A stretch of 64,000 bases of DNA from Rheinheimera sp. 4Y26 (lineage in GTDB: Bacteria; Pseudomonadota; Gammaproteobacteria; Enterobacterales; Alteromonadaceae). The position numbers and the translations under genes were made by a program. Shown in pieces: positions 1-64,000 of this stretch. The DNA lies in contig NZ_JAOBWS010000016.1 of assembly GCF_025245835.1 (NCBI RefSeq), positions 1 to 64,000 of the forward strand, in the 5' to 3' direction. Numbering within the stretch: position 1 is the stretch's first letter; each line of letters begins with the position of its first letter. Below the pieces are notes generated by a model. It was not told the origin of the DNA. It saw nothing but the letters and a program-made list of their open reading frames with translations, and made no database searches.

Positions 1-76
1 GCGGGCATAGCTCAGTTGGTAGAGCGCTACCTTGCCAAGGTCGAGGTCACGAGTTCGAATCTCGTTGCCCGCTCCA
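1..76 (+). tRNA. tRNA-Gly (anticodon GCC)
   Basis: Complete cloverleaf with a 7-bp acceptor stem (GCGGGCA/TGCCCGC), a D arm, anticodon loop TTGCCAA giving GCC, a T arm with GTTCGAATC, and an encoded CCA end. It begins at the first base of the window, so it may be the last member of a tRNA cluster lying to the left. Confidence 0.97.
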
Positions 77-81
77 ATTTT

Positions 82-108
82 CTGCCATATCTGGCAGGGC
101 ATTTTTCA
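82..108 (+). terminator. Weak terminator-like hairpin after tRNA-Gly
   Basis: CTGCCA-TATC-TGGCAG forms a 6-bp stem. It is followed by GGC and then a short T-rich tract. It sits directly after the tRNA and could end the transcript, but the stem is short and the T-run does not follow it directly. Confidence 0.4.
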
Positions 109-251
109 ATTTTCTGTTAAAACACAGACTTAATGCTGTGGCCTCGCCATGTTCTGCGTTTCTGGTTTTCGTATGATGTTGTTCAGCTTCGCTTGTTATT
201 TCAAAGCGCAACTGCTAATTTCTACGCTTTATTCAGACAGGTTAGACCAGT

Positions 252-761
252 ATGGAAGCCAACAATAAACTCAGCCGCCTTGTCACGAAAATTAGTCATG
301 CGCCGGCTTTTTTGCAGTCGTTTTTATTATCCCAATTATTCGGCCGGGCCGTAAAATTTGCCGGTACCGCCGGTATTCAGATTCAGCAGCTGAATTTTCA
401 GCAAGCGCGTTTAGTGCAAAAAAATAGCCGTAAAGTACAAAACCATATAGGTTCAGTGCATGCCGCTGCCATGGCTTTATTGGGTGAATCCGCCACTGGC
501 TTTTTGGTAGGCATGCATGTGCCGGACGACAGACTGCCGCTGCTTAAATCCATGCATCTGGATTACGTCAAAAGAGCAACCGGGCAACTCACGGCCATCG
601 CCAGCCTGACTGCTGAGCAAATTGATAACATTCGCAGTCAGGAAAAAGGCGAAGTGACAGTGCAGGTACAGTTGTTGGATGAAGTTGGCGTTGAACCTGT
701 GCTGGCGCAATTTGTCTGGGCCTGGGTTCCGAAAAAGCGATCTGCATCAAAGGAAAGTTGA
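252..761 (+). CDS. DUF4442 hot-dog-fold protein (thioesterase-like)
   Basis: A 169-residue soluble protein that resembles the DUF4442 family, a hot-dog-fold group related to PaaI/YiiD-type acyl-CoA thioesterases. The visible signature is the central N-H-x-G-S-x-H-A segment (about residues 64-71), followed by the helix region and a core strand ending in DYVKRATG (about 104-111). These positions match the active-site helix and core strand of hot-dog enzymes. The N-terminus is basic and hydrophobic but shows no clear signal peptide. Substrate and role are unknown, and the thioesterase activity is inferred from fold only. It lies 51 bp before the GGDEF/EAL gene on the same strand. Confidence 0.7.
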   Translation: MEANNKLSRLVTKISHAPAFLQSFLLSQLFGRAVKFAGTAGIQIQQLNFQQARLVQKNSRKVQNHIGSVHAAAMALLGESATGFLVGMHVPDDRLPLLKSMHLDYVKRATGQLTAIASLTAEQIDNIRSQEKGEVTVQVQLLDEVGVEPVLAQFVWAWVPKKRSASKES

Positions 762-811
762 TTTCCCAAAACACAGAGGTAGCCAAGAACACGAACCCCT
801 GTTAGAGTTCC

Positions 812-3055
812 GTGGAAGCTAAATTCCGGGCTATCAACTTGAATTCCGTACCAGTCTCAATATTACAAAACACTGCTGAACCTTATCACAGCAACTTTTT
901 TATCAGACATCCCAGAACTGTCACAGTGCTGGTGTTTTTGTTGTTGTCAGCGCTTGCGGTGGCCATGTTATGGCAGGAGCGCGCCAAATATATTGAATCT
1001 CAGCGTTATCAGCTGCTGCAAACTCTGACCAACTACGCTTCAGAACTGGAAGGTGTGGTCAACAGTGGTGTGGTTGCGCTCGATTCAATCCGCAGTGAAC
1101 TGGTGTTAAACCCACAAATCGACTTAAACAGCCTGGACGCCCGGGTGTCGTTGTTGCTGCACAATTATCCGCATTTTCGCCATATTGCCGTGGCGCCTGA
1201 TTTAGTGATCCGTTATGTATACCCCTTGCCTGGCAATGAAGCCATTATCGGCGTGGATTATCGCAATATTCCCAATCAGCTTGCTGCTATTGAAAAAACA
1301 CTGGCGCTGTCCAAACCTGTGGTGGCGGGGCCGGTCAATTTATTGCAGGGCGGTTCAGGTCTGGTGGTGCGGGTGCCGGTGTTGCTCAACGATCAAAGTG
1401 TCTGGGGCGTGATTGCCGCTATTATGCCACTGGAACCACTGCTGGAGCGCGTCCGGCTGACCGGACTACAGCAACATTATTATGTTGCGCTGTCAGGGCG
1501 TGACGGTGAAGACAATCCGGGCCAGCTGTTCTGGGGTGACCAACAGCTGTTGAATATGGCTCAGGTGAAAGTGGATATTAAACTGCCGGTTGGCCGTTGG
1601 CAGCTGCATGCGGCTCCGAAAGAATCTGCTGCCTGGCTGGTGGGCTCTTTGCAATGGATGACGCCTTTGGCGCTGGCGCTGATTGTGATCCTGTGTTGTG
1701 CTTTATTGTTATTACTGCGCATGGCCCGCGAGCGTGAACATGCGCTTTACACCATCGCCTTTCAGGCCACCTATGACCCGCTGACTAATTTGCCAAACAG
1801 GGCGGTTTTTACCGAGCAATTGTCACGGATGATCAAACAGGCACAAAGCAGCCAGAACAGTCTGAGTCTGATGTGTATTGACCTGGACGAATTTAAACAA
1901 GTGAACGAAAGTCTGGGCCATCTGGTTGGCGATAAATTGCTGCGGGCAGTGGCGGAGCGGTTAAAACTGCTGGTGACAGAGCAAGACTTACTGGCACGGC
2001 TTGGTGGTGATGAATTTGTGATTGTCAGTCAGCTTGGCAGTGCACCTGAGCAAACCGAGCTGATGGCCGAGCGGCTGGTGCAGGAACTGGCAAAACCGGT
2101 ACAGGTCGGGGAAAAGTCGCTGGCGGTCAGCGCCAGTGTGGGTATAGCTATGTACCCGCATGACGGCATGAGCCACAGCGATCTGCTTAAACATGCCGAT
2201 CGTGCTATGTATGCCGCCAAACAACTGGGCCGCAATACCTACCATTTTTACGATGCCGCCATGCAAAAAGAAGCAGATCGTTTTGTGCATCTGCATAATG
2301 AAATTATGAATGGTATTGCGCAGCAGCAGTTTTTTCTGGTGTACCAGCCGATTTATTGTCTGAAAAGTCGCAGTTTTAATAAATGTGAAGCACTGGTTCG
2401 CTGGCAACATCCGGAACGCGGGCTGATTTCTCCGCTGGAATTTATCAGTGTGGCAGAACGTACCGGCGCTATCCGGCCGCTGGGGCAATGGATTTTGCAA
2501 CAGGCGTTGCGGGATATGCAAAGCTTTCGACAGCAAGGCTTGTCGCTGAAAATGTCAATCAACCGCAGCAGTCAGGAGTTTAACGTCCATCATGTGGCTG
2601 ACGAATGGTTACAGATGATCAGCGACGCTGGCATTCACAGCAGCGACCTGATTTTTGAAATCACTGAATCTTTGTTTATGGACCGGATTTCGGTGCAGCA
2701 AAACAATATTCTGAAATTGCACCAGCAAGGGTTGCAGCTTGCCATAGACGACTTTGGCACAGGTTATTCGGCGCTGAACTATCTGAGCCGCTACCCGGTC
2801 AACCTGATTAAAATTGATAAGAGTTTTGTCACTGATGTTGCAACGGCCGATAAAGCCAAATCCCTGGCGGCAGTACTGATCAATATGGCAAAAGTGCTGG
2901 ATGTGCAAGTGGTGGCCGAAGGGGTTGAAACCCGAGCTCAGCTGGCTGTGCTCAGTGAACTTGGTTGTGATTTTATTCAGGGTTATTTTTTCTCTAAACC
3001 ACTGCGGGCAGAAGACTTTGTCAGCTTTATCAAAACCCCCTCATTACCGGGTTAA
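812..3055 (+). CDS. Membrane GGDEF-EAL protein with periplasmic CHASE-like sensor
   Basis: A 747-residue cyclic-di-GMP enzyme. A first membrane segment (about residues 36-53) is followed by a periplasmic region of about 210 residues resembling a CHASE domain, then a second membrane segment (about 275-300), a GGDEF domain and an EAL domain. The GGDEF signature is intact at residues 398-402, so cyclase activity is possible. The product-inhibition site (RxxD five residues upstream) reads TEQD, so feedback inhibition is probably lost. EAL is intact at 526-528, with the later ITES, DDFGTG and KIDKSFV motifs of active phosphodiesterases. Which activity dominates cannot be told. The start is GTG at 812 with only a weak ribosome site, so the true N-terminus is uncertain by a few codons. 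Confidence 0.85.
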   Translation: MEAKFRAINLNSVPVSILQNTAEPYHSNFFIRHPRTVTVLVFLLLSALAVAMLWQERAKYIESQRYQLLQTLTNYASELEGVVNSGVVALDSIRSELVLNPQIDLNSLDARVSLLLHNYPHFRHIAVAPDLVIRYVYPLPGNEAIIGVDYRNIPNQLAAIEKTLALSKPVVAGPVNLLQGGSGLVVRVPVLLNDQSVWGVIAAIMPLEPLLERVRLTGLQQHYYVALSGRDGEDNPGQLFWGDQQLLNMAQVKVDIKLPVGRWQLHAAPKESAAWLVGSLQWMTPLALALIVILCCALLLLLRMAREREHALYTIAFQATYDPLTNLPNRAVFTEQLSRMIKQAQSSQNSLSLMCIDLDEFKQVNESLGHLVGDKLLRAVAERLKLLVTEQDLLARLGGDEFVIVSQLGSAPEQTELMAERLVQELAKPVQVGEKSLAVSASVGIAMYPHDGMSHSDLLKHADRAMYAAKQLGRNTYHFYDAAMQKEADRFVHLHNEIMNGIAQQQFFLVYQPIYCLKSRSFNKCEALVRWQHPERGLISPLEFISVAERTGAIRPLGQWILQQALRDMQSFRQQGLSLKMSINRSSQEFNVHHVADEWLQMISDAGIHSSDLIFEITESLFMDRISVQQNNILKLHQQGLQLAIDDFGTGYSALNYLSRYPVNLIKIDKSFVTDVATADKAKSLAAVLINMAKVLDVQVVAEGVETRAQLAVLSELGCDFIQGYFFSKPLRAEDFVSFIKTPSLPG

Positions 3056-3079
3056 GTTTTGCAATCTGGAGGAGGTGTG

Positions 3080-3283
3080 ATGATCGCCGCACCTTGTAAA
3101 AGAAATTGTTGCCTGAATGAAGCTGACGTTTGTCTGGGCTGTGGCCGTACTTTAACTGAAATTACCGGCTGGCATCAGGCAAGTTCCGAGCAGAAACAGC
3201 AAATTCTGCAAAAGGCGGCCGAGCGTATGCTGGCGCAGTCTGAGTTTCCGCTGTTTCAGGCGTCGCGCGGCAAACCGAGCTGA
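3080..3283 (+). CDS. DUF1289 family small Cys-rich protein
   Basis: A 67-residue protein with the DUF1289 pattern: C-K-R-N-C-C-L near the start, then D-x-C-L-G-C-G-R-T and a conserved W. The closely spaced cysteines suggest bound metal or an iron-sulfur centre, but no function is established. The ATG at 3080 was chosen because a strong GGAGGAGG ribosome site lies just upstream (about 3068-3075); a start at 3059 would lie before that site. The 3' end overlaps the convergent queG gene by 28 bp. Confidence 0.75.
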   Translation: MIAAPCKRNCCLNEADVCLGCGRTLTEITGWHQASSEQKQQILQKAAERMLAQSEFPLFQASRGKPS

Positions 3284-4407
3284 ATAATACGGATCAGCCG
3301 CTGCTGCTGGCGGTTTTCCTTTTGTTGTTGCTGTTGTTTTTGCTGTTGCTGGGCCAAAGCCCATTGCAGGTGTTCCCGCACCAAAGCGTCCGGATGTTGT
3401 TGCTCTGCCATTAACAAAGCCAGAATTTCTTCGCTAAAAGGTGCATTGCCCAGCGCCACCGCCAGATTACGTTGCCAGCGCTGATAACCAATACGCCGGA
3501 TAGCTGAACCTTCGGTCATTTTTAAAAAAGTGGCTTCATCCCATAAAAATAAACTTAATAAGCTCTGGTCGCGCCACTGCGGCCGGCGCTGAAAATCTTC
3601 TTCTTTGCCAAGCGGCGCCTGCCGGTTTACCGGACAAACCAGCTGACAATCGTCACAACCATAAATCCTGTTGCCAAGCAGCGGGCGTAGCTCTTCTGGG
3701 ATCGCGTCTTTGAGTTCAATAGTGAGATAGCTGATACAGCGGCGTGCGTCTACCACGTAGGGCGACACAATGGCGCCGGTAGGGCACATGGTGATACAGG
3801 CGACACATGAGCCACAGTCCTGTTGTATTGGCTCATCCACAGGTAAGGGTAAGGACACCAGTAGTTCGCCCAAAAAAAACCAGGAGCCCGCTTGCGGGTT
3901 TAATAACAAACTGTGTTTACCTGTCCAGCCAAGACCAGCTTTGGCCGCCAGTGGCCGCTCCAGCACAGGGGCCGAGTCGACAAAAGGCCGGAAGCCATAA
4001 GCGCCGACATGCTGCTCAATTTTTTCGCCCAGCTGTTTCAGTCGCTGGCGCATCAGCTTGTGATAATCACGGCCCAGTGCATAACGGCTGATATAAGCCT
4101 GGAAAGGATCACTTAGATTGGTGGCAAAACCAGCCGCGGCCGGCAGATAGTCCAGCCGCACCGAAATCACCCTTAAGGTGCCGGGCTGCAACTCGGCAGG
4201 CCGTGCTCTTTTCATGCCGTGCTCGGCCATATATTGCATTTCACCGTGCATACCGGCGTCCAGCCACTGCTGCAACTTTGGCTCTTGGGATCTTAAGTCA
4301 GTGTCACAAATTCCGGCTTGCGAAAAACCAAGCTCCAGCGCCCAGCTTTTGATCTGGCTGGCCAGTGTGGCCCAGTCGGCGTCAGAAAATGGATGGGAGT
4401 TGGACAT
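3256..4407 (-). CDS. queG: Epoxyqueuosine reductase QueG
   Basis: A 383-residue cobalamin- and iron-sulfur-dependent reductase that converts epoxyqueuosine to queuosine in the tRNA wobble position. Two ferredoxin-like [4Fe-4S] clusters are visible: C-x2-C-x2-C-x3-C-P (about residues 198-208) and a second set around CDDCQLVCP (about 252-260). The family segment VDSAPVLERPLAAKAGLGW is present at about 144-162. The C-terminal tail carries a glutamine-rich run (about residues 352-371), which is unusual for the family. Its 3' end overlaps the DUF1289 gene. It is divergent from tsaE, with a 223-bp gap. Confidence 0.95.
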   Translation of the reverse strand: MSNSHPFSDADWATLASQIKSWALELGFSQAGICDTDLRSQEPKLQQWLDAGMHGEMQYMAEHGMKRARPAELQPGTLRVISVRLDYLPAAAGFATNLSDPFQAYISRYALGRDYHKLMRQRLKQLGEKIEQHVGAYGFRPFVDSAPVLERPLAAKAGLGWTGKHSLLLNPQAGSWFFLGELLVSLPLPVDEPIQQDCGSCVACITMCPTGAIVSPYVVDARRCISYLTIELKDAIPEELRPLLGNRIYGCDDCQLVCPVNRQAPLGKEEDFQRRPQWRDQSLLSLFLWDEATFLKMTEGSAIRRIGYQRWQRNLAVALGNAPFSEEILALLMAEQQHPDALVREHLQWALAQQQQKQQQQQKENRQQQRLIRIIQLGLPRDA

Positions 4408-4630
4408 CTTGATGCTCCGCTGCTGCTTAGTCTTGTTTTCTGTTGCACACTTGTCTGCGGCAAAGCGCTGATGTTAACACAAGGCGGAAGCGTTGACGTT
4501 GGTGCGGTAAATCTGTTGGTATTCAAGGTGGTTCTGATCTGATGAATTTGATAGCATAAGCGGCAAAGTTGTAAGCACAGCCATTTGGTTGCGCTTGAGC
4601 ATCATAAAAAATTTTGATTTAGGGATTGGC

Positions 4631-5113
4631 ATGGCCGACGCGCATTACCAACTGACATTGCACGATGAAACACAAACCGCTGTATTAGCAACAAAACTGG
4701 CGCAAGCCTGTGCTGGCGGCGGTGTGATTTATTTGCAGGGCGGGTTAGGCGCCGGTAAAACCACTTTCAGCCGTAGTTTGTTGCAGGCGCTTGGTCATCA
4801 GGGCAATGTTAAAAGCCCGACTTACACTCTGGTTGAACCCTATCAGTTGCCATCACTTGACGCTTATCATTTTGATTTATACCGATTGCACGACCCGGAA
4901 GAGCTCGAATTTATGGGCGTGCGTGATTATTTTGCTGCTGGCAATTTATGTCTGGTGGAATGGCCGGAGCGCGGCGCGCCTTTATTGCCGGTGCCGGATT
5001 TAACGCTGCAGCTTGAGGTAACAGACGCCCAAAGCCGCATCGCCCGCCTGACAGCAACCACGGCCAAAGGACAACAAATGCTAAATGCAGTACAAGGAAC
5101 TGCACCATGCTGA
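4631..5113 (+). CDS. tsaE: tRNA threonylcarbamoyladenosine biosynthesis ATPase TsaE
   Basis: A P-loop ATPase needed with TsaB and TsaD to make t6A37 in ANN-decoding tRNAs. The Walker A motif [12 protein letters not shown] is visible near residues 38-49, followed by [10 protein letters not shown] and HFDLYR, both diagnostic of TsaE. The ATG at 4631 (MADAHYQL) was preferred to an in-frame start at 4589 because AGGGAT lies just upstream and it gives the usual family length of about 160 residues. The last codons overlap amiB by 7 bp, indicating translational coupling. Confidence 0.93.
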
Positions 5114-6579
5114 GATTCCTGTGGTGCTGCTTGCTGGGGGTGATGTTCGCGCCAGCCCTGGCCGCCGAAAAAATAGAAAGTGTGCGGATTTGGCCGTCAC
5201 CCGACAGCACCCGCGTGGTGTTTGATGTGACTGGTAAAGCGCAATACCGTTTGTTAAGCCAGAACCGGCAAACCGTTGAGCTTGAGATCACCAATATTCA
5301 AAGCCCTTCGTTAGGCAAAATGTCGGGTGAATCTGAGCTGGTTAAAGACATTAAAGTGAAAAAACTGCCGGGTGACCGCGGTATTTTGTTGCAGGTGGAA
5401 CTCACCAGAGCTGCGCGTGAAAAAGCTTTTACCTTGCCGCCTTCAGACCGTTATGGCCATCGGCTGGTATTGGATTTAGCTGATGTGCAGGCTGAACAGG
5501 CCGCAGCGGTGCCACCGCCGCCGAGAAGTCAGAGAGCCGGTGGCCGTGATATTGTGATTGCAATAGATGCAGGTCATGGCGGGCATGACCCAGGTGCCGT
5601 CGGACCTAAAGGCACCTATGAAAAACATGTCACTATGGCTGTGTCGGAAAAACTGCAGGCGCTGATTAACAAAGAGCCTGGTTTTAAAGCGGTTTTAACC
5701 CGCACTTCAGACTATTACATTTACCCCAGTAAAAGACCGGATCTGGCCCGTAACAAACAAGCGGATTTATTAGTGTCGGTGCATGCTGACGCTGTGACGA
5801 ACCGTAAGGCGCATGGCGCTTCGGTCTGGGTATTGTCGCTGCGCCGGGCCACTACTGAAGTGGGCCGGATGCTGGAACAAACTGAACAACACTCGGAACT
5901 GTTAGGTGGAGTGGCCGAAGTCATTAAAGACTCGGCGAATGAGCGTTATCTGGCGCAGACGGTTTTGGATTTATCGATGAACCACTCCATGACCACCGGC
6001 TTTGAAGTGGCCAGAAGAGTGTTATCAGAAATGGGCCGGGTCACCCACTTGCATAAAAAAGAGCCGCAGGCGGCCAGTCTTGGTGTGTTAAAAGCGCCGG
6101 ATATTCCTTCTATTCTGGTGGAAACAGGTTATATCTCAAATCCGACCGAAGAGCAGAAATTAAAATCGGCATCGCATCAGCAAAAATTAGCCAATGCAAT
6201 TTTTCGCGCGTTAAAACAACACTTTACCGACACGCCTCCAGCGGATTCCTGGCTGGCGCAGCGTCAGGGCGCAGCTCCTGTCAACAGAGCTACAGCCCAA
6301 AATACCCCAGCCAGAGCAGCCACGACGGCAAATTCAGGCAGTAGCGCATACACCGCCCGTCAGCAGCCTGCTTCACCACAAAGACCTGCGCCTGTGATTG
6401 CAGGCCCAAGAGTGGCGACTTCAGCGGCGTCAGGCCCGGCTGTGCATACCGTCAAACGTGGTGAAACTTTGTCTGGCCTTGCCAAACAATACGGTTTGCC
6501 GATGTCGGTATTGCGCAATCACAACAAACTCAAAAGCGACAATATTCAGGTCGGTCAGGTTCTCAGGATACCTAACTAA
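5107..6579 (+). CDS. amiB: N-acetylmuramoyl-L-alanine amidase (AMIN-Amidase_3-LysM)
   Basis: A 490-residue exported cell-wall amidase that cleaves peptidoglycan during daughter-cell separation. Order of parts: signal peptide (1-20, ending ALAAE), AMIN domain (about 22-130), zinc amidase_3 domain beginning [17 protein letters not shown] (about 150-165) with later SVHAD and VETGYISN motifs, a Pro/Ala/Gln-rich linker (about 380-445), and one C-terminal LysM domain (about 447-490). AMIN directs the enzyme to the septum and LysM binds glycan. The context between tsaE and mutL matches AmiB of gammaproteobacteria. The stop codon overlaps the mutL start by one base. Confidence 0.93.
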
Positions 6580-8465
6580 TGCCCATTCAGGTGTTATCGC
6601 CGCAGCTGGCTAACCAAATCGCCGCAGGGGAAGTGGTCGAAAGGCCCGCCTCAGTGGTCAAAGAGCTGGTAGAAAACAGTCTGGATGCCGGTGCCAACAG
6701 TATCAGTATCGACATTGAAAAAGGTGGCAGTAAGCTGATCCGTATCCGCGATAACGGTTGTGGCATCAACAAAGATGAACTTGCGCTGGCGCTGTGTCGC
6801 CATGCCACCAGTAAAATCAGTGAACTAAGCGACTTAGAACAAATTGTCAGCCTCGGTTTTCGGGGGGAGGCGCTGGCCAGTATCAGCTCGGTGTCGCGGC
6901 TGACTTTAACCTCCAGACCTGAAACCCAGGACAGCGCCTGGCAGGCTATGGCCGAAGGCCGGGACATGCAGGTGCAGTTAAGACCAGCCGCTCATCCTGT
7001 CGGGACTTCGATTGAAGTGCTGGATTTATTTTTTAATACACCGGCCAGACGGCGCTTTTTACGTTCAGATAAAACTGAATTCAGCCATATTGACGAGCTG
7101 GTAAAACGTCTGGCATTGAGCCGTTTTGATGTCAGCTGGCAGCTCAATCATAACGGCCAGAGCGTCAGGGCGCTGAAGGCCGTGTCAGATATAGCAGGCA
7201 AAGAAAAACGGCTGGCGCAGCTTTGTGGCCGCAGTTTTATTGAACACAGCTTGTTTGTAGAAAGCCGCTACGAGCAGATGTACCTGTGGGGCTGGCTGCA
7301 GCTACCGCAAGCTTGCCAGGCGCAACCAGCCTGTCAGTACAGTTATGTGAACGGCCGTATGATGCGTGACAAACTGCTGAATCATGCCATCCGCCAGGCT
7401 TATGGCGATAGTTTGGCGCCAGGTGTTCAACCTGCTTTTGTATTGTATCTGGACCTCGACCCTCTGCAGGTGGATGTCAATGTGCATCCGGCCAAACATG
7501 AAGTACGGTTTCATCAGGCGCGGCTGGTGCATGATTTTGTCGTCAGTGCTTTGGCTCAGGTGTGTGAGCAGCCGGTGTTATGGCCTGAAACTGCTGAACG
7601 ACCTGATTCGGCTCCGGCTTCGTTTATGCACAACAACCCGGACAACCCACCTTCTGCGCAGCACAAGGCTGAGGCCTGGCATCAGGATCTTGAGCATGCT
7701 ACTGCGACTGAGCAGTCATCACCCCGTGCCGCAGCAGCTTATAGCACAGCACAGCATAAGTCAGGCCCGGCTTATAGTTCATCAGGTTATAAAGCAGCTC
7801 GTCAGCCGGCGGCAATCATGCCGGCAGGCGGTGGCTGGCCAATCAAACCAACAGTTTATTCTCCGCCAGATCAGGTGAATGAACAGGTGCAGTCACTGTC
7901 GATAAGTCCACATCAGGTTGAAGCACAAAGGCCTGACCAACACAGCAGGGTAGTAGAGGGGAGCCTGGCACTGTCCTGGCTTGATGCCGGTCAGGGTTTG
8001 GCAGTGACCAGCCAAAATGGCTGTCTGATGCTGGTGGATATGGCGGCCACTCTGGCGCCGCTGTGGTGCCGGCAACCACCACCTTCAGCAGCTTTGTTAT
8101 TGCCGCTTCGGCTGCAAGTATCGGCAGCGGAAAAAACACTGCTAATGCAACAGGCGCAAGTGCTGGCGGCGCTTGGTTTTGATCTGCTGCTGAATAATCA
8201 GGTGCTGATAGTGCGCGCAGTGCCGGCGCTATTAAAGAACAGTGATATCAGTCAGTGGTTGGTGCTGTGGTGGCAATCCTGGCCCGCACAGGCAAGCAGT
8301 ACTGATTTGATTCACTTATTGCTTGAAATTGGACTAAAGCAGCATTGGTTTTTGTTGCCTGCTTTTTTAAACTATTTTGCACCACAGTTGTCTGACCCGA
8401 CCTGCTGGCGCGCGACAGCGCTGGATATCAGTACCAGTGCAGCTTTATTGAGGTCAGACAAATGA
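6579..8465 (+). CDS. mutL: DNA mismatch repair protein MutL
   Basis: A 628-residue mismatch-repair matchmaker. The N-terminal GHKL ATPase is complete: [14 protein letters not shown] and [11 protein letters not shown] lie within the first 110 residues. A long variable linker (about 340-440) rich in Ala, Gln and Ser precedes the C-terminal dimerisation domain. The DQHAxxExxxxE endonuclease motif of MutH-independent MutL proteins is absent; the equivalent stretch reads [11 protein letters not shown]. This fits an organism that uses a separate MutH nuclease. The gene is coupled to amiB upstream (1-bp overlap) and miaA downstream (ATGA overlap). Confidence 0.96.
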
Positions 8466-9382
8466 CAATGCCGGTAATTTTTTTGATGGGGCCGACAGCA
8501 TCAGGCAAAACTGCGCTGGCTTTTGATTTGGTGCGAGAACTCAATGCTGAAATTATCAGTGTCGACAGTGCGCTGATTTATCGTGGCATGGATATAGGCA
8601 CAGCCAAACCAACGCCTGAGGAGCTGGCCATAGCGCCACACCGGCTGATTGATATTCTCGACCCGGCACAGGCGTATTCGGCAGCAGATTTTCGCACCGA
8701 CGCACTGGCGCATATCGCACAGATTCAGCAAAAGGGTAAAGTACCGCTGCTGGTTGGTGGTACCATGTTGTATTTTAAGGCTTTATTGGAAGGTATTTCG
8801 CCTTTACCAGAGGCTGACCCTGAAATTAGGGCGAAACTGGAACAACAGGCGGCAGCACAGGGTTGGCAGGCGTTGCATCAGCAACTGGCTGAAGTAGACC
8901 CGGTATCGGCGGCGCGCATTCATCCTAATGATCCACAAAGGATTAACAGGGCGCTGGAAGTTTATCTGGCAAGCGGGCGCAGCCTGACCGACTGGACCAC
9001 AGAAAAAGGTGAAGCTTTTCCATATCCGGTAAAACAGTTTGCTATAGCGCCGACCGACAGGGCCGTGTTGCATCAGCGCATTGAAATGCGTTTTATGCAA
9101 ATGTTGGCACAGGGTTTTGAGCTGGAGGTGCAACAACTCAAACAACGCAATGATTTACATGCAGATTTACCATCCATGCGTTGTGTGGGCTACCGTCAGA
9201 TGTGGGATTATCTGGACGGGCTAGTGAGTTATGACGAGATGGTGTATCGTGGTGTTGCCGCAACAAGGCAGCTGGCAAAACGGCAATTAACCTGGCTGCG
9301 TAGTTGGCAGGAATTAAACTGGCTGAAAAGCGAAGTTAGTCCTGAGGAAAACTTGCAAGCTGTTTTATCTTCGCTACGCTAG
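8462..9382 (+). CDS. miaA: tRNA dimethylallyltransferase MiaA
   Basis: A 306-residue enzyme that transfers the dimethylallyl group to N6 of A37 in tRNAs reading UNN codons. The P-loop [12 protein letters not shown] (about residues 8-19), the [18 protein letters not shown] segment and the later [15 protein letters not shown] motif are all diagnostic. It overlaps mutL by 4 bp (ATGA), so translation is probably coupled. It precedes hfq, as in E. coli. Confidence 0.97.
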
Positions 9383-9401
9383 ATAAGCTAAGAAAAAAAT
9401 C

Positions 9402-9443
9402 GTTATTTAACGACTTGAAAATAATATAATAATCCATATATCA
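9402..9443 (+). promoter_or_regulatory. AT-rich candidate hfq promoter region
   Basis: TTGAAA at 9415-9420 is followed after 16 bases by TATATC at 9437-9442; an alternative -10, TATAAT, lies at 9425-9430. A small TCGTT/AACGA hairpin just upstream lacks a T-run. Internal hfq promoters within this operon are known in relatives; the exact element used here is inferred. Confidence 0.4.
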
Positions 9444-9475
9444 AGAATCAGAACTAAGAAAAAGGAAAGCGGCAC

Positions 9476-9733
9476 ATGGCAAAGGGCCAATCTTTACAAG
9501 ACCCATTTTTAAACACCTTACGACGGGAACGTATTCCAGTTTCTATTTATCTGGTGAATGGGATCAAATTACAGGGACAAATCGAGTCTTTTGATCAGTT
9601 TGTCATTTTGTTAAAAAACACTGTCAGTCAGATGGTGTACAAACATGCAATTTCTACTGTAGTTCCGGCGCGCGCTGTGAACACCATGGCTAGTCATGGT
9701 GCCGGCAGCGGTGATATGGACGAAATAGAATAA
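9476..9733 (+). CDS. hfq: RNA chaperone Hfq
   Basis: An 85-residue Sm-like protein that forms a hexameric ring and pairs small RNAs with mRNAs. The N-terminal [20 protein letters not shown], the Sm1 motif with Q8/F42-type residues ([18 protein letters not shown]) and the Sm2 motif [10 protein letters not shown] are close to the E. coli protein. An AAAGGAAAG ribosome site lies just upstream. The C-terminal tail is short (about 18 residues after Sm2). Confidence 0.98.
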
Positions 9734-9751
9734 TACACAGGACTTTTACGC

Positions 9752-11029
9752 TTGTTTGACCCTGAATCTATGGCTGAGCAAGCGATCCTTGTGCATGTTT
9801 TTTTTCCGCAAGAAAGCGCTTGTGAAGATCTGCACGAACTACAAATGTTGGTCTCCTCAGCTGGTGTCCACGAGTTGGCGGTGTTTAGTTGCAACCGTTC
9901 AACAGTGGACGCCCGTTTATTTGTAGGTACAGGCAAAGCGCAGGAAATCGCAGCGGCAGTTGCTGCTCATGAAGCATCTGTGGTGATTTTTAATCACAGC
10001 TTGTCGCCGGCGCAAACCCGCAATCTGGAACGGCTGTTCCAATGCCGTGTCATCGATCGTACTACCCTTATTCTGGATATTTTTGCGCAGCGTGCCCGCA
10101 GTTACGAAGGTAAATTGCAGGTTGAACTGGCGCAGCTTAAACATCTGGCCTCCCGTCTTATCCGTGGTTTTGACAATGAAAGGCAAAAAGGTGGTATCGG
10201 CTTAAGAGGGCCGGGTGAAACTCAACTTGAAACAGATCGGCGTTTGCTGCGCGACCGTATAAGTGCACTGCATCAGAAACTGGATAAAGTGGGTAAGCAG
10301 CGCGAGCAGGGCAGAAAAGCCAGGCAAAGAGCTGAAATTCCGGTGATTTCTTTGGTGGGTTACACCAATGCCGGAAAATCCACCTTGTTTAACCGGCTGA
10401 CCCGTTCTGATGTGTACGCCGCCGACCAATTATTTGCCACTTTGGATCCGACATTGCGGCAAGTGAAGCTGGCCGATTTTGGTCAGTTAATTTTTGCCGA
10501 CACTGTGGGGTTTATCCGGCATTTGCCTCATGATCTGGTGGCTGCATTTAAATCAACATTGCAGGAAAGCCGCGAGGCAGATTTGCAGTTGCACGTGGTG
10601 GATGTGGCCGACCCGCGAATGGCCGACAATATTCATCAGGTGCAGCAGGTATTACATGAAATTGAGGCAGATGGTCTGCCGCAATTACTGGTGTATAACA
10701 AAATTGATTTGGTGGATCAGAACCCGCGTATTGAATACAACGATCAGGGTGTGGCTGTTGCAGTGTATCTGTCGGCGCAGCAAAACCTTGGCATCGACTT
10801 GTTATTTCAGGCCATTATCAGTTTGTTATCTGACAGTTTTCTCAGGTTGCAGCTGGCGTTGCCACCGGAGGCCAGTGCATGGCGCGCCCGCCTTCATGAA
10901 ATGGGGGCTGTGCAACAAGAACAATTTGATGAAAGTGGGGTTTGTCGGCTGAAGTTAGCACTGGCAAAACCACAATGGACAAGATTACTTAAGCAAAGCG
11001 ATGGTTTGTTGCAAAATTTTCTGGTCTGA
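9752..11029 (+). CDS. hflX: Ribosome-associated GTPase HflX (TTG start)
   Basis: A 425-residue GTPase that rescues or splits stalled and heat-damaged ribosomes. An N-terminal HflX domain contains LSPAQTRNLE and GGIGLRGPGETQLE, followed by the G domain with G1 GYTNAGKST (about 206-214), G3 DTVGF and G4 NKID. A TTG start is chosen because it restores the conserved MFD N-terminus seen in E. coli HflX and has AGGA about 9 bases upstream; an ATG at 9770 would remove six residues. Confidence 0.93.
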   Translation: MFDPESMAEQAILVHVFFPQESACEDLHELQMLVSSAGVHELAVFSCNRSTVDARLFVGTGKAQEIAAAVAAHEASVVIFNHSLSPAQTRNLERLFQCRVIDRTTLILDIFAQRARSYEGKLQVELAQLKHLASRLIRGFDNERQKGGIGLRGPGETQLETDRRLLRDRISALHQKLDKVGKQREQGRKARQRAEIPVISLVGYTNAGKSTLFNRLTRSDVYAADQLFATLDPTLRQVKLADFGQLIFADTVGFIRHLPHDLVAAFKSTLQESREADLQLHVVDVADPRMADNIHQVQQVLHEIEADGLPQLLVYNKIDLVDQNPRIEYNDQGVAVAVYLSAQQNLGIDLLFQAIISLLSDSFLRLQLALPPEASAWRARLHEMGAVQQEQFDESGVCRLKLALAKPQWTRLLKQSDGLLQNFLV

Positions 11030-11084
11030 ACCGGACTTTTTGATACATTAACCTTAACTCTCAAAACGCAGAACGGAGTGAAGT

Positions 11085-12230
11085 ATGGCTTGGAATGAGC
11101 CGGGCAATAACGGCAAAAACAATGATCCCTGGAACCAGGGTGGTCGTAATCAGGGCCCGCCTGATATGGATGAAGTGTTCCGCAATCTGAGCAAAAAGCT
11201 CGGCGGTGTCTTTGGTGGTAATAAAGGCGGTTCTGCCAGTGATAACAGTGGTGGCTCCGCCGTACTGGTACTGCTGCTGGTGGTGGCGCTGCTTGGCTGG
11301 TTATTCAGCGGTATTTACACCATTAAAGAATCTGAGCGGGGCGTTATTTTACGTTTTGGCCAATATCACGCCGAAGTGAATCCGGGTATTAACTGGAAAC
11401 CCACTTTTATCGATAAAGTGTTGCCGGTGGATATCAGTACAGTACAGGCGTTAAAAACCGATGGTTTTATGCTGACGCAGGATCAAAACCTGGTACGGGT
11501 CACTTTTGAAGTTCAGTACCGTGTTGCAGACCCTCGTTTGTACAAATTTGCTGTGGTCGACCCGGATGCGAGCTTGCGTCAGGCGACTGATGCTGCGTTA
11601 CGTTATGTGGTGGGCCATTCGATGATGGACGACGTGCTGACCAAAGGCCGTGAAGTGATCCGTCAGAATACCAGGGTTGAGCTGGAATCTATTATCAAAC
11701 CTTACAACTTAGGTTTGGAAATTGTTGATGTGAACTTCCGTGACGCCCGTCCGCCGGAAGAAGTAAAAGCGGCTTTTGACGACGCGATAGCGGCGCAGGA
11801 AGACGAACAACGTTTTATTCAGGAAGCACAGGCTTATGCCCGCGCCATCGAACCTGAAGCCCGTGGTCGTGTAAACCGTGTAATGCAGGAAGCTGAAGCT
11901 TACAAACAGCAGTCTCAGTTAAAAGCTCAGGGTGAAGTGGCACGCTTTGAAAAACTGCTGCCTGAATATATTGCATCACCTCAGGTGACCCGTGAACGTC
12001 TGTACCTGGAAACTATGGAACAGGTATACGGCAACACGTCCAAAGTGTTAGTTGATGTGAAAAACGGCAACAATATTATGTACTTACCATTGGATAAAAT
12101 GTTAAACCAGAATGGTTCTGCGGCAAAAACAGCTGCACCTGAACAACGTTTAACATTACCGGAGCCGCGCAGTACCGACAGCCGCATTGATACACCGCGT
12201 ACTGACAGCAACCGGGCAGGAAGGGGTTAA
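11085..12230 (+). CDS. hflK: FtsH protease modulator HflK
   Basis: A 381-residue inner-membrane SPFH/band-7 protein that assembles with HflC around FtsH. The N-terminus is Gly/Asn-rich and cytoplasmic (1-60), with a single membrane segment (about 63-82), the SPFH domain beginning ERGVILRFGQY, then a coiled-coil rich in Glu/Ala/Gln and a Pro/Arg tail. A strong GGAG ribosome site precedes the ATG. HflC follows after 3 bp. Confidence 0.96.
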   Translation: MAWNEPGNNGKNNDPWNQGGRNQGPPDMDEVFRNLSKKLGGVFGGNKGGSASDNSGGSAVLVLLLVVALLGWLFSGIYTIKESERGVILRFGQYHAEVNPGINWKPTFIDKVLPVDISTVQALKTDGFMLTQDQNLVRVTFEVQYRVADPRLYKFAVVDPDASLRQATDAALRYVVGHSMMDDVLTKGREVIRQNTRVELESIIKPYNLGLEIVDVNFRDARPPEEVKAAFDDAIAAQEDEQRFIQEAQAYARAIEPEARGRVNRVMQEAEAYKQQSQLKAQGEVARFEKLLPEYIASPQVTRERLYLETMEQVYGNTSKVLVDVKNGNNIMYLPLDKMLNQNGSAAKTAAPEQRLTLPEPRSTDSRIDTPRTDSNRAGRG

Positions 12231-12233
12231 TCG

Positions 12234-13112
12234 ATGAAAAACTTTATATTAGCTCTGTTGGCGCTGGTTGCCATTGTGGTTTACTCCTCGGTCTTTGTGG
12301 TGCAGGAAGGTGAACGCGGTATTGTGTTCCAGTTCAGCAAAATCCAGCGTGACGCTGCAGGCGCCGTGGTAGTGTTTGAACCAGGCTTACATTTTAAGCT
12401 GCCGCTGATTGAGAACGTGCGCACTCTGGATGCCAAGGTGCAAACGCTGGACGATCCGGCCGACCGTTTTGTGACGGCAGAGAAAAAAGACTTACTGGTC
12501 GACAGTTATGTGAAGTGGCGTATCAAAGACTTTGGTAAATATTATTTATCAACAGGCGGTCGCACCGATAGAGCAGAAAACCTTTTAAAACAGTACATTA
12601 ACAACGGTTTGCGTACAGAGTTTGGTACCAGAACCATTCAGCAGATCGTCTCTGGTGAGCGTACTGAACTGATGACCAAAGCGCTGGCACAGGCGGGTAA
12701 AGGTTCAGACGAACTGGGTATTGAGATTCTGGACGTGCGGGTGAAAAAAATTAACCTGCCGGATGAAATCAGTAACAACATTTTCCAGCGTATGCGTGCC
12801 GAGCGGACCGCTGTTGCCAAAGAGCATCGCGCCCGTGGTATGGAGCAGGCGGAAATTATCCGTGCCGACGTTGACGCCCGTGTCACTGTGATGGTGGCCG
12901 AAGCGGAGCGTAATTCACGCACCACCCGTGGTGAAGGTGACGCTCTGGCTGCAAAAGTGTATGCCGAAGCTTATAACAAAAACGCTGAATTTTTCAGTTT
13001 TGTCAGAAGCTTAGAAGCCTATAACCGCAGCTTCAACAGCAAATCTGATGTGTTAGTCGTACAGCCAGACAGTGATTTCTTCCAGTATATGAAGTCACAA
13101 CAGAAAAACTGA
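12234..13112 (+). CDS. hflC: FtsH protease modulator HflC
   Basis: A 292-residue partner of HflK. An N-terminal membrane anchor (about residues 4-22) is followed by an SPFH domain (EGERGIVFQFSK onward) and a C-terminal coiled-coil containing EHRARGMEQAEIIRADVDA. The HflKC complex sits on the periplasmic face of the inner membrane and limits FtsH access to membrane substrates. It is the last gene before a strong terminator at 13128. Confidence 0.96.
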   Translation: MKNFILALLALVAIVVYSSVFVVQEGERGIVFQFSKIQRDAAGAVVVFEPGLHFKLPLIENVRTLDAKVQTLDDPADRFVTAEKKDLLVDSYVKWRIKDFGKYYLSTGGRTDRAENLLKQYINNGLRTEFGTRTIQQIVSGERTELMTKALAQAGKGSDELGIEILDVRVKKINLPDEISNNIFQRMRAERTAVAKEHRARGMEQAEIIRADVDARVTVMVAEAERNSRTTRGEGDALAAKVYAEAYNKNAEFFSFVRSLEAYNRSFNSKSDVLVVQPDSDFFQYMKSQQKN

Positions 13113-13127
13113 GACTAAGGTCGAAAC

Positions 13128-13153
13128 AAAGGCGCCTGCGGGCGCCTTTTTGT
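13128..13153 (+). terminator. Rho-independent terminator after hflC
   Basis: A 9-bp perfect stem AAAGGCGCC/GGCGCCTTT with a TGCG loop, followed by TTTTGTT. It closes the tsaE-hflC cluster. Confidence 0.9.
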
Positions 13154-13215
13154 TATAAAAAGCAGAAATAACCAACAAGCCTCAGCGAAAATACAGCCGG
13201 TGCGTGGAGCAGGAC

Positions 13216-14391
13216 ATGAGTTATAAAAAATATTATCAGGGCTTTTTAACCGCCAATGCCAAAGTGCAGCACTTTGCCTGTCATTCCCATCACTATTGGC
13301 CGGATGTGACACGAGCTGCTGCTTTGCAATATTGGGACGACAGCGCCCGGCTGGTTGATGACAAATGGGATTATATTTTTGGCGAAAAAGTCCCCAAAGT
13401 ACAACAGCAGATCGCCGGAATTTTGCAGCTGCAAAAGCCTGAACAGTTGGTGTTTGCACCTAATACCCACGAGCTGTTGTTTCGGTTGTTGAGCTGTTTT
13501 GACTGGACCAAACCAGTCAGAATTTTAACCAGCGACAGCGAGTTTCACAGTTTCAGCCGGCAAATTATACGTCTGGCTGAATTGCCACAGATTGAACTGG
13601 TACAGGTGCAAACCCTGCCTTTTGCCGATTTCACCACACGTTTTGTTGAAGCTGCACAAAGGCTGCAACCAGATTTAGTATTTTGTAGTCAGGTGTTTTT
13701 TAATTCGGGTCTTGCCATCAATGATTTAACTGCTTTTGTGGATGCCATAGCAGCAGTTTGCCAGGCCACTATTGCCCTTGATGGTTACCATGGTTTTATG
13801 GCTCTGCCCACCAATCTCAGCAAGCTCGAAGGGCGGATTTTTTATCTGGCGGGCTCCTACAAATATGCGCAGGGTGGTGAAGGCTGTTGTTTTATGCTGG
13901 TGCCGGAAAACAATGGTTTTCGCCCGCTTTACACCGGCTGGTTTGCCGAGTTTGGTACCCTGGCCGCCGCCAAAACAAGTCAGGTGCAATATAGCTGCGA
14001 TGGTTATCAGTTTGCCGGCGCGACTATGGATTTTTCGGCTTTGTACCGGCTTGAAGCTGTGCTGGATTTGTATCAATCAGAAGGTATCAGTGTGGCTTTG
14101 GTGCATCAGCATGTGCAGCAGTTACAACAGGCCTTTTTAGCAGAGCTTAAAGCGCAACAACATCCGTTATTAAACGAACAGCAACTGCTTTGTGCTGACT
14201 TGCAAAATCACGGTCATTTTTTCACTTTTTTGCTGGATGATGCGGCGAAAGTGGCTGAGTTATCTGCTTATTTAAAACAACATGGTATTCATACAGACTA
14301 CCGGGGCGACAGACTGCGTTTTGGTTTTGCGCTTTATCATGATGCCAGCGACTATGATTTATCCTGTTTGCGAAGCTTTCGGAGTAAATAA
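13216..14391 (+). CDS. Class V aminotransferase-fold PLP enzyme (kynureninase-like)
   Basis: A PLP-dependent fold type I protein of about 391 residues in the class V aminotransferase/kynureninase group. Visible landmarks are APNTHELLFRLL (cofactor phosphate region), the DGYHGF aspartate that contacts the pyridine nitrogen, and the Schiff-base lysine in GSYKYAQGGEG (about residue 216). The C-terminal small domain ends with DYRGDRLRFGFALYHDASD. The substrate cannot be read from the sequence, and kynureninase activity should not be assumed. The ATG at 13216 is preferred over GTG at 13204 because GGAG lies 5 bases upstream. It sits between hflC and yjeT and overlaps yjeT by one base. Confidence 0.75.
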   Translation: MSYKKYYQGFLTANAKVQHFACHSHHYWPDVTRAAALQYWDDSARLVDDKWDYIFGEKVPKVQQQIAGILQLQKPEQLVFAPNTHELLFRLLSCFDWTKPVRILTSDSEFHSFSRQIIRLAELPQIELVQVQTLPFADFTTRFVEAAQRLQPDLVFCSQVFFNSGLAINDLTAFVDAIAAVCQATIALDGYHGFMALPTNLSKLEGRIFYLAGSYKYAQGGEGCCFMLVPENNGFRPLYTGWFAEFGTLAAAKTSQVQYSCDGYQFAGATMDFSALYRLEAVLDLYQSEGISVALVHQHVQQLQQAFLAELKAQQHPLLNEQQLLCADLQNHGHFFTFLLDDAAKVAELSAYLKQHGIHTDYRGDRLRFGFALYHDASDYDLSCLRSFRSK

Positions 14392-14573
14392 TGGAGATTT
14401 TCTGGCAATCGATAGCGCTGGTGCTGTTGCTTGAAGGCATAGGCCCTTTGTTATTTCCAAATAAATGGCGTTGGTATTTGCGCAAACTCAGTGAAGAGCC
14501 TGTGTCGGGTTTACGTCAGGTTGGTGCTGTGCTTTGTGGCATGGCCGGGGTGATTTACCTGTTTTTAGTCTGA
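14391..14573 (+). CDS. yjeT: DUF2065 small inner-membrane protein (YjeT-like)
   Basis: A 60-residue protein with two predicted membrane helices (about 4-22 and 42-59) joined by a basic loop W-R-W-Y-L-R-K, as in the DUF2065/YjeT family. In E. coli, yjeT also lies between hflC and purA, which supports the call. Function is not established. Its start overlaps the preceding gene's stop by one base. Confidence 0.85.
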   Translation: MEIFWQSIALVLLLEGIGPLLFPNKWRWYLRKLSEEPVSGLRQVGAVLCGMAGVIYLFLV

Positions 14574-14632
14574 AAGCAAAGAAGTTTAGACGTCTTTTGA
14601 TAAAAACAATCCGGTGAATCTTGAATGAATTC

Positions 14633-14663
14633 AACCAGCTGAATAATCAGCTGGTTTTTTTTT
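14633..14663 (+). terminator. Rho-independent terminator before purA
   Basis: A perfect 10-bp stem AACCAGCTGA/TCAGCTGGTT with an ATAA loop and a 9-base T-run. It separates yjeT from purA. Confidence 0.92.
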
Positions 14664-14674
14664 ACCCTTGCGGC

Positions 14675-16031
<1,357 letters not shown>

Positions 16032-16046
16032 GCAATAGATGATGTG

Positions 16047-16076
16047 AAAAAACGCTGCCTGGTGCAGCGTTTTTTT
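16047..16076 (+). terminator. Rho-independent terminator after purA
   Basis: AAAAAACGCTGC / GCAGCGTTTTTT stem with a CTGGT loop and a T-run, 16 bp after the purA stop codon. Confidence 0.92.
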
Positions 16077-16088
16077 ATGCTTAGCGGT

Positions 16089-16123
16089 TTTCTGTAGGCC
16101 ACTCTATAATTTTGCTACAGAAA
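16089..16123. promoter_or_regulatory. Inverted repeat flanking a TATAAT upstream of motX
   Basis: TTTCTGTAG (16089-16097) and CTACAGAAA (16115-16123) are perfect 9-bp inverted arms. The 17-bp spacer contains TATAAT at 16105-16110. This could be an operator over the motX promoter or a transcribed hairpin; no clear -35 is seen. Confidence 0.4.
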
Positions 16124-16215
16124 TCTCCGGCCTGGCCGATATAACTGACAGTGCCTGTTGTACCTGCTGTGGGCATTTGATTTATCCGGGTCCGTATCTG
16201 AATGTGGGGTTGTAA

Positions 16216-16842
16216 ATGCGCAGATTAGCCGTTTTAGCTATGGTGTTGTTCTGGTGCAGTCCTGTTGCACTGGCGCAGGTGAGCACGGCCGAGTTACAGG
16301 TCGTTCAGCTTTATACGCAGGACGAACTTTTGCAGCTGATCCGGCAAAACCAACATTTAAAACGGGTGAAAGCCGACGATTGCCAGCTGGTGAAAGATAT
16401 TGAAGCCCGCGCCGATATTATGAAATTACCCTCCTATCAGTTTTTATTTGGCGACATGCTGGCCTATGGTGTTTGTGTGCCGCTGAATGTGGAGCGGGGT
16501 TGGGATTTGATGTTGTCAGCCGCCAATCAGGGCCTGCCCGAAGCGCTGGAGCAAATTGGCCGTTATTACCAGCAAGGCAAATTTGTGCAAAAAGATTTAA
16601 CCAAAGCCCAACATTATTTATTTGAAGCCGGCAGCATGGGCAATCTGAATGCGCAGGTGCGGCTTGCCGAGTTATTACTGGCTGGTGTTGGCAGCCCGGT
16701 TGATTATGAAACCGTTTACCGTTGGCTGCACCATTCAGTCACAGCAGATAAAAATATGCATCAACGCATTCAAAAAGCACTGGCAGGCCTTGGCGGCAAA
16801 ATGCCGGGCGCAGTGCTTGCCAGAGCCAGGCAGCCGCTCTAA
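16216..16842 (+). CDS. motX: Sodium-type polar flagellar motor protein MotX
   Basis: A 208-residue exported protein with a signal peptide (1-20, ending ALAQ) and Sel1-type repeats (about residues 75-180). The segments HLKRVKADDCQLVKDIEA and PSYQFLFGDMLAYGVC closely resemble MotX as I remember it from Vibrio and Shewanella. MotX forms the periplasmic T-ring with MotY, which holds PomAB-type stators around the polar flagellar motor. Its location just before rnr matches Shewanella as I recall it. No other flagellar genes are in the window. Confidence 0.85.
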   Translation: MRRLAVLAMVLFWCSPVALAQVSTAELQVVQLYTQDELLQLIRQNQHLKRVKADDCQLVKDIEARADIMKLPSYQFLFGDMLAYGVCVPLNVERGWDLMLSAANQGLPEALEQIGRYYQQGKFVQKDLTKAQHYLFEAGSMGNLNAQVRLAELLLAGVGSPVDYETVYRWLHHSVTADKNMHQRIQKALAGLGGKMPGAVLARARQPL

Positions 16843-16943
16843 CCACAGCCTTTAGATTGTTTTGTTGCTTAAATGAACAGCAACAGTGAAAAAACAGCAG
16901 GAGGCTGTTACACTTGCCGCAGTTTTAGTAATGAAGAGAATCC

Positions 16944-19346
16944 ATGACGATCAAAGATCCGCATCTTGCGCGTGAGCAAGAAAAATATGAAAACCCCATT
17001 CCAAGCCGTGAATATATCCTCGAGCACATCAAACAGCGTCAGCAGCCTGCCTACTTCGAAGAGTTAGTTTCTGAATTAAAACTGGAAGGCGAAGAGCATT
17101 TATTTGCGCTGAAAAAACGCCTGCGGGCTATGGAACGTGATGGCCAGTTGTTATTTACCAAAACCAAACGTTATGGTCTGGTAGATGATTTAGATTTGGT
17201 CAAAGGTACTGTGATTGGTCACCGTGATGGTTTTGGCTTCTTAAAGCTGGAACAAGGTGGACCAGATTGGTATATCCAGAATTTTGATATGCAGCGCCTG
17301 TTACACGGCGATGTAGTGCTGGCCAGTGCCGGCGAAATTAAAGGCAAAGACAAAATAGAAGCGCGGATAGTCCGGGTGTTAAAACCCCGCACTGAGCCTA
17401 TTGTCGGCCGTTATTTTAAAGATTTTGCCCTTGCTGTGGTGGTGCCGGAAGATCCGCGTATTACCCAGGATATTGTCATTCCTGCCGGTGAAGAAGGCGC
17501 GGCGCGCCATGGCCAGATTGTATTGGCAGAAGTCACTCAGCGTCCGTCCAAGCGGGTAAATGCAGTGGGTAAAGTGATTGAAGTACTGGGTGACCATATG
17601 GCACCAGGTATGGAAATTGAAGTCGCTATCCGCAACCATCAGTTACCACATAAATTTTCTGAGGCCGTTGAAAAGCAAGTGGCGGCTTATGGCAAAGAAG
17701 TGCCGGAGGACGCCAAAGCTGGCCGGGTTGATTTAACTGATTTAGGGTTATTAACCATAGACGGCGAAGACGCCCGCGACTTTGACGACGCTGTTTATTG
17801 TGAACGCAAAGAAGACGGTGGCTGGCATTTATGGGTGGCTATTGCTGACGTCACTGCTTATGTGCAGCCGGACACGCCATTGGACCGTGAAGCACTGGAC
17901 CGCGGTAACTCGGTGTATTTCCCCGATCACGTACTGCCGATGTTGCCGGAAGTGCTGTCAAACGGTTTGTGTTCACTGAATCCTCACACCGACCGCTTAT
18001 GTTTTGTTGCTGAAATGCATATCAGCCCGCAGGGCAAGCTTGGCAGCTCTAAGTTTTATGAAGCTGTGATGCACTCCAAAGCACGGCTGACCTACAACAA
18101 AGTACATGCCATTTTGCAGGGAGATCTGGAGCTTCGTCAGCAATATGAAAGCAATCTGACCAACCTCGATAACCTGTATTCGCTGTATAAACAAATGGCC
18201 AAGGTGCGGGCTTTACGTGGCGCCATTGAATTTGAAACTGTAGAAACCCGTTTTATCTTCAACAGCCACCGTAAAATTGAGCAGATAGTGCCGGTGCATC
18301 GTAACGAAGCGCATAAAATCATTGAAGAATGTATGATTTTGGCCAACGTCGCTTCGGCAAAATTAGTGGAAAAAGCCGAAGCTGCTGCTTTGTACCGCGT
18401 GCACGAGCAACCGGATTCAGACCGTTTTGCCAACTTTAAACGTTTCCTGGCCGAACTTGGTATCAGTGCCGAATTACCGCAAGAGCCAACGCCACTGGAG
18501 CTGATGCATTTATTGCAAAAACTGCAGGACAGGCCGGATAAAGAGCTGATCGAAACCACCATGCTGCGTTCGATGAAACAAGCGGTGTATCAACCGGAAA
18601 ACCTCGGACACTTTGGCCTGGCGCTGGAAGCATATGCTCATTTTACCTCGCCAATCCGCCGTTATCCTGACTTGTTATTGCACAGAGTGATTAAATCTGT
18701 GCTGAAAAAACAAGGCGAGCACACCACAGGCGCCCGTTCTTATACACCGGAGCAAATGGTGCCGCTGGGTGAACAATGCTCGATGACAGAGCGTCGTGCT
18801 GATGATGCCACCCGTGAAGTGTCGGACTGGCTCAAATGTGAATACATGCAGGACCATATTGGTGCTGAATTCCCGGGTGTGGTGTCCACTGTCACCAATT
18901 TTGGCTTGTTTGTGCGCCTAAGTGACCTTTATATCGAAGGTCTGGTGCATGTCACTTCACTGCCGAATGACTATTACCACTTTGATGTGGAACGTCAGGT
19001 GCTGCTGGGCGAACACAGCAATCAAAGCTACCGCATGGGTGACTTAATTACGGTCAAAGTGCTGGCGGTTAATCTGGAAGCGCGCAAAATTGATTTGGGC
19101 GTTGCCGGAGCGCCCCGTCATGCCGGTAAACGCAAAGTATCGGCAGCCGATATTAAAGGCACTGAAAACACATCAAAAGGCTTTAGTCAGAAAAAAGGCC
19201 GTGCTGTGGCCGATCCAACGGCAAGGCCCGGCAAAACCAAAGCTGGGCGCAGTGGCAGTAAAAGCAAAACCGGCAGTAAAAAAGCAGCTGCTTCTTCGGC
19301 CAAAGCCGGTAGTGGCAAGCCAAAGGCACCGCGTAAACGCAAATAA
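16944..19346 (+). CDS. rnr: Ribonuclease R
   Basis: An 800-residue 3'-5' exoribonuclease that degrades structured RNA and takes part in tmRNA-dependent quality control. Order: N-terminal winged helix (about 20-90), two cold-shock domains (about 90-240), RNB catalytic domain with DGEDARDFDDAVYC carrying the metal-binding aspartates (about 273-286) and FTSPIRRYPDLLLHR (about 568-582), an S1 domain (about 640-725), and a Lys/Ala/Ser-rich tail (about 730-800) typical of RNase R. It is followed by a terminator at 19437 and then rlmB. Confidence 0.97.
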   Translation: MTIKDPHLAREQEKYENPIPSREYILEHIKQRQQPAYFEELVSELKLEGEEHLFALKKRLRAMERDGQLLFTKTKRYGLVDDLDLVKGTVIGHRDGFGFLKLEQGGPDWYIQNFDMQRLLHGDVVLASAGEIKGKDKIEARIVRVLKPRTEPIVGRYFKDFALAVVVPEDPRITQDIVIPAGEEGAARHGQIVLAEVTQRPSKRVNAVGKVIEVLGDHMAPGMEIEVAIRNHQLPHKFSEAVEKQVAAYGKEVPEDAKAGRVDLTDLGLLTIDGEDARDFDDAVYCERKEDGGWHLWVAIADVTAYVQPDTPLDREALDRGNSVYFPDHVLPMLPEVLSNGLCSLNPHTDRLCFVAEMHISPQGKLGSSKFYEAVMHSKARLTYNKVHAILQGDLELRQQYESNLTNLDNLYSLYKQMAKVRALRGAIEFETVETRFIFNSHRKIEQIVPVHRNEAHKIIEECMILANVASAKLVEKAEAAALYRVHEQPDSDRFANFKRFLAELGISAELPQEPTPLELMHLLQKLQDRPDKELIETTMLRSMKQAVYQPENLGHFGLALEAYAHFTSPIRRYPDLLLHRVIKSVLKKQGEHTTGARSYTPEQMVPLGEQCSMTERRADDATREVSDWLKCEYMQDHIGAEFPGVVSTVTNFGLFVRLSDLYIEGLVHVTSLPNDYYHFDVERQVLLGEHSNQSYRMGDLITVKVLAVNLEARKIDLGVAGAPRHAGKRKVSAADIKGTENTSKGFSQKKGRAVADPTARPGKTKAGRSGSKSKTGSKKAAASSAKAGSGKPKAPRKRK

Positions 19347-19436
19347 CGCCTTGCTGAGCCGCTGAAAAGCGTTGCTGCTGTTATCAGCGACAATGACGCT
19401 TGGCCGGCACTTTGCTACACTAGGCACACTTTATCT

Positions 19437-19467
19437 GAACGCCTGGTTTTGCCAGGCGTTCGTTTTT
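19437..19467 (+). terminator. Rho-independent terminator after rnr
   Basis: A perfect 10-bp stem GAACGCCTGG/CCAGGCGTTC with a TTTTG loop, followed by GTTTTTAC. It lies 90 bp after the rnr stop and only 43 bp before the rlmB start. A candidate promoter (ATGACG, 17 bp, TACACT at 19416-19421) lies just upstream of it, so rlmB transcription may have to read through this hairpin. Confidence 0.85.
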
Positions 19468-19509
19468 ACTTTTGTTGCAGCCTGGGCTGCAACCATGCAG
19501 GAATTGTTT

Positions 19510-20250
19510 ATGAGCACAGATTATGTTTTTGGGATCCACGCGGTTAGCGCTTTTATGGAAAGAGCCCCGGAAGATGTGCTGGAATTGTTTGTACTGAAAG
19601 ACCGTGAAGACCAGCGCATGCAGCCGGTGATCCAGCTGGCGCGTAAGTCCGGTGTTTCAGTGCAGTTTTGCAACCGTAAAACGCTGGACGATAAAGTCAA
19701 CGGTGCCCAGCATCAGGGTGTTGTCGCCAAAGCACGGTTGCATGATGCCGGGGATGAATCTGATTTAGCCCGCATTGTAGAGCGCGAAGCTGCGCCATTT
19801 TTGCTGATTTTGGATGGCATTACCGACCCGCATAACTTAGGCGCCATTATACGTTCAGCGGATGCCGCCGGTGTGCATGCGGTGATAGCACCCAAAGACC
19901 GTTCAGTGAAGCTCACTGCAGTGGTGCGTAAAGTAGCCTGTGGGGCCGCTGAGTCTGTGCCTTTTATCAACGTGACTAATTTAGCCCGCACTATCCGCCA
20001 GTTACAGGAGGCGGGTGTCTGGGTGCTGGGCGCTGCCGGTGAAACCGACACTACTATTTACCAGGCAGAGCTTACCGGCCCAATCGCACTGGCGATGGGC
20101 GCTGAAGGCGACGGTCTGCGCCGTTTAACTAAAGAATCCTGTGATTCACTGGTGAAAATTCCGATGTTTGGTGCGGTTTCGAGCTTAAACGTGTCTGTTG
20201 CCACTGGTATTTGTTTATACGAAGCAGTGCGTCAGCGTCAGGCGAAATAG
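19510..20250 (+). CDS. rlmB: 23S rRNA (guanosine-2'-O)-methyltransferase RlmB
   Basis: A SPOUT-family methyltransferase that modifies G2251 of 23S rRNA. The ATG at 19510 gives [15 protein letters not shown], matching the E. coli N-terminus, with AGGA nearby; the longer open frame from 19372 would add 46 non-homologous residues and run through the rnr terminator. Knot motifs are [20 protein letters not shown] (about 104-123), [11 protein letters not shown] and the C-terminal [16 protein letters not shown]. Confidence 0.95.
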
Positions 20251-20352
20251 TTTTCAGCTGGCAGCTTTTGGCAGACTTCGTTGTATCGCTGCAACTGGGC
20301 CGCCAAAATTCCGCAAAACTTCTTATAAAACACCTCAATAAAACTCTTGAAT

Positions 20353-20388
20353 AAAACCACGGAAAATCAGCAGATTTCCGTGGTTTTA
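20353..20388. terminator. Rho-independent terminator after rlmB
   Basis: A 13-bp perfect stem AAAACCACGGAAA/TTTCCGTGGTTTT with a 9-base loop. It lies between rlmB and the rpsF promoter. Confidence 0.85.
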
Positions 20389-20425
20389 TGGTTGAGAGAT
20401 ATCTTCAGCAAAACTCATTCTCTGC

Positions 20426-20454
20426 TTGTTTTTAGCGCATTGAGTCCGTAGAAT
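20426..20454 (+). promoter_or_regulatory. rpsF operon promoter
   Basis: TTGTTT (20426-20431), a 17-bp spacer and TAGAAT (20449-20454). It is well placed to start the ribosomal protein operon with a leader of about 85 bases. Confidence 0.7.
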
Positions 20455-20487
20455 ACGCACCCTTCGACCGTTCAACTAACGTTCCTT

Positions 20488-20522
20488 GCCTCTATGCGAG
20501 TCTGGTCGAGCTCACCCGAGGC
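20488..20522 (+). promoter_or_regulatory. Candidate S6:S18-binding leader hairpin
   Basis: GCCTC (20488-20492) pairs with GAGGC (20518-20522), leaving an ACCC(G) bulge on the 3' side. A short inner GAG/CTC helix closes the loop. Leaders of rpsF operons in many bacteria contain a conserved CCG-bulge hairpin bound by the S6:S18 complex for autoregulation; the match here is by shape and position only. Confidence 0.45.
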
Positions 20523-20544
20523 TAACTAACCGTAAGGAGCTACC

Positions 20545-20922
20545 ATGCGTCATTACGAAATCGTGTTTATGGTTCACCCGGATCAGAGTGAACAAGTACC
20601 AGGTATGATCGAACGTTATACAGGTGCGATTAAAGAAGCGGGTGGTTCTATCCACCGTCTGGAAGACTGGGGCCGTCGTCAACTGGCTTACCCAATCGAG
20701 AAACTGCACAAAGCGCACTATGTTCTGATGAACGTTGAAGCGCCACAGTCAGTGATCGATGAACTGGAAACTAACTTCCGTTTCAACGACGCAGTTCTGC
20801 GTAACCTGATCATGCGCACTAACGGTGCTGTGACTGAGCCATCACCAATGGCCAAGGTACGTGACGAACGTCGTGAACGTGCTCCGCGTGATGCTGACGA
20901 GCAGGTTGCAAACGACGAGTAA
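20545..20922 (+). CDS. rpsF: 30S ribosomal protein S6
   Basis: A 125-residue small-subunit protein that pairs with S18 on the platform. [21 protein letters not shown] and [22 protein letters not shown] are diagnostic. The acidic C-terminal tail (ADEQVANDE) is short; in E. coli this end is glutamylated. AAGGAG precedes the start. Confidence 0.98.
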
Positions 20923-20928
20923 TTGCTG

Positions 20929-21469
<541 letters not shown>

Positions 21470-21502
21470 GCCTGGTTCAACCGATACAGAGAGGATTAAA
21501 CA

Positions 21503-21955
21503 ATGGATATCATTCTGTTGGATAAAGTTGCTAACCTGGGTGGTTTAGGCGACAAAGTAGTTGTTAAATCTGGTTATGCCCGTAACTTCTTATTCCCACA
21601 AGGAAAAGCAGTTCCAGCAACCAAAGCTAACCTGGAAAAATTCGAAGCACGCCGTGCAGAGTTAGAAGCTAAACTGGCTGCTAACCTGGCTGCTGCTCAA
21701 GACCGTGCTGCTAAAGTAGCTGAACTGGCTGAAGTAACTATCGCTGCTAAAGCGGGTGACGAAGGCAAACTGTTCGGTTCTATCGGTACCCGTGATATCG
21801 CTGATGCGATCACTGAAGCCGGTGTAGCTGTATCTAAGGCTGAAGTTAAATTACCAAATGGCACTCTGCGTGACACTGGTACTTTCGACATCGCCCTGCA
21901 ATTACACGCTGAAGTAACTGCAACCATCAAACTGGTTGTTGTGGCTGAAGCTTAA
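21503..21955 (+). CDS. rplI: 50S ribosomal protein L9
   Basis: A 150-residue two-domain protein linked by a long helix. The N-terminal [30 protein letters not shown] and the C-terminal domain are complete. Preceded by GAGAGGA. A strong hairpin follows 10 bp after the stop. Confidence 0.99.
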
Positions 21956-21965
21956 TTGCTTATTC

Positions 21966-21989
21966 AGGCACAGTGTTCGCACTGTGCCT
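21966..21989 (+). terminator. UUCG-capped hairpin after rplI
   Basis: A perfect 10-bp stem AGGCACAGTG/CACTGTGCCT closed by a TTCG tetraloop. There is no clean T-run (GGATCTTTCC follows), so it may be an mRNA 3'-end stabiliser or a weak terminator rather than a classical one. Confidence 0.65.
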
Positions 21990-22176
21990 GGATCTTTCCT
22001 GTTTGCCCCGCATTATTTTGATTCATTTTTCTGCTGTATCTGCGTTAAAAAATATCTGCCAACTTTGTTCTTTTTCCAACTGCTTCAGTTTCGGAAAAAT
22101 GCTAGGCTATGGCGCAACTGAACCTCATTCTGGTGTTGGCCGTTTTGGTCAACCTTAAGCAATAAACTCCGGTGTT

Positions 22177-23610
22177 ATGGCAAATCCAAAAGAAAAATTT
22201 TCAAAAGATAAATATCAAAAAGATAAATATCCGCAGGACAGCCAGCTGGCCGCCGTAAAAATGCCGCCACACTCTATTGAAGCTGAGCAGTCAGTACTGG
22301 GTGGTTTGATGCTGGATAACAACGCCTGGGACAGAGTCGCTGAAAAAGTGGTGGAGCACGATTTTTATCTGCGTGCGCACAAGTATATTTTTCAGGCTAT
22401 GACTGGCATTGCTGAAGCCAACCAGCCGATTGACTTAATTACTGTTTCCGAATGGCTGGAGCGCAATCAGCTGCTGGACGATGTGGGTGGTTTTGCTTAT
22501 TTAGGTGAAATTGCCAAAAACACGCCCAGTGCCGCCAACATTCTGGCTTATGCCGACATCGTCCGTGAGCGTGCTGTGGTGCGCGATATGATAGCGGTAG
22601 CGCATGATATTGCTGACGCCGGTTATGACCCACAAGGTCGCGACAGTGCTCAACTACTGGATTTTGCTGAAACCAAAGTATTTAAAATTGCCGAGCAGCG
22701 TGCCAACGCCAATGAAGGGCCTGAAGCTATTCACAGTATTCTGGCCAAAACCATTGATAAAATTGATGAATTATTCCGTAACCCCAGTTCAGGTGGCATC
22801 ACGGGGGTGTCCACCGGTTATACCGATTTGGACAAAATGACCAACGGTATGCAGCCGTCAGACTTGATTATTGTCGCTGCCCGTCCTTCGATGGGTAAAA
22901 CCACTTTTGCGATGAACCTCTGTGAACATGCAGCTATGAGTAGCGATAAGCCGGTACTTATTTTTAGTTTAGAGATGCCATCCGAACAAATTATGATGAG
23001 GATGCTGGCTTCTTTAGGCCGCATTGACCAAACCAAAGTACGGACAGGCCAGCTTGATGATGAAGATTGGGCGCGTTTATCGTCGGCCATTGAGCTTCTG
23101 AATAGTAAAGGTAAGATGTATATCGACGACGCATCGGGTTTGACGCCTACTGAAGTGCGCTCGCGCGCGCGGCGTATTGCCCGTGAGCATGGTGGACTCT
23201 CGATGATCATGGTGGACTACCTGCAGCTGATGACAGTGCCGGGCTTGTCTGAAAACCGAACCCTGGAAATAGCCGAGATTTCCCGTTCACTCAAAGCGCT
23301 GGCGAAAGAATTAAAAGTGCCGGTGATTGCTTTGTCGCAGTTAAACCGTTCTTTGGAGCAGCGCGCTGATAAAAGGCCGGTCAACTCAGATTTGCGTGAA
23401 TCCGGCTCTATCGAGCAGGACGCCGACTTGATTATGTTTATCTACCGCGACGAAGTGTATAACGAAGACAGCCCCGACAAAGGTACAGCGGAAGTGATTA
23501 TTGGTAAGCAGCGGAACGGTCCAATAGGCCGGGTGCGGCTTACTTTCCATGGCCGTTATTCCCGGTTTGATAATTACGCAGGCTCTGCCCGTTTTGAGGA
23601 TGAGTATTAA
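22177..23610 (+). CDS. dnaB: Replicative DNA helicase DnaB
   Basis: A 477-residue hexameric 5'-3' helicase. An N-terminal domain (about 28-130, beginning MPPHSIEAEQSVLGGLMLD) is joined by a linker to a RecA-like domain with Walker A ARPSMGKTTFAMN (about 236-248), Walker B MIMVDYLQLM and the late QLNRSLEQRADKRP motif. The first 25 residues are Lys-rich with a DKYQKDKYPQD repeat-like stretch. No intein is present. The stop overlaps the alr start by one base. Confidence 0.98.
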   Translation: MANPKEKFSKDKYQKDKYPQDSQLAAVKMPPHSIEAEQSVLGGLMLDNNAWDRVAEKVVEHDFYLRAHKYIFQAMTGIAEANQPIDLITVSEWLERNQLLDDVGGFAYLGEIAKNTPSAANILAYADIVRERAVVRDMIAVAHDIADAGYDPQGRDSAQLLDFAETKVFKIAEQRANANEGPEAIHSILAKTIDKIDELFRNPSSGGITGVSTGYTDLDKMTNGMQPSDLIIVAARPSMGKTTFAMNLCEHAAMSSDKPVLIFSLEMPSEQIMMRMLASLGRIDQTKVRTGQLDDEDWARLSSAIELLNSKGKMYIDDASGLTPTEVRSRARRIAREHGGLSMIMVDYLQLMTVPGLSENRTLEIAEISRSLKALAKELKVPVIALSQLNRSLEQRADKRPVNSDLRESGSIEQDADLIMFIYRDEVYNEDSPDKGTAEVIIGKQRNGPIGRVRLTFHGRYSRFDNYAGSARFEDEY

Positions 23611-24698
23611 TGAGCCGACGTCCGATAGCGCAAATAAATGTGGATGCGCTAGCACACAATTTTAAGCATATTCAAAGTATTGCGCCAAAAAGTAAAATTC
23701 TGGCTGTGCTCAAAGCCAATGCCTATGGTCATGGTCTGTTGGCTGTTGCTGAACAGCTCAAAGCCGCCGGTGCTTTTGGTGTGGCCCGTATCGACGAAGC
23801 CTTAATGCTGCGCGTCGGTGGTATTGTCAAGCCTATAGTGCTGCTGGAAGGTTTTTTTCACCCTGACGAGCTGCCACAAATAGTTGCTTCCAACTTGCAG
23901 GTGGTGGTGCACCACCGCTCGCAAGTGGAGGCGTTATTAAATGCTGAGCTTGAAGCGCCGGTGCATGTCTGGTTAAAAATTGACAGTGGTATGCACAGGT
24001 TAGGGATCTATCCGGCTGAATTTAAGCAGGTATATCAGCAGCTCATGGCAAGCCCGAATGTATTAAAACCACTTCGGCTGATGACCCATTTTGCCTGTGC
24101 TGATGAGCCGGATAATCCGGCAACAACTAAACAATTGGCTTTGTTTTCTGAGCTTATCAATGGTTGTGAAGGTGAACTGTCAATAGCGAACTCAGCCGGA
24201 GTGCTGGCCTGGCCACAAAGCCATGGCGATTGGGTCCGCCCTGGTCTGGCGTTATATGGTGTGTCACCGATGCTGGCTGGCCGCGCTGCGAAGCATGGTT
24301 TAAGGCCGGTGATGACATTCAGCAGTTCGGTGATTGCGGTGCGTGATGTGAAAAAAGGTGATGCGGTGGGTTATGGTGCCGCCTGGACAGCACCGGTTGA
24401 TACCCGTTTGGCTGTTGTTGCCATTGGTTATGGTGATGGTTACCCGCGCAATGCGCCAAGCGGCACGCCGGTGCTGATTAATGGCAAACGTTTCCCAATT
24501 GTCGGCCGGGTGTCGATGGATATGACCACTATAGATATAGGCTCAGATCCGGTGAATATCGGCGATCAGGTGATCTTGTGGGGTGAGCAGCTGGCGGTGG
24601 AAGAAATTGCTGAGCTGGTGCAAACCATTCCATATGAGCTGCTGTGTAACATTACCAGCCGGGTGCAGCTGCGTTATATTGGCGATAATCTCGGTTAA
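23610..24698 (+). CDS. alr: Alanine racemase
   Basis: A 362-residue PLP enzyme that makes D-alanine for peptidoglycan. The PLP-binding motif AVLKANAYGHG lies at about 32-42 with the Schiff-base lysine. The catalytic tyrosine region (AVGYGAAWTAP) and VSMDMTTIDI of the C-terminal domain are present. It is coupled to dnaB by a 1-bp overlap, a common order in gammaproteobacteria. Confidence 0.97.
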   Translation: MSRRPIAQINVDALAHNFKHIQSIAPKSKILAVLKANAYGHGLLAVAEQLKAAGAFGVARIDEALMLRVGGIVKPIVLLEGFFHPDELPQIVASNLQVVVHHRSQVEALLNAELEAPVHVWLKIDSGMHRLGIYPAEFKQVYQQLMASPNVLKPLRLMTHFACADEPDNPATTKQLALFSELINGCEGELSIANSAGVLAWPQSHGDWVRPGLALYGVSPMLAGRAAKHGLRPVMTFSSSVIAVRDVKKGDAVGYGAAWTAPVDTRLAVVAIGYGDGYPRNAPSGTPVLINGKRFPIVGRVSMDMTTIDIGSDPVNIGDQVILWGEQLAVEEIAELVQTIPYELLCNITSRVQLRYIGDNLG

Positions 24699-24739
24699 GA
24701 TTGCCAGATAACAAGCAGACAGGTTATTGCAATACAAAC

Positions 24740-24766
24740 AAAAAGCCGGCATCAAGCCGGCTTTTT
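24740..24766. terminator. Rho-independent terminator after alr
   Basis: AAAAAGCCGGC/GCCGGCTTTTT, an 11-bp perfect stem with an ATCAA loop. It lies between convergent alr and cheX and has T-runs on both strands, so it may serve both. Confidence 0.92.
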
Positions 24767-24805
24767 ATTGTCTGAAACCCAGTTCTGGGTCTGTGCGCTG
24801 AGTGC

Positions 24806-25276
24806 TTATTTCGGATTATCAAAACTGACTTCAATATGCACTTTGCCAAAGTCAGAATCAAAAGGCATCAGAATTTTCGGACCATCACATTTGTGCGTAA
24901 TGGTGTGACCTTTGCCGGAAACCACCACAGGTGTGGCCATGCTGAATTCATAGCCTTTTTCACCAAGAATACGTTTAGCACCGCCAGTGACCATATTGGT
25001 GATTTCACCCACCATGTCGGTCACTTCTTCGTTAATAGATTTAGGTCTTTCTCCCAGCATACGGAACATAATTTCCAGCGCCAGTGACTCTTCAAAACTC
25101 ACTGAAAAAGAACCTTTGGTTTGAGGGCCTATCATGCCAATCAAACCTGAAACATCACCACGGGCAACTTCATCCTTTTTAATGCGGGGCTGGCCAGGCA
25201 CAATAGTAGTATTGGCCATAGTGCTTAATACATTGACCAAAGACGACAGAAATGGATTTACATACTCAACATTCAT
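24806..25276 (-). CDS. cheX: CheX-type chemotaxis phosphatase domain protein
   Basis: A 156-residue protein of the CheC/CheX/FliY superfamily. The CheX catalytic pattern E-x2-N is visible in DMVGEITNMVTGGAK (about residues 86-100), with the flanking GSFSVSFEESLALEIMFRMLG strand-helix. Such proteins dephosphorylate CheY-P or related receiver proteins; alone, without a che cluster, its partner is unknown. It has no signal peptide. Confidence 0.82.
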   Translation of the reverse strand: MNVEYVNPFLSSLVNVLSTMANTTIVPGQPRIKKDEVARGDVSGLIGMIGPQTKGSFSVSFEESLALEIMFRMLGERPKSINEEVTDMVGEITNMVTGGAKRILGEKGYEFSMATPVVVSGKGHTITHKCDGPKILMPFDSDFGKVHIEVSFDNPK

Positions 25277-25426
25277 TTAATGGACCCATCGAATAAATTT
25301 GCGTTGTGGTTGCTGGCGCTGGCCATGACGGTAAGGTTAGGCAGATTTTAAAGAATAAACAAGTCTAGCTCTTTGTTTTTGAGATAGTTTCCACCTTTAT
25401 TCCTGTTATTTTCCCGTCAATTCACC

Positions 25427-25903
25427 TTAATCACACTGATTTAGCTTATGCAGACTTTCTGAGGGTTTTGCACCGACACAACGGCGACAAAGGCCACGGG
25501 CTTCAATGGTTTGTTGCTGAATTACAAAACCTTCGGCATGAGCCAGACTGGCAAACTCCTGCTGCAATAATTTGGAGTGCAATTCTTCAACATGACCACA
25601 TTGCTGACAAATCAGCAATTGTGCCGGGTGGTGATGTTCAAAATGATGGCATAACAAAAAAGCGTTACTGGATTCAATTTTATGAATAAAACCTTGTTCG
25701 GTCAGAAAATCCAATGCGCGGTAAATAGTGGCGGGTTTAGCTGCCGGTTCGGTTTGCTTCAGCTGTTCCAGTAGCTCATAAGCACCTACGCCAGACTGAG
25801 TTTGCGCCAGCAAGCGAAATACCTTTTCACGGATAGAGGTAAAACGTGCACCGTTATGCTCACAAATATGGCGGGCCCGCTGGACCAGGGATTCAATCGA
25901 CAT
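25427..25903 (-). CDS. zur: Fur-family zinc uptake regulator Zur
   Basis: A 158-residue repressor that binds DNA when zinc-loaded. The winged helix contains KPATIYRALDFLTEQGFIHKIESSNAFLLC, which matches Zur more than Fur. Structural zinc cysteines are in CQQCGHVEEL and a second C-x2-C (CRRC) near the C-terminus. It is divergent from dusA, its usual neighbour. I could not identify a convincing Zur box in the 130-bp intergenic region. Confidence 0.88.
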   Translation of the reverse strand: MSIESLVQRARHICEHNGARFTSIREKVFRLLAQTQSGVGAYELLEQLKQTEPAAKPATIYRALDFLTEQGFIHKIESSNAFLLCHHFEHHHPAQLLICQQCGHVEELHSKLLQQEFASLAHAEGFVIQQQTIEARGLCRRCVGAKPSESLHKLNQCD

Positions 25904-26033
25904 AAATCAGATTTACCTTTTTTGGCAGTAGCTTAGGAAGTGTACCATACAAAAGCCTGGCTTAAAGAGCGTAAAAACGCAGAAAGTTTGTCTGCTTAGA
26001 GGTAAAATAGCCGGCCTTTTTTTGGAGAACGCT

Positions 26034-26993
26034 GTGGATCACAAATTTTCAATTGCCCCAATGCTGGATTGGACAGACCGCCATTGCCGTTATTTTCACC
26101 GTAAGCTGACCCGTCATGCTGTGCTTTATACCGAAATGGTCACCACAGGCGCACTGATTTTTGGGCAAGGCGATTATCTGGCATTTAATGAAGAAGAACA
26201 TCCGGTGGTGGTGCAATTGGGTGGTTCAGATCCGGACGCCATGGTGAAAAGTGCCATTATGTGCGAGCAGCGGGGTTACGACGCAATAAACATTAATGTG
26301 GGTTGTCCTTCGGATCGCGTACAAAACGGTATGTTTGGCGCTTGTCTGATGGAAAAGCCGGCGCTGGTGGCCGAATGTGTCCGCCGGATGCGTGAAGTGG
26401 TGGATATTCCTGTTACGGTAAAAAGCCGGATTGGTATTGATGAGCTCGACAGCTATCAGTTTTTAGTCGATTTTGTCGGCACTATTGCAGAGGCTGGCTG
26501 CAGTGATTTTATTGTGCATGCCCGCAAAGCCTGGTTAAAAGGGCTGAGTCCAAAAGAAAACCGCGAAATTCCACCACTGGATTACCCCAGGGTATATCAG
26601 CTTAAAAAAGATTTCCCTCACCTTCAGATCAGCATTAATGGCGGCATCAAATCGGTCGACGAATGCCTGACGCATTTGCAGCATGTCGATGGTGTGATGG
26701 TGGGGCGTGAAGCTTACACCAATCCGTTGTTTTTAAATCAGATTGACGCTGCTATTTATGGTGACGAGCGCACATTGCTGACGCCGCATCAGGTTGTCAG
26801 GGAGATGTTGCCTTATATTGAACAACAAATGACAGAAGGTGCCAGATTCTGGCATATAGCCCGACATATGTTAGGTATTTTTCAGGGCGTGACAGGCGCA
26901 CGACAGTGGCGGCGGCACCTCAGTGAGCTTGGCCATTTACCCTCCAGCGGTCCAGAAGTACTGTTGGCGGCGCTGGCAAAAGTACCTGAGTAA
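26034..26993 (+). CDS. dusA: tRNA-dihydrouridine(20/20a) synthase DusA
   Basis: An FMN-dependent enzyme reducing U20/U20a in the tRNA D-loop. [18 protein letters not shown], the catalytic-cysteine segment [19 protein letters not shown], and [21 protein letters not shown] are DusA-specific. GTG at 26034 is chosen because TTTGGAG lies 6-7 bases upstream; a TTG at 26022 would place the start before that site. Divergent from zur and followed by a strong terminator. Confidence 0.95.
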
Positions 26994-27000
26994 ATTTTAA

Positions 27001-27036
27001 ACTAAAAAGTGGCTAAAAATGCCACTTTTTAGTTTT
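27001..27036 (+). terminator. Rho-independent terminator after dusA
   Basis: ACTAAAAAGTGGC/GCCACTTTTTAGT, a 13-bp perfect stem with a TAAAAAT loop and TTT after it, 8 bp from the stop codon. Confidence 0.92.
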
Positions 27037-27060
27037 GGTCAATTTGGCTACTTTGCCAAA
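27034..27060 (+). promoter_or_regulatory. Candidate upstream activator site 1 plus adjacent palindrome
   Basis: TTTGGTCAATTT (27034-27045) matches two copies upstream of the next sigma-54-type promoter and lies 87 bp before the GG of the promoter at 27120. It runs directly into a TTTGGC-N6-GCCAAA palindrome (27043-27060). The spacing suits an enhancer-binding protein; the identity of the activator is inferred. Confidence 0.45.
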
Positions 27061-27119
27061 AAAATAAGTGAATCCAGTGAATGTTGTTTAAAATCATGTA
27101 GTTAAAATTGTTTTTTAGG

Positions 27120-27136
27120 TTGGCATAGCAATTGTA
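27120..27136 (+). promoter_or_regulatory. Sigma-54 (RpoN)-type promoter 1
   Basis: TTGGCATAGCAATTGTA: GG at 27122-27123 and GT at 27134-27135, separated by exactly 10 bases, the -24/-12 geometry of RpoN promoters. The -12 GT in place of GC also occurs, as I recall, in psp promoters of E. coli. Expected start is near 27147, giving a leader of about 37 bases before the ATG at 27184. Confidence 0.7.
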
Positions 27137-27183
27137 ATAACAGATTGTCGTTCGTTAATTAAATTGCCAACAAGGAAACTATC

Positions 27184-27453
27184 ATGAAAACTTTAAACAC
27201 TGCTTTACTGGTTACTACGCTGATGTTTAGTTCTGTAAACGCTTTTGCTGCTGAACCTGCCACCGAATTATCTTCTCAGCTGACTCAGGTTGTGACCAGT
27301 CAGGTGATGGAAGTCAGCCAAAATATTCAGCAACAAATTGCTGCCTCTATTGAAGCCACAGTCGCTGAAATGATTGTTGGCATTGAAGACACACTGAGCC
27401 AGGCGCCGGCCTCAGGCAACACAACAGAGCAGTCTGTTGCTGCAGTGGAGTAA
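27184..27453 (+). CDS. Small exported protein of unknown function
   Basis: An 89-residue protein with a clear signal peptide (1-22, cleavage likely after AFA), leaving a mature protein of about 66 residues rich in Gln, Ser, Val and Ala. The stretch LSSQLTQVVTSQVMEVSQN and on to EDTLSQ looks like one or two amphipathic helices, suggesting a periplasmic helical protein that may oligomerise or contact a membrane. There are no cysteines. I do not recognise the family. It is the first gene behind a sigma-54-type promoter and is followed after 3 bp by a 42-residue membrane ORF. Confidence 0.75.
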   Translation: MKTLNTALLVTTLMFSSVNAFAAEPATELSSQLTQVVTSQVMEVSQNIQQQIAASIEATVAEMIVGIEDTLSQAPASGNTTEQSVAAVE

Positions 27454-27456
27454 CGC

Positions 27457-27585
27457 ATGCTGATCACACCTATCGAGTTGCTGGCGCTGTTTTTAATGCC
27501 GGTGCTGAGTGTGTTTGGTATCTGGTTATGTTCGCTCTGGTTGTTGCCAAACACTGATATTCCCCCTAAAACCCGGTCTTTGTAG
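27457..27585 (+). CDS. 42-residue single-pass membrane protein (unannotated small ORF)
   Basis: ATG at 27457 lies 3 bp after the preceding stop codon, so translation would be coupled. The product (MLITPIELLALFLMPVLSVF and on to a tail NTDIPPKTRSL) has one strongly hydrophobic helix, about residues 6-31, and a short polar, basic tail. The hydrophobic helix is loosely reminiscent of PspB, but too short to assign. The stop codon TAG lies inside the loop of the terminator at 27568. The reading frame and placement are seen; the claim that it is translated is inferred. Confidence 0.55.
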   Translation: MLITPIELLALFLMPVLSVFGIWLCSLWLLPNTDIPPKTRSL

Positions 27586-27603
27586 TACCGGGTTTTCTTT
27601 TTC
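27568..27603 (+). terminator. Rho-independent terminator overlapping the small ORF stop
   Basis: AAAACCCGGT/ACCGGGTTTT, a 10-bp perfect stem with a 9-base loop (CTTTGTAGT), followed by CTTTTTC. The loop contains the stop codon of the 42-residue ORF, so a terminating ribosome would cover the hairpin. Confidence 0.88.
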
Positions 27604-27639
27604 TGAATTTTCCTGCTGTAGCTATCTCACTTTTCTTCA

Positions 27640-27671
27640 TTTAGTCAATTTCATCATTTTTTAGTCAAATT
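27640..27671 (+). promoter_or_regulatory. Tandem candidate activator sites 2a and 2b
   Basis: TTTAGTCAATTT (27640-27651) and TTTAGTCAAATT (27660-27671) are spaced exactly 20 bp, about two helical turns. The nearer copy is 88 bp from the GG of the promoter at 27747. They share TTTRGTCAAWTT with site 1 at 27034. Confidence 0.5.
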
Positions 27672-27746
27672 TTGTTAAGTGTGATACTGCTCATTTTGCC
27701 TTCTTTAAATAATTTATATAAAACAATGGCTTATGTTTGTTTGTGG

Positions 27747-27763
27747 TTGGCATGGCTTTTGTA
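27747..27763 (+). promoter_or_regulatory. Sigma-54 (RpoN)-type promoter 2
   Basis: TTGGCATGGCTTTTGTA: GG at 27749-27750 and GT at 27761-27762 with 10 bases between. It is nearly the same core as promoter 1. Expected start is near 27774, ahead of the PspC-domain gene at 27813. Psp genes are the classic RpoN/PspF targets, which supports the call. Confidence 0.72.
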
Positions 27764-27812
27764 CCTTGTTATTTGAATGAATCATTTAACTTAGACAACG
27801 CCGAGGTTAGCT

Positions 27813-28019
27813 ATGAACAGAAGCAATCATCACAACTGGTACTGTAATAAAGCCCATAAAAAAATTTCCGGAGTTTGTGCAGGTTTAGCCGCTTATTATC
27901 AACAGCCCAGATGGTTAGTGCGTGTGCTGGCTATCTTGTTGTTACTGACTTTCCCTGTTGCAGCTGTTGCCGCTTATTTGCTGGCCGCTTGCCTGTTACC
28001 AGATCGTTATGTGATCTAA
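27813..28019 (+). CDS. Short PspC-domain membrane protein
   Basis: A 68-residue protein consisting almost only of a PspC domain: KKISGVCAGLAAYYQQPRWLVRVLAILLLL, then a second hydrophobic stretch ending AACLLPDRYVI. E. coli PspC is about 119 residues; here the periplasmic part is missing, a form seen in other short PspC-domain proteins. PspC family members sense inner-membrane damage and bind PspA. It is the first gene behind sigma-54-type promoter 2 and is separated by 16 bp from the next gene. Confidence 0.82.
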   Translation: MNRSNHHNWYCNKAHKKISGVCAGLAAYYQQPRWLVRVLAILLLLTFPVAAVAAYLLAACLLPDRYVI

Positions 28020-28035
28020 ATGGGGATGAGATAAG

Positions 28036-28491
28036 ATGAAGGCATTTCAGTCACAGGAGTCCGTTATGCCTTTGTTGTTTGCCTTCATCATGTTATTTAG
28101 TAGTTTTGTTGTCCAGGCCGCGCCAGTGGAGTTTCTGAATGCGACGGTGCGTCAGCCGCTCCCGGGAAAAAACCTCAGTGCCGGTTATTTTTCTGTGGTG
28201 AATTCCTCCGATAAGGCAGTAACCCTGGTTGCAGCCAGCAGCCCTTGGTTTGAAAGAGTAGAATTGCATCAGCACAGCATGCATAACGGCATGATGCGGA
28301 TGGAAAAAGTCGATAGTTTTGCCGTTCAGGCCGGCGAGCAGCTGCATTTGCAGCCGGGTGGTTTGCATCTGATGTTATTTGCGCCTAAAAATGAATTAAC
28401 CTTAGGTGCCATAGTGCCTATCCAAATCAGCGCGGCCGATGGTCAGCAATGGCAAGTCTCGGCGGTTGTCACCAAAATCCCAACCCAATAA
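28036..28491 (+). CDS. PCu(A)C-type periplasmic copper chaperone
   Basis: A protein of about 140-151 residues with an N-terminal export signal (hydrophobic MPLLFAFIMLFSSFVVQAA). The PCu(A)C copper site is visible as H-Q-H-S-M-H plus M-M-R-M (about residues 78-92) and the later GGLHLMLF. Such proteins deliver Cu(I) to the CuA or CuB site of cytochrome oxidases or bind copper in the periplasm. Two starts are possible: ATG 28036, which keeps a lysine in the signal n-region, and ATG 28066, which has a better AGGAG site. It sits in a tight array with its neighbours (gaps 16 and 12 bp). Confidence 0.82.
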   Translation: MKAFQSQESVMPLLFAFIMLFSSFVVQAAPVEFLNATVRQPLPGKNLSAGYFSVVNSSDKAVTLVAASSPWFERVELHQHSMHNGMMRMEKVDSFAVQAGEQLHLQPGGLHLMLFAPKNELTLGAIVPIQISAADGQQWQVSAVVTKIPTQ

Positions 28492-28503
28492 CCGGAGTGA
28501 CAG

Positions 28504-29481
28504 ATGCAAAAAGTGAAACTGGCAGTCCTGCTCAGTAGCCTGGTGTTGATATTGTTTTATGCCATGGCGCTCTGGTACAGCAGTGAACCTGATACTTTTG
28601 ATGTGATGGCTGAAGCAAATCAGGCTGCACAGGGTGTTAAACCCGCCGTTGGTTATACCACCACCCATACCCTGGTGCACGTCACTGAAGTATTACTTCA
28701 CAAATCCGGAGGTTATATTTCCAACGACTTACTGCCGCCTTTTAGCATGCTGGATAATATGCCAGCCTGGGAGTTTGGCGCGTTAGAAATGGTGCGGGAC
28801 CTGGCTTTATCGATGCGCACCGATATCAGCCGCTCTCAGTCCCAATCGGTGGAAAATTCTTTTCTGAAACTGGCACAGCCAAAACTGAATATCGACCATC
28901 GCAGTTGGGCTGTACCTGCCGCTGAAGATGAATATGCTGAAGCTTTGCGTTTATTGCGCTCTTACCGTCAGGCGTTAAATGATCCAAACAACAGAGATCA
29001 CCAATTTTATGCCCGGGCCGACAACTTAAGGGATTGGCTGAAAGCGGTGGAAAAACGCCTGGGCAGTTACAGTCAGCGGTTAAGTGCCAGTGTGGGGCAA
29101 GACAGGTTAAATACTGACCTTGCCGGTGATGCACAGGCGCGTCAGTCAACCAACACACCGGCCGAGTTAATGATTAAAACCAGTTGGTGGCGGATTGATG
29201 ATGAGTTTTATGAGGCCAGAGGCGCATCCTGGGCGCTGCTGCATTTTTTAAAAGCCATTGAAGTTGATTTTGCCGATGTACTGGCCAAAAAAAATGCCAC
29301 TGTCAGTTTGCAGCAGATCATCCGCGAGCTTGAAGCCACCCAACAAACAGTCTGGAGCCCGATGGTGCTAAACGGCAGTGGTTTTGGTCTGCTCGCCAAT
29401 CACTCGCTGGTCATGGCAAACTATATCTCCAGGGCCAACGCAGCTCTGATTGAACTGACCGAATTATTGTCGCAAGGATAA
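28504..29481 (+). CDS. DUF2333 family inner-membrane protein
   Basis: A 325-residue protein with an N-terminal membrane anchor (about residues 6-24) and a large, mostly helical periplasmic part. It resembles DUF2333, a family found in gammaproteobacteria with no assigned role, through SEPDTFDV near the anchor and the GGYISNDLLPP and MPAWEFGALEMVRDLALSMR segments (about 68-105). No catalytic motif is evident. It is probably co-transcribed with the PspC-domain and copper-chaperone genes upstream and with the outer-membrane protein gene 3 bp downstream. Confidence 0.72.
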   Translation: MQKVKLAVLLSSLVLILFYAMALWYSSEPDTFDVMAEANQAAQGVKPAVGYTTTHTLVHVTEVLLHKSGGYISNDLLPPFSMLDNMPAWEFGALEMVRDLALSMRTDISRSQSQSVENSFLKLAQPKLNIDHRSWAVPAAEDEYAEALRLLRSYRQALNDPNNRDHQFYARADNLRDWLKAVEKRLGSYSQRLSASVGQDRLNTDLAGDAQARQSTNTPAELMIKTSWWRIDDEFYEARGASWALLHFLKAIEVDFADVLAKKNATVSLQQIIRELEATQQTVWSPMVLNGSGFGLLANHSLVMANYISRANAALIELTELLSQG

Positions 29482-29484
29482 CGC

Positions 29485-30228
29485 ATGAAAATTTTATTAC
29501 CGCTGTTTGCTGCCACGCTGTTTGTGACCAGTCCGCTGGTCACTGCCGATGTGCTGGGTGTGACTGTGGGGGCTGAATGGTGGCAAGCCAACCCTGAGGG
29601 GCGGGCAGGGGATACCGGCTTTAGTCAGTCACTACATTTTGATGATGACAGTCACAGTGCTTTTTATGCGGCATTTGAACATCCGATCCCGTTGTTGCCA
29701 AACGTGATGCTGCGCCGTCAAACCCTGAGTTTTCAGGGAGACACCCGTTTAGCAGGCACATTACAGCTGCATGACATGGTGTATGCCGCACAAAGCCAGG
29801 TGAATAATCATCTGAGCCTTGAATATACCGATGCCAGTATGTATTACGAACTGCTCGACAACGATATTCTGAGTGTGGATCTGGGCGTAAGTGCCAGATT
29901 TCTGCAAACTGATGTCAGTATTACTCAGGGCGGAACGGTCGCGCGTGGCGTATCAACACCCTTGCCGATGTTGTATGCCAATGCAGTCGTGGGCGTGTTT
30001 GGCACCAACTCCAGTCTGTTTTTTAATGGTAACTATGGTCGTTATGATGGTCATCAGATGTCGGATCTACGCGCTGGTTTTGCTTATGAATGGATCGATC
30101 TGGCGGCATTTTCGCTATCGGTGAAGTTAGGGGTGCAGCGACTGGATCTGGACCTGAATGCCGAAGATCGGATGGATGTTGATTTACTGGCCGATGGTGT
30201 CTTTCTCGGTCTGGAAGCTGATTTTTAA
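29485..30228 (+). CDS. TIGR04219-type outer-membrane beta-barrel protein
   Basis: A 247-residue protein with a signal peptide (about 1-21, ending VTAD) and alternating hydrophobic/polar strands ending in F, the pattern of a small outer-membrane barrel. GVTVGAEWWQANPEGRAG after the signal and the C-terminal LADGVFLGLEADF fit the TIGR04219 family. Function is unknown. It is the last gene of the apparent operon from 27813, with a 3-bp gap to DUF2333. Confidence 0.75.
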   Translation: MKILLPLFAATLFVTSPLVTADVLGVTVGAEWWQANPEGRAGDTGFSQSLHFDDDSHSAFYAAFEHPIPLLPNVMLRRQTLSFQGDTRLAGTLQLHDMVYAAQSQVNNHLSLEYTDASMYYELLDNDILSVDLGVSARFLQTDVSITQGGTVARGVSTPLPMLYANAVVGVFGTNSSLFFNGNYGRYDGHQMSDLRAGFAYEWIDLAAFSLSVKLGVQRLDLDLNAEDRMDVDLLADGVFLGLEADF

Positions 30229-30360
30229 TATTGTCCGTCACTAAGCCGGCGTGTTGTAGGTTGTTGTTCGTACAGACAATACGCTGGCGCAGCTAAAACC
30301 TTGTAGTTCAATCTGTGCACCATTATAGTGAGGTATCAGATTGGATCGGTTTTTCTTAGC

Positions 30361-32520
30361 ATGAAGCAGCTTTTTATTCGCCCTCTGTGGCCCCTGATGT
30401 TGGCCATCGTTGTTGTACTCTCTCTGGTGGCGTCCTGGTTTTCGTTACAGCTGTGGCAGCAACAACAGCATACCGCGTATTTACATCAGCTGAGCCGTCA
30501 TGCTGCGTTATTAGCTATGCATCCGCTGCGTGAGCAGAATTCTCAGGCGTTGAGCCAGACTTTACAAGCCTTACAACAACATAGCGTTTTGCCATTACAG
30601 GCTATGGCGGTGTACGACAAAAACCAACAATTGTTTGCTGCCACCGCGGGGTCAGAAGAGGTATTGAGTAACTATTCGCCATTACCTTCAGCGACACAGC
30701 CTGTGGTTGTTGCTGACGGTATGCTGCTGTTTAGTGTACCTGTCTGGGCTGATGTGCAACAGCAGGGGCGTCATGATTTACCTGTGCCAGCCATCAGTTC
30801 GGAACAACTGGGTCATTTGTTGTTGGTGGCCGGACCTTCTTCTGCAGTGCCTTTTTGGTTGATGCTGCCGATGTTGTTACTGGTGTTGCTGGCAGCTTTG
30901 TTGCTTTATGGCTGGCGGCAAAAAAAACAACAGAAAAGAGCGCGTCAGCAGCTGTTATTAAGTCAGCAACTGCAGCAGGGCTGCGTTGCCGATGTGCAGG
31001 GGCACGACTTTGCGCTGTTGATTGACGCCTGGCAACAGCAGCAGCAACGCCATCAACAGCAAGTACGGTCGGTAGCCCGTGATGCTGAATTGCGGTTACA
31101 ACAGCAGGAGCAGCAGCATGCTCATACCGCCGAAAACTTATTACAACTGCAACAAAGCTACCAGCAGTTGAAACTGCACAGCCAATCCTGCGATCAGCAA
31201 TTAAAGTTCTGGCTGGAGTTATGTCACAGATCGGACTCGCTGAGTGCGGTGGATTTGCGCAGTAAAATTCAGGCATTACAGTTGTTGTCTGAGCTGCACG
31301 CCGCTGATTTTTCCCTGCAGCCGGACCATTTTTGGTTACCTGACTGGCTGGCGCAGCAGGCACCCCATTGGTTTAGTGACAATAAACTGCCGGAACAGTT
31401 TGTTTTTGACGAAGATCCTCAGGCTTATCAGTTCAAAATGAACATTGATACCCGGCTGCTCAGTGTGCTGTGTCATATCTTCAGCAGTTATTGTCAGCAG
31501 GCTGCCGCTGGTCAGGATATTTTGTTCAGCTACCGCTTTTGCGAAGTGCCGCAAAAACAACTGAAACTCACCTTTAAATATGCCGGCGCCGGTTTTTCGG
31601 CGCGCTGGCGTCAGTTGTTGCTGGCGCAGCCGGACAGCGAGTTGACACTGGACGATGTAGAAGCTGAAGTTGCCCGCAGATTGTTGCAAGAGCTGCACGG
31701 CAGTATTTCATTAAACTCGCTGGAAGACCTGGGCACCCAGCTGGATATTCTGCTGCCGGTTTCCTGGCAAAAAACCAGTCAGTCTAAATTATGCCAGTCC
31801 ATTTTGGTGCTGGATGAGCGGGCCTGTCGTTTGCCTCTGCTGAAACAGTCGCTGGCGGCTATTGGTGAACAGGTCCATAGTGTAGCAACACTGGCAGCCC
31901 TGCCTGAAGCTGTGCAGTTACGCCTGGTGGATTTAGTGATAGTGCTGCTGCCGGACAGCTGCGCCACCCTGCATCAGGATGCCGCGCAGCTGACGACACT
32001 TGCAGAGCGTTATCAGCTGCTGTTTTTTACCTCTGATAAAGCCAGACAGTTGTGGCAGCCATTGCTTGCAAGCCGGTTATTACCTGTACCTATGTTGCTC
32101 AGTCATGTCAGCCATGCGTTGCAGCACCCGAATGAGCTTGGTAATCAGCAGCTGCTGGTGGTGGATGATAATCTGACCAACCTGAAATATGTGCAGGCGA
32201 TGTTGTCAGGTGGCGGCTTGCGCATTGATATTGCCATGACAGGGCAAGACGCCATTAAAATGGCCAGCAATAACAGATATCAGCTGATCCTGATGGATAT
32301 TCAGCTGCCGGATTTAGCCGGTACTGAAGTGACCAAAAGGATCCGGCAACTGAGGCATCATCAGCACACCACTATTTTGGCTTTTACTGCGCACGCTTTA
32401 CCGGATGAGATTGCCGGTTTCCGCCTGGCAGGCATGGATGATGTACTGATTAAACCATTGGATACCCGCAAGATTGCCCATATTCTGGCTAAACTCAGCC
32501 CGGCTGATGAAATACGATAA
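30361..32520 (+). CDS. Degenerate membrane hybrid sensor kinase with C-terminal receiver
   Basis: A protein of about 719 residues arranged like BarA-type hybrid kinases: membrane helix (about 8-28), short periplasmic loop, second helix (about 162-184), long Gln-rich coiled-coil (about 190-290), a region in the place of HisKA/HATPase, a vestigial receiver, and an intact receiver (LLVVDDN to IKPLD). The phospho-acceptor aspartate is in LILMDIQLPD (about residue 646). The H-box is eroded (CHRSDSLS where HELRTP is expected), and the ATP-binding N and G boxes are not recognisable, so kinase activity is unlikely. Start is uncertain: ATG 30361 or GTG 30328; neither has a strong ribosome site. It overlaps the convergent gene by 26 bp. 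Confidence 0.75.
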   Translation: MKQLFIRPLWPLMLAIVVVLSLVASWFSLQLWQQQQHTAYLHQLSRHAALLAMHPLREQNSQALSQTLQALQQHSVLPLQAMAVYDKNQQLFAATAGSEEVLSNYSPLPSATQPVVVADGMLLFSVPVWADVQQQGRHDLPVPAISSEQLGHLLLVAGPSSAVPFWLMLPMLLLVLLAALLLYGWRQKKQQKRARQQLLLSQQLQQGCVADVQGHDFALLIDAWQQQQQRHQQQVRSVARDAELRLQQQEQQHAHTAENLLQLQQSYQQLKLHSQSCDQQLKFWLELCHRSDSLSAVDLRSKIQALQLLSELHAADFSLQPDHFWLPDWLAQQAPHWFSDNKLPEQFVFDEDPQAYQFKMNIDTRLLSVLCHIFSSYCQQAAAGQDILFSYRFCEVPQKQLKLTFKYAGAGFSARWRQLLLAQPDSELTLDDVEAEVARRLLQELHGSISLNSLEDLGTQLDILLPVSWQKTSQSKLCQSILVLDERACRLPLLKQSLAAIGEQVHSVATLAALPEAVQLRLVDLVIVLLPDSCATLHQDAAQLTTLAERYQLLFFTSDKARQLWQPLLASRLLPVPMLLSHVSHALQHPNELGNQQLLVVDDNLTNLKYVQAMLSGGGLRIDIAMTGQDAIKMASNNRYQLILMDIQLPDLAGTEVTKRIRQLRHHQHTTILAFTAHALPDEIAGFRLAGMDDVLIKPLDTRKIAHILAKLSPADEIR

Positions 32521-33427
32521 CGTCGGCCAGTAGTTGCTGTAGCGCTTGCCAGTATTGTGGATTGGGCTGACTACTTAAAAGAGGTAACAATTCAGCGCCA
32601 ATACTGGTGAATTTATAATATTGCAGTACCAGCCCCTGATGTTTGGTGCGCCCCTGCAGCAGCTGTTGATGGTAATACCATTGCAATTGCTGGTTTTTAC
32701 CAAGTTCACCACTTTCAATTTCAGACTGATGCAACAAGCCAAGGTCAATCAGGTTTAAAATCTGCGGGTAAGTGAGGCCAAACTGACTCAGATTCAGCAT
32801 GCCGCGGCTTTTGCCGGCCAGCCAGCGCCACAACGATCCCTGCTGCACATAACCAAAATAAATGTGCGCCGGCTCCTGGCTTTTTATACGGCAACTCAGG
32901 CTAGCGGCCAGTTGTAGCGAAATCGCATCTTTGTGGTTCATTTGTTTGAGCAATAACAGGGTTTTTAACGAAAAACTGCCCGGGCTACTTATTTCGCCGG
33001 CCAGAATTTTGGCCCAGAGTTTTTGCATACTGTGGCTCGAAATATCCAGTACCAGCTCACAATAAGCCGAAAACCAATCCGGGTCGACATCCTGGCTGGT
33101 CTGCATTTCGGTGCAATAGTCCAGCGCCAGTGTCATCACCCGTTCCAGATTCAGCTGTTGTTGCTCCTGGCGCATCCGGATACGACGGTTGGCACGTTCC
33201 GCCAGCGTTAAGCCGGCAAACAGTTCTTGCTCTGTCAGCACTACGCCGGCTCTGCTGCTGAGCTGTTGATGTTTGTCGATAAAGCTGGCATTGCCCTGCA
33301 ATTCATCCAGCGGCAGAGCTGCAGTACTCTGGCGCACAGTGCCGGCAGATTGTAAATCGCCACCGAGTTGTTTCCTGGCCAGTTGGCGTAACTTTTGTTG
33401 CCCGGACAGGCTCTGTACCTTGGTCAT
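32495..33427 (-). CDS. TIGR03899-like conserved hypothetical protein
   Basis: A cytoplasmic protein of about 310 residues, tentatively of the TIGR03899 family known from Vibrio and Shewanella relatives; the assignment rests on the segment AERANRRIRMRQEQQQLNLERV and on SMQKLWAKILAGEISSPGSF. It has no membrane segment or catalytic motif that I can identify and is largely helical. ATG at 33427 (MTKVQSLSG) is chosen because GGAG lies 4 bases upstream; an in-frame ATG exists 9 codons earlier. It converges on the hybrid-kinase gene with a 26-bp overlap. Confidence 0.6.
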   Translation of the reverse strand: MTKVQSLSGQQKLRQLARKQLGGDLQSAGTVRQSTAALPLDELQGNASFIDKHQQLSSRAGVVLTEQELFAGLTLAERANRRIRMRQEQQQLNLERVMTLALDYCTEMQTSQDVDPDWFSAYCELVLDISSHSMQKLWAKILAGEISSPGSFSLKTLLLLKQMNHKDAISLQLAASLSCRIKSQEPAHIYFGYVQQGSLWRWLAGKSRGMLNLSQFGLTYPQILNLIDLGLLHQSEIESGELGKNQQLQWYYHQQLLQGRTKHQGLVLQYYKFTSIGAELLPLLSSQPNPQYWQALQQLLADVIVFHQPG

Positions 33428-33764
33428 AAAGCTCCATGCTTTTGCGAAAATCATCGTATTGTGTTGCTGAATCGGTCACAGCATATCGGCCAGAACAGCC
33501 TCTGCATAAAAAAACTTTGTTTAAGCTGATAAATTTATTGTTATTTAAATGAATTTAAACGGTAATTTGTTGTTCGGTCTTGCTGCTGATCCCGACAAAA
33601 TGATTGCATTTTTTAACTAAGCGTATAGTGTAATAAGTCAGACAACAAGCTGGCTGCCGGCTTCACTGACAAGGTGTGCAGGTGTGATGTCGGTGCATAT
33701 CCCGCCCTTTGCTCAAGCGGGGAATTTGTGCCAGATATTCGGACTCAATGGATAAGGTCGTAAC
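33428..33764. other. Divergent intergenic region between TIGR03899-like and REC-EAL genes
   Basis: A 337-bp stretch without a gene. The left half is AT-rich. A TATAGT hexamer at 33624-33629, followed by GTAATAAG, is the best -10 candidate for the rightward gene, but the nearest -35-like TTGCAT (33604) is spaced only 14 bp away. I see no repeat or RNA gene. Confidence 0.4.
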
Positions 33765-36008
33765 ATGGTGTCAAAAGTAACAGAAGATGATTTTCTGTTT
33801 CTCGCAGAAGATGATGTGCCAGAGTCAGAAATCCCGCAGATTACCGGGGAATGGCATCTGCTGATTGTTGATGACGATGAAGAAATCCATACCGTCACCC
33901 GCCTTGCTTTAAGTGATTTATTGGTGCTTGGGCGCAAATTAGTTTTCCACCATGCTTATTCTGGTAAAGAGGCCATTAGTTTTCTGCAAAAAAACCAGAA
34001 TGTTGCGGTTATTTTGCTCGATGTGGTGATGGAATCTGACGACGCAGGTTTGCTGGTGGTGCAACAGATCCGTGAGCAGCTGGGCATGGATGAAGTGCGG
34101 ATTGTGCTCAGAACTGGTCAGCCCGGTTATGCGCCGGAAGAAAGCGTCATTAAAGAATATGATATCAATGACTACAAAACCAAAACCGAACTGACCCGCA
34201 GCAAACTGGTAACTTCTATCATCTCGTCCATCCGCTCTTATCAGCAAATCCGTACCATTAACCAAAACCGGCTGGGTTTACAGAAAATTATTAATGCCGG
34301 CGCCAATTTGCTGGAACAACATTCGCTGCATGAGTTTTCCGAAGGCGTGGTCACACAAATTTCATCGCTGATTGGTTTACATGCCGAAGGTGTACTCTGT
34401 GCACAAATTGAAGATGATGGCTCGACCAGTGACAATGTGTATGTGCTGGGCGCTGCCGGTCATTACGCACCCTATATTAAATGCAAACTGGAACGTTTAA
34501 ATAACCCGCGCATTATTCAGCAGATTTTGCAGTGTCTGCAGCAAAAACGGCATATTTTTACCGGTTTTGACACTGTGTTGTATCTTGGTAATGCCGAGCA
34601 CAGCGCTGCCGTTTATATCGAAACCAACAGGCCGATTGAAGATTTTGACCGTCAGCTGATTGAGGTATTTTTAAGCAATATTTCTATTGGTTATGAAAAC
34701 GTCACTTTATTTCAACAGCTCAAACATGCCGCTTATATCGACCCCCTGACCAAAACGCCAAACCGTAATGAATTTACCCAATTGCTGGAAGAAACCAAAA
34801 GGCTGGACCCTGGCAATAATGTGGCAGTGTTGATTGATATTGACCACTTTTCAGACGTTAATGATGGCCTGGGGCAGGAAGTTGGCAATGAGTTATTAAT
34901 TGCAGTCACCCGTCGTTTGGTCGAGCATTTTGGCGACCTGGCGCAAATAGGCCGTATTGGTGCCGACGTTTTTGGTCTGATCGGGCCTGAAGATGTGCTG
35001 ACTCCTTCGGCAATTAATGCCGTCTTTAACCAGCCATTTCAGGCGTCAGAGCACGCGTTACAAATTAATGCCACCCTTGGCTTTTGTCGCTTAATGGACA
35101 CAGTCAAACAAGGTCTGGGTATTCTGAAACATGTGTATATAGCACTGAACCGTGCGAAAAAGAATCTGTCGCAGAATTTTGAATATTACAGCAGTGAAAT
35201 GGAAGAGCAGATGGCCGAACGTTTGGCTTTGCTGCGCACGCTGCGGCAGGATTTTAGTCAGGATAAACTGCAGCTGTGGTATCAGCCGCAAATATCTTTG
35301 CATACCAATCAGGTGATTGGTATGGAAGCGCTGTTGCGCTGGCCTACCGGGCAGGGCGGTTATATTTCGCCTGCTGTGTTTATTCCGTTGGCGGAATATT
35401 CAGGTTTAATTGTGGAAATTGGTGCCTGGGTTATTCAGCAGGCATGTCAGCAAATTAAGTATCTGCAGTCACAGGGGCTGGCCGATATGCGCATTGCGGT
35501 GAATGTGTCGATGCCGCAGTTCCGGAATCCGTTGTTTGTTGAATCAGTCATTGATTGTGTGCAGCGTTATCAGGTTGCGCCTGAGTTACTGGAACTGGAA
35601 ATTACTGAGTCTGTGGTGATGGACGAGCCTAAGATAGTGATTGACGCGCTGAACAGATTAAAAGATCACGGCATTAAAGTGGCGATTGATGACTTTGGTA
35701 TTGGTTTTTCCAGCCTGAGTTATCTGCAGCAACTGCCACTGGACCGCATCAAAGTGGACCGGGCTTTTATCCGCGACTTTGCAGCGCCAAACGGTGCTGT
35801 GATTGCCGAAACCATTATTCATTTGGGCAAAAAGCTCGGGTTAGCCACTATTGCTGAAGGTATTGAAACTCAGGAGCAGGCTGACGCTGTGCGCGCCATG
35901 GGCTGTGACGAAGTGCAGGGTTTTATGTATGCCAAGCCAATGCCAACCCAGGAATTACTGGCGTTTTTGCAGCAGAGTGGCCAACCGGCCGGCGAAAAAC
36001 CAGATTAA
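33765..36008 (+). CDS. REC-DUF3369-GGDEF(degenerate)-EAL response regulator
   Basis: A 747-residue soluble protein. A receiver domain (about 28-155) with phospho-acceptor D86 (VILLDVV) is followed by a DUF3369 segment (about 165-310), a GGDEF domain and an EAL domain. The cyclase signature reads GADVF at 399-403, so c-di-GMP synthesis is not expected; the domain may bind GTP as a regulator. The EAL domain is complete (EAL 521-523, ELEITES, IDDFGIGFSSL, KVDRAFIRD), so it is predicted to be a phosphodiesterase. No cognate kinase gene is adjacent; the degenerate hybrid sensor at 30361 is the nearest candidate partner. Confidence 0.85.
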   Translation: MVSKVTEDDFLFLAEDDVPESEIPQITGEWHLLIVDDDEEIHTVTRLALSDLLVLGRKLVFHHAYSGKEAISFLQKNQNVAVILLDVVMESDDAGLLVVQQIREQLGMDEVRIVLRTGQPGYAPEESVIKEYDINDYKTKTELTRSKLVTSIISSIRSYQQIRTINQNRLGLQKIINAGANLLEQHSLHEFSEGVVTQISSLIGLHAEGVLCAQIEDDGSTSDNVYVLGAAGHYAPYIKCKLERLNNPRIIQQILQCLQQKRHIFTGFDTVLYLGNAEHSAAVYIETNRPIEDFDRQLIEVFLSNISIGYENVTLFQQLKHAAYIDPLTKTPNRNEFTQLLEETKRLDPGNNVAVLIDIDHFSDVNDGLGQEVGNELLIAVTRRLVEHFGDLAQIGRIGADVFGLIGPEDVLTPSAINAVFNQPFQASEHALQINATLGFCRLMDTVKQGLGILKHVYIALNRAKKNLSQNFEYYSSEMEEQMAERLALLRTLRQDFSQDKLQLWYQPQISLHTNQVIGMEALLRWPTGQGGYISPAVFIPLAEYSGLIVEIGAWVIQQACQQIKYLQSQGLADMRIAVNVSMPQFRNPLFVESVIDCVQRYQVAPELLELEITESVVMDEPKIVIDALNRLKDHGIKVAIDDFGIGFSSLSYLQQLPLDRIKVDRAFIRDFAAPNGAVIAETIIHLGKKLGLATIAEGIETQEQADAVRAMGCDEVQGFMYAKPMPTQELLAFLQQSGQPAGEKPD

Positions 36009-36030
36009 TACAGCACATTTTGATGTGAGT

Positions 36031-36058
36031 AAAAACCACCTTCAAGGGTGGTTTTTTT
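36031..36058 (+). terminator. Rho-independent terminator after the REC-EAL gene
   Basis: AAAAACCACC/GGTGGTTTTT stem, TTCAAG loop, seven T residues, 22 bp after the stop. Confidence 0.9.
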
Positions 36059-36183
36059 ATAGCGCTGGAAGGGAGGTCGTTTTTGTCTGAAGTGATAAAA
36101 CGACCGGCAATACAACACAGCAGGAGTTTAGATAAGGACAGCAGTAAAGCTGCAAAAAGCAGAGCCTGCCGGCAAGTCCGAAT

Positions 36184-36208
36184 AAAAAAGGCGCCATCGG
36201 CGCCTTTT
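36184..36208 (-). terminator. Rho-independent terminator for the chemoreceptor gene
   Basis: On the reverse strand AAAAGGCGCC/GGCGCCTTTT with a GAT loop and a following T-run, 24 bp beyond the MCP stop. Confidence 0.88.
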
Positions 36209-36231
36209 CACTGTTTCACGAAAGAACGACA

Positions 36232-37851
36232 TCAAACCCGGAACAGGCGGGCAATACTTTCCAGATTTTGTGCCAGATTGGCCAACTCACGGGCAGCTTT
36301 GGCAATATGGCCGGCGCTTTGTGAACTGTGTTCTGTGTGCTTCACAATTTCTACCACATGACCAACTATGGTGCCGGCCATGGTTTGTTGTTCTTCAGTG
36401 GCGGCGGCAATATGCTGGTTCATCTCGCGAATGCGACGAATACTGGTGGTGATCACCTGCAATGACTCACCGGCCTGGTTGGCAGAAGTCACACTTTGAT
36501 CAGCCTGTACTGTACTTTGCTGCATTTTTTGCACAGCTGAGCGGGCGGCTGATTGCAGCTGCTCAATGGTTTTCTGAATTTCTTCGGTTGATTTTTGCGT
36601 GCGCGAAGCCAGAGTCCGAACTTCATCAGCTACCACCGCAAAACCACGGCCCTGTTCACCGGCACGGGCAGCTTCAATAGCCGCGTTTAATGCCAGCAGG
36701 TTGGTTTGTTCGGCAATACCTTTGATTACATCAAGCACTGCGCCAACCTGATTGGCATCGGTTTCAAGCTTCAGAATAACTTCCGACGCTTCCTGCACAT
36801 TGGTGGCGAGCTGGCGAATGTTGTTGACTGTGACCCCGACAGTTTGTTGACCGCGGTCGGCTGCGACGTTCGAATCATTGGCAGCGCTGGAGGCTTCGTT
36901 GGCGCTGCTTGCTTCGGCAATAACGCTGTTACTCATGTCATCCACGGCATATTTGGCTTGTTCGGCAGCCTGGCGCTGGATTGAAATAGTTTTATTGGTG
37001 TCGTCGGTTAACTGATGTAAGTCTTTAGCGAGCGAAGACAAAGGCAACGCAGTGTTGACAATTTCTTTCACCACACCCTGTAGTTTTTCCATAAAAGAGT
37101 TAAACCAGAAAGCCAAATCACCCAGTTCATCTTTGGATTTGGTTTCAATCCGCACTGTTAAATCGCCGTCTTCTTTGGCGAGATCTTTAAGTGAATGAAT
37201 AATATTGCCAAGACTGTTATTAATGCCACTTACCACAGGGACGGCGGTACCAAATAACACCAGGGTCGTGATCACACCCATAATAATACCCACAGTGATC
37301 AAGGTGCTGGCCTGGGCATTGGCATCGTCAATTGCACCTTTAAAGTGGTTCAGCTGAATATCGCGGAATTCGGTCAGTTTTTTCACCGTGTTGTCGTAAT
37401 CTGCGTTCATCTTTTGTGAACGTTCGCCAATGGTGGCCATATCTGCCGTGTTGTTCACCATTTCCTGCGACACTTTAAAGGCAACAGCATAATAATTGTC
37501 GAATGAAGACAGAATAGGACCAATTTCTTTGCTTAGGGCTGCGTCCAGACTGCTGACCTGGCCCAGTTGTTTTTTCAGCTGGTCGGCAAAAGCATTGGAC
37601 GTATTCAGCGCTTCTTCGTCGCCTGTGGTGACTGCACTTGCCAGCGATTCCTTCACCCGCTCAAGTGCCACCAGGCTACTTTCGGCGGCCTGTAACACCG
37701 GGAACTGGATATCCCTGGTGTTGTCCAGTGTTTTGACATTATTCAGCGCTGTGACTGTGGCCAACACCAGATAGATAATAAAGCTGATAGTCCCGATGAA
37801 GGGTATTAAATAAATTTTTTTCGCAATCGAAAGGCGTTGCAAAAACTCCAT
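36232..37851 (-). CDS. Methyl-accepting chemotaxis protein
   Basis: A 539-residue chemoreceptor. Membrane helix 1 (about 16-36), a helical periplasmic ligand domain (about 37-185), membrane helix 2 (about 186-210), HAMP (about 211-265), and a long cytoplasmic coiled-coil with the invariant hairpin tip [20 protein letters not shown] (about 378-397) and [15 protein letters not shown]. The ligand is unknown. It lacks the C-terminal NWETF-type tether for CheR/CheB. Confidence 0.93.
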
Positions 37852-38080
37852 ACACGCTTACCCCTGTAGCTAACAAACCGGAAGGAATTGTTTGTAATAA
37901 ATATTTTTAAAAAGCGGTTTTAGTATAGTCAGCAAAAAGTCTAAATGCTGCAACAAATCAAGTTATGCGACAAAAATCTTAATATAAAGAATGAATTATA
38001 ACGATTTGCTTATCTTTGTTTCCAATCTGGTTTCAAAACAGGGGCAGGGCAGATGAGGGCAGGGGGAAATCGGCGCAGAA

Positions 38081-38105
38081 AAAAGCCCGCATCAAGCGGG
38101 CTTTA
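38081..38105 (-). terminator. Rho-independent terminator after ppa
   Basis: On the reverse strand AAAGCCCGC/GCGGGCTTT with a TTGAT loop and six T residues, 5 bp after the ppa stop. Confidence 0.9.
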
Positions 38106-38109
38106 TCAG

Positions 38110-38640
38110 TTATTTTTGCTGGGCACGTTCAAATGAAGTGCTGATTTCAGCTTTGGCTTCTGCTTTGTCGCCCCAGCCAATCACTTTTACCCATTTGCCA
38201 GGCTCTAACTCTTTGTAACGCTCAAAGAAGTGCTGAATTTGCTGTTTCAGCAGCTCTGGTACGTCGTTGATGTCCTGGATATGGTCATAAATTTTGGTCA
38301 GTTTGCTGATTGGCACTGCCAGTACCTTGGCATCTTCACCTGACTCATCGGCCATTTTTAATACCGCAACAGGGCGGCACTTGATCACCGCACCTGGTAC
38401 CAGTGGGTATGGTGTTGGTACTAATACGTCAACCGGATCTCCATCCAGGCTCAGAGTATGGTTTACAAAACCATAGTTGCATGGGTAGAACATTGGCGTG
38501 GCCATAAAACGGTCAACCCAGACAGTACCGCTGTCTTTGTCCACTTCGTATTTGATTGGATCGGCATTGGCCGGAATTTCAATAATGACGTTAATTTCGT
38601 CAGGCAGGTTTTTACCTGCAGGTACCAGACTCAGGCTCAT
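38110..38640 (-). CDS. ppa: Inorganic pyrophosphatase (family I)
   Basis: A 176-residue hexameric enzyme that hydrolyses PPi. [16 protein letters not shown], the FYPCNYGFV strand and the metal-binding DGDPVDVLV aspartates (about 66-74) identify it. Mg2+-dependent and cytosolic. It lies 98 bp after fbp on the same strand. Confidence 0.98.
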
Positions 38641-38672
38641 GTTAGTTCCTTAAGATAAATGAAGTGTAAAAA

Positions 38673-38697
38673 ATGCCGCCTATTATAACGGCGGCAT
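38673..38697 (-). terminator. fbp terminator with an embedded TATAAT
   Basis: On the reverse strand ATGCCGCC/GGCGGCAT with a 9-base loop and six T residues. The loop contains TATAAT (38682-38687), which could serve as the ppa -10 element; no good -35 is visible at 16-18 bp. Confidence 0.75.
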
Positions 38698-38738
38698 CAA
38701 AAATGGCTATGGTTTTACCTTGCGCTATTGGTCGAATA

Positions 38739-39710
38739 TTATTGCTGATGATACTTCAGGCAGGTTTCCACTTCGTGTTTAGAACCCAGGATCACCGCCA
38801 CCCGCTGGTGAATATCAGTTGGCTGAATTTCCATAATCCGCTGATAACCAGTGGAACTGACGCCGCCGGCCTGCTCTACTAAAAAGCTCATTGGATTGGC
38901 TTCATACATCAGGCGCAATTTATAAGGTTTATTGGCATCTTTGGTGTCGGTTGGGTACATAAATACCCCACCGCGGCACAAAATACGGTGTACATCACCC
39001 ACCATGGCGGCAATCCAGCGCATATTAAAGTTTTTACCACGAGGGCCGGTTTTACCCAGCAGTAAATCGGCCACATAAGCCTGCATCGCCGGCTCCCAGT
39101 GGCGCTGGTTTGACATATTAATGGCAAATTCGGCTGTCATGCCTGGCACTGCAACTTCTTCCTGAGTTAACAAAAAGCCGCCGTAGGTTTTATCCAGCGT
39201 ATAAAGTTTGGTGCCTTTGCCTGTGGTGAGCGCCAGCATTGTTGAAGGGCCGTATAACACATAACCAGCTGCAAGCTGTGCTGTGCCAGGTTGTAAAAAC
39301 TGTGCAGCATCTGCGGCGTCTAGGTCAGCACGCGCCGGCAGAATAGAAAAAATAGTACCAATCAGACTGTTGATATCGGTATTGGACGAGCCATCCAGCG
39401 GGTCAAAAGTCACCAGATATTTGCCATCCGGATTACCGGCCACTGTGTGGTCTTCTTCTTCTGACGAAATGGCTTTAACTAAGCCGGTTTCCAGAATCAT
39501 ATCTTTCAGTAGCTCATTGGCCAGCACATCGAGTTTTTTCTGCGTTTCACCCTGAATGTTTTCATCCAGGGTAGAGCCCAACACGCCAGCCAGTGCGCCC
39601 TGGCCAACACGAAAAGAGATCTCTTTACAGGCAGCCAGAATTGTTTTGGTCAATGAAATCAGGTCGGTATCAACTCCGTCCTGCCGTAATACGGGAGCCA
39701 GTCGGCGCAT
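38739..39710 (-). CDS. fbp: Fructose-1,6-bisphosphatase class I
   Basis: A 323-residue gluconeogenic phosphatase. The metal-binding site [20 protein letters not shown] (about 112-131), the acidic SSEEED loop (about 93-98) and the late GGVFMYPTD and QAGGVSSTG motifs are present. Divergent from mpl, with 217 bp between them. Confidence 0.97.
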
Positions 39711-39866
39711 GGTGAATTCCTTGTTGAAAATGCTGTAGGGTGGGTGTCTGCCCTTATTTTGCTGGCCTTAGGGCGCTTGGCAGTACACCGGCGCACAGTG
39801 TAAAGAATTTAACGAAAAAATGCAGTTTTTGGCCTTATTTTATTTGCTTTTGTTGTGAAGCGCTTT

Positions 39867-39875
39867 TGTTACAAT
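39867..39875 (+). promoter_or_regulatory. Candidate mpl promoter (extended -10)
   Basis: TGTTACAAT at 39867-39875 is an extended -10 (TGn plus TACAAT), 52 bp before the mpl start. No matching -35 is evident. Confidence 0.45.
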
Positions 39876-39927
39876 GCCTTATCTTGGCCAAGCTTGGCGC
39901 TTGTGGTCGCCGTAAAAGGGAAAGGTT

Positions 39928-41286
39928 ATGCATATTCATATTTTGGGCATTTGTGGCACTTTTATGGGCGGTATTGCCGCTATTGCCAAAGCCATGGGAC
40001 ATAAAGTTACGGGCTCTGATGCCAATGTGTATCCGCCAATGAGCACTCAGCTGGAAGCTTTGGGAATTGAACTGACCCAGGGTTATGACGCCAGCCAGTT
40101 TGAACCGGCACCGGATCTGGTGATTATTGGTAACGCCATGTCGCGTGGTAACCCGGCAGTGGAATATGTGCTGAACAGCAACCTGCCTTACACCTCAGGC
40201 CCTGAGTGGCTGGCCACCCATGTGCTGCAAAGTCGTTGGGTGCTGGCGGTGTCGGGCACTCATGGTAAAACCACCACCAGCGCTATGCTCGCCTGGATTT
40301 TAGAATACGCAGGTCTGAAACCAGGTTTTTTAATTGGTGGTATTCCGCAGAATTTTGACGTGTCGGCAAGGCTGGGTGATGCGCCTTTTTTTGTCATTGA
40401 AGCCGATGAATACGACACGGCCTTTTTTGATAAACGCAGTAAGTTTGTACATTACCGGCCGCGCACTTTAATTATCAATAACCTCGAATTTGACCATGCC
40501 GATATTTTCCCGGATTTAGCTGCTATTCAGCGCCAGTTCCATCATTTATTGCGCATGGTACCGGGCAATGGTCTGGTGTTATCTCCGGCAAATGTGCCGG
40601 CCATTGATGAAACCTTGCAGATGGGCTGCTGGAGTGAACAACAACGTTCAGGCTCCGACTGGCAGGCCAGTCTTTTGCAAAAGGACGGCAGCAAGTTTTC
40701 GGTCAGTTTTAACGGCCAGCAGCTTGGCCAGGTTGAGTGGGATTTAACCGGCCAGCACAGTGTTGATAATGGTTTAATGGCCATTGCCGCCGCCCGTCAC
40801 GCCGGTGTGCCTGCTCATGTTGCTATTGAAGCGCTGTCGAAGTTTATTGCACCAAAAAGACGGATGGAGCTTAAAGGCACAGTGGCCGACATTGCGGTGT
40901 ACGACGATTTTGCCCATCACCCAACCGCCATCGACACCACTTTGGCCGGTCTTCGCAATAAAGTGGGCGAAAAACGGATTTTGGCCGTATTAGAGCCGCG
41001 CTCCAATACCATGAGGTTGGGTGTACACAAAGAAGCCTTGCCAGCGTCGTTAAAACAAGCCGATCTGGTGTTTTTATTTGAGCCGGCCAATTCCGGCTGG
41101 TCGCTTGCTGATGTGGCCAAAGCCATAGGGCCGCAGGCGGAAGTTGGCACTGACATTGACGCTTTAGTGGCAAGGGTGACAGAACAGGCAAAAAGTGGCG
41201 ATTCAGTGGTGATTATGAGTAACGGCGGATTTGGCGGTATTCATCAGAAACTGCTCGATGCGCTGCGTAAAAAATGGGAGCACTAA
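39928..41286 (+). CDS. mpl: UDP-MurNAc tripeptide ligase Mpl (murein recycling)
   Basis: A 452-residue Mur-ligase-family enzyme that attaches the recycled tripeptide L-Ala-gamma-D-Glu-mDAP to UDP-MurNAc. [22 protein letters not shown] at the N-terminus distinguishes Mpl from MurC; the ATP loop [13 protein letters not shown] lies at about 109-121. Common neighbour of fbp (divergent). The stop overlaps the ubiX start by one base. Confidence 0.96.
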
Positions 41287-42005
41287 TGCACAATAACAAC
41301 CCTGAGAGCCAGGCTGAACAACATCAGGCTGCGCAACATCAGCTGGCAATGCCAGCCAATGGCGCACGTAAAGAAGTGACGCTGGCTTTTACCGGCGCTT
41401 CAGGTGCTTTGTATGGCTGGCGTTTGTTGCAGTCGCTGCTGGCGCTTGAGGTAAAAGTTCATCTGTTGATTTCAAGTGCAGCCCGGGTGGTGTTTGCCAC
41501 TGAACATGATTTAAAGCTGAACGGCAATCCACAAAGCTGCCAGCAGCAGCTGGTCGAGCTGTTTGGTTGTGATCCTGCGTTATTGGCGGTTTATGGCAAA
41601 GATGATTGGTTTTCGCCTGTTGCATCAGGCTCGGCCGCGCCAAAAACCATGGTGGTGTGCCCATGTTCTACCGGCACTGTGGCTGCTATTGCCCATGGCA
41701 TGAGCGACAACCTGATAGAGCGTGCTGCTGATGTGGTACTCAAAGAACAGGGCCAGCTGATTTTAGTGCCACGCGAAACGCCATTGAGTGCATTGCATCT
41801 GGAAAATTTATTAAAGCTGGCCAAACTGGGCGTGACTATTATGCCGGCCGCACCCGGTTTTTATCATCAGCCGCAATCTATTGAAGATCTTATAGATTTT
41901 ATGGTGGCCCGCATTCTGGATCACTTAAAGCTGCCGCAGCAGCTGATGCCACGCTGGGGTTATGCCGCTAAAGCTTCAGCTATTACAGGGCCTGCTTCGG
42001 CCTGA
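41286..42005 (+). CDS. ubiX: Flavin prenyltransferase UbiX
   Basis: A 239-residue enzyme that prenylates FMN to make the cofactor of UbiD decarboxylase in ubiquinone synthesis. [20 protein letters not shown] (about 32-51), the [25 protein letters not shown] block (about 123-147) and [19 protein letters not shown] are diagnostic. The first 28 residues form a Gln/His/Asn-rich extension not seen in most UbiX proteins; an internal ATG (MPANGARKE) could be the real start. ATG 41286 is chosen because GGGAG lies 6 bases upstream. Confidence 0.93.
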
Positions 42006-42018
42006 TAAGGAGTTTTTC

Positions 42019-42945
42019 TTGACGCTCGCGCTTGATATTCAACAACTGAAAAAAACCTATAAAAGTGGCACCGTTGCCTTAACTGGCATCGACTTACAGG
42101 TGCAGCAAGGTGATTTTTTTGCATTGCTTGGCCCCAATGGCGCCGGCAAAAGTACCTGTATCGGCATTATTGCCTCTTTGGTCAATAAAAGTTCTGGTAC
42201 AGTCAAAGTCTTTGATTTTGATATAGATACCGCACTGGAAGATGCCAAAAGCCAGCTGGGCTTAGTGCCGCAGGAATTTAACTTTAATCAGTTTGAAACT
42301 GTGCTGCAAATTGTGGTCAATCAGGCCGGTTATTATGGCGTGAATAAAACTGTGGCTATGGCACGCGCGGAAAAATATCTGGGTCAGCTCGGGCTTTGGG
42401 ATAAACGCCACGCCCGCTCACGTGAGCTTTCCGGTGGTATGAAACGCCGGCTGATGATAGCCCGTGCTTTAATGCACGAGCCTAAGTTGTTGATTTTAGA
42501 TGAGCCTACCGCTGGTGTGGATATAGAATTACGCCGCTCTATGTGGGAGTTTCTTAAAGAGATTAACCAGCAGGGCGTCACTATTATTCTGACCACCCAT
42601 TATCTGGAAGAAGCGGAAAACCTGTGTCGCAATATCGCCATTATTAACAAAGGCCGTATTGTCGAAAACACCAGTATGAAGGCGCTCTTGAGTAAACTTA
42701 CCAAAGAAACTTTTGTACTGGATTTAGCCAATAGCGCCAAAGTGGAGCAGCTGGACGGTTTTACTGTGCGCCAGCTTGACGACCACACGCTGGAAATTGA
42801 CGTGGAAAAAGGTCAGGGCGTGAATGCGGTATTTGCGGCTTTATCAGCCAAAGGGGTGGAGGTGTTGTCAATGCGCAATAAAGCCAACCGGCTCGAAGAG
42901 TTATTTGTCAGTCTGGTGGAAAACGCGCAAGGAGTAAAAGCCTGA
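42019..42945 (+). CDS. yadG: ABC exporter ATP-binding subunit (YadG-like, TTG start)
   Basis: A 308-residue ATPase: Walker A GPNGAGKST (about 38-46), signature LSGGMKRRLMIARALMHEP (about 136-154), Walker B LLILDEPTAGVD, and the H-loop TTHYLEEAE. It closely resembles YadG of E. coli, an ABC-2 exporter subunit of unknown substrate. The TTG start at 42019 has AAGGAG 7 bases upstream and gives MTLALDIQQLKKTY. It lies 13 bp after ubiX and overlaps its permease by one base. Confidence 0.9.
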   Translation: MTLALDIQQLKKTYKSGTVALTGIDLQVQQGDFFALLGPNGAGKSTCIGIIASLVNKSSGTVKVFDFDIDTALEDAKSQLGLVPQEFNFNQFETVLQIVVNQAGYYGVNKTVAMARAEKYLGQLGLWDKRHARSRELSGGMKRRLMIARALMHEPKLLILDEPTAGVDIELRRSMWEFLKEINQQGVTIILTTHYLEEAENLCRNIAIINKGRIVENTSMKALLSKLTKETFVLDLANSAKVEQLDGFTVRQLDDHTLEIDVEKGQGVNAVFAALSAKGVEVLSMRNKANRLEELFVSLVENAQGVKA

Positions 42946-43715
42946 TGTCTGGTCGTTATTGGATTGCCTTTCAGAGTATTCTGAACAAAGAAACCAACAG
43001 ATTTATGCGCATCTGGGTGCAAACCCTGGTGCCACCTGCCATTACCATGACGTTGTATTTTATTATTTTTGGCAGTTTAATCGGCTCCCGTATCGGGGAC
43101 ATGGGCGGTTTTAGCTACATGGAATTTATTGTGCCTGGCCTGATTATGATGTCGGTCATTACCAACTCTTATTCCAATGTGGCGTCCAGTTTTTTCAGCG
43201 CCAAGTTCCAGCGTAATGTTGAGGAGCTTTTGGTCGCACCTGTGCCGAACTACATCATAGTGCTGGGTTATGTCGGTGGTGGGGTTGCCCGCGGTGTTCT
43301 GGTGGGTTTTATTGTCACTTTGCTCAGTCTGTTTTTTGTTGATATCCGTATTCACCACTTAGCGGTGATTATTGCCACTGTGGTATTAAGCTCCACCCTA
43401 TTTTCACTGGGTGGGCTGATTAACGCTGTGTATGCCAAAACCTTTGACGATATCAGCATAGTGCCCACTTTTGTGTTAACACCGCTGACTTATTTAGGTG
43501 GGGTATTTTATTCGTTAACTTTATTGCCGGGTTTCTGGCAACAGGTGGCGGCGGCTAACCCTATTGTGTATATGGTCAACGCTTTTCGTTATGGTTTTTT
43601 AGGCGTGTCCGATGTCAGTATCACAGTGGCTTTTGCCGTGATGCTGGGTTTTATCGGCTTGTTGTTTGGCATTGCGATGCATCTGATTAATAAAGGCACC
43701 GGGCTTCGCAGTTAA
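42945..43715 (+). CDS. yadH: ABC-2 type permease (YadH-like)
   Basis: A 256-residue membrane protein with six predicted helices and the ABC-2 pattern, including FIVPGLIMMSVITNSYSN and ANPIVYMVNAFRYGFLG near the C-terminus. It pairs with the ATPase encoded immediately upstream (1-bp overlap). Substrate unknown. Confidence 0.92.
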   Translation: MSGRYWIAFQSILNKETNRFMRIWVQTLVPPAITMTLYFIIFGSLIGSRIGDMGGFSYMEFIVPGLIMMSVITNSYSNVASSFFSAKFQRNVEELLVAPVPNYIIVLGYVGGGVARGVLVGFIVTLLSLFFVDIRIHHLAVIIATVVLSSTLFSLGGLINAVYAKTFDDISIVPTFVLTPLTYLGGVFYSLTLLPGFWQQVAAANPIVYMVNAFRYGFLGVSDVSITVAFAVMLGFIGLLFGIAMHLINKGTGLRS

Positions 43716-43876
43716 GCCCTGCGCCTTTGTGCCTGTTCTGCTGCCTTTTATGGCAAAAATGAGTTTTTTGCAGACATTTAATAACACATTTAGTACAGTG
43801 ACAGCCTTTTTGACTGACTGTTTTATGCCGTTATTTTGGTAAAAAATGCCGGTGTAATGAATCCCAGTGAGAGCTT

Positions 43877-45526
43877 ATGACCGATTTGAAACGCCAGGCT
43901 GAGGCCTCGGAAGAAGCTTTATGGCGCATTTTCACGGTGCCGGAAGCGCCAGACTCCACGCTCAGCATTATTGAGCAGAATATTTCGCAAAACCTGGCGG
44001 GTTTTTTGCGCGAGAGCATAGTGGCGGTAGAAAAACCGTTGTGGCAAATCGAACGTGATTTTCAGGCGTATCAAATTCCGGCCGAGCCGAAATTTGTGTC
44101 AGATTATGCTGAAAACATTATGGAAAAGCTGGTTGCCCATTCGGTGCACACAGCAGCGCCCAGTTTTATTGGCCATATGACCTCGGCCTTGCCTTATTTT
44201 GTGTTGCCTTTGTCCAAAATGATGGTGGGGCTGAATCAAAACCTGGTGAAAATTGAAACCTCCAAGGCCTTTACGCCACTGGAGCGCCAGGTGCTCGGCA
44301 TGATGCACCATCTGGTGTATGGCGAAAGTGAAGGTTTTTATAAAAAGTGGTTACACAGTGCCAATCATTCGTTAGGCGCTTTTTGCTCCGGCGGCACTGT
44401 TGCCAATATGACAGCGCTGTGGATAGCCCGTAACCGCTTATTGCGCCCTGATGGTGACTTTAAAGGGGTGGCCAAAGAAGGTTTATTCCGCGCTATGCGC
44501 CATTATGGTTATCAGGATTTAGCCATTCTGGTGTCTGAACGCGGCCATTATTCGCTGCGTAAAGCCGCTGATATTCTTGGCATTGGCCGCGATCTGCTGA
44601 TTCCGGTAAAAACTGACGCCCACAATAAAGTGGACAGCAATGAAATGCGCCGGGTGGCAGCCGATTTAGCTGCACGTTCTATCCGCGTGATGGCGATAGT
44701 GGGCGTTGCCGGCACTACTGAAACCGGCAATATCGATCCGCTGGACGAACTGGCCGATTTAGCCGCAGAGCTCAATTGCCATTTCCATGTGGATGCTGCC
44801 TGGGGTGGTGCAACTTTACTCTCTGAAAAATATCGGTATTTACTCAAAGGCATTGAGCGCGCTGATTCAGTCACCATAGACGCGCATAAACAAATGTATG
44901 TGCCAATGGGCGCTGGTATGGTGGTGTTTAAGCACCCGTCCGCGGCGCATGCCATTGAACATCACGCCGAATATATTCTTCGCAAAGGCTCCAAAGATTT
45001 AGGCAGCCAGACGCTGGAAGGCTCCCGCCCCGGCATGGCGATGCTGGTGCACGCCTGTTTGCAGGTAATTGGCCGCAAAGGTTATGAAATTCTGATTAAC
45101 CGAAGCCTGGAAAAAGCCCGTTATTTTGCTGGTTTAATTGACCTGCATCCGGAATTTGAGCTTATTACGGCGCCCGAGCTTTGTTTATTAACTTACCGTT
45201 ATGTACCGGCCAAAGTGCAGCAGGCGATGCAAAAAGCCAAAGCTGCCGGAGACACCGAGCGGCTGCAAAAGTTTAATGAGCTGTTAAGTGGCCTCACTAA
45301 ATTTATCCAAAAACGCCAGCGCGAAGAGGGGAAATCTTTTGTATCGCGCACAAGGTTAAAACCCCAAATGTACCAGCGCCAGGACACAGTGGTGTTCCGG
45401 GTGGTACTGGCCAACCCGCTGACCACCGACAATATTCTGCATGAAGTACTGGCAGAGCAGGTGGAACTGGCGGCCATGGATAAGGAGTTTTTGCCCAAGC
45501 TTTTAAGTATGGCCAAAGAGGCTTAG
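43877..45526 (+). CDS. panP: PLP-dependent aspartate 1-decarboxylase PanP
   Basis: A 549-residue group II decarboxylase. SGGTVANMTALWIARN (about 171-186), the HVDAAWGG aspartate (about 308-315) and the PLP lysine in TIDAHKQMYVPMGAG (about 335-349) are typical of glutamate/aspartate decarboxylases. The length and N-terminus match PanP of Vibrio and Shewanella, which makes beta-alanine for pantothenate and CoA in organisms lacking PanD; the same family is often annotated as glutamate decarboxylase. Followed by a strong terminator. Confidence 0.85.
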   Translation: MTDLKRQAEASEEALWRIFTVPEAPDSTLSIIEQNISQNLAGFLRESIVAVEKPLWQIERDFQAYQIPAEPKFVSDYAENIMEKLVAHSVHTAAPSFIGHMTSALPYFVLPLSKMMVGLNQNLVKIETSKAFTPLERQVLGMMHHLVYGESEGFYKKWLHSANHSLGAFCSGGTVANMTALWIARNRLLRPDGDFKGVAKEGLFRAMRHYGYQDLAILVSERGHYSLRKAADILGIGRDLLIPVKTDAHNKVDSNEMRRVAADLAARSIRVMAIVGVAGTTETGNIDPLDELADLAAELNCHFHVDAAWGGATLLSEKYRYLLKGIERADSVTIDAHKQMYVPMGAGMVVFKHPSAAHAIEHHAEYILRKGSKDLGSQTLEGSRPGMAMLVHACLQVIGRKGYEILINRSLEKARYFAGLIDLHPEFELITAPELCLLTYRYVPAKVQQAMQKAKAAGDTERLQKFNELLSGLTKFIQKRQREEGKSFVSRTRLKPQMYQRQDTVVFRVVLANPLTTDNILHEVLAEQVELAAMDKEFLPKLLSMAKEA

Positions 45527-45561
45527 CTGTTTGGCGGAACAGCCTTTACCGCTTCTTGCTG

Positions 45562-45588
45562 AAAACGGCTGCTTTTGCAGCCGTTTTT
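45562..45588 (+). terminator. Rho-independent terminator after panP
   Basis: AAAACGGCTGC/GCAGCCGTTTT with a TTTT loop and a T-run, 35 bp after the stop codon. Confidence 0.92.
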
Positions 45589-46083
45589 GTTTTTATGTTT
45601 GGCAACATGGGGCTGGGGTTGGTTTTAGCTTGCAGCTGATGGGGCTTTGGATAACCGGCTTTGAGCTGAAGCTGCTTGAAGTGCAATGACATAGGTAACA
45701 CTGCAATTCAACCACACAGGTGACAGTGTGCCTTAACAGGCGAAGTGTATGTTTTAATTGATGCCTGCGGCATGGCGCGTATGCGGGGTTTCGCCCCCGC
45801 AGGCGAGTCACTTTTTGTATCGACAAAAAGTGACACAAAAAACGACCCCGATAAGCCGTCGAAAGCCCGCTAAAAATCAAAAGTTTGAGGCGCCGCCAAA
45901 ACTCGGCAAGCGCTAGCGTCGCTTGCCTCAAACAGTTGGCGTCTTAAAACCTCAAACTTTCAATTTTTATCGGCTCGGCTTAAAGGGGAGGGAAGGCGCT
46001 GCTTTGGTGATTAGGTTCGTTACTGGTGACAGTGTTCCTTCGCAGCCTAAGTGTTTGTTTTATTTGATGCCCTGCGGCATACG
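45589..46083. other. Gene-free region with folded palindromic element
   Basis: This stretch has open frames on both strands but none with protein-like composition or a ribosome site. It contains the structured element at 45757-45973 and, around 45761-45772 and 46070-46080, TGCCTGCGGCA-like half-palindromes related to the 27-bp repeat that follows. Confidence 0.5.
45757..45973. repeat. Composite palindromic intergenic element
   Basis: Four nested or adjacent inverted repeats: TGCGGGG/CCCCGCA (45782-45788, 45795-45801); GTCACTTTTTGT/ACAAAAAGTGAC with an ATCG loop (45807-45834); 20-base arms matching at 18 positions (45871-45890 and 45950-45969) that enclose CGCCAA/TTGGCG and GGCAAGCG/CGCTTGCC (45905-45927); outer CCGATAA/TTATCGG (45848, 45967). 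Similar palindrome clusters recur between genes in some gammaproteobacteria; family membership here is inferred. Confidence 0.55.
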
Positions 46084-46218
46084 CGCCATGCCGCAGGCAT
46101 TAAATAAAACCGCCATACCGCAGGCATTAAATAAAACCGCCATACCGCAGGCATTAAATAAAACCGCCATGCCGCAGGCATTAAATAAAACCACCATGCC
46201 GTTGGCATCAAACAAACA
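46084..46218. repeat. 27-bp tandem repeat, five units
   Basis: Units begin at 46084, 46111, 46138, 46165 and 46192. The first four differ only by G/A at one position; the fifth is diverged. Each unit contains the palindrome TGCCGCAGGCA followed by TTAAATAAAAC. The unit length keeps all six frames open, which produces artificial repeat ORFs on both strands. It ends 27 bp before the AEC transporter stop codon. Confidence 0.9.
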
Positions 46219-46245
46219 GCCGCCAATACTTTGGCAAAACAAGCG

Positions 46246-47148
46246 TCAGCTTAAAATCCAATACCAAACCGGCAAGGTCACAAAACTCAGCAACAAGCCA
46301 AAACCCACCAGATTACCCACCAGCCGTGGTGCCAGGCCGGCCATAATGGCGATGGCGCCGGCGGAAATCATCGGTGGCATGGCGGCTTCAAACACCGACA
46401 CTGTCACTGCTTTGCCCTCTAAACCCAGCGCATAACAACCGGCGTAGGCCAATAACGGCATTAAAATCAGCTTGATACTGATACCGCTGACCAGTGGTGA
46501 TAAACGCTCGCCACCGAGCGAAAAGCGCAAGGTAAAACCTACCGCCACCATGATCAGCGGTACTAAGGTTTGTGCCAGATTGTCGATCAGCGCCTGAAAA
46601 AAACTGGGGTAAGTGGTGTTTTTCAAAAGCAAAGCCGCTACAAGCGCCAGAAAAGGCGGGAAGGTTAAAATCTTCAGGCTGATGCTTTTTACCGTGGCTT
46701 TTTCGGCGCTGGGGCTAAAAGCGGCGGCCAGAATAGTGGAATAGGTGGCAAGAGCCACAAAAGAGCCAACCTGATCGTAAATCAGCGCATAAGGCAGATG
46801 GTCACCACCAAAAAACGCCTCAATCATTGGAAAACCCAAAAACGAGGTATTACCAAGCGGCAGCACTATTAAAAGTGCAGCTGTGACCTCACGGCTCCAC
46901 TGAAAAATTTTACTCAGTAGCAGCACTAACGCCACCACAATCAGCAACAATACCCAGGGCGTTACAGCCGGAATAAGCAGCGCTGAGGATAAAGTCAGTG
47001 CCGGGATTTTCTGCAAAATAAGGGCTGGCAAGGCAATATAAAGCACAAAAGCATTGAGTACCGCAGGCGTGTCCTGGCTGAATTTCGGGATAAAACGGAT
47101 GCCAACCCCAATGGCCAGATAAAGCAAAATCAGCAGAAAATTATCCAA
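46246..47148 (-). CDS. AEC family transporter
   Basis: A 300-residue membrane protein with about ten hydrophobic helices in two halves, the pattern of the auxin efflux carrier (AEC/MleP-type) family of bile/malate-like permeases. LPLGNTSFLGFPMIEAFFG and the late EAAMPPMISAGAIAIMAGLA are typical family segments. The substrate is unknown; relatives carry small dicarboxylates. The gene ends next to the 27-bp repeat array, so the repeats lie in its 3' flank. Confidence 0.85.
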   Translation of the reverse strand: MDNFLLILLYLAIGVGIRFIPKFSQDTPAVLNAFVLYIALPALILQKIPALTLSSALLIPAVTPWVLLLIVVALVLLLSKIFQWSREVTAALLIVLPLGNTSFLGFPMIEAFFGGDHLPYALIYDQVGSFVALATYSTILAAAFSPSAEKATVKSISLKILTFPPFLALVAALLLKNTTYPSFFQALIDNLAQTLVPLIMVAVGFTLRFSLGGERLSPLVSGISIKLILMPLLAYAGCYALGLEGKAVTVSVFEAAMPPMISAGAIAIMAGLAPRLVGNLVGFGLLLSFVTLPVWYWILS

Positions 47149-47346
47149 AATAAAACTCCGGAGCAGACAACAGCCAGTAAAACGGCTGGAAGCACCGATA
47201 ATAACCGTTGGCAGTTTTTACCGCTATTCGACTTCTGGTGAACAGGGCATTTTTAAGGTTAAAGCATTGCTTTATAAAGGAGGCGCTAACAAAACGCCGT
47301 TTTGCAAACCCGAACCTTGTGAACTATTCCTTTGCAAACCTCAGTC

Positions 47347-47736
47347 TTACAAAGCAGTTGGCTCTGGCTGTGGCAATAATTCCGAAAGCACCGCGCCCGC
47401 AATCAGCCGCTCTTTATCCGCTTTTTTTAACTGCTTTAGCTGATACTCCAAACGACTTGCTTCACTGCGGTTAGGCGCCTGCTGTTGCCACACCAGAGTT
47501 AACGGCCCTTTGCCACGCAGGGCTTTAGCGCCACCGGTAAGCTCGCCACTGTGCTGGCGCAAACGCCGTGCCGGGTCGGTGCTGATGCCGGTATAGAGCA
47601 CACCTTTACCGGTTTGCACCAGATAGACAAACCAGGCTTGGGGCGCTTTTGTCTCTGCTTCAGACTCAGTTTCTGGCGTTAACTGTGTTGTTGGTTTTTG
47701 CTGTGGCGCTGTAGACAAAGGTGAAATATCCCGCAA
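47347..47736 (-). CDS. GIY-YIG nuclease-domain protein (UPF0213/YhbQ-like)
   Basis: A protein of about 129 residues with a compact GIY-YIG domain: [18 protein letters not shown] (about 35-52), DPARRLRQH, and the late [16 protein letters not shown]. The first 32 residues are a low-complexity Thr/Glu/Pro extension. The only start giving this length is TTG at 47736, with no clear ribosome site, so the N-terminus is uncertain. Related small proteins act on DNA, but no role is established here. Divergent from rhlE. Confidence 0.8.
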
Positions 47737-47746
47737 AGGTTGATTC

Positions 47747-47755
47747 TGCTATACT
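47747..47755 (+). promoter_or_regulatory. Candidate rhlE promoter (extended -10)
   Basis: TGCTATACT at 47747-47755 is an extended -10. It lies 94 bp before the rhlE start and 11 bp from the divergent GIY-YIG start. Confidence 0.45.
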
Positions 47756-47848
47756 CTGCTCGTTTTTTTGGCCGCCGTTTTCAGGTTGCCGTTGTGAACC
47801 GCAGTTGTTGTCGGCCGCAAAGGCCAGCGCCCCAATTCAAGGAACTTT

Positions 47849-49129
47849 ATGCAATTTGCAGATTTGGCGTTAAACGCGCCTATCTTAAAGGCAATCGCCG
47901 AACAGGGCTATCAAAGCCCAACGCCAATTCAGCAAAAAACCATACCGGTGATTTTACAGGGCAAAGATGTGCTGGGCGGCGCCCAAACCGGCACCGGCAA
48001 AACAGCCGCTTTTACCTTGCCTATATTGCAAAAACTCAGCAGCCAGCCCAAAACAGTAGCAGCCAAACAAGTACGTTGTTTAGTGTTAACGCCCACCCGC
48101 GAACTCGCCCAACAAGTTGCTGATAATATTGCCGCTTATGCCCGGCATTTACCGCTAAAAACTGCGGTGTTTTATGGCGGAGTTTCAATGAACCCGCAAC
48201 TGGAAGCTGCAGAGGGCGGGCTGGATATTTTAATCGCCACGCCAGGCAGGCTGCTTGATCATATGCATCAGGGCACCATCAGTTTGTATCAGCTGGAAGT
48301 ATTAGTGCTGGATGAAGCCGACCGTATGCTGGATATGGGCTTTATTCACGACATTAAAAGAGTGATGGCCAAGTTACCACCAGAGCGGCAAACGCTGTTG
48401 TTCTCTGCCACCTTTTCCAGAGAAATCAAAGAGCTGGCAGATACCTTACTGAAAAGCCCTGAATTGATTGAAGTGGCCACCGCCAACTCGGCTTCAGCCC
48501 AGGTGCAGCAGTTGGCGTTTCGGGTAGATTCGCAGCGTAAACGTGAGTTGTTATCTCATGTGATAGGCGCACGAAACTGGCAGCAGGTGCTGATTTTCAG
48601 CCGCACCAAACATGGTGCCGACCGGCTTAGTAAACAGCTGGCGCTCGATGGTATTGAAGCGGCCAGTATTCATGGTGATAAAAGCCAGGGTCACAGAACC
48701 AAGGTGCTGCAGGATTTTAAAGACGGCAATTTACGGGTATTGGTGGCCACCGACATCGCCGCCCGCGGTCTGGATATTGAAGATTTGCCGATAGTGGTGA
48801 ATTACGATTTGCCCCATGTGGCAGAAGATTATGTACACCGCATTGGCCGTACCGGTCGTGCCGGCCGTTTTGGGCTGGCGGTGACTTTAGTCACCCCGGA
48901 CGATTTGCCGATGCTGACGCAAATTGAAAAGCTGATTAAGCAGGTGATAGAGCAGCAGGTATTGCCGGGTTATGAGCATAACCCCAAGTTTAATCACTCC
49001 AGTAAAGCCAAAGAAGATGCGGCAGACGCTGAAGTGAAAATGAAGAAAAAAATCAGTAATAACAAAAAGTTGTCTATTGAAAAGGCCAAGCTTCGCGCTA
49101 TAGCCCTTGGCAAAAAACGGCCACAATAA
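47849..49129 (+). CDS. rhlE: DEAD-box ATP-dependent RNA helicase (RhlE type)
   Basis: A 426-residue helicase. Q motif GYQSPTPIQ (about 18-26), motif [12 protein letters not shown] (about 43-53), [12 protein letters not shown] within [13 protein letters not shown] (about 151-163), SATFS, and motif [12 protein letters not shown] (about 331-340) are complete. The short lysine-rich tail fits RhlE, which acts in ribosome assembly and mRNA turnover. A strong terminator follows. Confidence 0.92.
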
Positions 49130-49160
49130 CAGCGGCTGACATCTGACAAATGTTTGTAAA

Positions 49161-49192
49161 AACAAAGGAGCCATAGGCTCCTTTGTTGTTTT
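49161..49192. terminator. Bidirectional terminator between rhlE and GNAT gene
   Basis: AACAAAGGAGCC/GGCTCCTTTGTT, a 12-bp perfect stem with an ATA loop, followed on the plus strand by GTTTTGC. It lies between convergent genes. Confidence 0.85.
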
Positions 49193-49216
49193 GCTGGGAT
49201 CTGGTGTTTTTTGCTG

Positions 49217-49738
49217 TTAACCATCCACAGGCTCAAGCGGCGTTTTGAGGGTTAGCTGATAAAACGCCAGATCCAGATAACGGCCAAACTTAAATCCAGC
49301 CTGGGTAATGGTGCCGCTGTGCACAAACCCATGTTTTTGATGCAAGGCAATACTGCCGATGTTGCTGGCATCGATGCCGCCAATCAGCAGGTGGAAACCT
49401 TGTTGCTCCGCACTTTTGATCAGTTGTTGCAGCATCAGGCTGCCATAGCCTTTGCCCTGATGATCCGGATGCACATAGACCGAGTGCTCCACCGAATATT
49501 TAAAAGCCGGAAAAGCGCGGAAGGTGCCATAGCTGCCAAAAGCCAGCAGCTCACCTTCATTGTTTTTTAATCCCCAGACCGGAAAATTGCCGGCAGCCTT
49601 ATTGGCAAACCACTGCTGCATGGTGTCCAGCGTGCGGGGTTTGTATTCATATAAAGCTGTGGTGTGCAAAATGGCGTGGTTAAAAATAGCCAGAATGGCT
49701 TTGGCGTCTGTGTCAAACTGGCAAAGCGAAAGTTGCAT
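49217..49738 (-). CDS. GNAT family N-acetyltransferase
   Basis: A 173-residue acetyltransferase of the phosphinothricin/methionine-sulfone (MddA/YncA-like) subgroup. HSVYVHPDHQGKGYGSLML (about 85-103) carries the acetyl-CoA pyrophosphate loop, and FNHAILHTTALYEYKPRT near the N-terminus matches the subgroup. Substrate not known. Confidence 0.85.
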   Translation of the reverse strand: MQLSLCQFDTDAKAILAIFNHAILHTTALYEYKPRTLDTMQQWFANKAAGNFPVWGLKNNEGELLAFGSYGTFRAFPAFKYSVEHSVYVHPDHQGKGYGSLMLQQLIKSAEQQGFHLLIGGIDASNIGSIALHQKHGFVHSGTITQAGFKFGRYLDLAFYQLTLKTPLEPVDG

Positions 49739-49769
49739 CTGGCTCTTCCTGTAATGCTGTGTGGCGGTG

Positions 49770-50048
49770 TTAACTGCGGTAAAGGGTTTTGATTAAATGA
49801 AAACCAAACTGGGTTTTTACCGGCCCATGAACTTCCAATAATGGCTTTTTAAACACCACATCGTCAAAAGGTTTTACCATTTGACCGGCGCGGAATTCAC
49901 CTAAGTCGCCGCCTTTTTTGCCGGAAGGGCACAAGGAGTGTTTTTTCGCAAGCTCATGAAAATTAGCGCCTTTGGCCAATTGTTGCTTCAGGTTTTGGGC
50001 TTCTTCCTGGGTTTTTACCAGGATATGACAAGCACAGGCTCTGGCCAT
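49770..50048 (-). CDS. ppiC: Parvulin peptidyl-prolyl isomerase PpiC
   Basis: A 92-residue single-domain parvulin that catalyses prolyl cis/trans isomerisation in protein folding. [37 protein letters not shown] and the C-terminal [12 protein letters not shown] align with E. coli PpiC nearly end to end. It has no signal peptide. ATG at 50048 is preferred over an upstream in-frame start at 50090 because AGGAG lies 8 bases before it and it matches family length. Confidence 0.95.
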
Positions 50049-50225
50049 CAGTTTTACTCCTACCACATGATTCTGAGCGCGCGACTGCAACGCGGCCGCG
50101 CATTTTAATGGAAAAGTTATGTTCGCAACAGTAGCTGTTTAGACCAGTGCCGGCGTTTTGTCATTGACAGCCAGGGGCATAAATGAGTAAAGCTATGTTT
50201 TATAAAAATAAAAACGGAGGGGAAA

Positions 50226-52046
50226 ATGGCAAAGTGGTTATTAAGAATTTTTGGGGTACTGCTGCTGGCGGCAGCGGTATTGGTGGTGAATGCGGTCTGG
50301 TTTAAACCCTTTTCCAGCCGGGTATTTTATGAAAGGGTATTTCTGGAATTTGGCCTCACCAGCCCAGAGCTGCTGACCCAACTGAGGTTACTGGAGTCTT
50401 TTGGCCTTCGCTCGCACAATGCTGAGCTGGACGATCGCAGTCAGCAGGCGGCTGATCAGCAGTTTGCCAAAATGAAAACCGACCTAGCCACACTGCGCAG
50501 TTATGACAGAACTGCGATGTCAGAAGCCGAGCGGCTCAACTACGACATGCTGGAGTGGTTTATGGCGCACAGCAGTGAAGGCGAGCGCTGGCGTTATCAC
50601 AGTTATCCGGTCAATCAGCTGTTTGGTATTCAAAGCAACTTACCGAAATTTATGGTCAGCAGCCATCCGCTGGCGGATCTCACCGACGCTGAACACTATA
50701 TCAGCCGGTTAAACCAGTTCCGGCGTGTGTTTAGTCAGGTGGTGGAAGATTTAAAAATCCGCGCTGATAAAGGCGTGATCCCGCCGCGTTTTGTGCTGGA
50801 AAAAGTACTGGCCGAAATAGAAGGTTTTACCGCAGGCAAGCTGGAAGACCAGCTGTTATATAAACATTTTGCCGATAAAGTCAGTGAGCTCAATAGCATT
50901 GATGCCAACACGGCCAGCCAGCTGAAACAGCAGGTGGGCGAGGCTGTGCAACAATCTGTGAAGCCTGCCTATCAGGAGCTCAGCAGTTATTTACAAACCT
51001 TATTGGCACAAAGCAGCACCGAGGATGGTGTCTGGAAGTTACCCGATGGTGAGGCCTATTACGCTTATATGTTAAAGCAGCATACCACCACTGATCTCAC
51101 GCCAGAGCAAATCCATCAGCTGGGCCTTTCTGAAGTAGCCCGTATTCAGGCTCAAATGCAGCAGATATTAACGGCGCAAGGCCACAGCGGCGACTCTGTA
51201 GCTGCGATGATGACAGCGCTGGGTGATGACGCGCAGTTTTTATATCCGGACACTGTGGAAGCCCGCCAGCAAATTCTGGCCGACTATAAAACCCTGCTGG
51301 TTGATATTAATACCCGGTTAGAACCTGCTTTTAACATCAGACCCAAAGCCGAGATGGATGTAAAACGTGTGCCGGAATTTAGTGAAAAAACTGCGCCCGG
51401 TGCTTATTACAATGCACCGGCGATGGATGGTTCACGTCCGGGGGTGTTTTACGCCAATTTGTATGACGTGCGGGCCACACCCAAATTTGGCATGAAAACC
51501 CTGGCGGTGCATGAAGGCATTCCGGGCCATCATTTCCAGATTGCCATTCAGCAGGAACTGCAGGGGTTACCCACCTTTCGCAAAATTCTGCCTTTTACGG
51601 TTTATTCCGAAGGCTGGGCGCTCTATACCGAAAAACTGATGGCAGAGCTGGGTTTGTATGAAAATGACCCTTATGGCGATTTAGGCCGTTTGCAGGCGGA
51701 GTTATTCCGCGCTATCCGCTTAGTGGTCGATACCGGTATTCACCATAAACGCTGGACGCGCGAGCAGGCTATTGCCTATATGAGCAGCAACTCAGGGCTG
51801 GCAGCCTCCGATGTACAGGCCGAAGTTGAGCGTTATATTGTGATGCCGGGACAGGCCTGTGCTTATAAAATTGGCATGTTGAAAATTGTCGAATTACGCG
51901 AAAAAGCCAAGCAGCAACTGGGGCCACAATTTAAGCTGACTGATTTTCACGATGTCGTGCTGAAAAACGGTGCTATGCCTATCGCCATACTGGAGCGGGT
52001 GGTGGAGCAATATATTCAGACAACCAAACAAGGTGTAGCAGCCTGA
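50226..52046 (+). CDS. DUF885 family zinc-peptidase-like lipid-anchored or membrane protein
   Basis: A 606-residue protein with an N-terminal hydrophobic anchor or signal (about 4-24) and a large helical domain of the DUF885 family. The metal-site motif HEGIPGHHFQ (about residue 433) and the downstream EGWALYTEKL (about 461-470) supply the zinc ligands and catalytic glutamate of a gluzincin-like peptidase. DUF885 proteins are often annotated as carboxypeptidases or dipeptidases; activity is inferred. A GGAGGGG ribosome site precedes the start. No cysteine lipobox is present, so a membrane anchor or cleavable signal is more likely than lipidation. Confidence 0.82.
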   Translation: MAKWLLRIFGVLLLAAAVLVVNAVWFKPFSSRVFYERVFLEFGLTSPELLTQLRLLESFGLRSHNAELDDRSQQAADQQFAKMKTDLATLRSYDRTAMSEAERLNYDMLEWFMAHSSEGERWRYHSYPVNQLFGIQSNLPKFMVSSHPLADLTDAEHYISRLNQFRRVFSQVVEDLKIRADKGVIPPRFVLEKVLAEIEGFTAGKLEDQLLYKHFADKVSELNSIDANTASQLKQQVGEAVQQSVKPAYQELSSYLQTLLAQSSTEDGVWKLPDGEAYYAYMLKQHTTTDLTPEQIHQLGLSEVARIQAQMQQILTAQGHSGDSVAAMMTALGDDAQFLYPDTVEARQQILADYKTLLVDINTRLEPAFNIRPKAEMDVKRVPEFSEKTAPGAYYNAPAMDGSRPGVFYANLYDVRATPKFGMKTLAVHEGIPGHHFQIAIQQELQGLPTFRKILPFTVYSEGWALYTEKLMAELGLYENDPYGDLGRLQAELFRAIRLVVDTGIHHKRWTREQAIAYMSSNSGLAASDVQAEVERYIVMPGQACAYKIGMLKIVELREKAKQQLGPQFKLTDFHDVVLKNGAMPIAILERVVEQYIQTTKQGVAA

Positions 52047-52058
52047 GTTGTCAAAGCA

Positions 52059-52088
52059 CAAGCCCTGCCAGTCGGCGGGGCTTTGTTA
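52059..52088 (+). terminator. Terminator-like hairpin after the DUF885 gene
   Basis: AGCCCTGCC/GGCGGGGCT (one G-T pair) with an AGTC loop, followed by TTTGTT, 14 bp from the stop. Confidence 0.75.
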
Positions 52089-52130
52089 TGTTGAGCATGC
52101 AACAAAACGACGTCACTACAGGCCATTTCG

Positions 52131-52175
52131 CAACAAGGCTATTTACAACAAGGCTATTTACAACAAGGCTATTTC
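52131..52175. repeat. 15-bp tandem repeat, three units
   Basis: CAACAAGGCTATTTA at 52131-52145 and 52146-52160, then CAACAAGGCTATTTC at 52161-52175. A diverged unit (ACACCGAGGCTAATT) may follow. No gene covers it. Confidence 0.85.
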
Positions 52176-52233
52176 ACACCGAGGCTAATTCGCGTGCAAA
52201 TGGGCGTCCAAAATAGCCTGCGGTTGGCAATAT

Positions 52234-52263
52234 AAAAAAACGACGCCTTGGCGTCGTTTTTTT
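52234..52263. terminator. Bidirectional terminator below the protease operon
   Basis: AAAAAAACGACGCC/GGCGTCGTTTTTTT with a TT centre (effectively CTTG loop). T-runs lie on both strands. It probably ends the leftward protease transcript. Confidence 0.85.
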
Positions 52264-52323
52264 GTTTATTCACAAGCATCCGCTTAGCGGAGGCTTGTTC
52301 TGCCTGAAAAGCAGTGCTGCTGA

Positions 52324-52875
52324 TTAATAAGCAACGTCGCGTTTTTCAATCAGATCCAGCTGAACTTCCTGCACCAGGGCAGATTCAGCCAGCGCTTTTT
52401 TCAGTTTCATCAGGTTGGTATTGGCTTTGGCTTGTAACAACACCAGACGCTCATCACCTGCACTTTGCACCAGAGTTAAATCAAACTCTTTTTGCAGTTG
52501 GGCAAGTTGAGAGGCATCTTTTAACAATACGCTGACAATACCACTGTAATGACCAAATTCACCTGTCATGCGGTTTTTCACCACAGTACCAGGCACTATT
52601 TCAGTGCTGTACTGGATTTGTGGGCTCACACTGCGCACAATCACCTGTTCACCAAAGCTGGCAACCACATCAGCAGACTGCGCTGTTTCGGCTGCCACAA
52701 CCCGCAGTTCAGGCTGAACTTCATAAATAGAGCCACGCAGGGCTTTTTTGGTCGCAGGCTGAGTTTGTTCAGCTTGTTTGGTCAGTTGACGCAACTCTTT
52801 GTCCTGTTCAGTCGCGGTCGCTGGCAAAGCCATGGCGGTGATTAGCAGTGCCAAAGCAGATAATTTTGTATTCAT
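52324..52875 (-). CDS. Secreted stand-alone subtilase prodomain-like protein
   Basis: A 183-residue exported protein with a signal peptide (1-21, ending ATAT). After a Gln/Lys/Thr-rich segment, the C-terminal half has the alternating strand-helix pattern of inhibitor-I9-like prodomains of subtilisins: IVSVLLKDASQLAQLQKEFD, then LVLLQAK, then a helix ending ALVQEVQLDLIEKR, where prodomains normally meet the protease. It is encoded 15 bp after a kexin-like protease that has no recognisable prodomain of its own. The likely role is an external folding chaperone or inhibitor, comparable to ORF2 of the Aeromonas ASP protease. The family match is inferred. Confidence 0.6.
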   Translation of the reverse strand: MNTKLSALALLITAMALPATATEQDKELRQLTKQAEQTQPATKKALRGSIYEVQPELRVVAAETAQSADVVASFGEQVIVRSVSPQIQYSTEIVPGTVVKNRMTGEFGHYSGIVSVLLKDASQLAQLQKEFDLTLVQSAGDERLVLLQAKANTNLMKLKKALAESALVQEVQLDLIEKRDVAY

Positions 52876-52890
52876 CGTTTATTCCTCGAC

Positions 52891-55167
52891 TTAGTGACCA
52901 AAGACACGCAGTGCTACACCTTCAACCTGAGAGGCTTCGCTGTTATTCATATAACCATCAACTTCCAGCAGACCGCCCGCAGAAGCGTAGTCAGTACCGT
53001 TGACGTCCAGTACACGGATTTTCCAGGTACCTTTGGCTGATTCACCATAAAACGCATTGCTTAACAGCACTGTGTCTTTGAGCAGATAACCCGGGTTATC
53101 AGAGAAATCCGGGTTTAATGCCGGATAAATCAGTGCTTGTTTAGACGACAACAGCACACTGCGGGTTCCGGCAGGTGAAGTCACTTCAATCGCTAAGTCG
53201 ATACCGGCAGTGGTCTGGAATACACCGTCTGCAGTTTCAAAACCGTAGCTGTATTCCGGGTTGCTGATGCTGAATTTAAACTGAGCACCTTCGAGTTTGA
53301 TATCGTCCGCTACTTCAATGCTCAGCTCTGCACCGGCGACGCTGTTGTCTGGAACTTCCAGTGCCAGCGCTTGTTTATCAGCAGCATAAACGCCTAAGCC
53401 TTTCCATGCTGATACTTTTTCCGCTGGTAACGCTTTGTGTTGTTTTGCTAAAGCAACAGCTTTGCCTGCATCAACACGACCAAAACCGTAGTTGTTGTTA
53501 AATTCATAACCGGCTTTGTTTTTCACCCAACCCTGATGGGCAACAAAGTCGCCATCGGCTGTTTTCAGCGTCACTGCTTTGTTGGCAGCATCCACTTTGG
53601 TACTGGTTTGTACCAGAATGTCGCGCACATCACGGTAGCTCAGGTTCGGATTGGCTGACAGCATCAGGCTAACCACACCAGAAGCATTTGGCGCTGCTGA
53701 TGAAGTACCGTTAAAGGTTGAAGTGTAGTTACAGCTGGTGTTGTCTTCATGGCCTGGGTTATTAAACGGGAAATAACCGGCAAAAAAGCCTGGCCAGTAA
53801 GCTTTATCGTAGTTATCCACACCGGTAAAGCTGCTGTAACCGCGTAAACAGGTCATTTGATCTGTGGTCACCATGGCCGGGGCGAAAGTACCGTATTCAC
53901 CGGCAGGGGCAGACACTAACAGGTTGGCACCGGCGGTAGAATAACTGGTATGACGGCCATCAGAATTTACCGCGGCAACTGTCATGTAATAAGGCGTGTT
54001 CTGGCTTGGCTCTAAAGCACCGTTGTAACAGGTTAAGCCCAGTGCATTGGCGCCGTTGTCCCAACACAAGTCAGCATCATATTCGTTGCCGTCCAGGAAT
54101 GAGTTACCGGCAGCTTTAACGTTAACAACACCTTTACCGGCGCGCAGCACTTTGGCGCTGTAGGCCTGGATCAATTCAGACTGTTCGCTGTAAGCAATAG
54201 CGGCAGGCACTGTAGTACCGTAGCTGCGGTTAAATACAGCAACTGGTTCGTCGATACCGATGCCACTGCCCGGGTGACCGTGAATTAACAGTGTGCTGCG
54301 GGCACCCTGAGATGCCAGATAGTTCATACCAATCAGCTGGGCATCAGGTGCTACACCACGACCACCCAGACCGTTCCAGCCCGTTGCGGCAATTAAACCG
54401 GCAACACTGGTACCGTGGTCGCCACCTGTGGCCATACTGGTTGGGTTGGTTGGATCTGCCGCACCTTTCACCAGATTTAATGAGCGGTTTGGTAATACGT
54501 TGGCCGCCAAATCTTCGTGGTTAATTTCCAGGCCGCTGTCAACAACAACAGCAATAGTGTTTTTGCCGGTCGCGCCTAAAGCATAAGCGCCCAGTACGTT
54601 CATATCTTCGTTTGGTTTTAACACTGAAGGGTCGATACGTTTTGCCGCGCGCGCGTCAGCATCTTCTTTGCTCCAGCCCAGAATGCGTTGCAACTGTAAC
54701 GAATACTGTTCAACCAGGCTGTCGCTCATGGCATAGGCTTTTTGGCCTGTGTTGCGTAAGTGCCATTGTTGATCCGCCAGCGGATCTGTTTTTGAGGCGC
54801 CGATCTGGATTTTGCCTGTGCTGCTTTCTTTACCGTCAGACACTGTGTAGCTAAACACTGTGGCGCCTGGTTTTAACGCTGTGTAGCTGAATTCAGGACC
54901 TGTTAACACCAGGTTGCCGTTTTTTAACGCGTACACGCCATTTTTAGGTGTGATAGCAACACCGTCTTCGGTGATTTTAGTGATAGTCATCGGATCACCG
55001 TCGACATCACTGGCCACTAATTTGCCGGTAATTGGCACCCAAACTAAACCGCCGGCAAAACTTTCACTTTTGACTTGCGGAGCTGTATTTTTACTGTCAC
55101 TACCGCCACACGCAGTCAGTGCAATCAGCACTGATGCAGAGATAAGCGTTCTTTTAAGTTGAAGCAT
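52891..55167 (-). CDS. Kexin-like S8 serine protease lipoprotein with P domain
   Basis: A 758-residue lipoprotein. The signal ends in a lipobox LTAC with Cys20, followed by a cadherin/Big-like domain (about 28-125) and a subtilase domain with Asp210 (VVVDSG), His251 (GDHGTS), oxyanion Asn355 (AAGN) and Ser489 (FNGTSSAAP). The last 150 residues form a P/proprotein-convertase domain (from about 605, ending VEGVALRVFGH). Asp210 lies in DSGLEINHEDL, a kexin-type context. It is anchored at the cell surface or in the periplasm. No prodomain is visible between the signal and the catalytic domain; the adjacent 183-residue protein may supply it. Confidence 0.88.
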   Translation of the reverse strand: MLQLKRTLISASVLIALTACGGSDSKNTAPQVKSESFAGGLVWVPITGKLVASDVDGDPMTITKITEDGVAITPKNGVYALKNGNLVLTGPEFSYTALKPGATVFSYTVSDGKESSTGKIQIGASKTDPLADQQWHLRNTGQKAYAMSDSLVEQYSLQLQRILGWSKEDADARAAKRIDPSVLKPNEDMNVLGAYALGATGKNTIAVVVDSGLEINHEDLAANVLPNRSLNLVKGAADPTNPTSMATGGDHGTSVAGLIAATGWNGLGGRGVAPDAQLIGMNYLASQGARSTLLIHGHPGSGIGIDEPVAVFNRSYGTTVPAAIAYSEQSELIQAYSAKVLRAGKGVVNVKAAGNSFLDGNEYDADLCWDNGANALGLTCYNGALEPSQNTPYYMTVAAVNSDGRHTSYSTAGANLLVSAPAGEYGTFAPAMVTTDQMTCLRGYSSFTGVDNYDKAYWPGFFAGYFPFNNPGHEDNTSCNYTSTFNGTSSAAPNASGVVSLMLSANPNLSYRDVRDILVQTSTKVDAANKAVTLKTADGDFVAHQGWVKNKAGYEFNNNYGFGRVDAGKAVALAKQHKALPAEKVSAWKGLGVYAADKQALALEVPDNSVAGAELSIEVADDIKLEGAQFKFSISNPEYSYGFETADGVFQTTAGIDLAIEVTSPAGTRSVLLSSKQALIYPALNPDFSDNPGYLLKDTVLLSNAFYGESAKGTWKIRVLDVNGTDYASAGGLLEVDGYMNNSEASQVEGVALRVFGH

Positions 55168-55286
55168 GATGATTCCCTGATATTTATTGTCACTAAAAAA
55201 TAAAGCGCATCCGATGCTAACATTTTGCTCAGGGTATTTACTATTTTTTAATAAAAAAACCTAAATTGAGTGACTAAAAAATAAAC

Positions 55287-55314
55287 AAAAAAAGCACCGG
55301 TCAGGTGCTTTTTT
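55287..55314 (-). terminator. Rho-independent terminator after aguA
   Basis: On the reverse strand AAAAAAGCACC/GGTGCTTTTTT with a 5-base loop and a T-run. It separates the agmatine genes from the protease operon. Confidence 0.9.
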
Positions 55315-55350
55315 ACGTTTTGATTGCAATTTAACGTGAAATTGCTGTTT

Positions 55351-56472
55351 TTAAGCAGGCTGCTGCTGGGTAATGCAGTGCACATTACCACCACCGAGCA
55401 GAATTTCCCGGCCAGGCACTGTCACCACCTGATGCTGTGGAAATACCTTGCTTAAGATCTCAACCGCAACCTGGTCCATCGGATCGTCAAAGGTTGGTAA
55501 CACCAGGCCGCCGTTACATAAATAAAAGTTAATGTAAGAGCCGGCTAACCGGGCTTCTGCTTCTCTTGGCGTGGCAGCGCCTGTTAAATCCACCGATGCG
55601 TACTCTTCGGCTTTGGCCAATAACGGGCCAGGCACTGGCAGTTTATGAATAATAAACTTACGGCCTTTGGCGTCAGTGCTGTTTTCCAGTACTTCCAGCG
55701 CCGCTTTAGAGCGGGCGTATTGTGGGTCAGATTCATCGTCTGTCCAGGCCAGCAGTACTTCGCCCGGGCGGACAAAACAACACATGTTGTCAACATGGCC
55801 ATCGGTTTCGTCGTTAAAAATGCCGTCTTCCAGCCAAATCACTTTGTCGATGCCCAGATAATCACTGAGCTTTTGTTCAATTTGTGTTTTGGTTAAATCC
55901 GGGTTGCGGTTTTTATTGAGTAAACACTCGGCGGTGGTTAACAAAGTACCTTCACCGTCGGTATGAATAGCGCCACCTTCCAGCACAAAACCTTCAGTGC
56001 GGTAACGTGCCAGGCCTTCCACATTCAGCACCTTCTGCGCTACCTGATCGTCTTTATCCCAAGGGAAGTATAAACCGCCGTTCAGGCCGCCCCAGGCATT
56101 AAAGGTCCAGTCGACACCACGCACTTCTTTACCGTTGGTGACAAAAGTTGGGCCTGTGTCACGGCACCAGGCGTCGTCGGTTGACACTTCGATGACACGG
56201 ATTGGATGATTGGTGGGCTCCATCGCCAGCTGGGCCTGGGCGTTGGCAAACTGTTTTGCCGAGGCCATGACTGTGACAGGTTCAAAACGGGCGATAGCAC
56301 GAATGACCGCACAAAATGCCTGTTGTGCCGGCTTAGCGCCTAAGCGCCAGTTGTCGGTGCGCTCCGGCCATACCAGCCAGGTTTGTTTGTGGCTTGCCCA
56401 TTCGGCCGGCATATAAAAACCGTCTGCTCTTGGGGTGCTTGGTAAGGTACGATCTGAAATAAATCCGCTCAC
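55351..56472 (-). CDS. aguA: Agmatine deiminase
   Basis: A 373-residue guanidino-group hydrolase converting agmatine to N-carbamoylputrescine and ammonia. Diagnostic segments: [15 protein letters not shown] (about 22-36), [13 protein letters not shown] (about 98-110), [17 protein letters not shown] with the catalytic His (about 218-229), and the catalytic cysteine in [11 protein letters not shown] near the C-terminus. It acts together with AguB, encoded just upstream on the same strand, to give putrescine. Confidence 0.97.
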
Positions 56473-56595
56473 GTCAGGATCCTTATGCTGGTCCAGGGTT
56501 CTGGACTAAAGATGACTGCTGAAAAATACTCAGGCCAGAAAATTCCGGCCTGATGCGATTGACTGTGAAGGCGAGGGTTTTACCCGCTAAATGCC

Positions 56596-57486
56596 TTATT
56601 CGTTGCTGTTTTTTGGCTTGGTTTTGCCATCTTTGGTCAGCAGGGTATCAAAAATGTCGATACGGCGGTCACGGAACACACCCCAGCTGCGGCGGATATG
56701 CGCCAGCTCGTCTAAGTCAAAAGTGTGGACCAGCACAGCTTCGCTCACTTCATCGGCTTCCTGTACCTTGGCACCAAACTGGTCAGCAATAAAACTGCTG
56801 CCATAGAACGTAATAGAAAAATCCTGTTCTGTTTCAGTGCCAATACGGTTAGATGCAATCAGTGGCACCAGGTTAGCGGCGGCATGGCCTTGCTGGGTGC
56901 GCTGCCAGTGGTCGCGTGATGAAATAGTGGCGTCATGCGGTTCACTGCCAATGGCGGTTGGGTAAAACAGCAGCTCAGCGCCCATTAATGCCATAGTACG
57001 GGCACACTCTGGGAACCACTGATCCCAGCAAATACCAATACCAATTTTGGCATAAGCGGTATCCCAGACTTTAAAGCCGGTGTCGCCCGGTGTGAAATAG
57101 TATTTTTCGCTGTAACCAGGGCCATCCGGAATATGGCTTTTGCGATAAGTGCCAAGGTAAGAGCCGTCGGCGTCAATAACCGCCACGCTGTTATACAGGC
57201 AGTTGCCGGCGCGCTCGTAAAAACTAATCGGCAGCACCACATTCAGTTCTTTGGCAATTTTAGTGAAATGTGCAACTGCAGCGTTATTTTCCAGCGGAGT
57301 TGCAAATTCAAGATATTCTGGTTTTTGCTTTTGGCAGAAGTAGTTACGCTCAAATAACTCCTGCAGCAGGATAACCTGTGCACCCTGGGCAGCAGCCTGA
57401 CGTACCAGTTTTTCCCCACGGGCAATATTTTCTTCCACATTCCAGCCACCCACCATCTGGGTAGCGGCAACTGTTACATTACGCAT
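56596..57486 (-). CDS. aguB: N-carbamoylputrescine amidase
   Basis: A nitrilase-superfamily enzyme of about 296 residues that hydrolyses N-carbamoylputrescine to putrescine, CO2 and ammonia. The catalytic Glu is in LLQELFERNYF (about 43-53), Lys in YRKSHIPDGPGY, and Cys in CWDQWFPECAR (about 153-163). ATG at 57486 (MRNVTVAATQM) is chosen because GGAG lies 9 bases upstream; an in-frame TTG five codons earlier is less likely. It forms a two-gene pathway with aguA (123-bp gap). Confidence 0.95.
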   Translation of the reverse strand: MRNVTVAATQMVGGWNVEENIARGEKLVRQAAAQGAQVILLQELFERNYFCQKQKPEYLEFATPLENNAAVAHFTKIAKELNVVLPISFYERAGNCLYNSVAVIDADGSYLGTYRKSHIPDGPGYSEKYYFTPGDTGFKVWDTAYAKIGIGICWDQWFPECARTMALMGAELLFYPTAIGSEPHDATISSRDHWQRTQQGHAAANLVPLIASNRIGTETEQDFSITFYGSSFIADQFGAKVQEADEVSEAVLVHTFDLDELAHIRRSWGVFRDRRIDIFDTLLTKDGKTKPKNSNE

Positions 57487-57760
57487 GCAAAGGTTCTCCA
57501 AGCCAAAATAAAAAAGGACATCTTACTGTAGCCAGTTGTGCTTTGTGGCGCAAAACAAAAGCAACATCAACAAGCACTGCTCTGGCTGAGCAAATGTGAT
57601 TTGGGCGCGCAAAATGCCGGATTTTTCACCGGCCGTCAACGCATTTTTCCTGCCCGGAGAGAATGGGCAAAAGCGCTGCATCAGCCCGGCATGAATATGC
57701 TGAATAACCGAATAAAGATGGTTTTTATATGCGTTTTTAGCAGCGCTTTTTAACTTTGCT

Positions 57761-58411
57761 TCAGCGGCTTGCCGCTAGTTTGGCGGCCAGCAATAACAAT
57801 TCAGGTTCCAGCCTGGTTTTATAGTTGATATGCACATAACTAAACTGCACTTCGGCTTTGGAATTCAGAATATACACCGCAGGCACCGGCAGCACTGCTT
57901 TACCTGTGTTGTCGTAGGTCAGCTCAATACCGTAACTGCCTTTATATAAAGCTGTGGTTTTATCATCCAGATAATAAGCCAGGCCAAAAGCACGGGCGAC
58001 ATGCAAGGGCTGATCAGACAATAAAGAGTAATTCAGCGCCGCGCCTTTGGTGATCTGCTGACTTTGCGCCACTGCTTTAGGTGCTTGTGGGCTAATGGCA
58101 ATTAATTGATAACCCAAAGCCTGAAGTTTGGGCTCTATGTCGCGAAGAGCGGCCAGCTGTGCATTGCAATAAGGGCACCAGCCGCCACGGTAAAACACCA
58201 GCACCGTTGGTTTTTTGCCAAGTTCAGTCAACAATTGCACTTCTTTACCTTGTTGATCTAACAAAGTGACTGCTGGCGCTGTCATGCCATTGAGCAAAGG
58301 TCGAACTGTTTGTGGGCTATCAGCAACAGCCGACACTGTTGTGTTTGCAGTAGCATTCAGCGCAAATAATAAAGTGGCAATCAGCAGCAATGCTTTGGTT
58401 GGATAATACAT
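57761..58411 (-). CDS. Exported peroxiredoxin-like AhpC/TSA protein
   Basis: A protein of about 216 residues with a signal peptide (MYYPTKALLLIATLLFALNA) and a thioredoxin-fold domain. The active site is VLVFYRGGWCPYCNAQLAAL (about residues 70-89): W-C-P-Y-C differs from the typical peroxiredoxin T-x-x-C and resembles thioredoxin-like reductases. It probably acts in periplasmic thiol redox chemistry. ATG at 58411 is preferred because AAGGA lies 8 bases upstream and it starts the signal peptide; a longer frame reaches 58474. Confidence 0.85.
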   Translation of the reverse strand: MYYPTKALLLIATLLFALNATANTTVSAVADSPQTVRPLLNGMTAPAVTLLDQQGKEVQLLTELGKKPTVLVFYRGGWCPYCNAQLAALRDIEPKLQALGYQLIAISPQAPKAVAQSQQITKGAALNYSLLSDQPLHVARAFGLAYYLDDKTTALYKGSYGIELTYDNTGKAVLPVPAVYILNSKAEVQFSYVHINYKTRLEPELLLLAAKLAASR

Positions 58412-58520
58412 CAGGCAGTCCTTGTGAATAGTTAAGTAACAAGATAAACCGGTGATAGCGGGCATTTCTTTCATGCATTTAAAAAAATACTGGCTTTGCT
58501 GATCTGGCGCAGGGCAGGCA

Positions 58521-58543
58521 GCTTATTCTCAGGTAGAATAAGC
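58521..58543. promoter_or_regulatory. Palindrome overlapping a -10-like element upstream of ubiF
   Basis: GCTTATTCT-CAGGT-AGAATAAGC, a perfect 9-bp inverted repeat. TAGAAT at 58534-58539 lies in its right half, 36 bp before the ubiF start. Likely an operator or a transcribed hairpin. Confidence 0.4.
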
Positions 58544-58574
58544 CGCAAACAACAAGCAGCCGGGATGCAGGGGC

Positions 58575-59789
58575 ATGACAAAAAAACTGTTTGATATTCT
58601 GATTGTTGGCGGCGGCATGGTGGGCGCTTCGTTAGCGCTCAGATTTAGTCAGGCCGGTTTGCAGGTGGCAGTCATTGAAAAAACGCCGCTAAGTTCGATG
58701 CAAGCAGATGCTGCAGATCCAACAGAGCCACCGATAGATTTACGGGTTAGTGCCATTAACAGACGCAGTGAACAATGGCTGCAGGATATCGGTGTCTGGC
58801 AACATTTGCCTGCCACCCGCTTATGCCCTTACCGGGCATTACAGGCGTTTGAAGGCGACAGCGAGCCGCAGAACCAGGGGCTGACATTTACTGCAAGTGA
58901 GTTGAATCAGCCTTATCTTGGTCATATTATTGAAAACATCAGCCTGCAAAGGGCTATGTGGCAACAGTTTAATGAATTTATTACGTTGTTTTGTCCGGCC
59001 ACTGTCACAGCTTTATCGCAGCAGAGCGAGGTTGCTGGTTATGCGTCGGTCAGTACAGCGGAATTTGGCGAAATTTCTGGCCGGTTACTGATAGCGGCCG
59101 ACGGTGCTCAGTCGCAGCTTCGCACTCTTGCCGGTATTGGTCACAATGGCTGGCAATATCAGCAGGCTTGCCTGGTGGCCACTGTGGCGACTGAATATCC
59201 GCAGCAAGACATCACCTGGCAGCAATTTACCGAACAAGGGCCAAGAGCCTTTTTGCCACTGCCTGGCGCACAGGCGTCTTTGGTTTGGTATGACGATTTA
59301 GCCAAAGTAAAAGCGCTGGCGCAATTACCGGCGGCGCAGCTTGCGGCAGAAATTCAGCAAAGCTTCCCGGCCAAACTTGGCAAAATAACCGTCAAACAAC
59401 AAGGCTGGTTCCCATTGACCCGAATGCATGCCAATCGTTATTGGCAAGGGCGGGTGGTGTTGGTGGGCGATGCTGCCCATAGCATTAATCCGCTGGCCGG
59501 GCAGGGCGTGAACCTGGGTTTTGCCGACGCAGCTTTACTCGCTGAGCTGGTGCTGCAAGCGCTGGCCGAAGGGCGTGATTTAGCCGATAGCGAGCTGTTG
59601 CAGCAGTATTGGCAACAACGTAAAAAAGCCAATTTATTGATGATGTCGGCGATGGATGGCTTTTATCAGCTGTTTAGTAGCCGCTGGCCTGTGCTCAGGC
59701 TGGCGCGAAAATTGGGGTTAACTGCAGCGGCCAAAGCCGGCCCGCTCAAAGCCTGGGTGGGCGCTTATGCGGCGGGGCTTAAAGACTAA
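58575..59789 (+). CDS. ubiF: Ubiquinone hydroxylase UbiF (FAD monooxygenase)
   Basis: A 404-residue flavoprotein of the UbiH/UbiF/UbiI group. N-terminal FAD motif ILIVGGGMVGASLALRFSQAG (about 8-28) and second motif GDAAHSINPLAGQGVNLGFAD (about 298-318). The stretch TWQQFTEQGPRAFLPLPG and ASLVWYD matches E. coli UbiF more closely than UbiH, so hydroxylation at C6 of the quinone ring is the best call. It is isolated from other ubi genes here, except ubiX 17 kb away. Confidence 0.87.
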   Translation: MTKKLFDILIVGGGMVGASLALRFSQAGLQVAVIEKTPLSSMQADAADPTEPPIDLRVSAINRRSEQWLQDIGVWQHLPATRLCPYRALQAFEGDSEPQNQGLTFTASELNQPYLGHIIENISLQRAMWQQFNEFITLFCPATVTALSQQSEVAGYASVSTAEFGEISGRLLIAADGAQSQLRTLAGIGHNGWQYQQACLVATVATEYPQQDITWQQFTEQGPRAFLPLPGAQASLVWYDDLAKVKALAQLPAAQLAAEIQQSFPAKLGKITVKQQGWFPLTRMHANRYWQGRVVLVGDAAHSINPLAGQGVNLGFADAALLAELVLQALAEGRDLADSELLQQYWQQRKKANLLMMSAMDGFYQLFSSRWPVLRLARKLGLTAAAKAGPLKAWVGAYAAGLKD

Positions 59790-59876
59790 CAAGCTTTATG
59801 GCCTCAGTGCAGATCAGCAACAACGTTAGTCCCGCAAGCCCGGTTTGTAAAAACCTGAACCGTGCAAGGCAGCTAT

Positions 59877-60491
59877 TTAACTGCCGGAGCGGTTTAGCAA
59901 CAGCGGAAGCTCTGCTTTCCAGAAACTGCGCCAGTGTTCCAGCGCTTCCGCTGTACTGAGCTGCTCATGTTGTAACGACAAAGCCACTTTATCAGTGGTT
60001 TTTTGCTGAATGTGCAGCGCCAGACGTGAGCCGTCAGCAAGTTCACAGCGCCAATACCGCCACTTTTCGGTCTGACTCACTCTGGGCTGCGCTTTTAACG
60101 GCACCTGATTAAAACTTTGTATGCCCGCAACAGCCGCAAGCCAGAGTGCCAGCGCTTCATCAAGCCCGCCTGGCAGGGTTTTATTCACCGATAACTTAAA
60201 TTGGCCACTGCAGTCCTGACCGGGCAAGCGCTTGCCAAGATGCTGCTCAAACTTCACGGTCAGCTGCTGTGCCCACCAATCGGACACTCCAGGCTGGGTT
60301 TTTAATAAAGCCGCGATGTCTGTATGAGAAAGCGTTGTTGCCTGGTGTGTAGTTAAAAATTCAAACCAGCTTTGCAGACTGCGGCCTGTGGCTACTGATA
60401 TTTTGTCTTTGGTTTTGCCTGTGGTTTGGGGTGAGGGCATAAGATGGCCTGTGGCAACTGAACTGCGCAGTGCAGCATAGGGTTTTAGCAT
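59877..60491 (-). CDS. DUF4287-like two-part protein of unknown function
   Basis: A protein of about 204 residues. The first half resembles DUF4287: GRSLQSWFEFLTTH (about 36-49) and SDWWAQQLTVKFEQHLGKR (about 70-88). The second half (about 95-200) has the GSRLALHIQQKTTDKV and LEHWRSFWKAELPLL features of an SRPBCC/AHSA1-like fold. Such fusions occur in proteobacteria without assigned role. The start is uncertain: an ATG 17 codons inside (MPSPQTTGK) is possible. Confidence 0.6.
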   Translation of the reverse strand: MLKPYAALRSSVATGHLMPSPQTTGKTKDKISVATGRSLQSWFEFLTTHQATTLSHTDIAALLKTQPGVSDWWAQQLTVKFEQHLGKRLPGQDCSGQFKLSVNKTLPGGLDEALALWLAAVAGIQSFNQVPLKAQPRVSQTEKWRYWRCELADGSRLALHIQQKTTDKVALSLQHEQLSTAEALEHWRSFWKAELPLLLNRSGS

Positions 60492-60586
60492 ATAGCTTGC
60501 AGCATGCGCCTTGCAACAAAGGGCGCCAGTGGATTTTTTATAACGCAGAAAAAAGAAAACCCAGCCGAAGATGGGTTATCAAAGAA

Positions 60587-60661
60587 TGGCAGGGGTACAG
60601 GGATTCGAACCCCAGAATGGCGGGATCAAAACCCGCTGCCTTACCGCTTGGCTATACCCCT
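60587..60661 (-). tRNA. tRNA-Gln (anticodon TTG), copy 1
   Basis: A 75-base tRNA with encoded CCA; anticodon loop TTTTGAT gives TTG. Identical in sequence to the copy at 60720. The short region between them lacks a promoter, so it is part of the Met-Leu-Gln-Gln transcript. Confidence 0.97.
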
Positions 60662-60719
60662 GCAGAAATTTTGTGGCGCTAATTGTATGAACTGATGACC
60701 ATACTGCCACTAAATTTAA

Positions 60720-60794
60720 TGGCAGGGGTACAGGGATTCGAACCCCAGAATGGCGGGATCAAAACCCGCTGCCTTACCGCTTGGCTATACCCCT
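60720..60794 (-). tRNA. tRNA-Gln (anticodon TTG), copy 2
   Basis: A 75-base tRNA identical to copy 1, with encoded CCA and anticodon TTG, 58 bp upstream of it on the same strand. Confidence 0.97.
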
Positions 60795-60822
60795 GCAGAA
60801 ACTGCAGAATTCTTACTTGCTT

Positions 60823-60907
60823 TGGTGCGGAAAGAGAGACTCGAACTCTCACGCCTCGCGGCGCTGGAACCTAAATCCAGTGCGTCTACCAATTTCGCCA
60901 TTTCCGC
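60823..60907 (-). tRNA. tRNA-Leu (anticodon TAG)
   Basis: An 85-base class II tRNA with a long variable arm and encoded CCA. Anticodon stem CTGGA/TCCAG encloses loop TTTAGGT, giving TAG. Confidence 0.97.
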
Positions 60908-60934
60908 AATTTACGGCGAACAACGCAGAGAAAG

Positions 60935-61011
60935 TGGTGGCTACAGCGGGAATCGAACCTGCGACCCCAGCATTATGAGTGCTGTGCTCTAACCAGCTGA
61001 GCTATGTAGCC
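60935..61011 (-). tRNA. tRNA-Met, elongator (anticodon CAT)
   Basis: A 77-base tRNA with encoded CCA; stem CAGCA/TGCTG, loop CTCATAA giving CAT. Close to the E. coli elongator Met tRNA: the acceptor begins with a paired G-C, unlike the initiator. First gene of the four-tRNA operon. Confidence 0.96.
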
Positions 61012-61045
61012 ACTGTGTCTTAGTTGTCCTAAGCAAGTGGCGCGT

Positions 61046-61074
61046 ATTATGCTCAGATGCGTTTTTAACGTCAA
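61046..61074 (-). promoter_or_regulatory. tRNA operon promoter
   Basis: On the reverse strand TTGACG, 17 bp, CATAAT, then ACGCGCC, a GC-rich discriminator typical of stringently controlled stable-RNA promoters. It lies 35 bp upstream of tRNA-Met. Confidence 0.85.
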
Positions 61075-61326
61075 CCCATTTTTTGCCGCAATAAAGCGAA
61101 TTCAGTTTGTTTGCTGTTTTTCTATGCAGATTGGCTGCGGCTTAGCCAGTTTTACCCCAAATTCCATGGGCTTAGCCTGCTTTAGGCTGGGGTTTAGTTT
61201 GAAATTCCGTTAGTATCGCCATTCATGCGTAGGCTGATGCCACCCCGCGTAGGCAAATACCGCGCTCCGACTGCAGCCAAGACTGCTATTTATGCCAAGG
61301 CATAAAAAAATATTACAGGAGATTTC
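61075..61326. other. Gene-free region before the POT transporter
   Basis: No ORF or RNA gene is recognised. A good AGGAG ribosome site lies at 61317-61321. The region holds a TTAGCC-rich stretch with loosely repeated GGCTTAGCC-like words (about 61138-61195) but no clear repeat unit. Confidence 0.4.
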
Positions 61327-62895
61327 ATGTCGAGCCCGACAACTCAAACCGCAAATACAACAACCAGCCCGCGCTGGCCTAAACAGTTGCCTTATATTAT
61401 TGCCAGTGAAGCCTGTGAGCGTTTTAGCTTTTATGGCATGCGCAATATTTTAACGCCGTTTTTAATGACAGCTTTGCTGCTTGCTGTACCTGAGCATTTA
61501 AGAGCAGGCGAAGCCAAAGATGTATTTCACTCCTTTGTGATAGGGGTGTATTTTTTTCCTTTATTAGGTGGATGGTTAGCAGACCGTTATCTGGGTAAAT
61601 ACAACACCATCCTGTGGCTGAGTATTGTTTATGTGATTGGTCATTTATTTTTGGCTTTGTTCGAAACCAGTAAAGAAGGTTTTTATACCGGGTTATTTTT
61701 AATAGCGCTGGGCTCGGGTGGTATTAAACCTCTGGTTTCAGCTTTTATGGGTGACCAGTTTGATCAGAGTAATAAGGTACTTGCCCAAAAAGCCTTTGAT
61801 ATCTTCTATTTCACTATTAACTTCGGATCCTTTTTTGCGTCTTTACTGATGCCGTTGACACTGAAGCACTTTGGGGCTGCTATTGCTTTTGGTATTCCTG
61901 GGGGGCTGATGGCGCTTGCTACGTTATTTTTCTGGCTCGGCCGTAAGCGTTATGTGCATGTAGCGCCTGAGCCGAAGGACCCCCATAGTTTTTTAAAAGT
62001 GGTGAAAACTGCCTTGTTGTCAAAACAACAAGGCAAGGCGGATGGCGGTTTATATCTGGCGTTAGTGGGCGTTGCTTTAGCGCTGTTTAGTTTAAGCCAA
62101 ACCCCAACTTTAGGTTTTGTGGCCGCTTTTTGTTTAGCTTTAGTGCTGTTGATGGGCTTTGGTGGTGCCGGTGCCGCTATTCAGTTGGAAAGGGCGCGTG
62201 GGGTCCATCCGGATATCGCTGTTGATGGTGTGCGCTCCGTACTGCGTATTTTAATTTTATTTGCGTTGGTGACACCATTCTGGTCTTTGTTTGATCAAAA
62301 AGCCTCAACCTGGATCCTGCAGGCCAATGAGATGAGCAAACCACACTGGTTCGAACCTGCCATGATGCAGGCGCTAAACCCGCTGCTGGTGATGCTGCTA
62401 ATCCCATTTAACCATATTGTTTTGTTTCCGCTGTTGGAGCGTTGTGGTGTGCGTATTACTGCGCTACGTCGCATGGGCGCTGGTATTGCCTTTGCGGGGT
62501 TAAGCTGGATTGTGATTGGTTCAGTGCAACTGGCGATGGACGGTGGCACTGTAATGTCTATTGTCTGGCAGGTGTTGCCTTATGCACTTTTAACTTTTGG
62601 CGAAGTTTTGGTATCTGCCACAGGTCTGGAGTTTGCTTACAGCCAGGCGCCTGCCGCGATGAAAGGCACCATCACCAGCTTCTGGCAGCTGTCGGTCACA
62701 GTGGGTAACTTATGGGTGCTTTTAGCTAATAACAGCATTCGTAGTGAAGCTGTGTTGTCGCATGTAGCGGCCACGGGTTTGTCGCAAACCGCATTTTTAA
62801 TGTTTTTCTTTGCCGGTTTTGCGCTGCTGGCTGCAGCGATTTTTGCACTTTATGCCCGCAGTTACACCATGCTGGATAACTACAGGGCGGTGTGA
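61327..62895 (+). CDS. POT family proton-dependent oligopeptide transporter
   Basis: A 522-residue major facilitator with about 14 hydrophobic segments. The PTR2 signature E-x-C-E-R-F-S-F-Y-G (about 28-37) carries the proton-coupling ERF motif, and FYFTINFGSFFASL (about 161-174) is the second family motif. It imports di- and tripeptides (DtpA-like); exact specificity is not visible. A terminator follows at 62932. Confidence 0.93.
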   Translation: MSSPTTQTANTTTSPRWPKQLPYIIASEACERFSFYGMRNILTPFLMTALLLAVPEHLRAGEAKDVFHSFVIGVYFFPLLGGWLADRYLGKYNTILWLSIVYVIGHLFLALFETSKEGFYTGLFLIALGSGGIKPLVSAFMGDQFDQSNKVLAQKAFDIFYFTINFGSFFASLLMPLTLKHFGAAIAFGIPGGLMALATLFFWLGRKRYVHVAPEPKDPHSFLKVVKTALLSKQQGKADGGLYLALVGVALALFSLSQTPTLGFVAAFCLALVLLMGFGGAGAAIQLERARGVHPDIAVDGVRSVLRILILFALVTPFWSLFDQKASTWILQANEMSKPHWFEPAMMQALNPLLVMLLIPFNHIVLFPLLERCGVRITALRRMGAGIAFAGLSWIVIGSVQLAMDGGTVMSIVWQVLPYALLTFGEVLVSATGLEFAYSQAPAAMKGTITSFWQLSVTVGNLWVLLANNSIRSEAVLSHVAATGLSQTAFLMFFFAGFALLAAAIFALYARSYTMLDNYRAV

Positions 62896-62931
62896 TTGGG
62901 TTCTGGTTTTGCCGGAACTTTAGCGCTCATC

Positions 62932-62965
62932 ATAAACCCGGCTTTTAATGCCGGGTTTATTTTAT
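62932..62965 (+). terminator. Rho-independent terminator after the POT transporter
   Basis: AAACCCGGC/GCCGGGTTT with a TTTTAAT loop, followed by ATTTTAT. Confidence 0.85.
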
Positions 62966-63326
62966 CCGCAGGGCTTTATCTAAGCTGAGTCATGCTGCTC
63001 ATCAAGGCTACCGGGCTATGGGAGTGGCTGATCTTGCTGTGGGATAGGTTTGGTGTGACAGACAGAGTGCAGCGCCTGCAATAAAGCAAACAGTCCCAGG
63101 CTGTTCTTGTGGTCAATATTTTCATACGTTATCGTCGACTGCAGAGTATGAGCATCATGTTTGTGTTTACTGTTGCCATAGACAGAACCAGTGACTCTGA
63201 CTGCAGCACCAGCAAAAATTTGGTTACTCACACAGAGAAGATAACAATTTGTTTATTTTCACACCTTTACTTTTACTTTGTTGTTGCATAGGCTGAGCTT
63301 GTCTCAAATACAATGACAGGAGTGAG
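62966..63326. other. Gene-poor region before the small lipoprotein
   Basis: A 71-codon reverse frame (63016-63231, GTG start, no ribosome site) and a 60-codon forward frame (63109-63291) overlap here; neither has convincing support. The last 60 bases are AT-rich and precede an AGGAG site for the lipoprotein gene. Confidence 0.35.
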
Positions 63327-63635
63327 ATGATGAAAATAGTGCAGGGACTTGTGGTGGTGTCAGTGTTGTGTATGACAGCCGGTTGTGCGAACAATTATAC
63401 GCAGGAACAGGTGAATAAAAAACATGCGGCCTATTACGCATCTGTGGACAAAGCACTGAAGCAGGATGAGAATCTGGCGAAAAAAGAACTGGTGGTTTGT
63501 TTCAGGGAAAAGCCCGTTGGAACTTTGATCCCACAGACAGTTTGCCGTACACCTGAGTTGATGGAGCTGGAGCGGGAAAAAACCAAAGCGCGCATCACCA
63601 GAACTCAACTGAAGTCATTTACCGATAACCAGTAA
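63327..63635 (+). CDS. Small lipoprotein of unknown function
   Basis: A 102-residue exported lipoprotein. The signal ends in a lipobox MTAGC (Cys20), so the mature protein is about 83 residues. The mature part is charged and probably helical with two cysteines (VVCFREKPVGT and QTVCRTPEL) that could form a disulfide. I do not recognise the family. Two adjacent ATG codons follow AGGAG; the second (63330) has better spacing. It stands alone. Confidence 0.7.
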   Translation: MMKIVQGLVVVSVLCMTAGCANNYTQEQVNKKHAAYYASVDKALKQDENLAKKELVVCFREKPVGTLIPQTVCRTPELMELEREKTKARITRTQLKSFTDNQ

Positions 63636-63949
63636 CAGGTTGTATTAATTGACAATTATGAATTCAGGCGGTTGATTTTTCTGCTGTTTCCGCCTTGTTG
63701 ATTTTTTTTATCGTTCATCTCTACCTTTGTTGATGCCTAACTATGTTAGTTTCAGGTAGAAGCAAAGCAACAACTGCTTTACTGCACACCTTTATCTTAC
63801 TGCCGCTAATTCTGCCGCCTCATATCACTTTTGACATCAAGCGCAAGCTTCGCCGTAAGCTCCAGTGCAATAGCGGAAAAAAGAACAGCTTTTAAGTTTG
63901 CCGAAAAACTTAACATTGAGGCACTGTGATTTTATCAGGCTTCACATAG
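63636..63949. other. Gene-free region with a nested hairpin
   Basis: No ORF of note. TCTACCT (63720-63726) pairs with AGGTAGA (63754-63760), and inside it CTAAC-TAT-GTTAG (63737-63749) forms a second hairpin. Confidence 0.4.
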
Positions 63950-63951
63950 CA

Positions 63952-63981
63952 AAAAACCGGACTAAAAAGCCCGGTTTTTAA
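63952..63981. terminator. Terminator-like hairpin near the window end
   Basis: AAAAACCGG/CCGGTTTTT with a 10-base A-rich loop. T-runs on both strands suggest it separates the lipoprotein gene from a convergent neighbour beyond the window. Confidence 0.7.
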
Positions 63982-64000
63982 GGATAAAGTTCAACCTGAG

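Follow-up and report, generated by a model that had tools for sequence, protein, structure and literature searches.

Results

The two gene units described here lie within a window of 64,000 nt from Rheinheimera sp. 4Y26 (NZ_JAOBWS010000016.1), which is the whole stretch of DNA that was analyzed, and all of their features are on the + strand. Unit 1 encodes, by our own reading, an exported helical protein of 89 aa (U1a; 27184..27453) and a 42-aa single-span membrane protein (U1b; 27457..27585), and it ends in a hairpin (27568..27596) that overlaps the end of U1b. An earlier note on this DNA had claimed a terminator here, and folding of the hairpin (-15.4 kcal/mol, z -4.1) bears this out; the hairpin is absent from the output of a simple terminator scan. 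Another hairpin, at 26999..27035 (-20.2 kcal/mol, z -7.1), probably serves the dus gene upstream as its terminator. Unit 2 encodes a 68-aa PspC-domain protein, PspC2 (27813..28019; PF04024, 54.2 bits against a cut-off of 25); a PCu(A)C copper chaperone of 151 aa (28036..28491; PF04314, 108.4 bits); a 325-aa DUF2333 protein with a hydrophobic N-terminal helix (28504..29481; PF10095, 481.4 bits); and a 247-aa TIGR04219 outer-membrane beta-barrel protein (29485..30228; 194 bits, cut-off 105). These Pfam and NCBIfam matches agree with the families assigned in the earlier note, as do the intergenic gaps of 16, 12, and 3 bp in the ORF list. Neither that list nor the domain search gave a PspA among the ORFs of the two units.

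Direct reading placed both sigma-54 -24/-12 promoters where they had been claimed, namely, TTGGCATAGCAATTGTA at 27120..27136 (GG at 27122) for unit 1 and TTGGCATGGCTTTTGTA at 27747..27763 (GG at 27749) for unit 2, each of the form GG-N10-GT. The TTGGCA and TTG of the unit-1 promoter are kept in 9/9 aligned sequences. The three copies of the upstream motif TTRGTCAA likewise start at 27035, 87 bp ahead of the unit-1 GG; at 27661, 88 bp ahead of the unit-2 GG; and at 27641, 20 bp further out. This motif proved to be the left half of a 17-bp operator that lies between pspF and pspA in the same genome, in relatives, and in E. coli. A matrix for the operator was built from the pspF-pspA intergenic regions of relatives (29 loci of 30; L053 was omitted, its upstream region having been wrongly cut) and contains no site from the window, while the training-site consensus, TTRGTSAAWTTSRCTAA, was composed after the window motif was known and is to that extent mildly circular. 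Thresholds were chosen by eye, and the promoter score was handmade.

Among 127,968 window positions, the predicted PspF-type operator of unit 1 (TTGGTCAATTTGGCTAC, 27035..27051) ranks first with the distal-site matrix (18.6) and second with the combined matrix (15.3). The predicted distal operator of unit 2 (TTAGTCAATTTCATCAT, 27641..27657; 108 bp before the GG) ranks first with the combined matrix (15.6) and 21st with the distal-only matrix (9.9). Exactly 20 bp inside it lies a predicted proximal operator (TTAGTCAAATTTTGTTA, 27661..27677) with a poor right half and scores of 5.1 and 4.3 (ranks 118 and 257); weak as this second site is, the two form the top + strand pair at spacing 20 in the window with both matrices. 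Unit 1 has a single strong operator, and the matrix scans gave no good partner for it at 20 bp. In an alignment with relatives, the place of their distal unit-1 operator is occupied in the window by GTGGCTAAAAATGCCAC (27009-27025), under the dus hairpin; because this sequence scores not over 3 with either matrix, the distal operator has probably decayed. Candidate IHF-like sites were found between the operators and the promoter of each unit, at 27092..27104 (AATCATGTAGTTA; 8/9 specified positions) and at 27721..27733 (AAACAATGGCTTA; 9/9), using a relaxed consensus that was loosened after the sequences had been viewed.

The genome encodes both PspF (551.2 bits) and RpoN (507.5 bits), each above its cut-off. 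Its PspF is 58% identical to that of E. coli over the aligned part, and both proteins contain LTYHQ-x-R near the C terminus. Whether pspA or pspF carries the motif had been suggested as a check, and the genome's own psp promoter indeed has two operators, spaced at 20 bp and located 112 bp ahead of TTGGCAAGAAACCTGAAT. In E. coli, the psp site reaches a score of 20.8 with our matrix, and a second, weaker site (5.4) lies precisely 20 bp farther upstream. The earlier note had argued that the motif is unlike the E. coli PspF site and that the activator may therefore be another enhancer-binding protein. Given that the motif forms the left half of the psp operator, this argument is not supported, and the PspF-type operators at ranks 1 and 2 contradict it. 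A different enhancer-binding protein that switches on both units from a PspF-like operator would fit with the 12 other hits of the PspF model in this genome (all under its cut-off) and with the left half TTRGTCAA, which varies less in the window than it does in psp sites. Nevertheless, the operator, the pair spacing, and the distance range are all psp-like, and promoter presence among relatives tracks pspF (see below), so that we consider a different activator improbable.

The bare 17-bp operator pattern matches 12 times in the genome, versus 8 times for a control pattern. Own-genome operator matches L122, L124, L125, and L127-L130 were dismissed as chance, as they lie inside ORFs of at least 100 codons, and L126 was dismissed because it lacks a promoter-like site. 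In a 0-mismatch scan of relatives, control counts of the bare pattern were often similar to the real ones, which makes the pattern weak evidence when no promoter accompanies it. The combined pattern TTRGTCAA-N60-90-TGGCAY-N5-TTG has 3 matches in the 4.08-Mb genome and 0 control matches; the 3 are unit 1, unit 2, and a site upstream of an ABC-2 permease. Similar PspF-type sites are found at a Toastrack (DUF4097) lipoprotein gene and at an ABC-2 transporter gene elsewhere in the genome.

Conservation in related genomes, another check that had been proposed, was borne out in many of them, where the motifs are present ahead of the module. We examined the best 80 of at least 541 confirmed relatives, some of these genomes being shared with a looser earlier scan. 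In these 80 loci, 79 operator-promoter pairs are correctly ordered and on the right strand; the three controls gave 1 pair (reverse), 1 pair (forward swapped), and 0 pairs (reverse swapped). An operator accompanies 79/158 sigma-54-like sites, whereas 60 column-permuted matrices gave a mean of 2.4 and a maximum of 14. These counts bear on the idea that the similarity of the motifs is due to chance within AT-rich intergenic DNA. The motifs are short, the bare pattern barely exceeds its control in this genome, and the exact unit-1 site is absent from a sister genome (G018), which has TTGATGAATTTTTCTAC in its place with a weak score of 7.2 to 8.2; however, chance is exceedingly improbable in view of the forward excess and the permuted matrices. 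The pairs occur in 62/80 loci and are missing in 18/80, 6 of which have PspC or U1a; some negative loci (L169, L215, and L236) have short upstream sequence.

A second operator lies 20 to 22 bp away in 73/79 cases (again from the best 80 of at least 541 relatives). The operator-promoter distances show a 10.7-bp periodicity (R 0.69, compared with at most 0.38 for the null), although this test overstates certainty because related species are not independent and because the 20- to 22-bp pairing itself feeds the phase. The common phase of the family falls at about 91, 101, 112, 123, and 133, and the window spacings of 87, 88, and 108 are about 4 bp off. An IHF-like site is present in 60/81 cases versus 27% of shuffles, by the relaxed consensus set after viewing the sequences. 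Across 48 loci from 50 chosen of the 80 (all 18 negative and 32/62 positive), pspF is present in 30/31 promoter-positive and 11/17 negative genomes (P = 0.0055, a value that likewise overstates certainty on account of relatedness). One promoter-positive genome of 2.1 Mb (G105) has no pspF. In G047 (85% complete), no pspF exceeded the cut-off, yet PspA2-PspC2 is there, together with an operator and a weak promoter. Within the genus, U1a and PspC2 are both present in 10/22 genomes and both absent from 12/22; an operator-promoter pair was found in 9/10 of the former and 0/12 of the latter, with thresholds looser than those for the 80 loci (36 forward and 5 reverse matches).

In several relatives the locus runs in the order U1a, PspA2, a small membrane protein, and PspC2, with PCuAC, DUF2333, and the outer-membrane protein further on. 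U1a analogues come after the promoter in many relatives, and many have a second PspA at the corresponding place. An antisense ORF of more than 200 codons lies between PspC2 and PCuAC in 15/36 loci having both genes, and therefore the PCuAC-DUF2333-barrel part cannot be regarded as general. Copper handling had been claimed as part of the response; the operon layout of this genome favors that claim, whereas the layout of some relatives, with their antisense ORF, speaks against it. We regard it as very improbable that unit 2 serves mainly for copper or respiratory metals, as PCuAC and DUF2333 might imply, with an incidental Psp link.

U1a matched no Pfam or NCBIfam family above cut-off, and PspC2 falls below the cut-off of the PspC equivalog TIGR02978 (52.6 versus 104). 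U1b has one invariant proline across 13 analogues. Although U1b resembles a single-span protein, its profile comparison with PspB by hhalign gave a probability of 2.7%, and we do not claim it as a PspB relative. DUF2333 had 0 matches among PDB sequences; for its predicted structure (model pLDDT 80.8), fold comparison is no more than suggestive of an imelysin/EfeO-like fold. HxxE is a metal motif of imelysins. The window protein has HVTE, but the H is replaced by K, F, E, or R in other aligned proteins, and we therefore claim no metal site.

Discussion

The idea of a sigma-54, enhancer-dependent envelope regulon spanning both units, tied to the Psp response by PspC, is supported by our analysis, and it is very probable, judging from the sequences, that both are targets of PspF, the phage-shock activator. 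Operator identity, promoter architecture, conservation, and the presence of pspF and rpoN all support this assignment. It suggests that the phage-shock response here governs a second group of envelope genes, most of which have hardly been studied. With two PspF-type promoters and no PspA2, the window locus is best interpreted as a second operon of the psp type in variant form.

In E. coli, the PspF regulon is very small, consisting of psp and pspG, and IHF has a role at psp. The two units resemble pspABCDE and pspG in operator class, in a site 20 bp away (a weak one, in unit 2), in their sigma-54 promoters, in a candidate IHF-like sequence in between, and in a PspC-domain product. They differ from psp in having no PspA or recognizable PspB; instead, they have U1a, PCuAC, DUF2333, and an outer-membrane barrel. 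The genome's own pspF-pspA locus (G000:C27) shares the operator pair and promoter architecture but is unlinked to the window, encodes a canonical PspA, and has GA rather than GT as its -12 element.

We envisage that PspF, encoded beside pspA elsewhere in the genome, would bind operators that are usually paired ca. 20 bp apart and, at the -24/-12 elements, remodel the sigma-54 RNA polymerase, with the intervening DNA probably bent by IHF. Expression would presumably rise when the inner membrane is damaged or proton-motive force is lost, and the products may protect the envelope, with PspC2 acting at the inner membrane and PCuAC perhaps providing copper to oxidases. PspA2 would have been lost from the window lineage, as opposed to never having been gained.

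A broader proposition, for and against which we would give equal weight, is that PspF of the Alteromonadales runs a multioperon envelope regulon that includes a second Psp system (often U1a first, then PspA2 and PspC), to which the window subclade has added PCuAC, the imelysin-like DUF2333, the barrel, the Toastrack lipoprotein, and an ABC-2 exporter. With the regulon widened in this way, inner-membrane damage would trigger a response extending from the cytoplasm to the outer membrane, and U1a could act in the periplasm as a sensor or effector that has no counterpart in E. coli. If true, a conserved second PspF locus would provide testable functions for the DUF2333, TIGR04219, and U1a families and a hint as to how a signal of inner-membrane damage gets to the outer membrane. 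The 12/22 genus members that keep pspF without the extra targets offer a natural experiment.

Searches of an open-license library listed no paper on this regulon, and PspF is not mentioned in PMC5343134 or PMC3223726. TIGR04219 appears with a negative value in a table from a benzalkonium study (PMC10272739), which has no bearing on the regulon. According to the available part of another report, Toastrack proteins and ABC transporters recur close to Psp proteins (PMC11237479); the main text contains none of DUF2333, copper, Shewanella, Pseudoalteromonas, or Colwellia. In contrast to those Psp partners, Toastrack and ABC-2 are tied to the system here by similar operators and not by an operon. 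Toastrack is also predicted there to be intracellular (PMC11237479), unlike the Toastrack protein of this genome, which by our own reading has a lipoprotein signal.

Results and Discussion

The proposed regulon reads as a variant of the known PspF/Psp system, and no earlier account of it was found in the open-licence literature searched. According to one cited paper, PspF of the Psp response is described in Enterobacteriaceae only; pspF and pspABC are, however, annotated in a study of Shewanella oneidensis (PMC2262068). The earlier note had taken the upstream motif to differ from the E. coli PspF site and had therefore suggested another activator, a view that our results contradict. A 17-bp operator resembling TTRGTSAAWTTSRCTAA lies in the pspF-pspA intergenic region of the host genome and its relatives, and in 21 of 29 usable pspF-pspA loci a second operator match exactly 20 bp on was within the three best. 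These 29 loci supplied the weight matrices, with 19 distinct sites for the distal position, 23 for the proximal one and none taken from the window; the consensus that selected the training sites was composed once the window motif had been seen. When both strands of the window were scanned (127,968 positions), the distal-site matrix placed 27035 first (18.6) and 27641 21st (9.9). With the combined matrix the top two positions were 27641 (15.6) and 27035 (15.3), in that order; the site at 27661 ranked 118 and 257 with the two matrices. The matrices also fit the E. coli psp region, where TTAGTGTAATTCGCTAA scores 20.8 and ATGATGAAATTCGCCAC (5.4) lies exactly 20 bp upstream. Where they align, the host and E. 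coli PspF proteins have 58% identity, and both carry LTYHQ-x-R close to the C terminus.

Other features proposed for the window stood: the sigma-54-type cores start at 27120 (unit 1) and 27747 (unit 2), TTRGTCAA is present at 27035, 27641 and 27661, the intergenic gaps in unit 2 are 16, 12 and 3 bp as read from the sequence, and the unit-1 terminator gave a stable hairpin on folding. The window corresponds to C7, one of the 33 contigs of a 4.08-Mb genome that also carries rpoN and pspF with a divergent pspA. Across this whole genome, the combined motif and promoter pattern matched three times (the window's two sites and one 5′ of an ABC-2 permease gene), and its reversed control did not match at all. 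PspC-domain matches likewise number three, one beside pspA, one in the window and one on contig C30 (L020:7598-7828); TTRGTCAA had no match within the 3.2-kb locus (L003) surrounding the last of these. The unit-1 leader at 27134-27183 (TAATAACAGATTGTCGTTCGTTAATT...) is near-identical across five genus members, exceeding the upstream spacer in this respect, and is perhaps a leader RNA element. Immediately 3′ of unit 2, the product of 30361-32520 combines a response-regulator domain with an sCache match that falls below threshold.

The earlier note had also proposed a search of related genomes for the motifs and promoter. Our sample was the best 80 of 541 DUF2333 relatives from a scan of genome contigs (Pseudoalteromonas, Alteromonas, Colwellia, Shewanella, Rheinheimera, Arsukibacterium and others), among which the closest genus-named loci were those of Arsukibacterium tuosuense (70% DUF2333 identity) and Rheinheimera maricola (69%), which makes the host probably one of the Alteromonadales. 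With a pair defined as an operator scoring at least 11, 60 to 145 bp upstream of a sigma-54 site scoring at least 16, the 80 loci yielded 79 coding-strand pairs, compared with 1 on the other strand, 1 in swapped order and 0 with both changed; 62 loci had at least one. Of 158 coding-strand sigma-54-like sites, 79 had an operator, against a mean of 2.4 (maximum, 14) for 60 column-permuted matrices. For 73 of the 79, the best second operator lay 20-22 bp to one side or the other of the first. Operator-promoter distances had a period of 10.7 bp (R, 0.69; maximum of 2000 random sets, 0.38), as expected if binding is on one helix face, and operator pairing itself feeds into this periodicity. An IHF-like sequence, by a consensus loosened once some sequences had been inspected, preceded the promoter in 60 of 81 cases, whereas the rate in shuffles was 27%; among the 60, 37 fell at one position. 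Because the loci share descent, these figures describe a pattern rather than give strict probabilities.

The promoter and pspF also tend to occur together. pspF was detected in 30 of 31 promoter-positive versus 11 of 17 promoter-negative genomes (48 searched; p = 0.0055), the sole promoter-positive genome in which it was not found (G105) showing only 2.1 Mb. None of PspA2, PspC2 and U1a was detected in the six loci of pspF-less genomes, one of which (L236) offers only 0.9 kb upstream. Genome G047 (85% complete) has no pspF above the cut-off, yet has the operator and PspA2-PspC2. Within the genus, where all 22 genomes have pspF above the cut-off, U1a and PspC2 are both present in 10 and both absent from 12; an operator-promoter pair above threshold was found in 9 of the former (the exception being L092) and in none of the latter.

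Judged by the gene orders in relatives' loci, the window is a variant psp operon with two promoters and no PspA2, not a canonical one. Among the family/order loci, the promoter is followed by U1a, PspA2, a small membrane protein and PspC2 in four (L102, L104, L109 and L112) and by U1a, PspA2 and PspC2 in three (L108, L111 and L113), while L103, L106, L107, L116 and L119 resemble the window in having U1a, the small membrane protein and PspC2 without PspA. Pseudoalteromonas loci begin with PspA2, except that PspC alone was found in L178, and U1a was not detected in those of the 80-locus sample. PCuAC, DUF2333 and the barrel usually lie downstream. An antisense ORF of more than 200 codons, enoyl-CoA-hydratase-like in the one example inspected, separates PspC2 from PCuAC in 15 of 36 loci with both genes, all 15 from Colwelliaceae or Shewanella, so the second gene part need not use the same promoter there. 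Kinship of U1b with PspB was not supported by comparison. Two loci, L114 and L189, have tandem U1a-type genes, each preceded by its own operator and sigma-54 promoter.

Operator placement differs among relatives. In most, the unit-1 operator is about 112 bp out; its window equivalent, GTGGCTAAAAATGCCAC, has a low score and falls in the hairpin that probably terminates dus. The strong match at 27035 partly covers the proximal position, and its counterpart in the sister genome is weak, a pattern that looks like operator turnover. Of the 10 genus sequences aligned for unit 2, 6 contain TTTTTAGTCAAATT, three of them at the proximal position and three at the distal one. At 87, 88 and 108 bp, the window spacings miss the phase usual in the family by some 4 bp.

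Two further loci are candidate targets in the host genome. On C31, a Toastrack (DUF4097) gene (34.3 bits versus a cut-off of 22.9), whose product reads as a lipoprotein, has GTGGTGAAAATCACTAA 89 bp upstream of ATGGCATCTAATTTGCGT; operator (score above 10) and promoter are kept in 7 of 9 subclade genomes with the gene and in 0 of 12 others. The second is an ABC-2 permease/ATPase pair on C33, the permease of which was absent at E 1e-20 from the remaining 12 genus genomes; its promoter scores at least 16 in 10 of 10 subclade genomes, where operator scores range from 8.1 to 16.2 (above 9.5 in 6 of 10). In relatives, an operator and sigma-54 promoter also precede two candidate targets, namely a lipoprotein gene followed by an ORF read as an RND-type pump (L145 in G009) and a gene for an exported 277-aa protein (L153 in G007).
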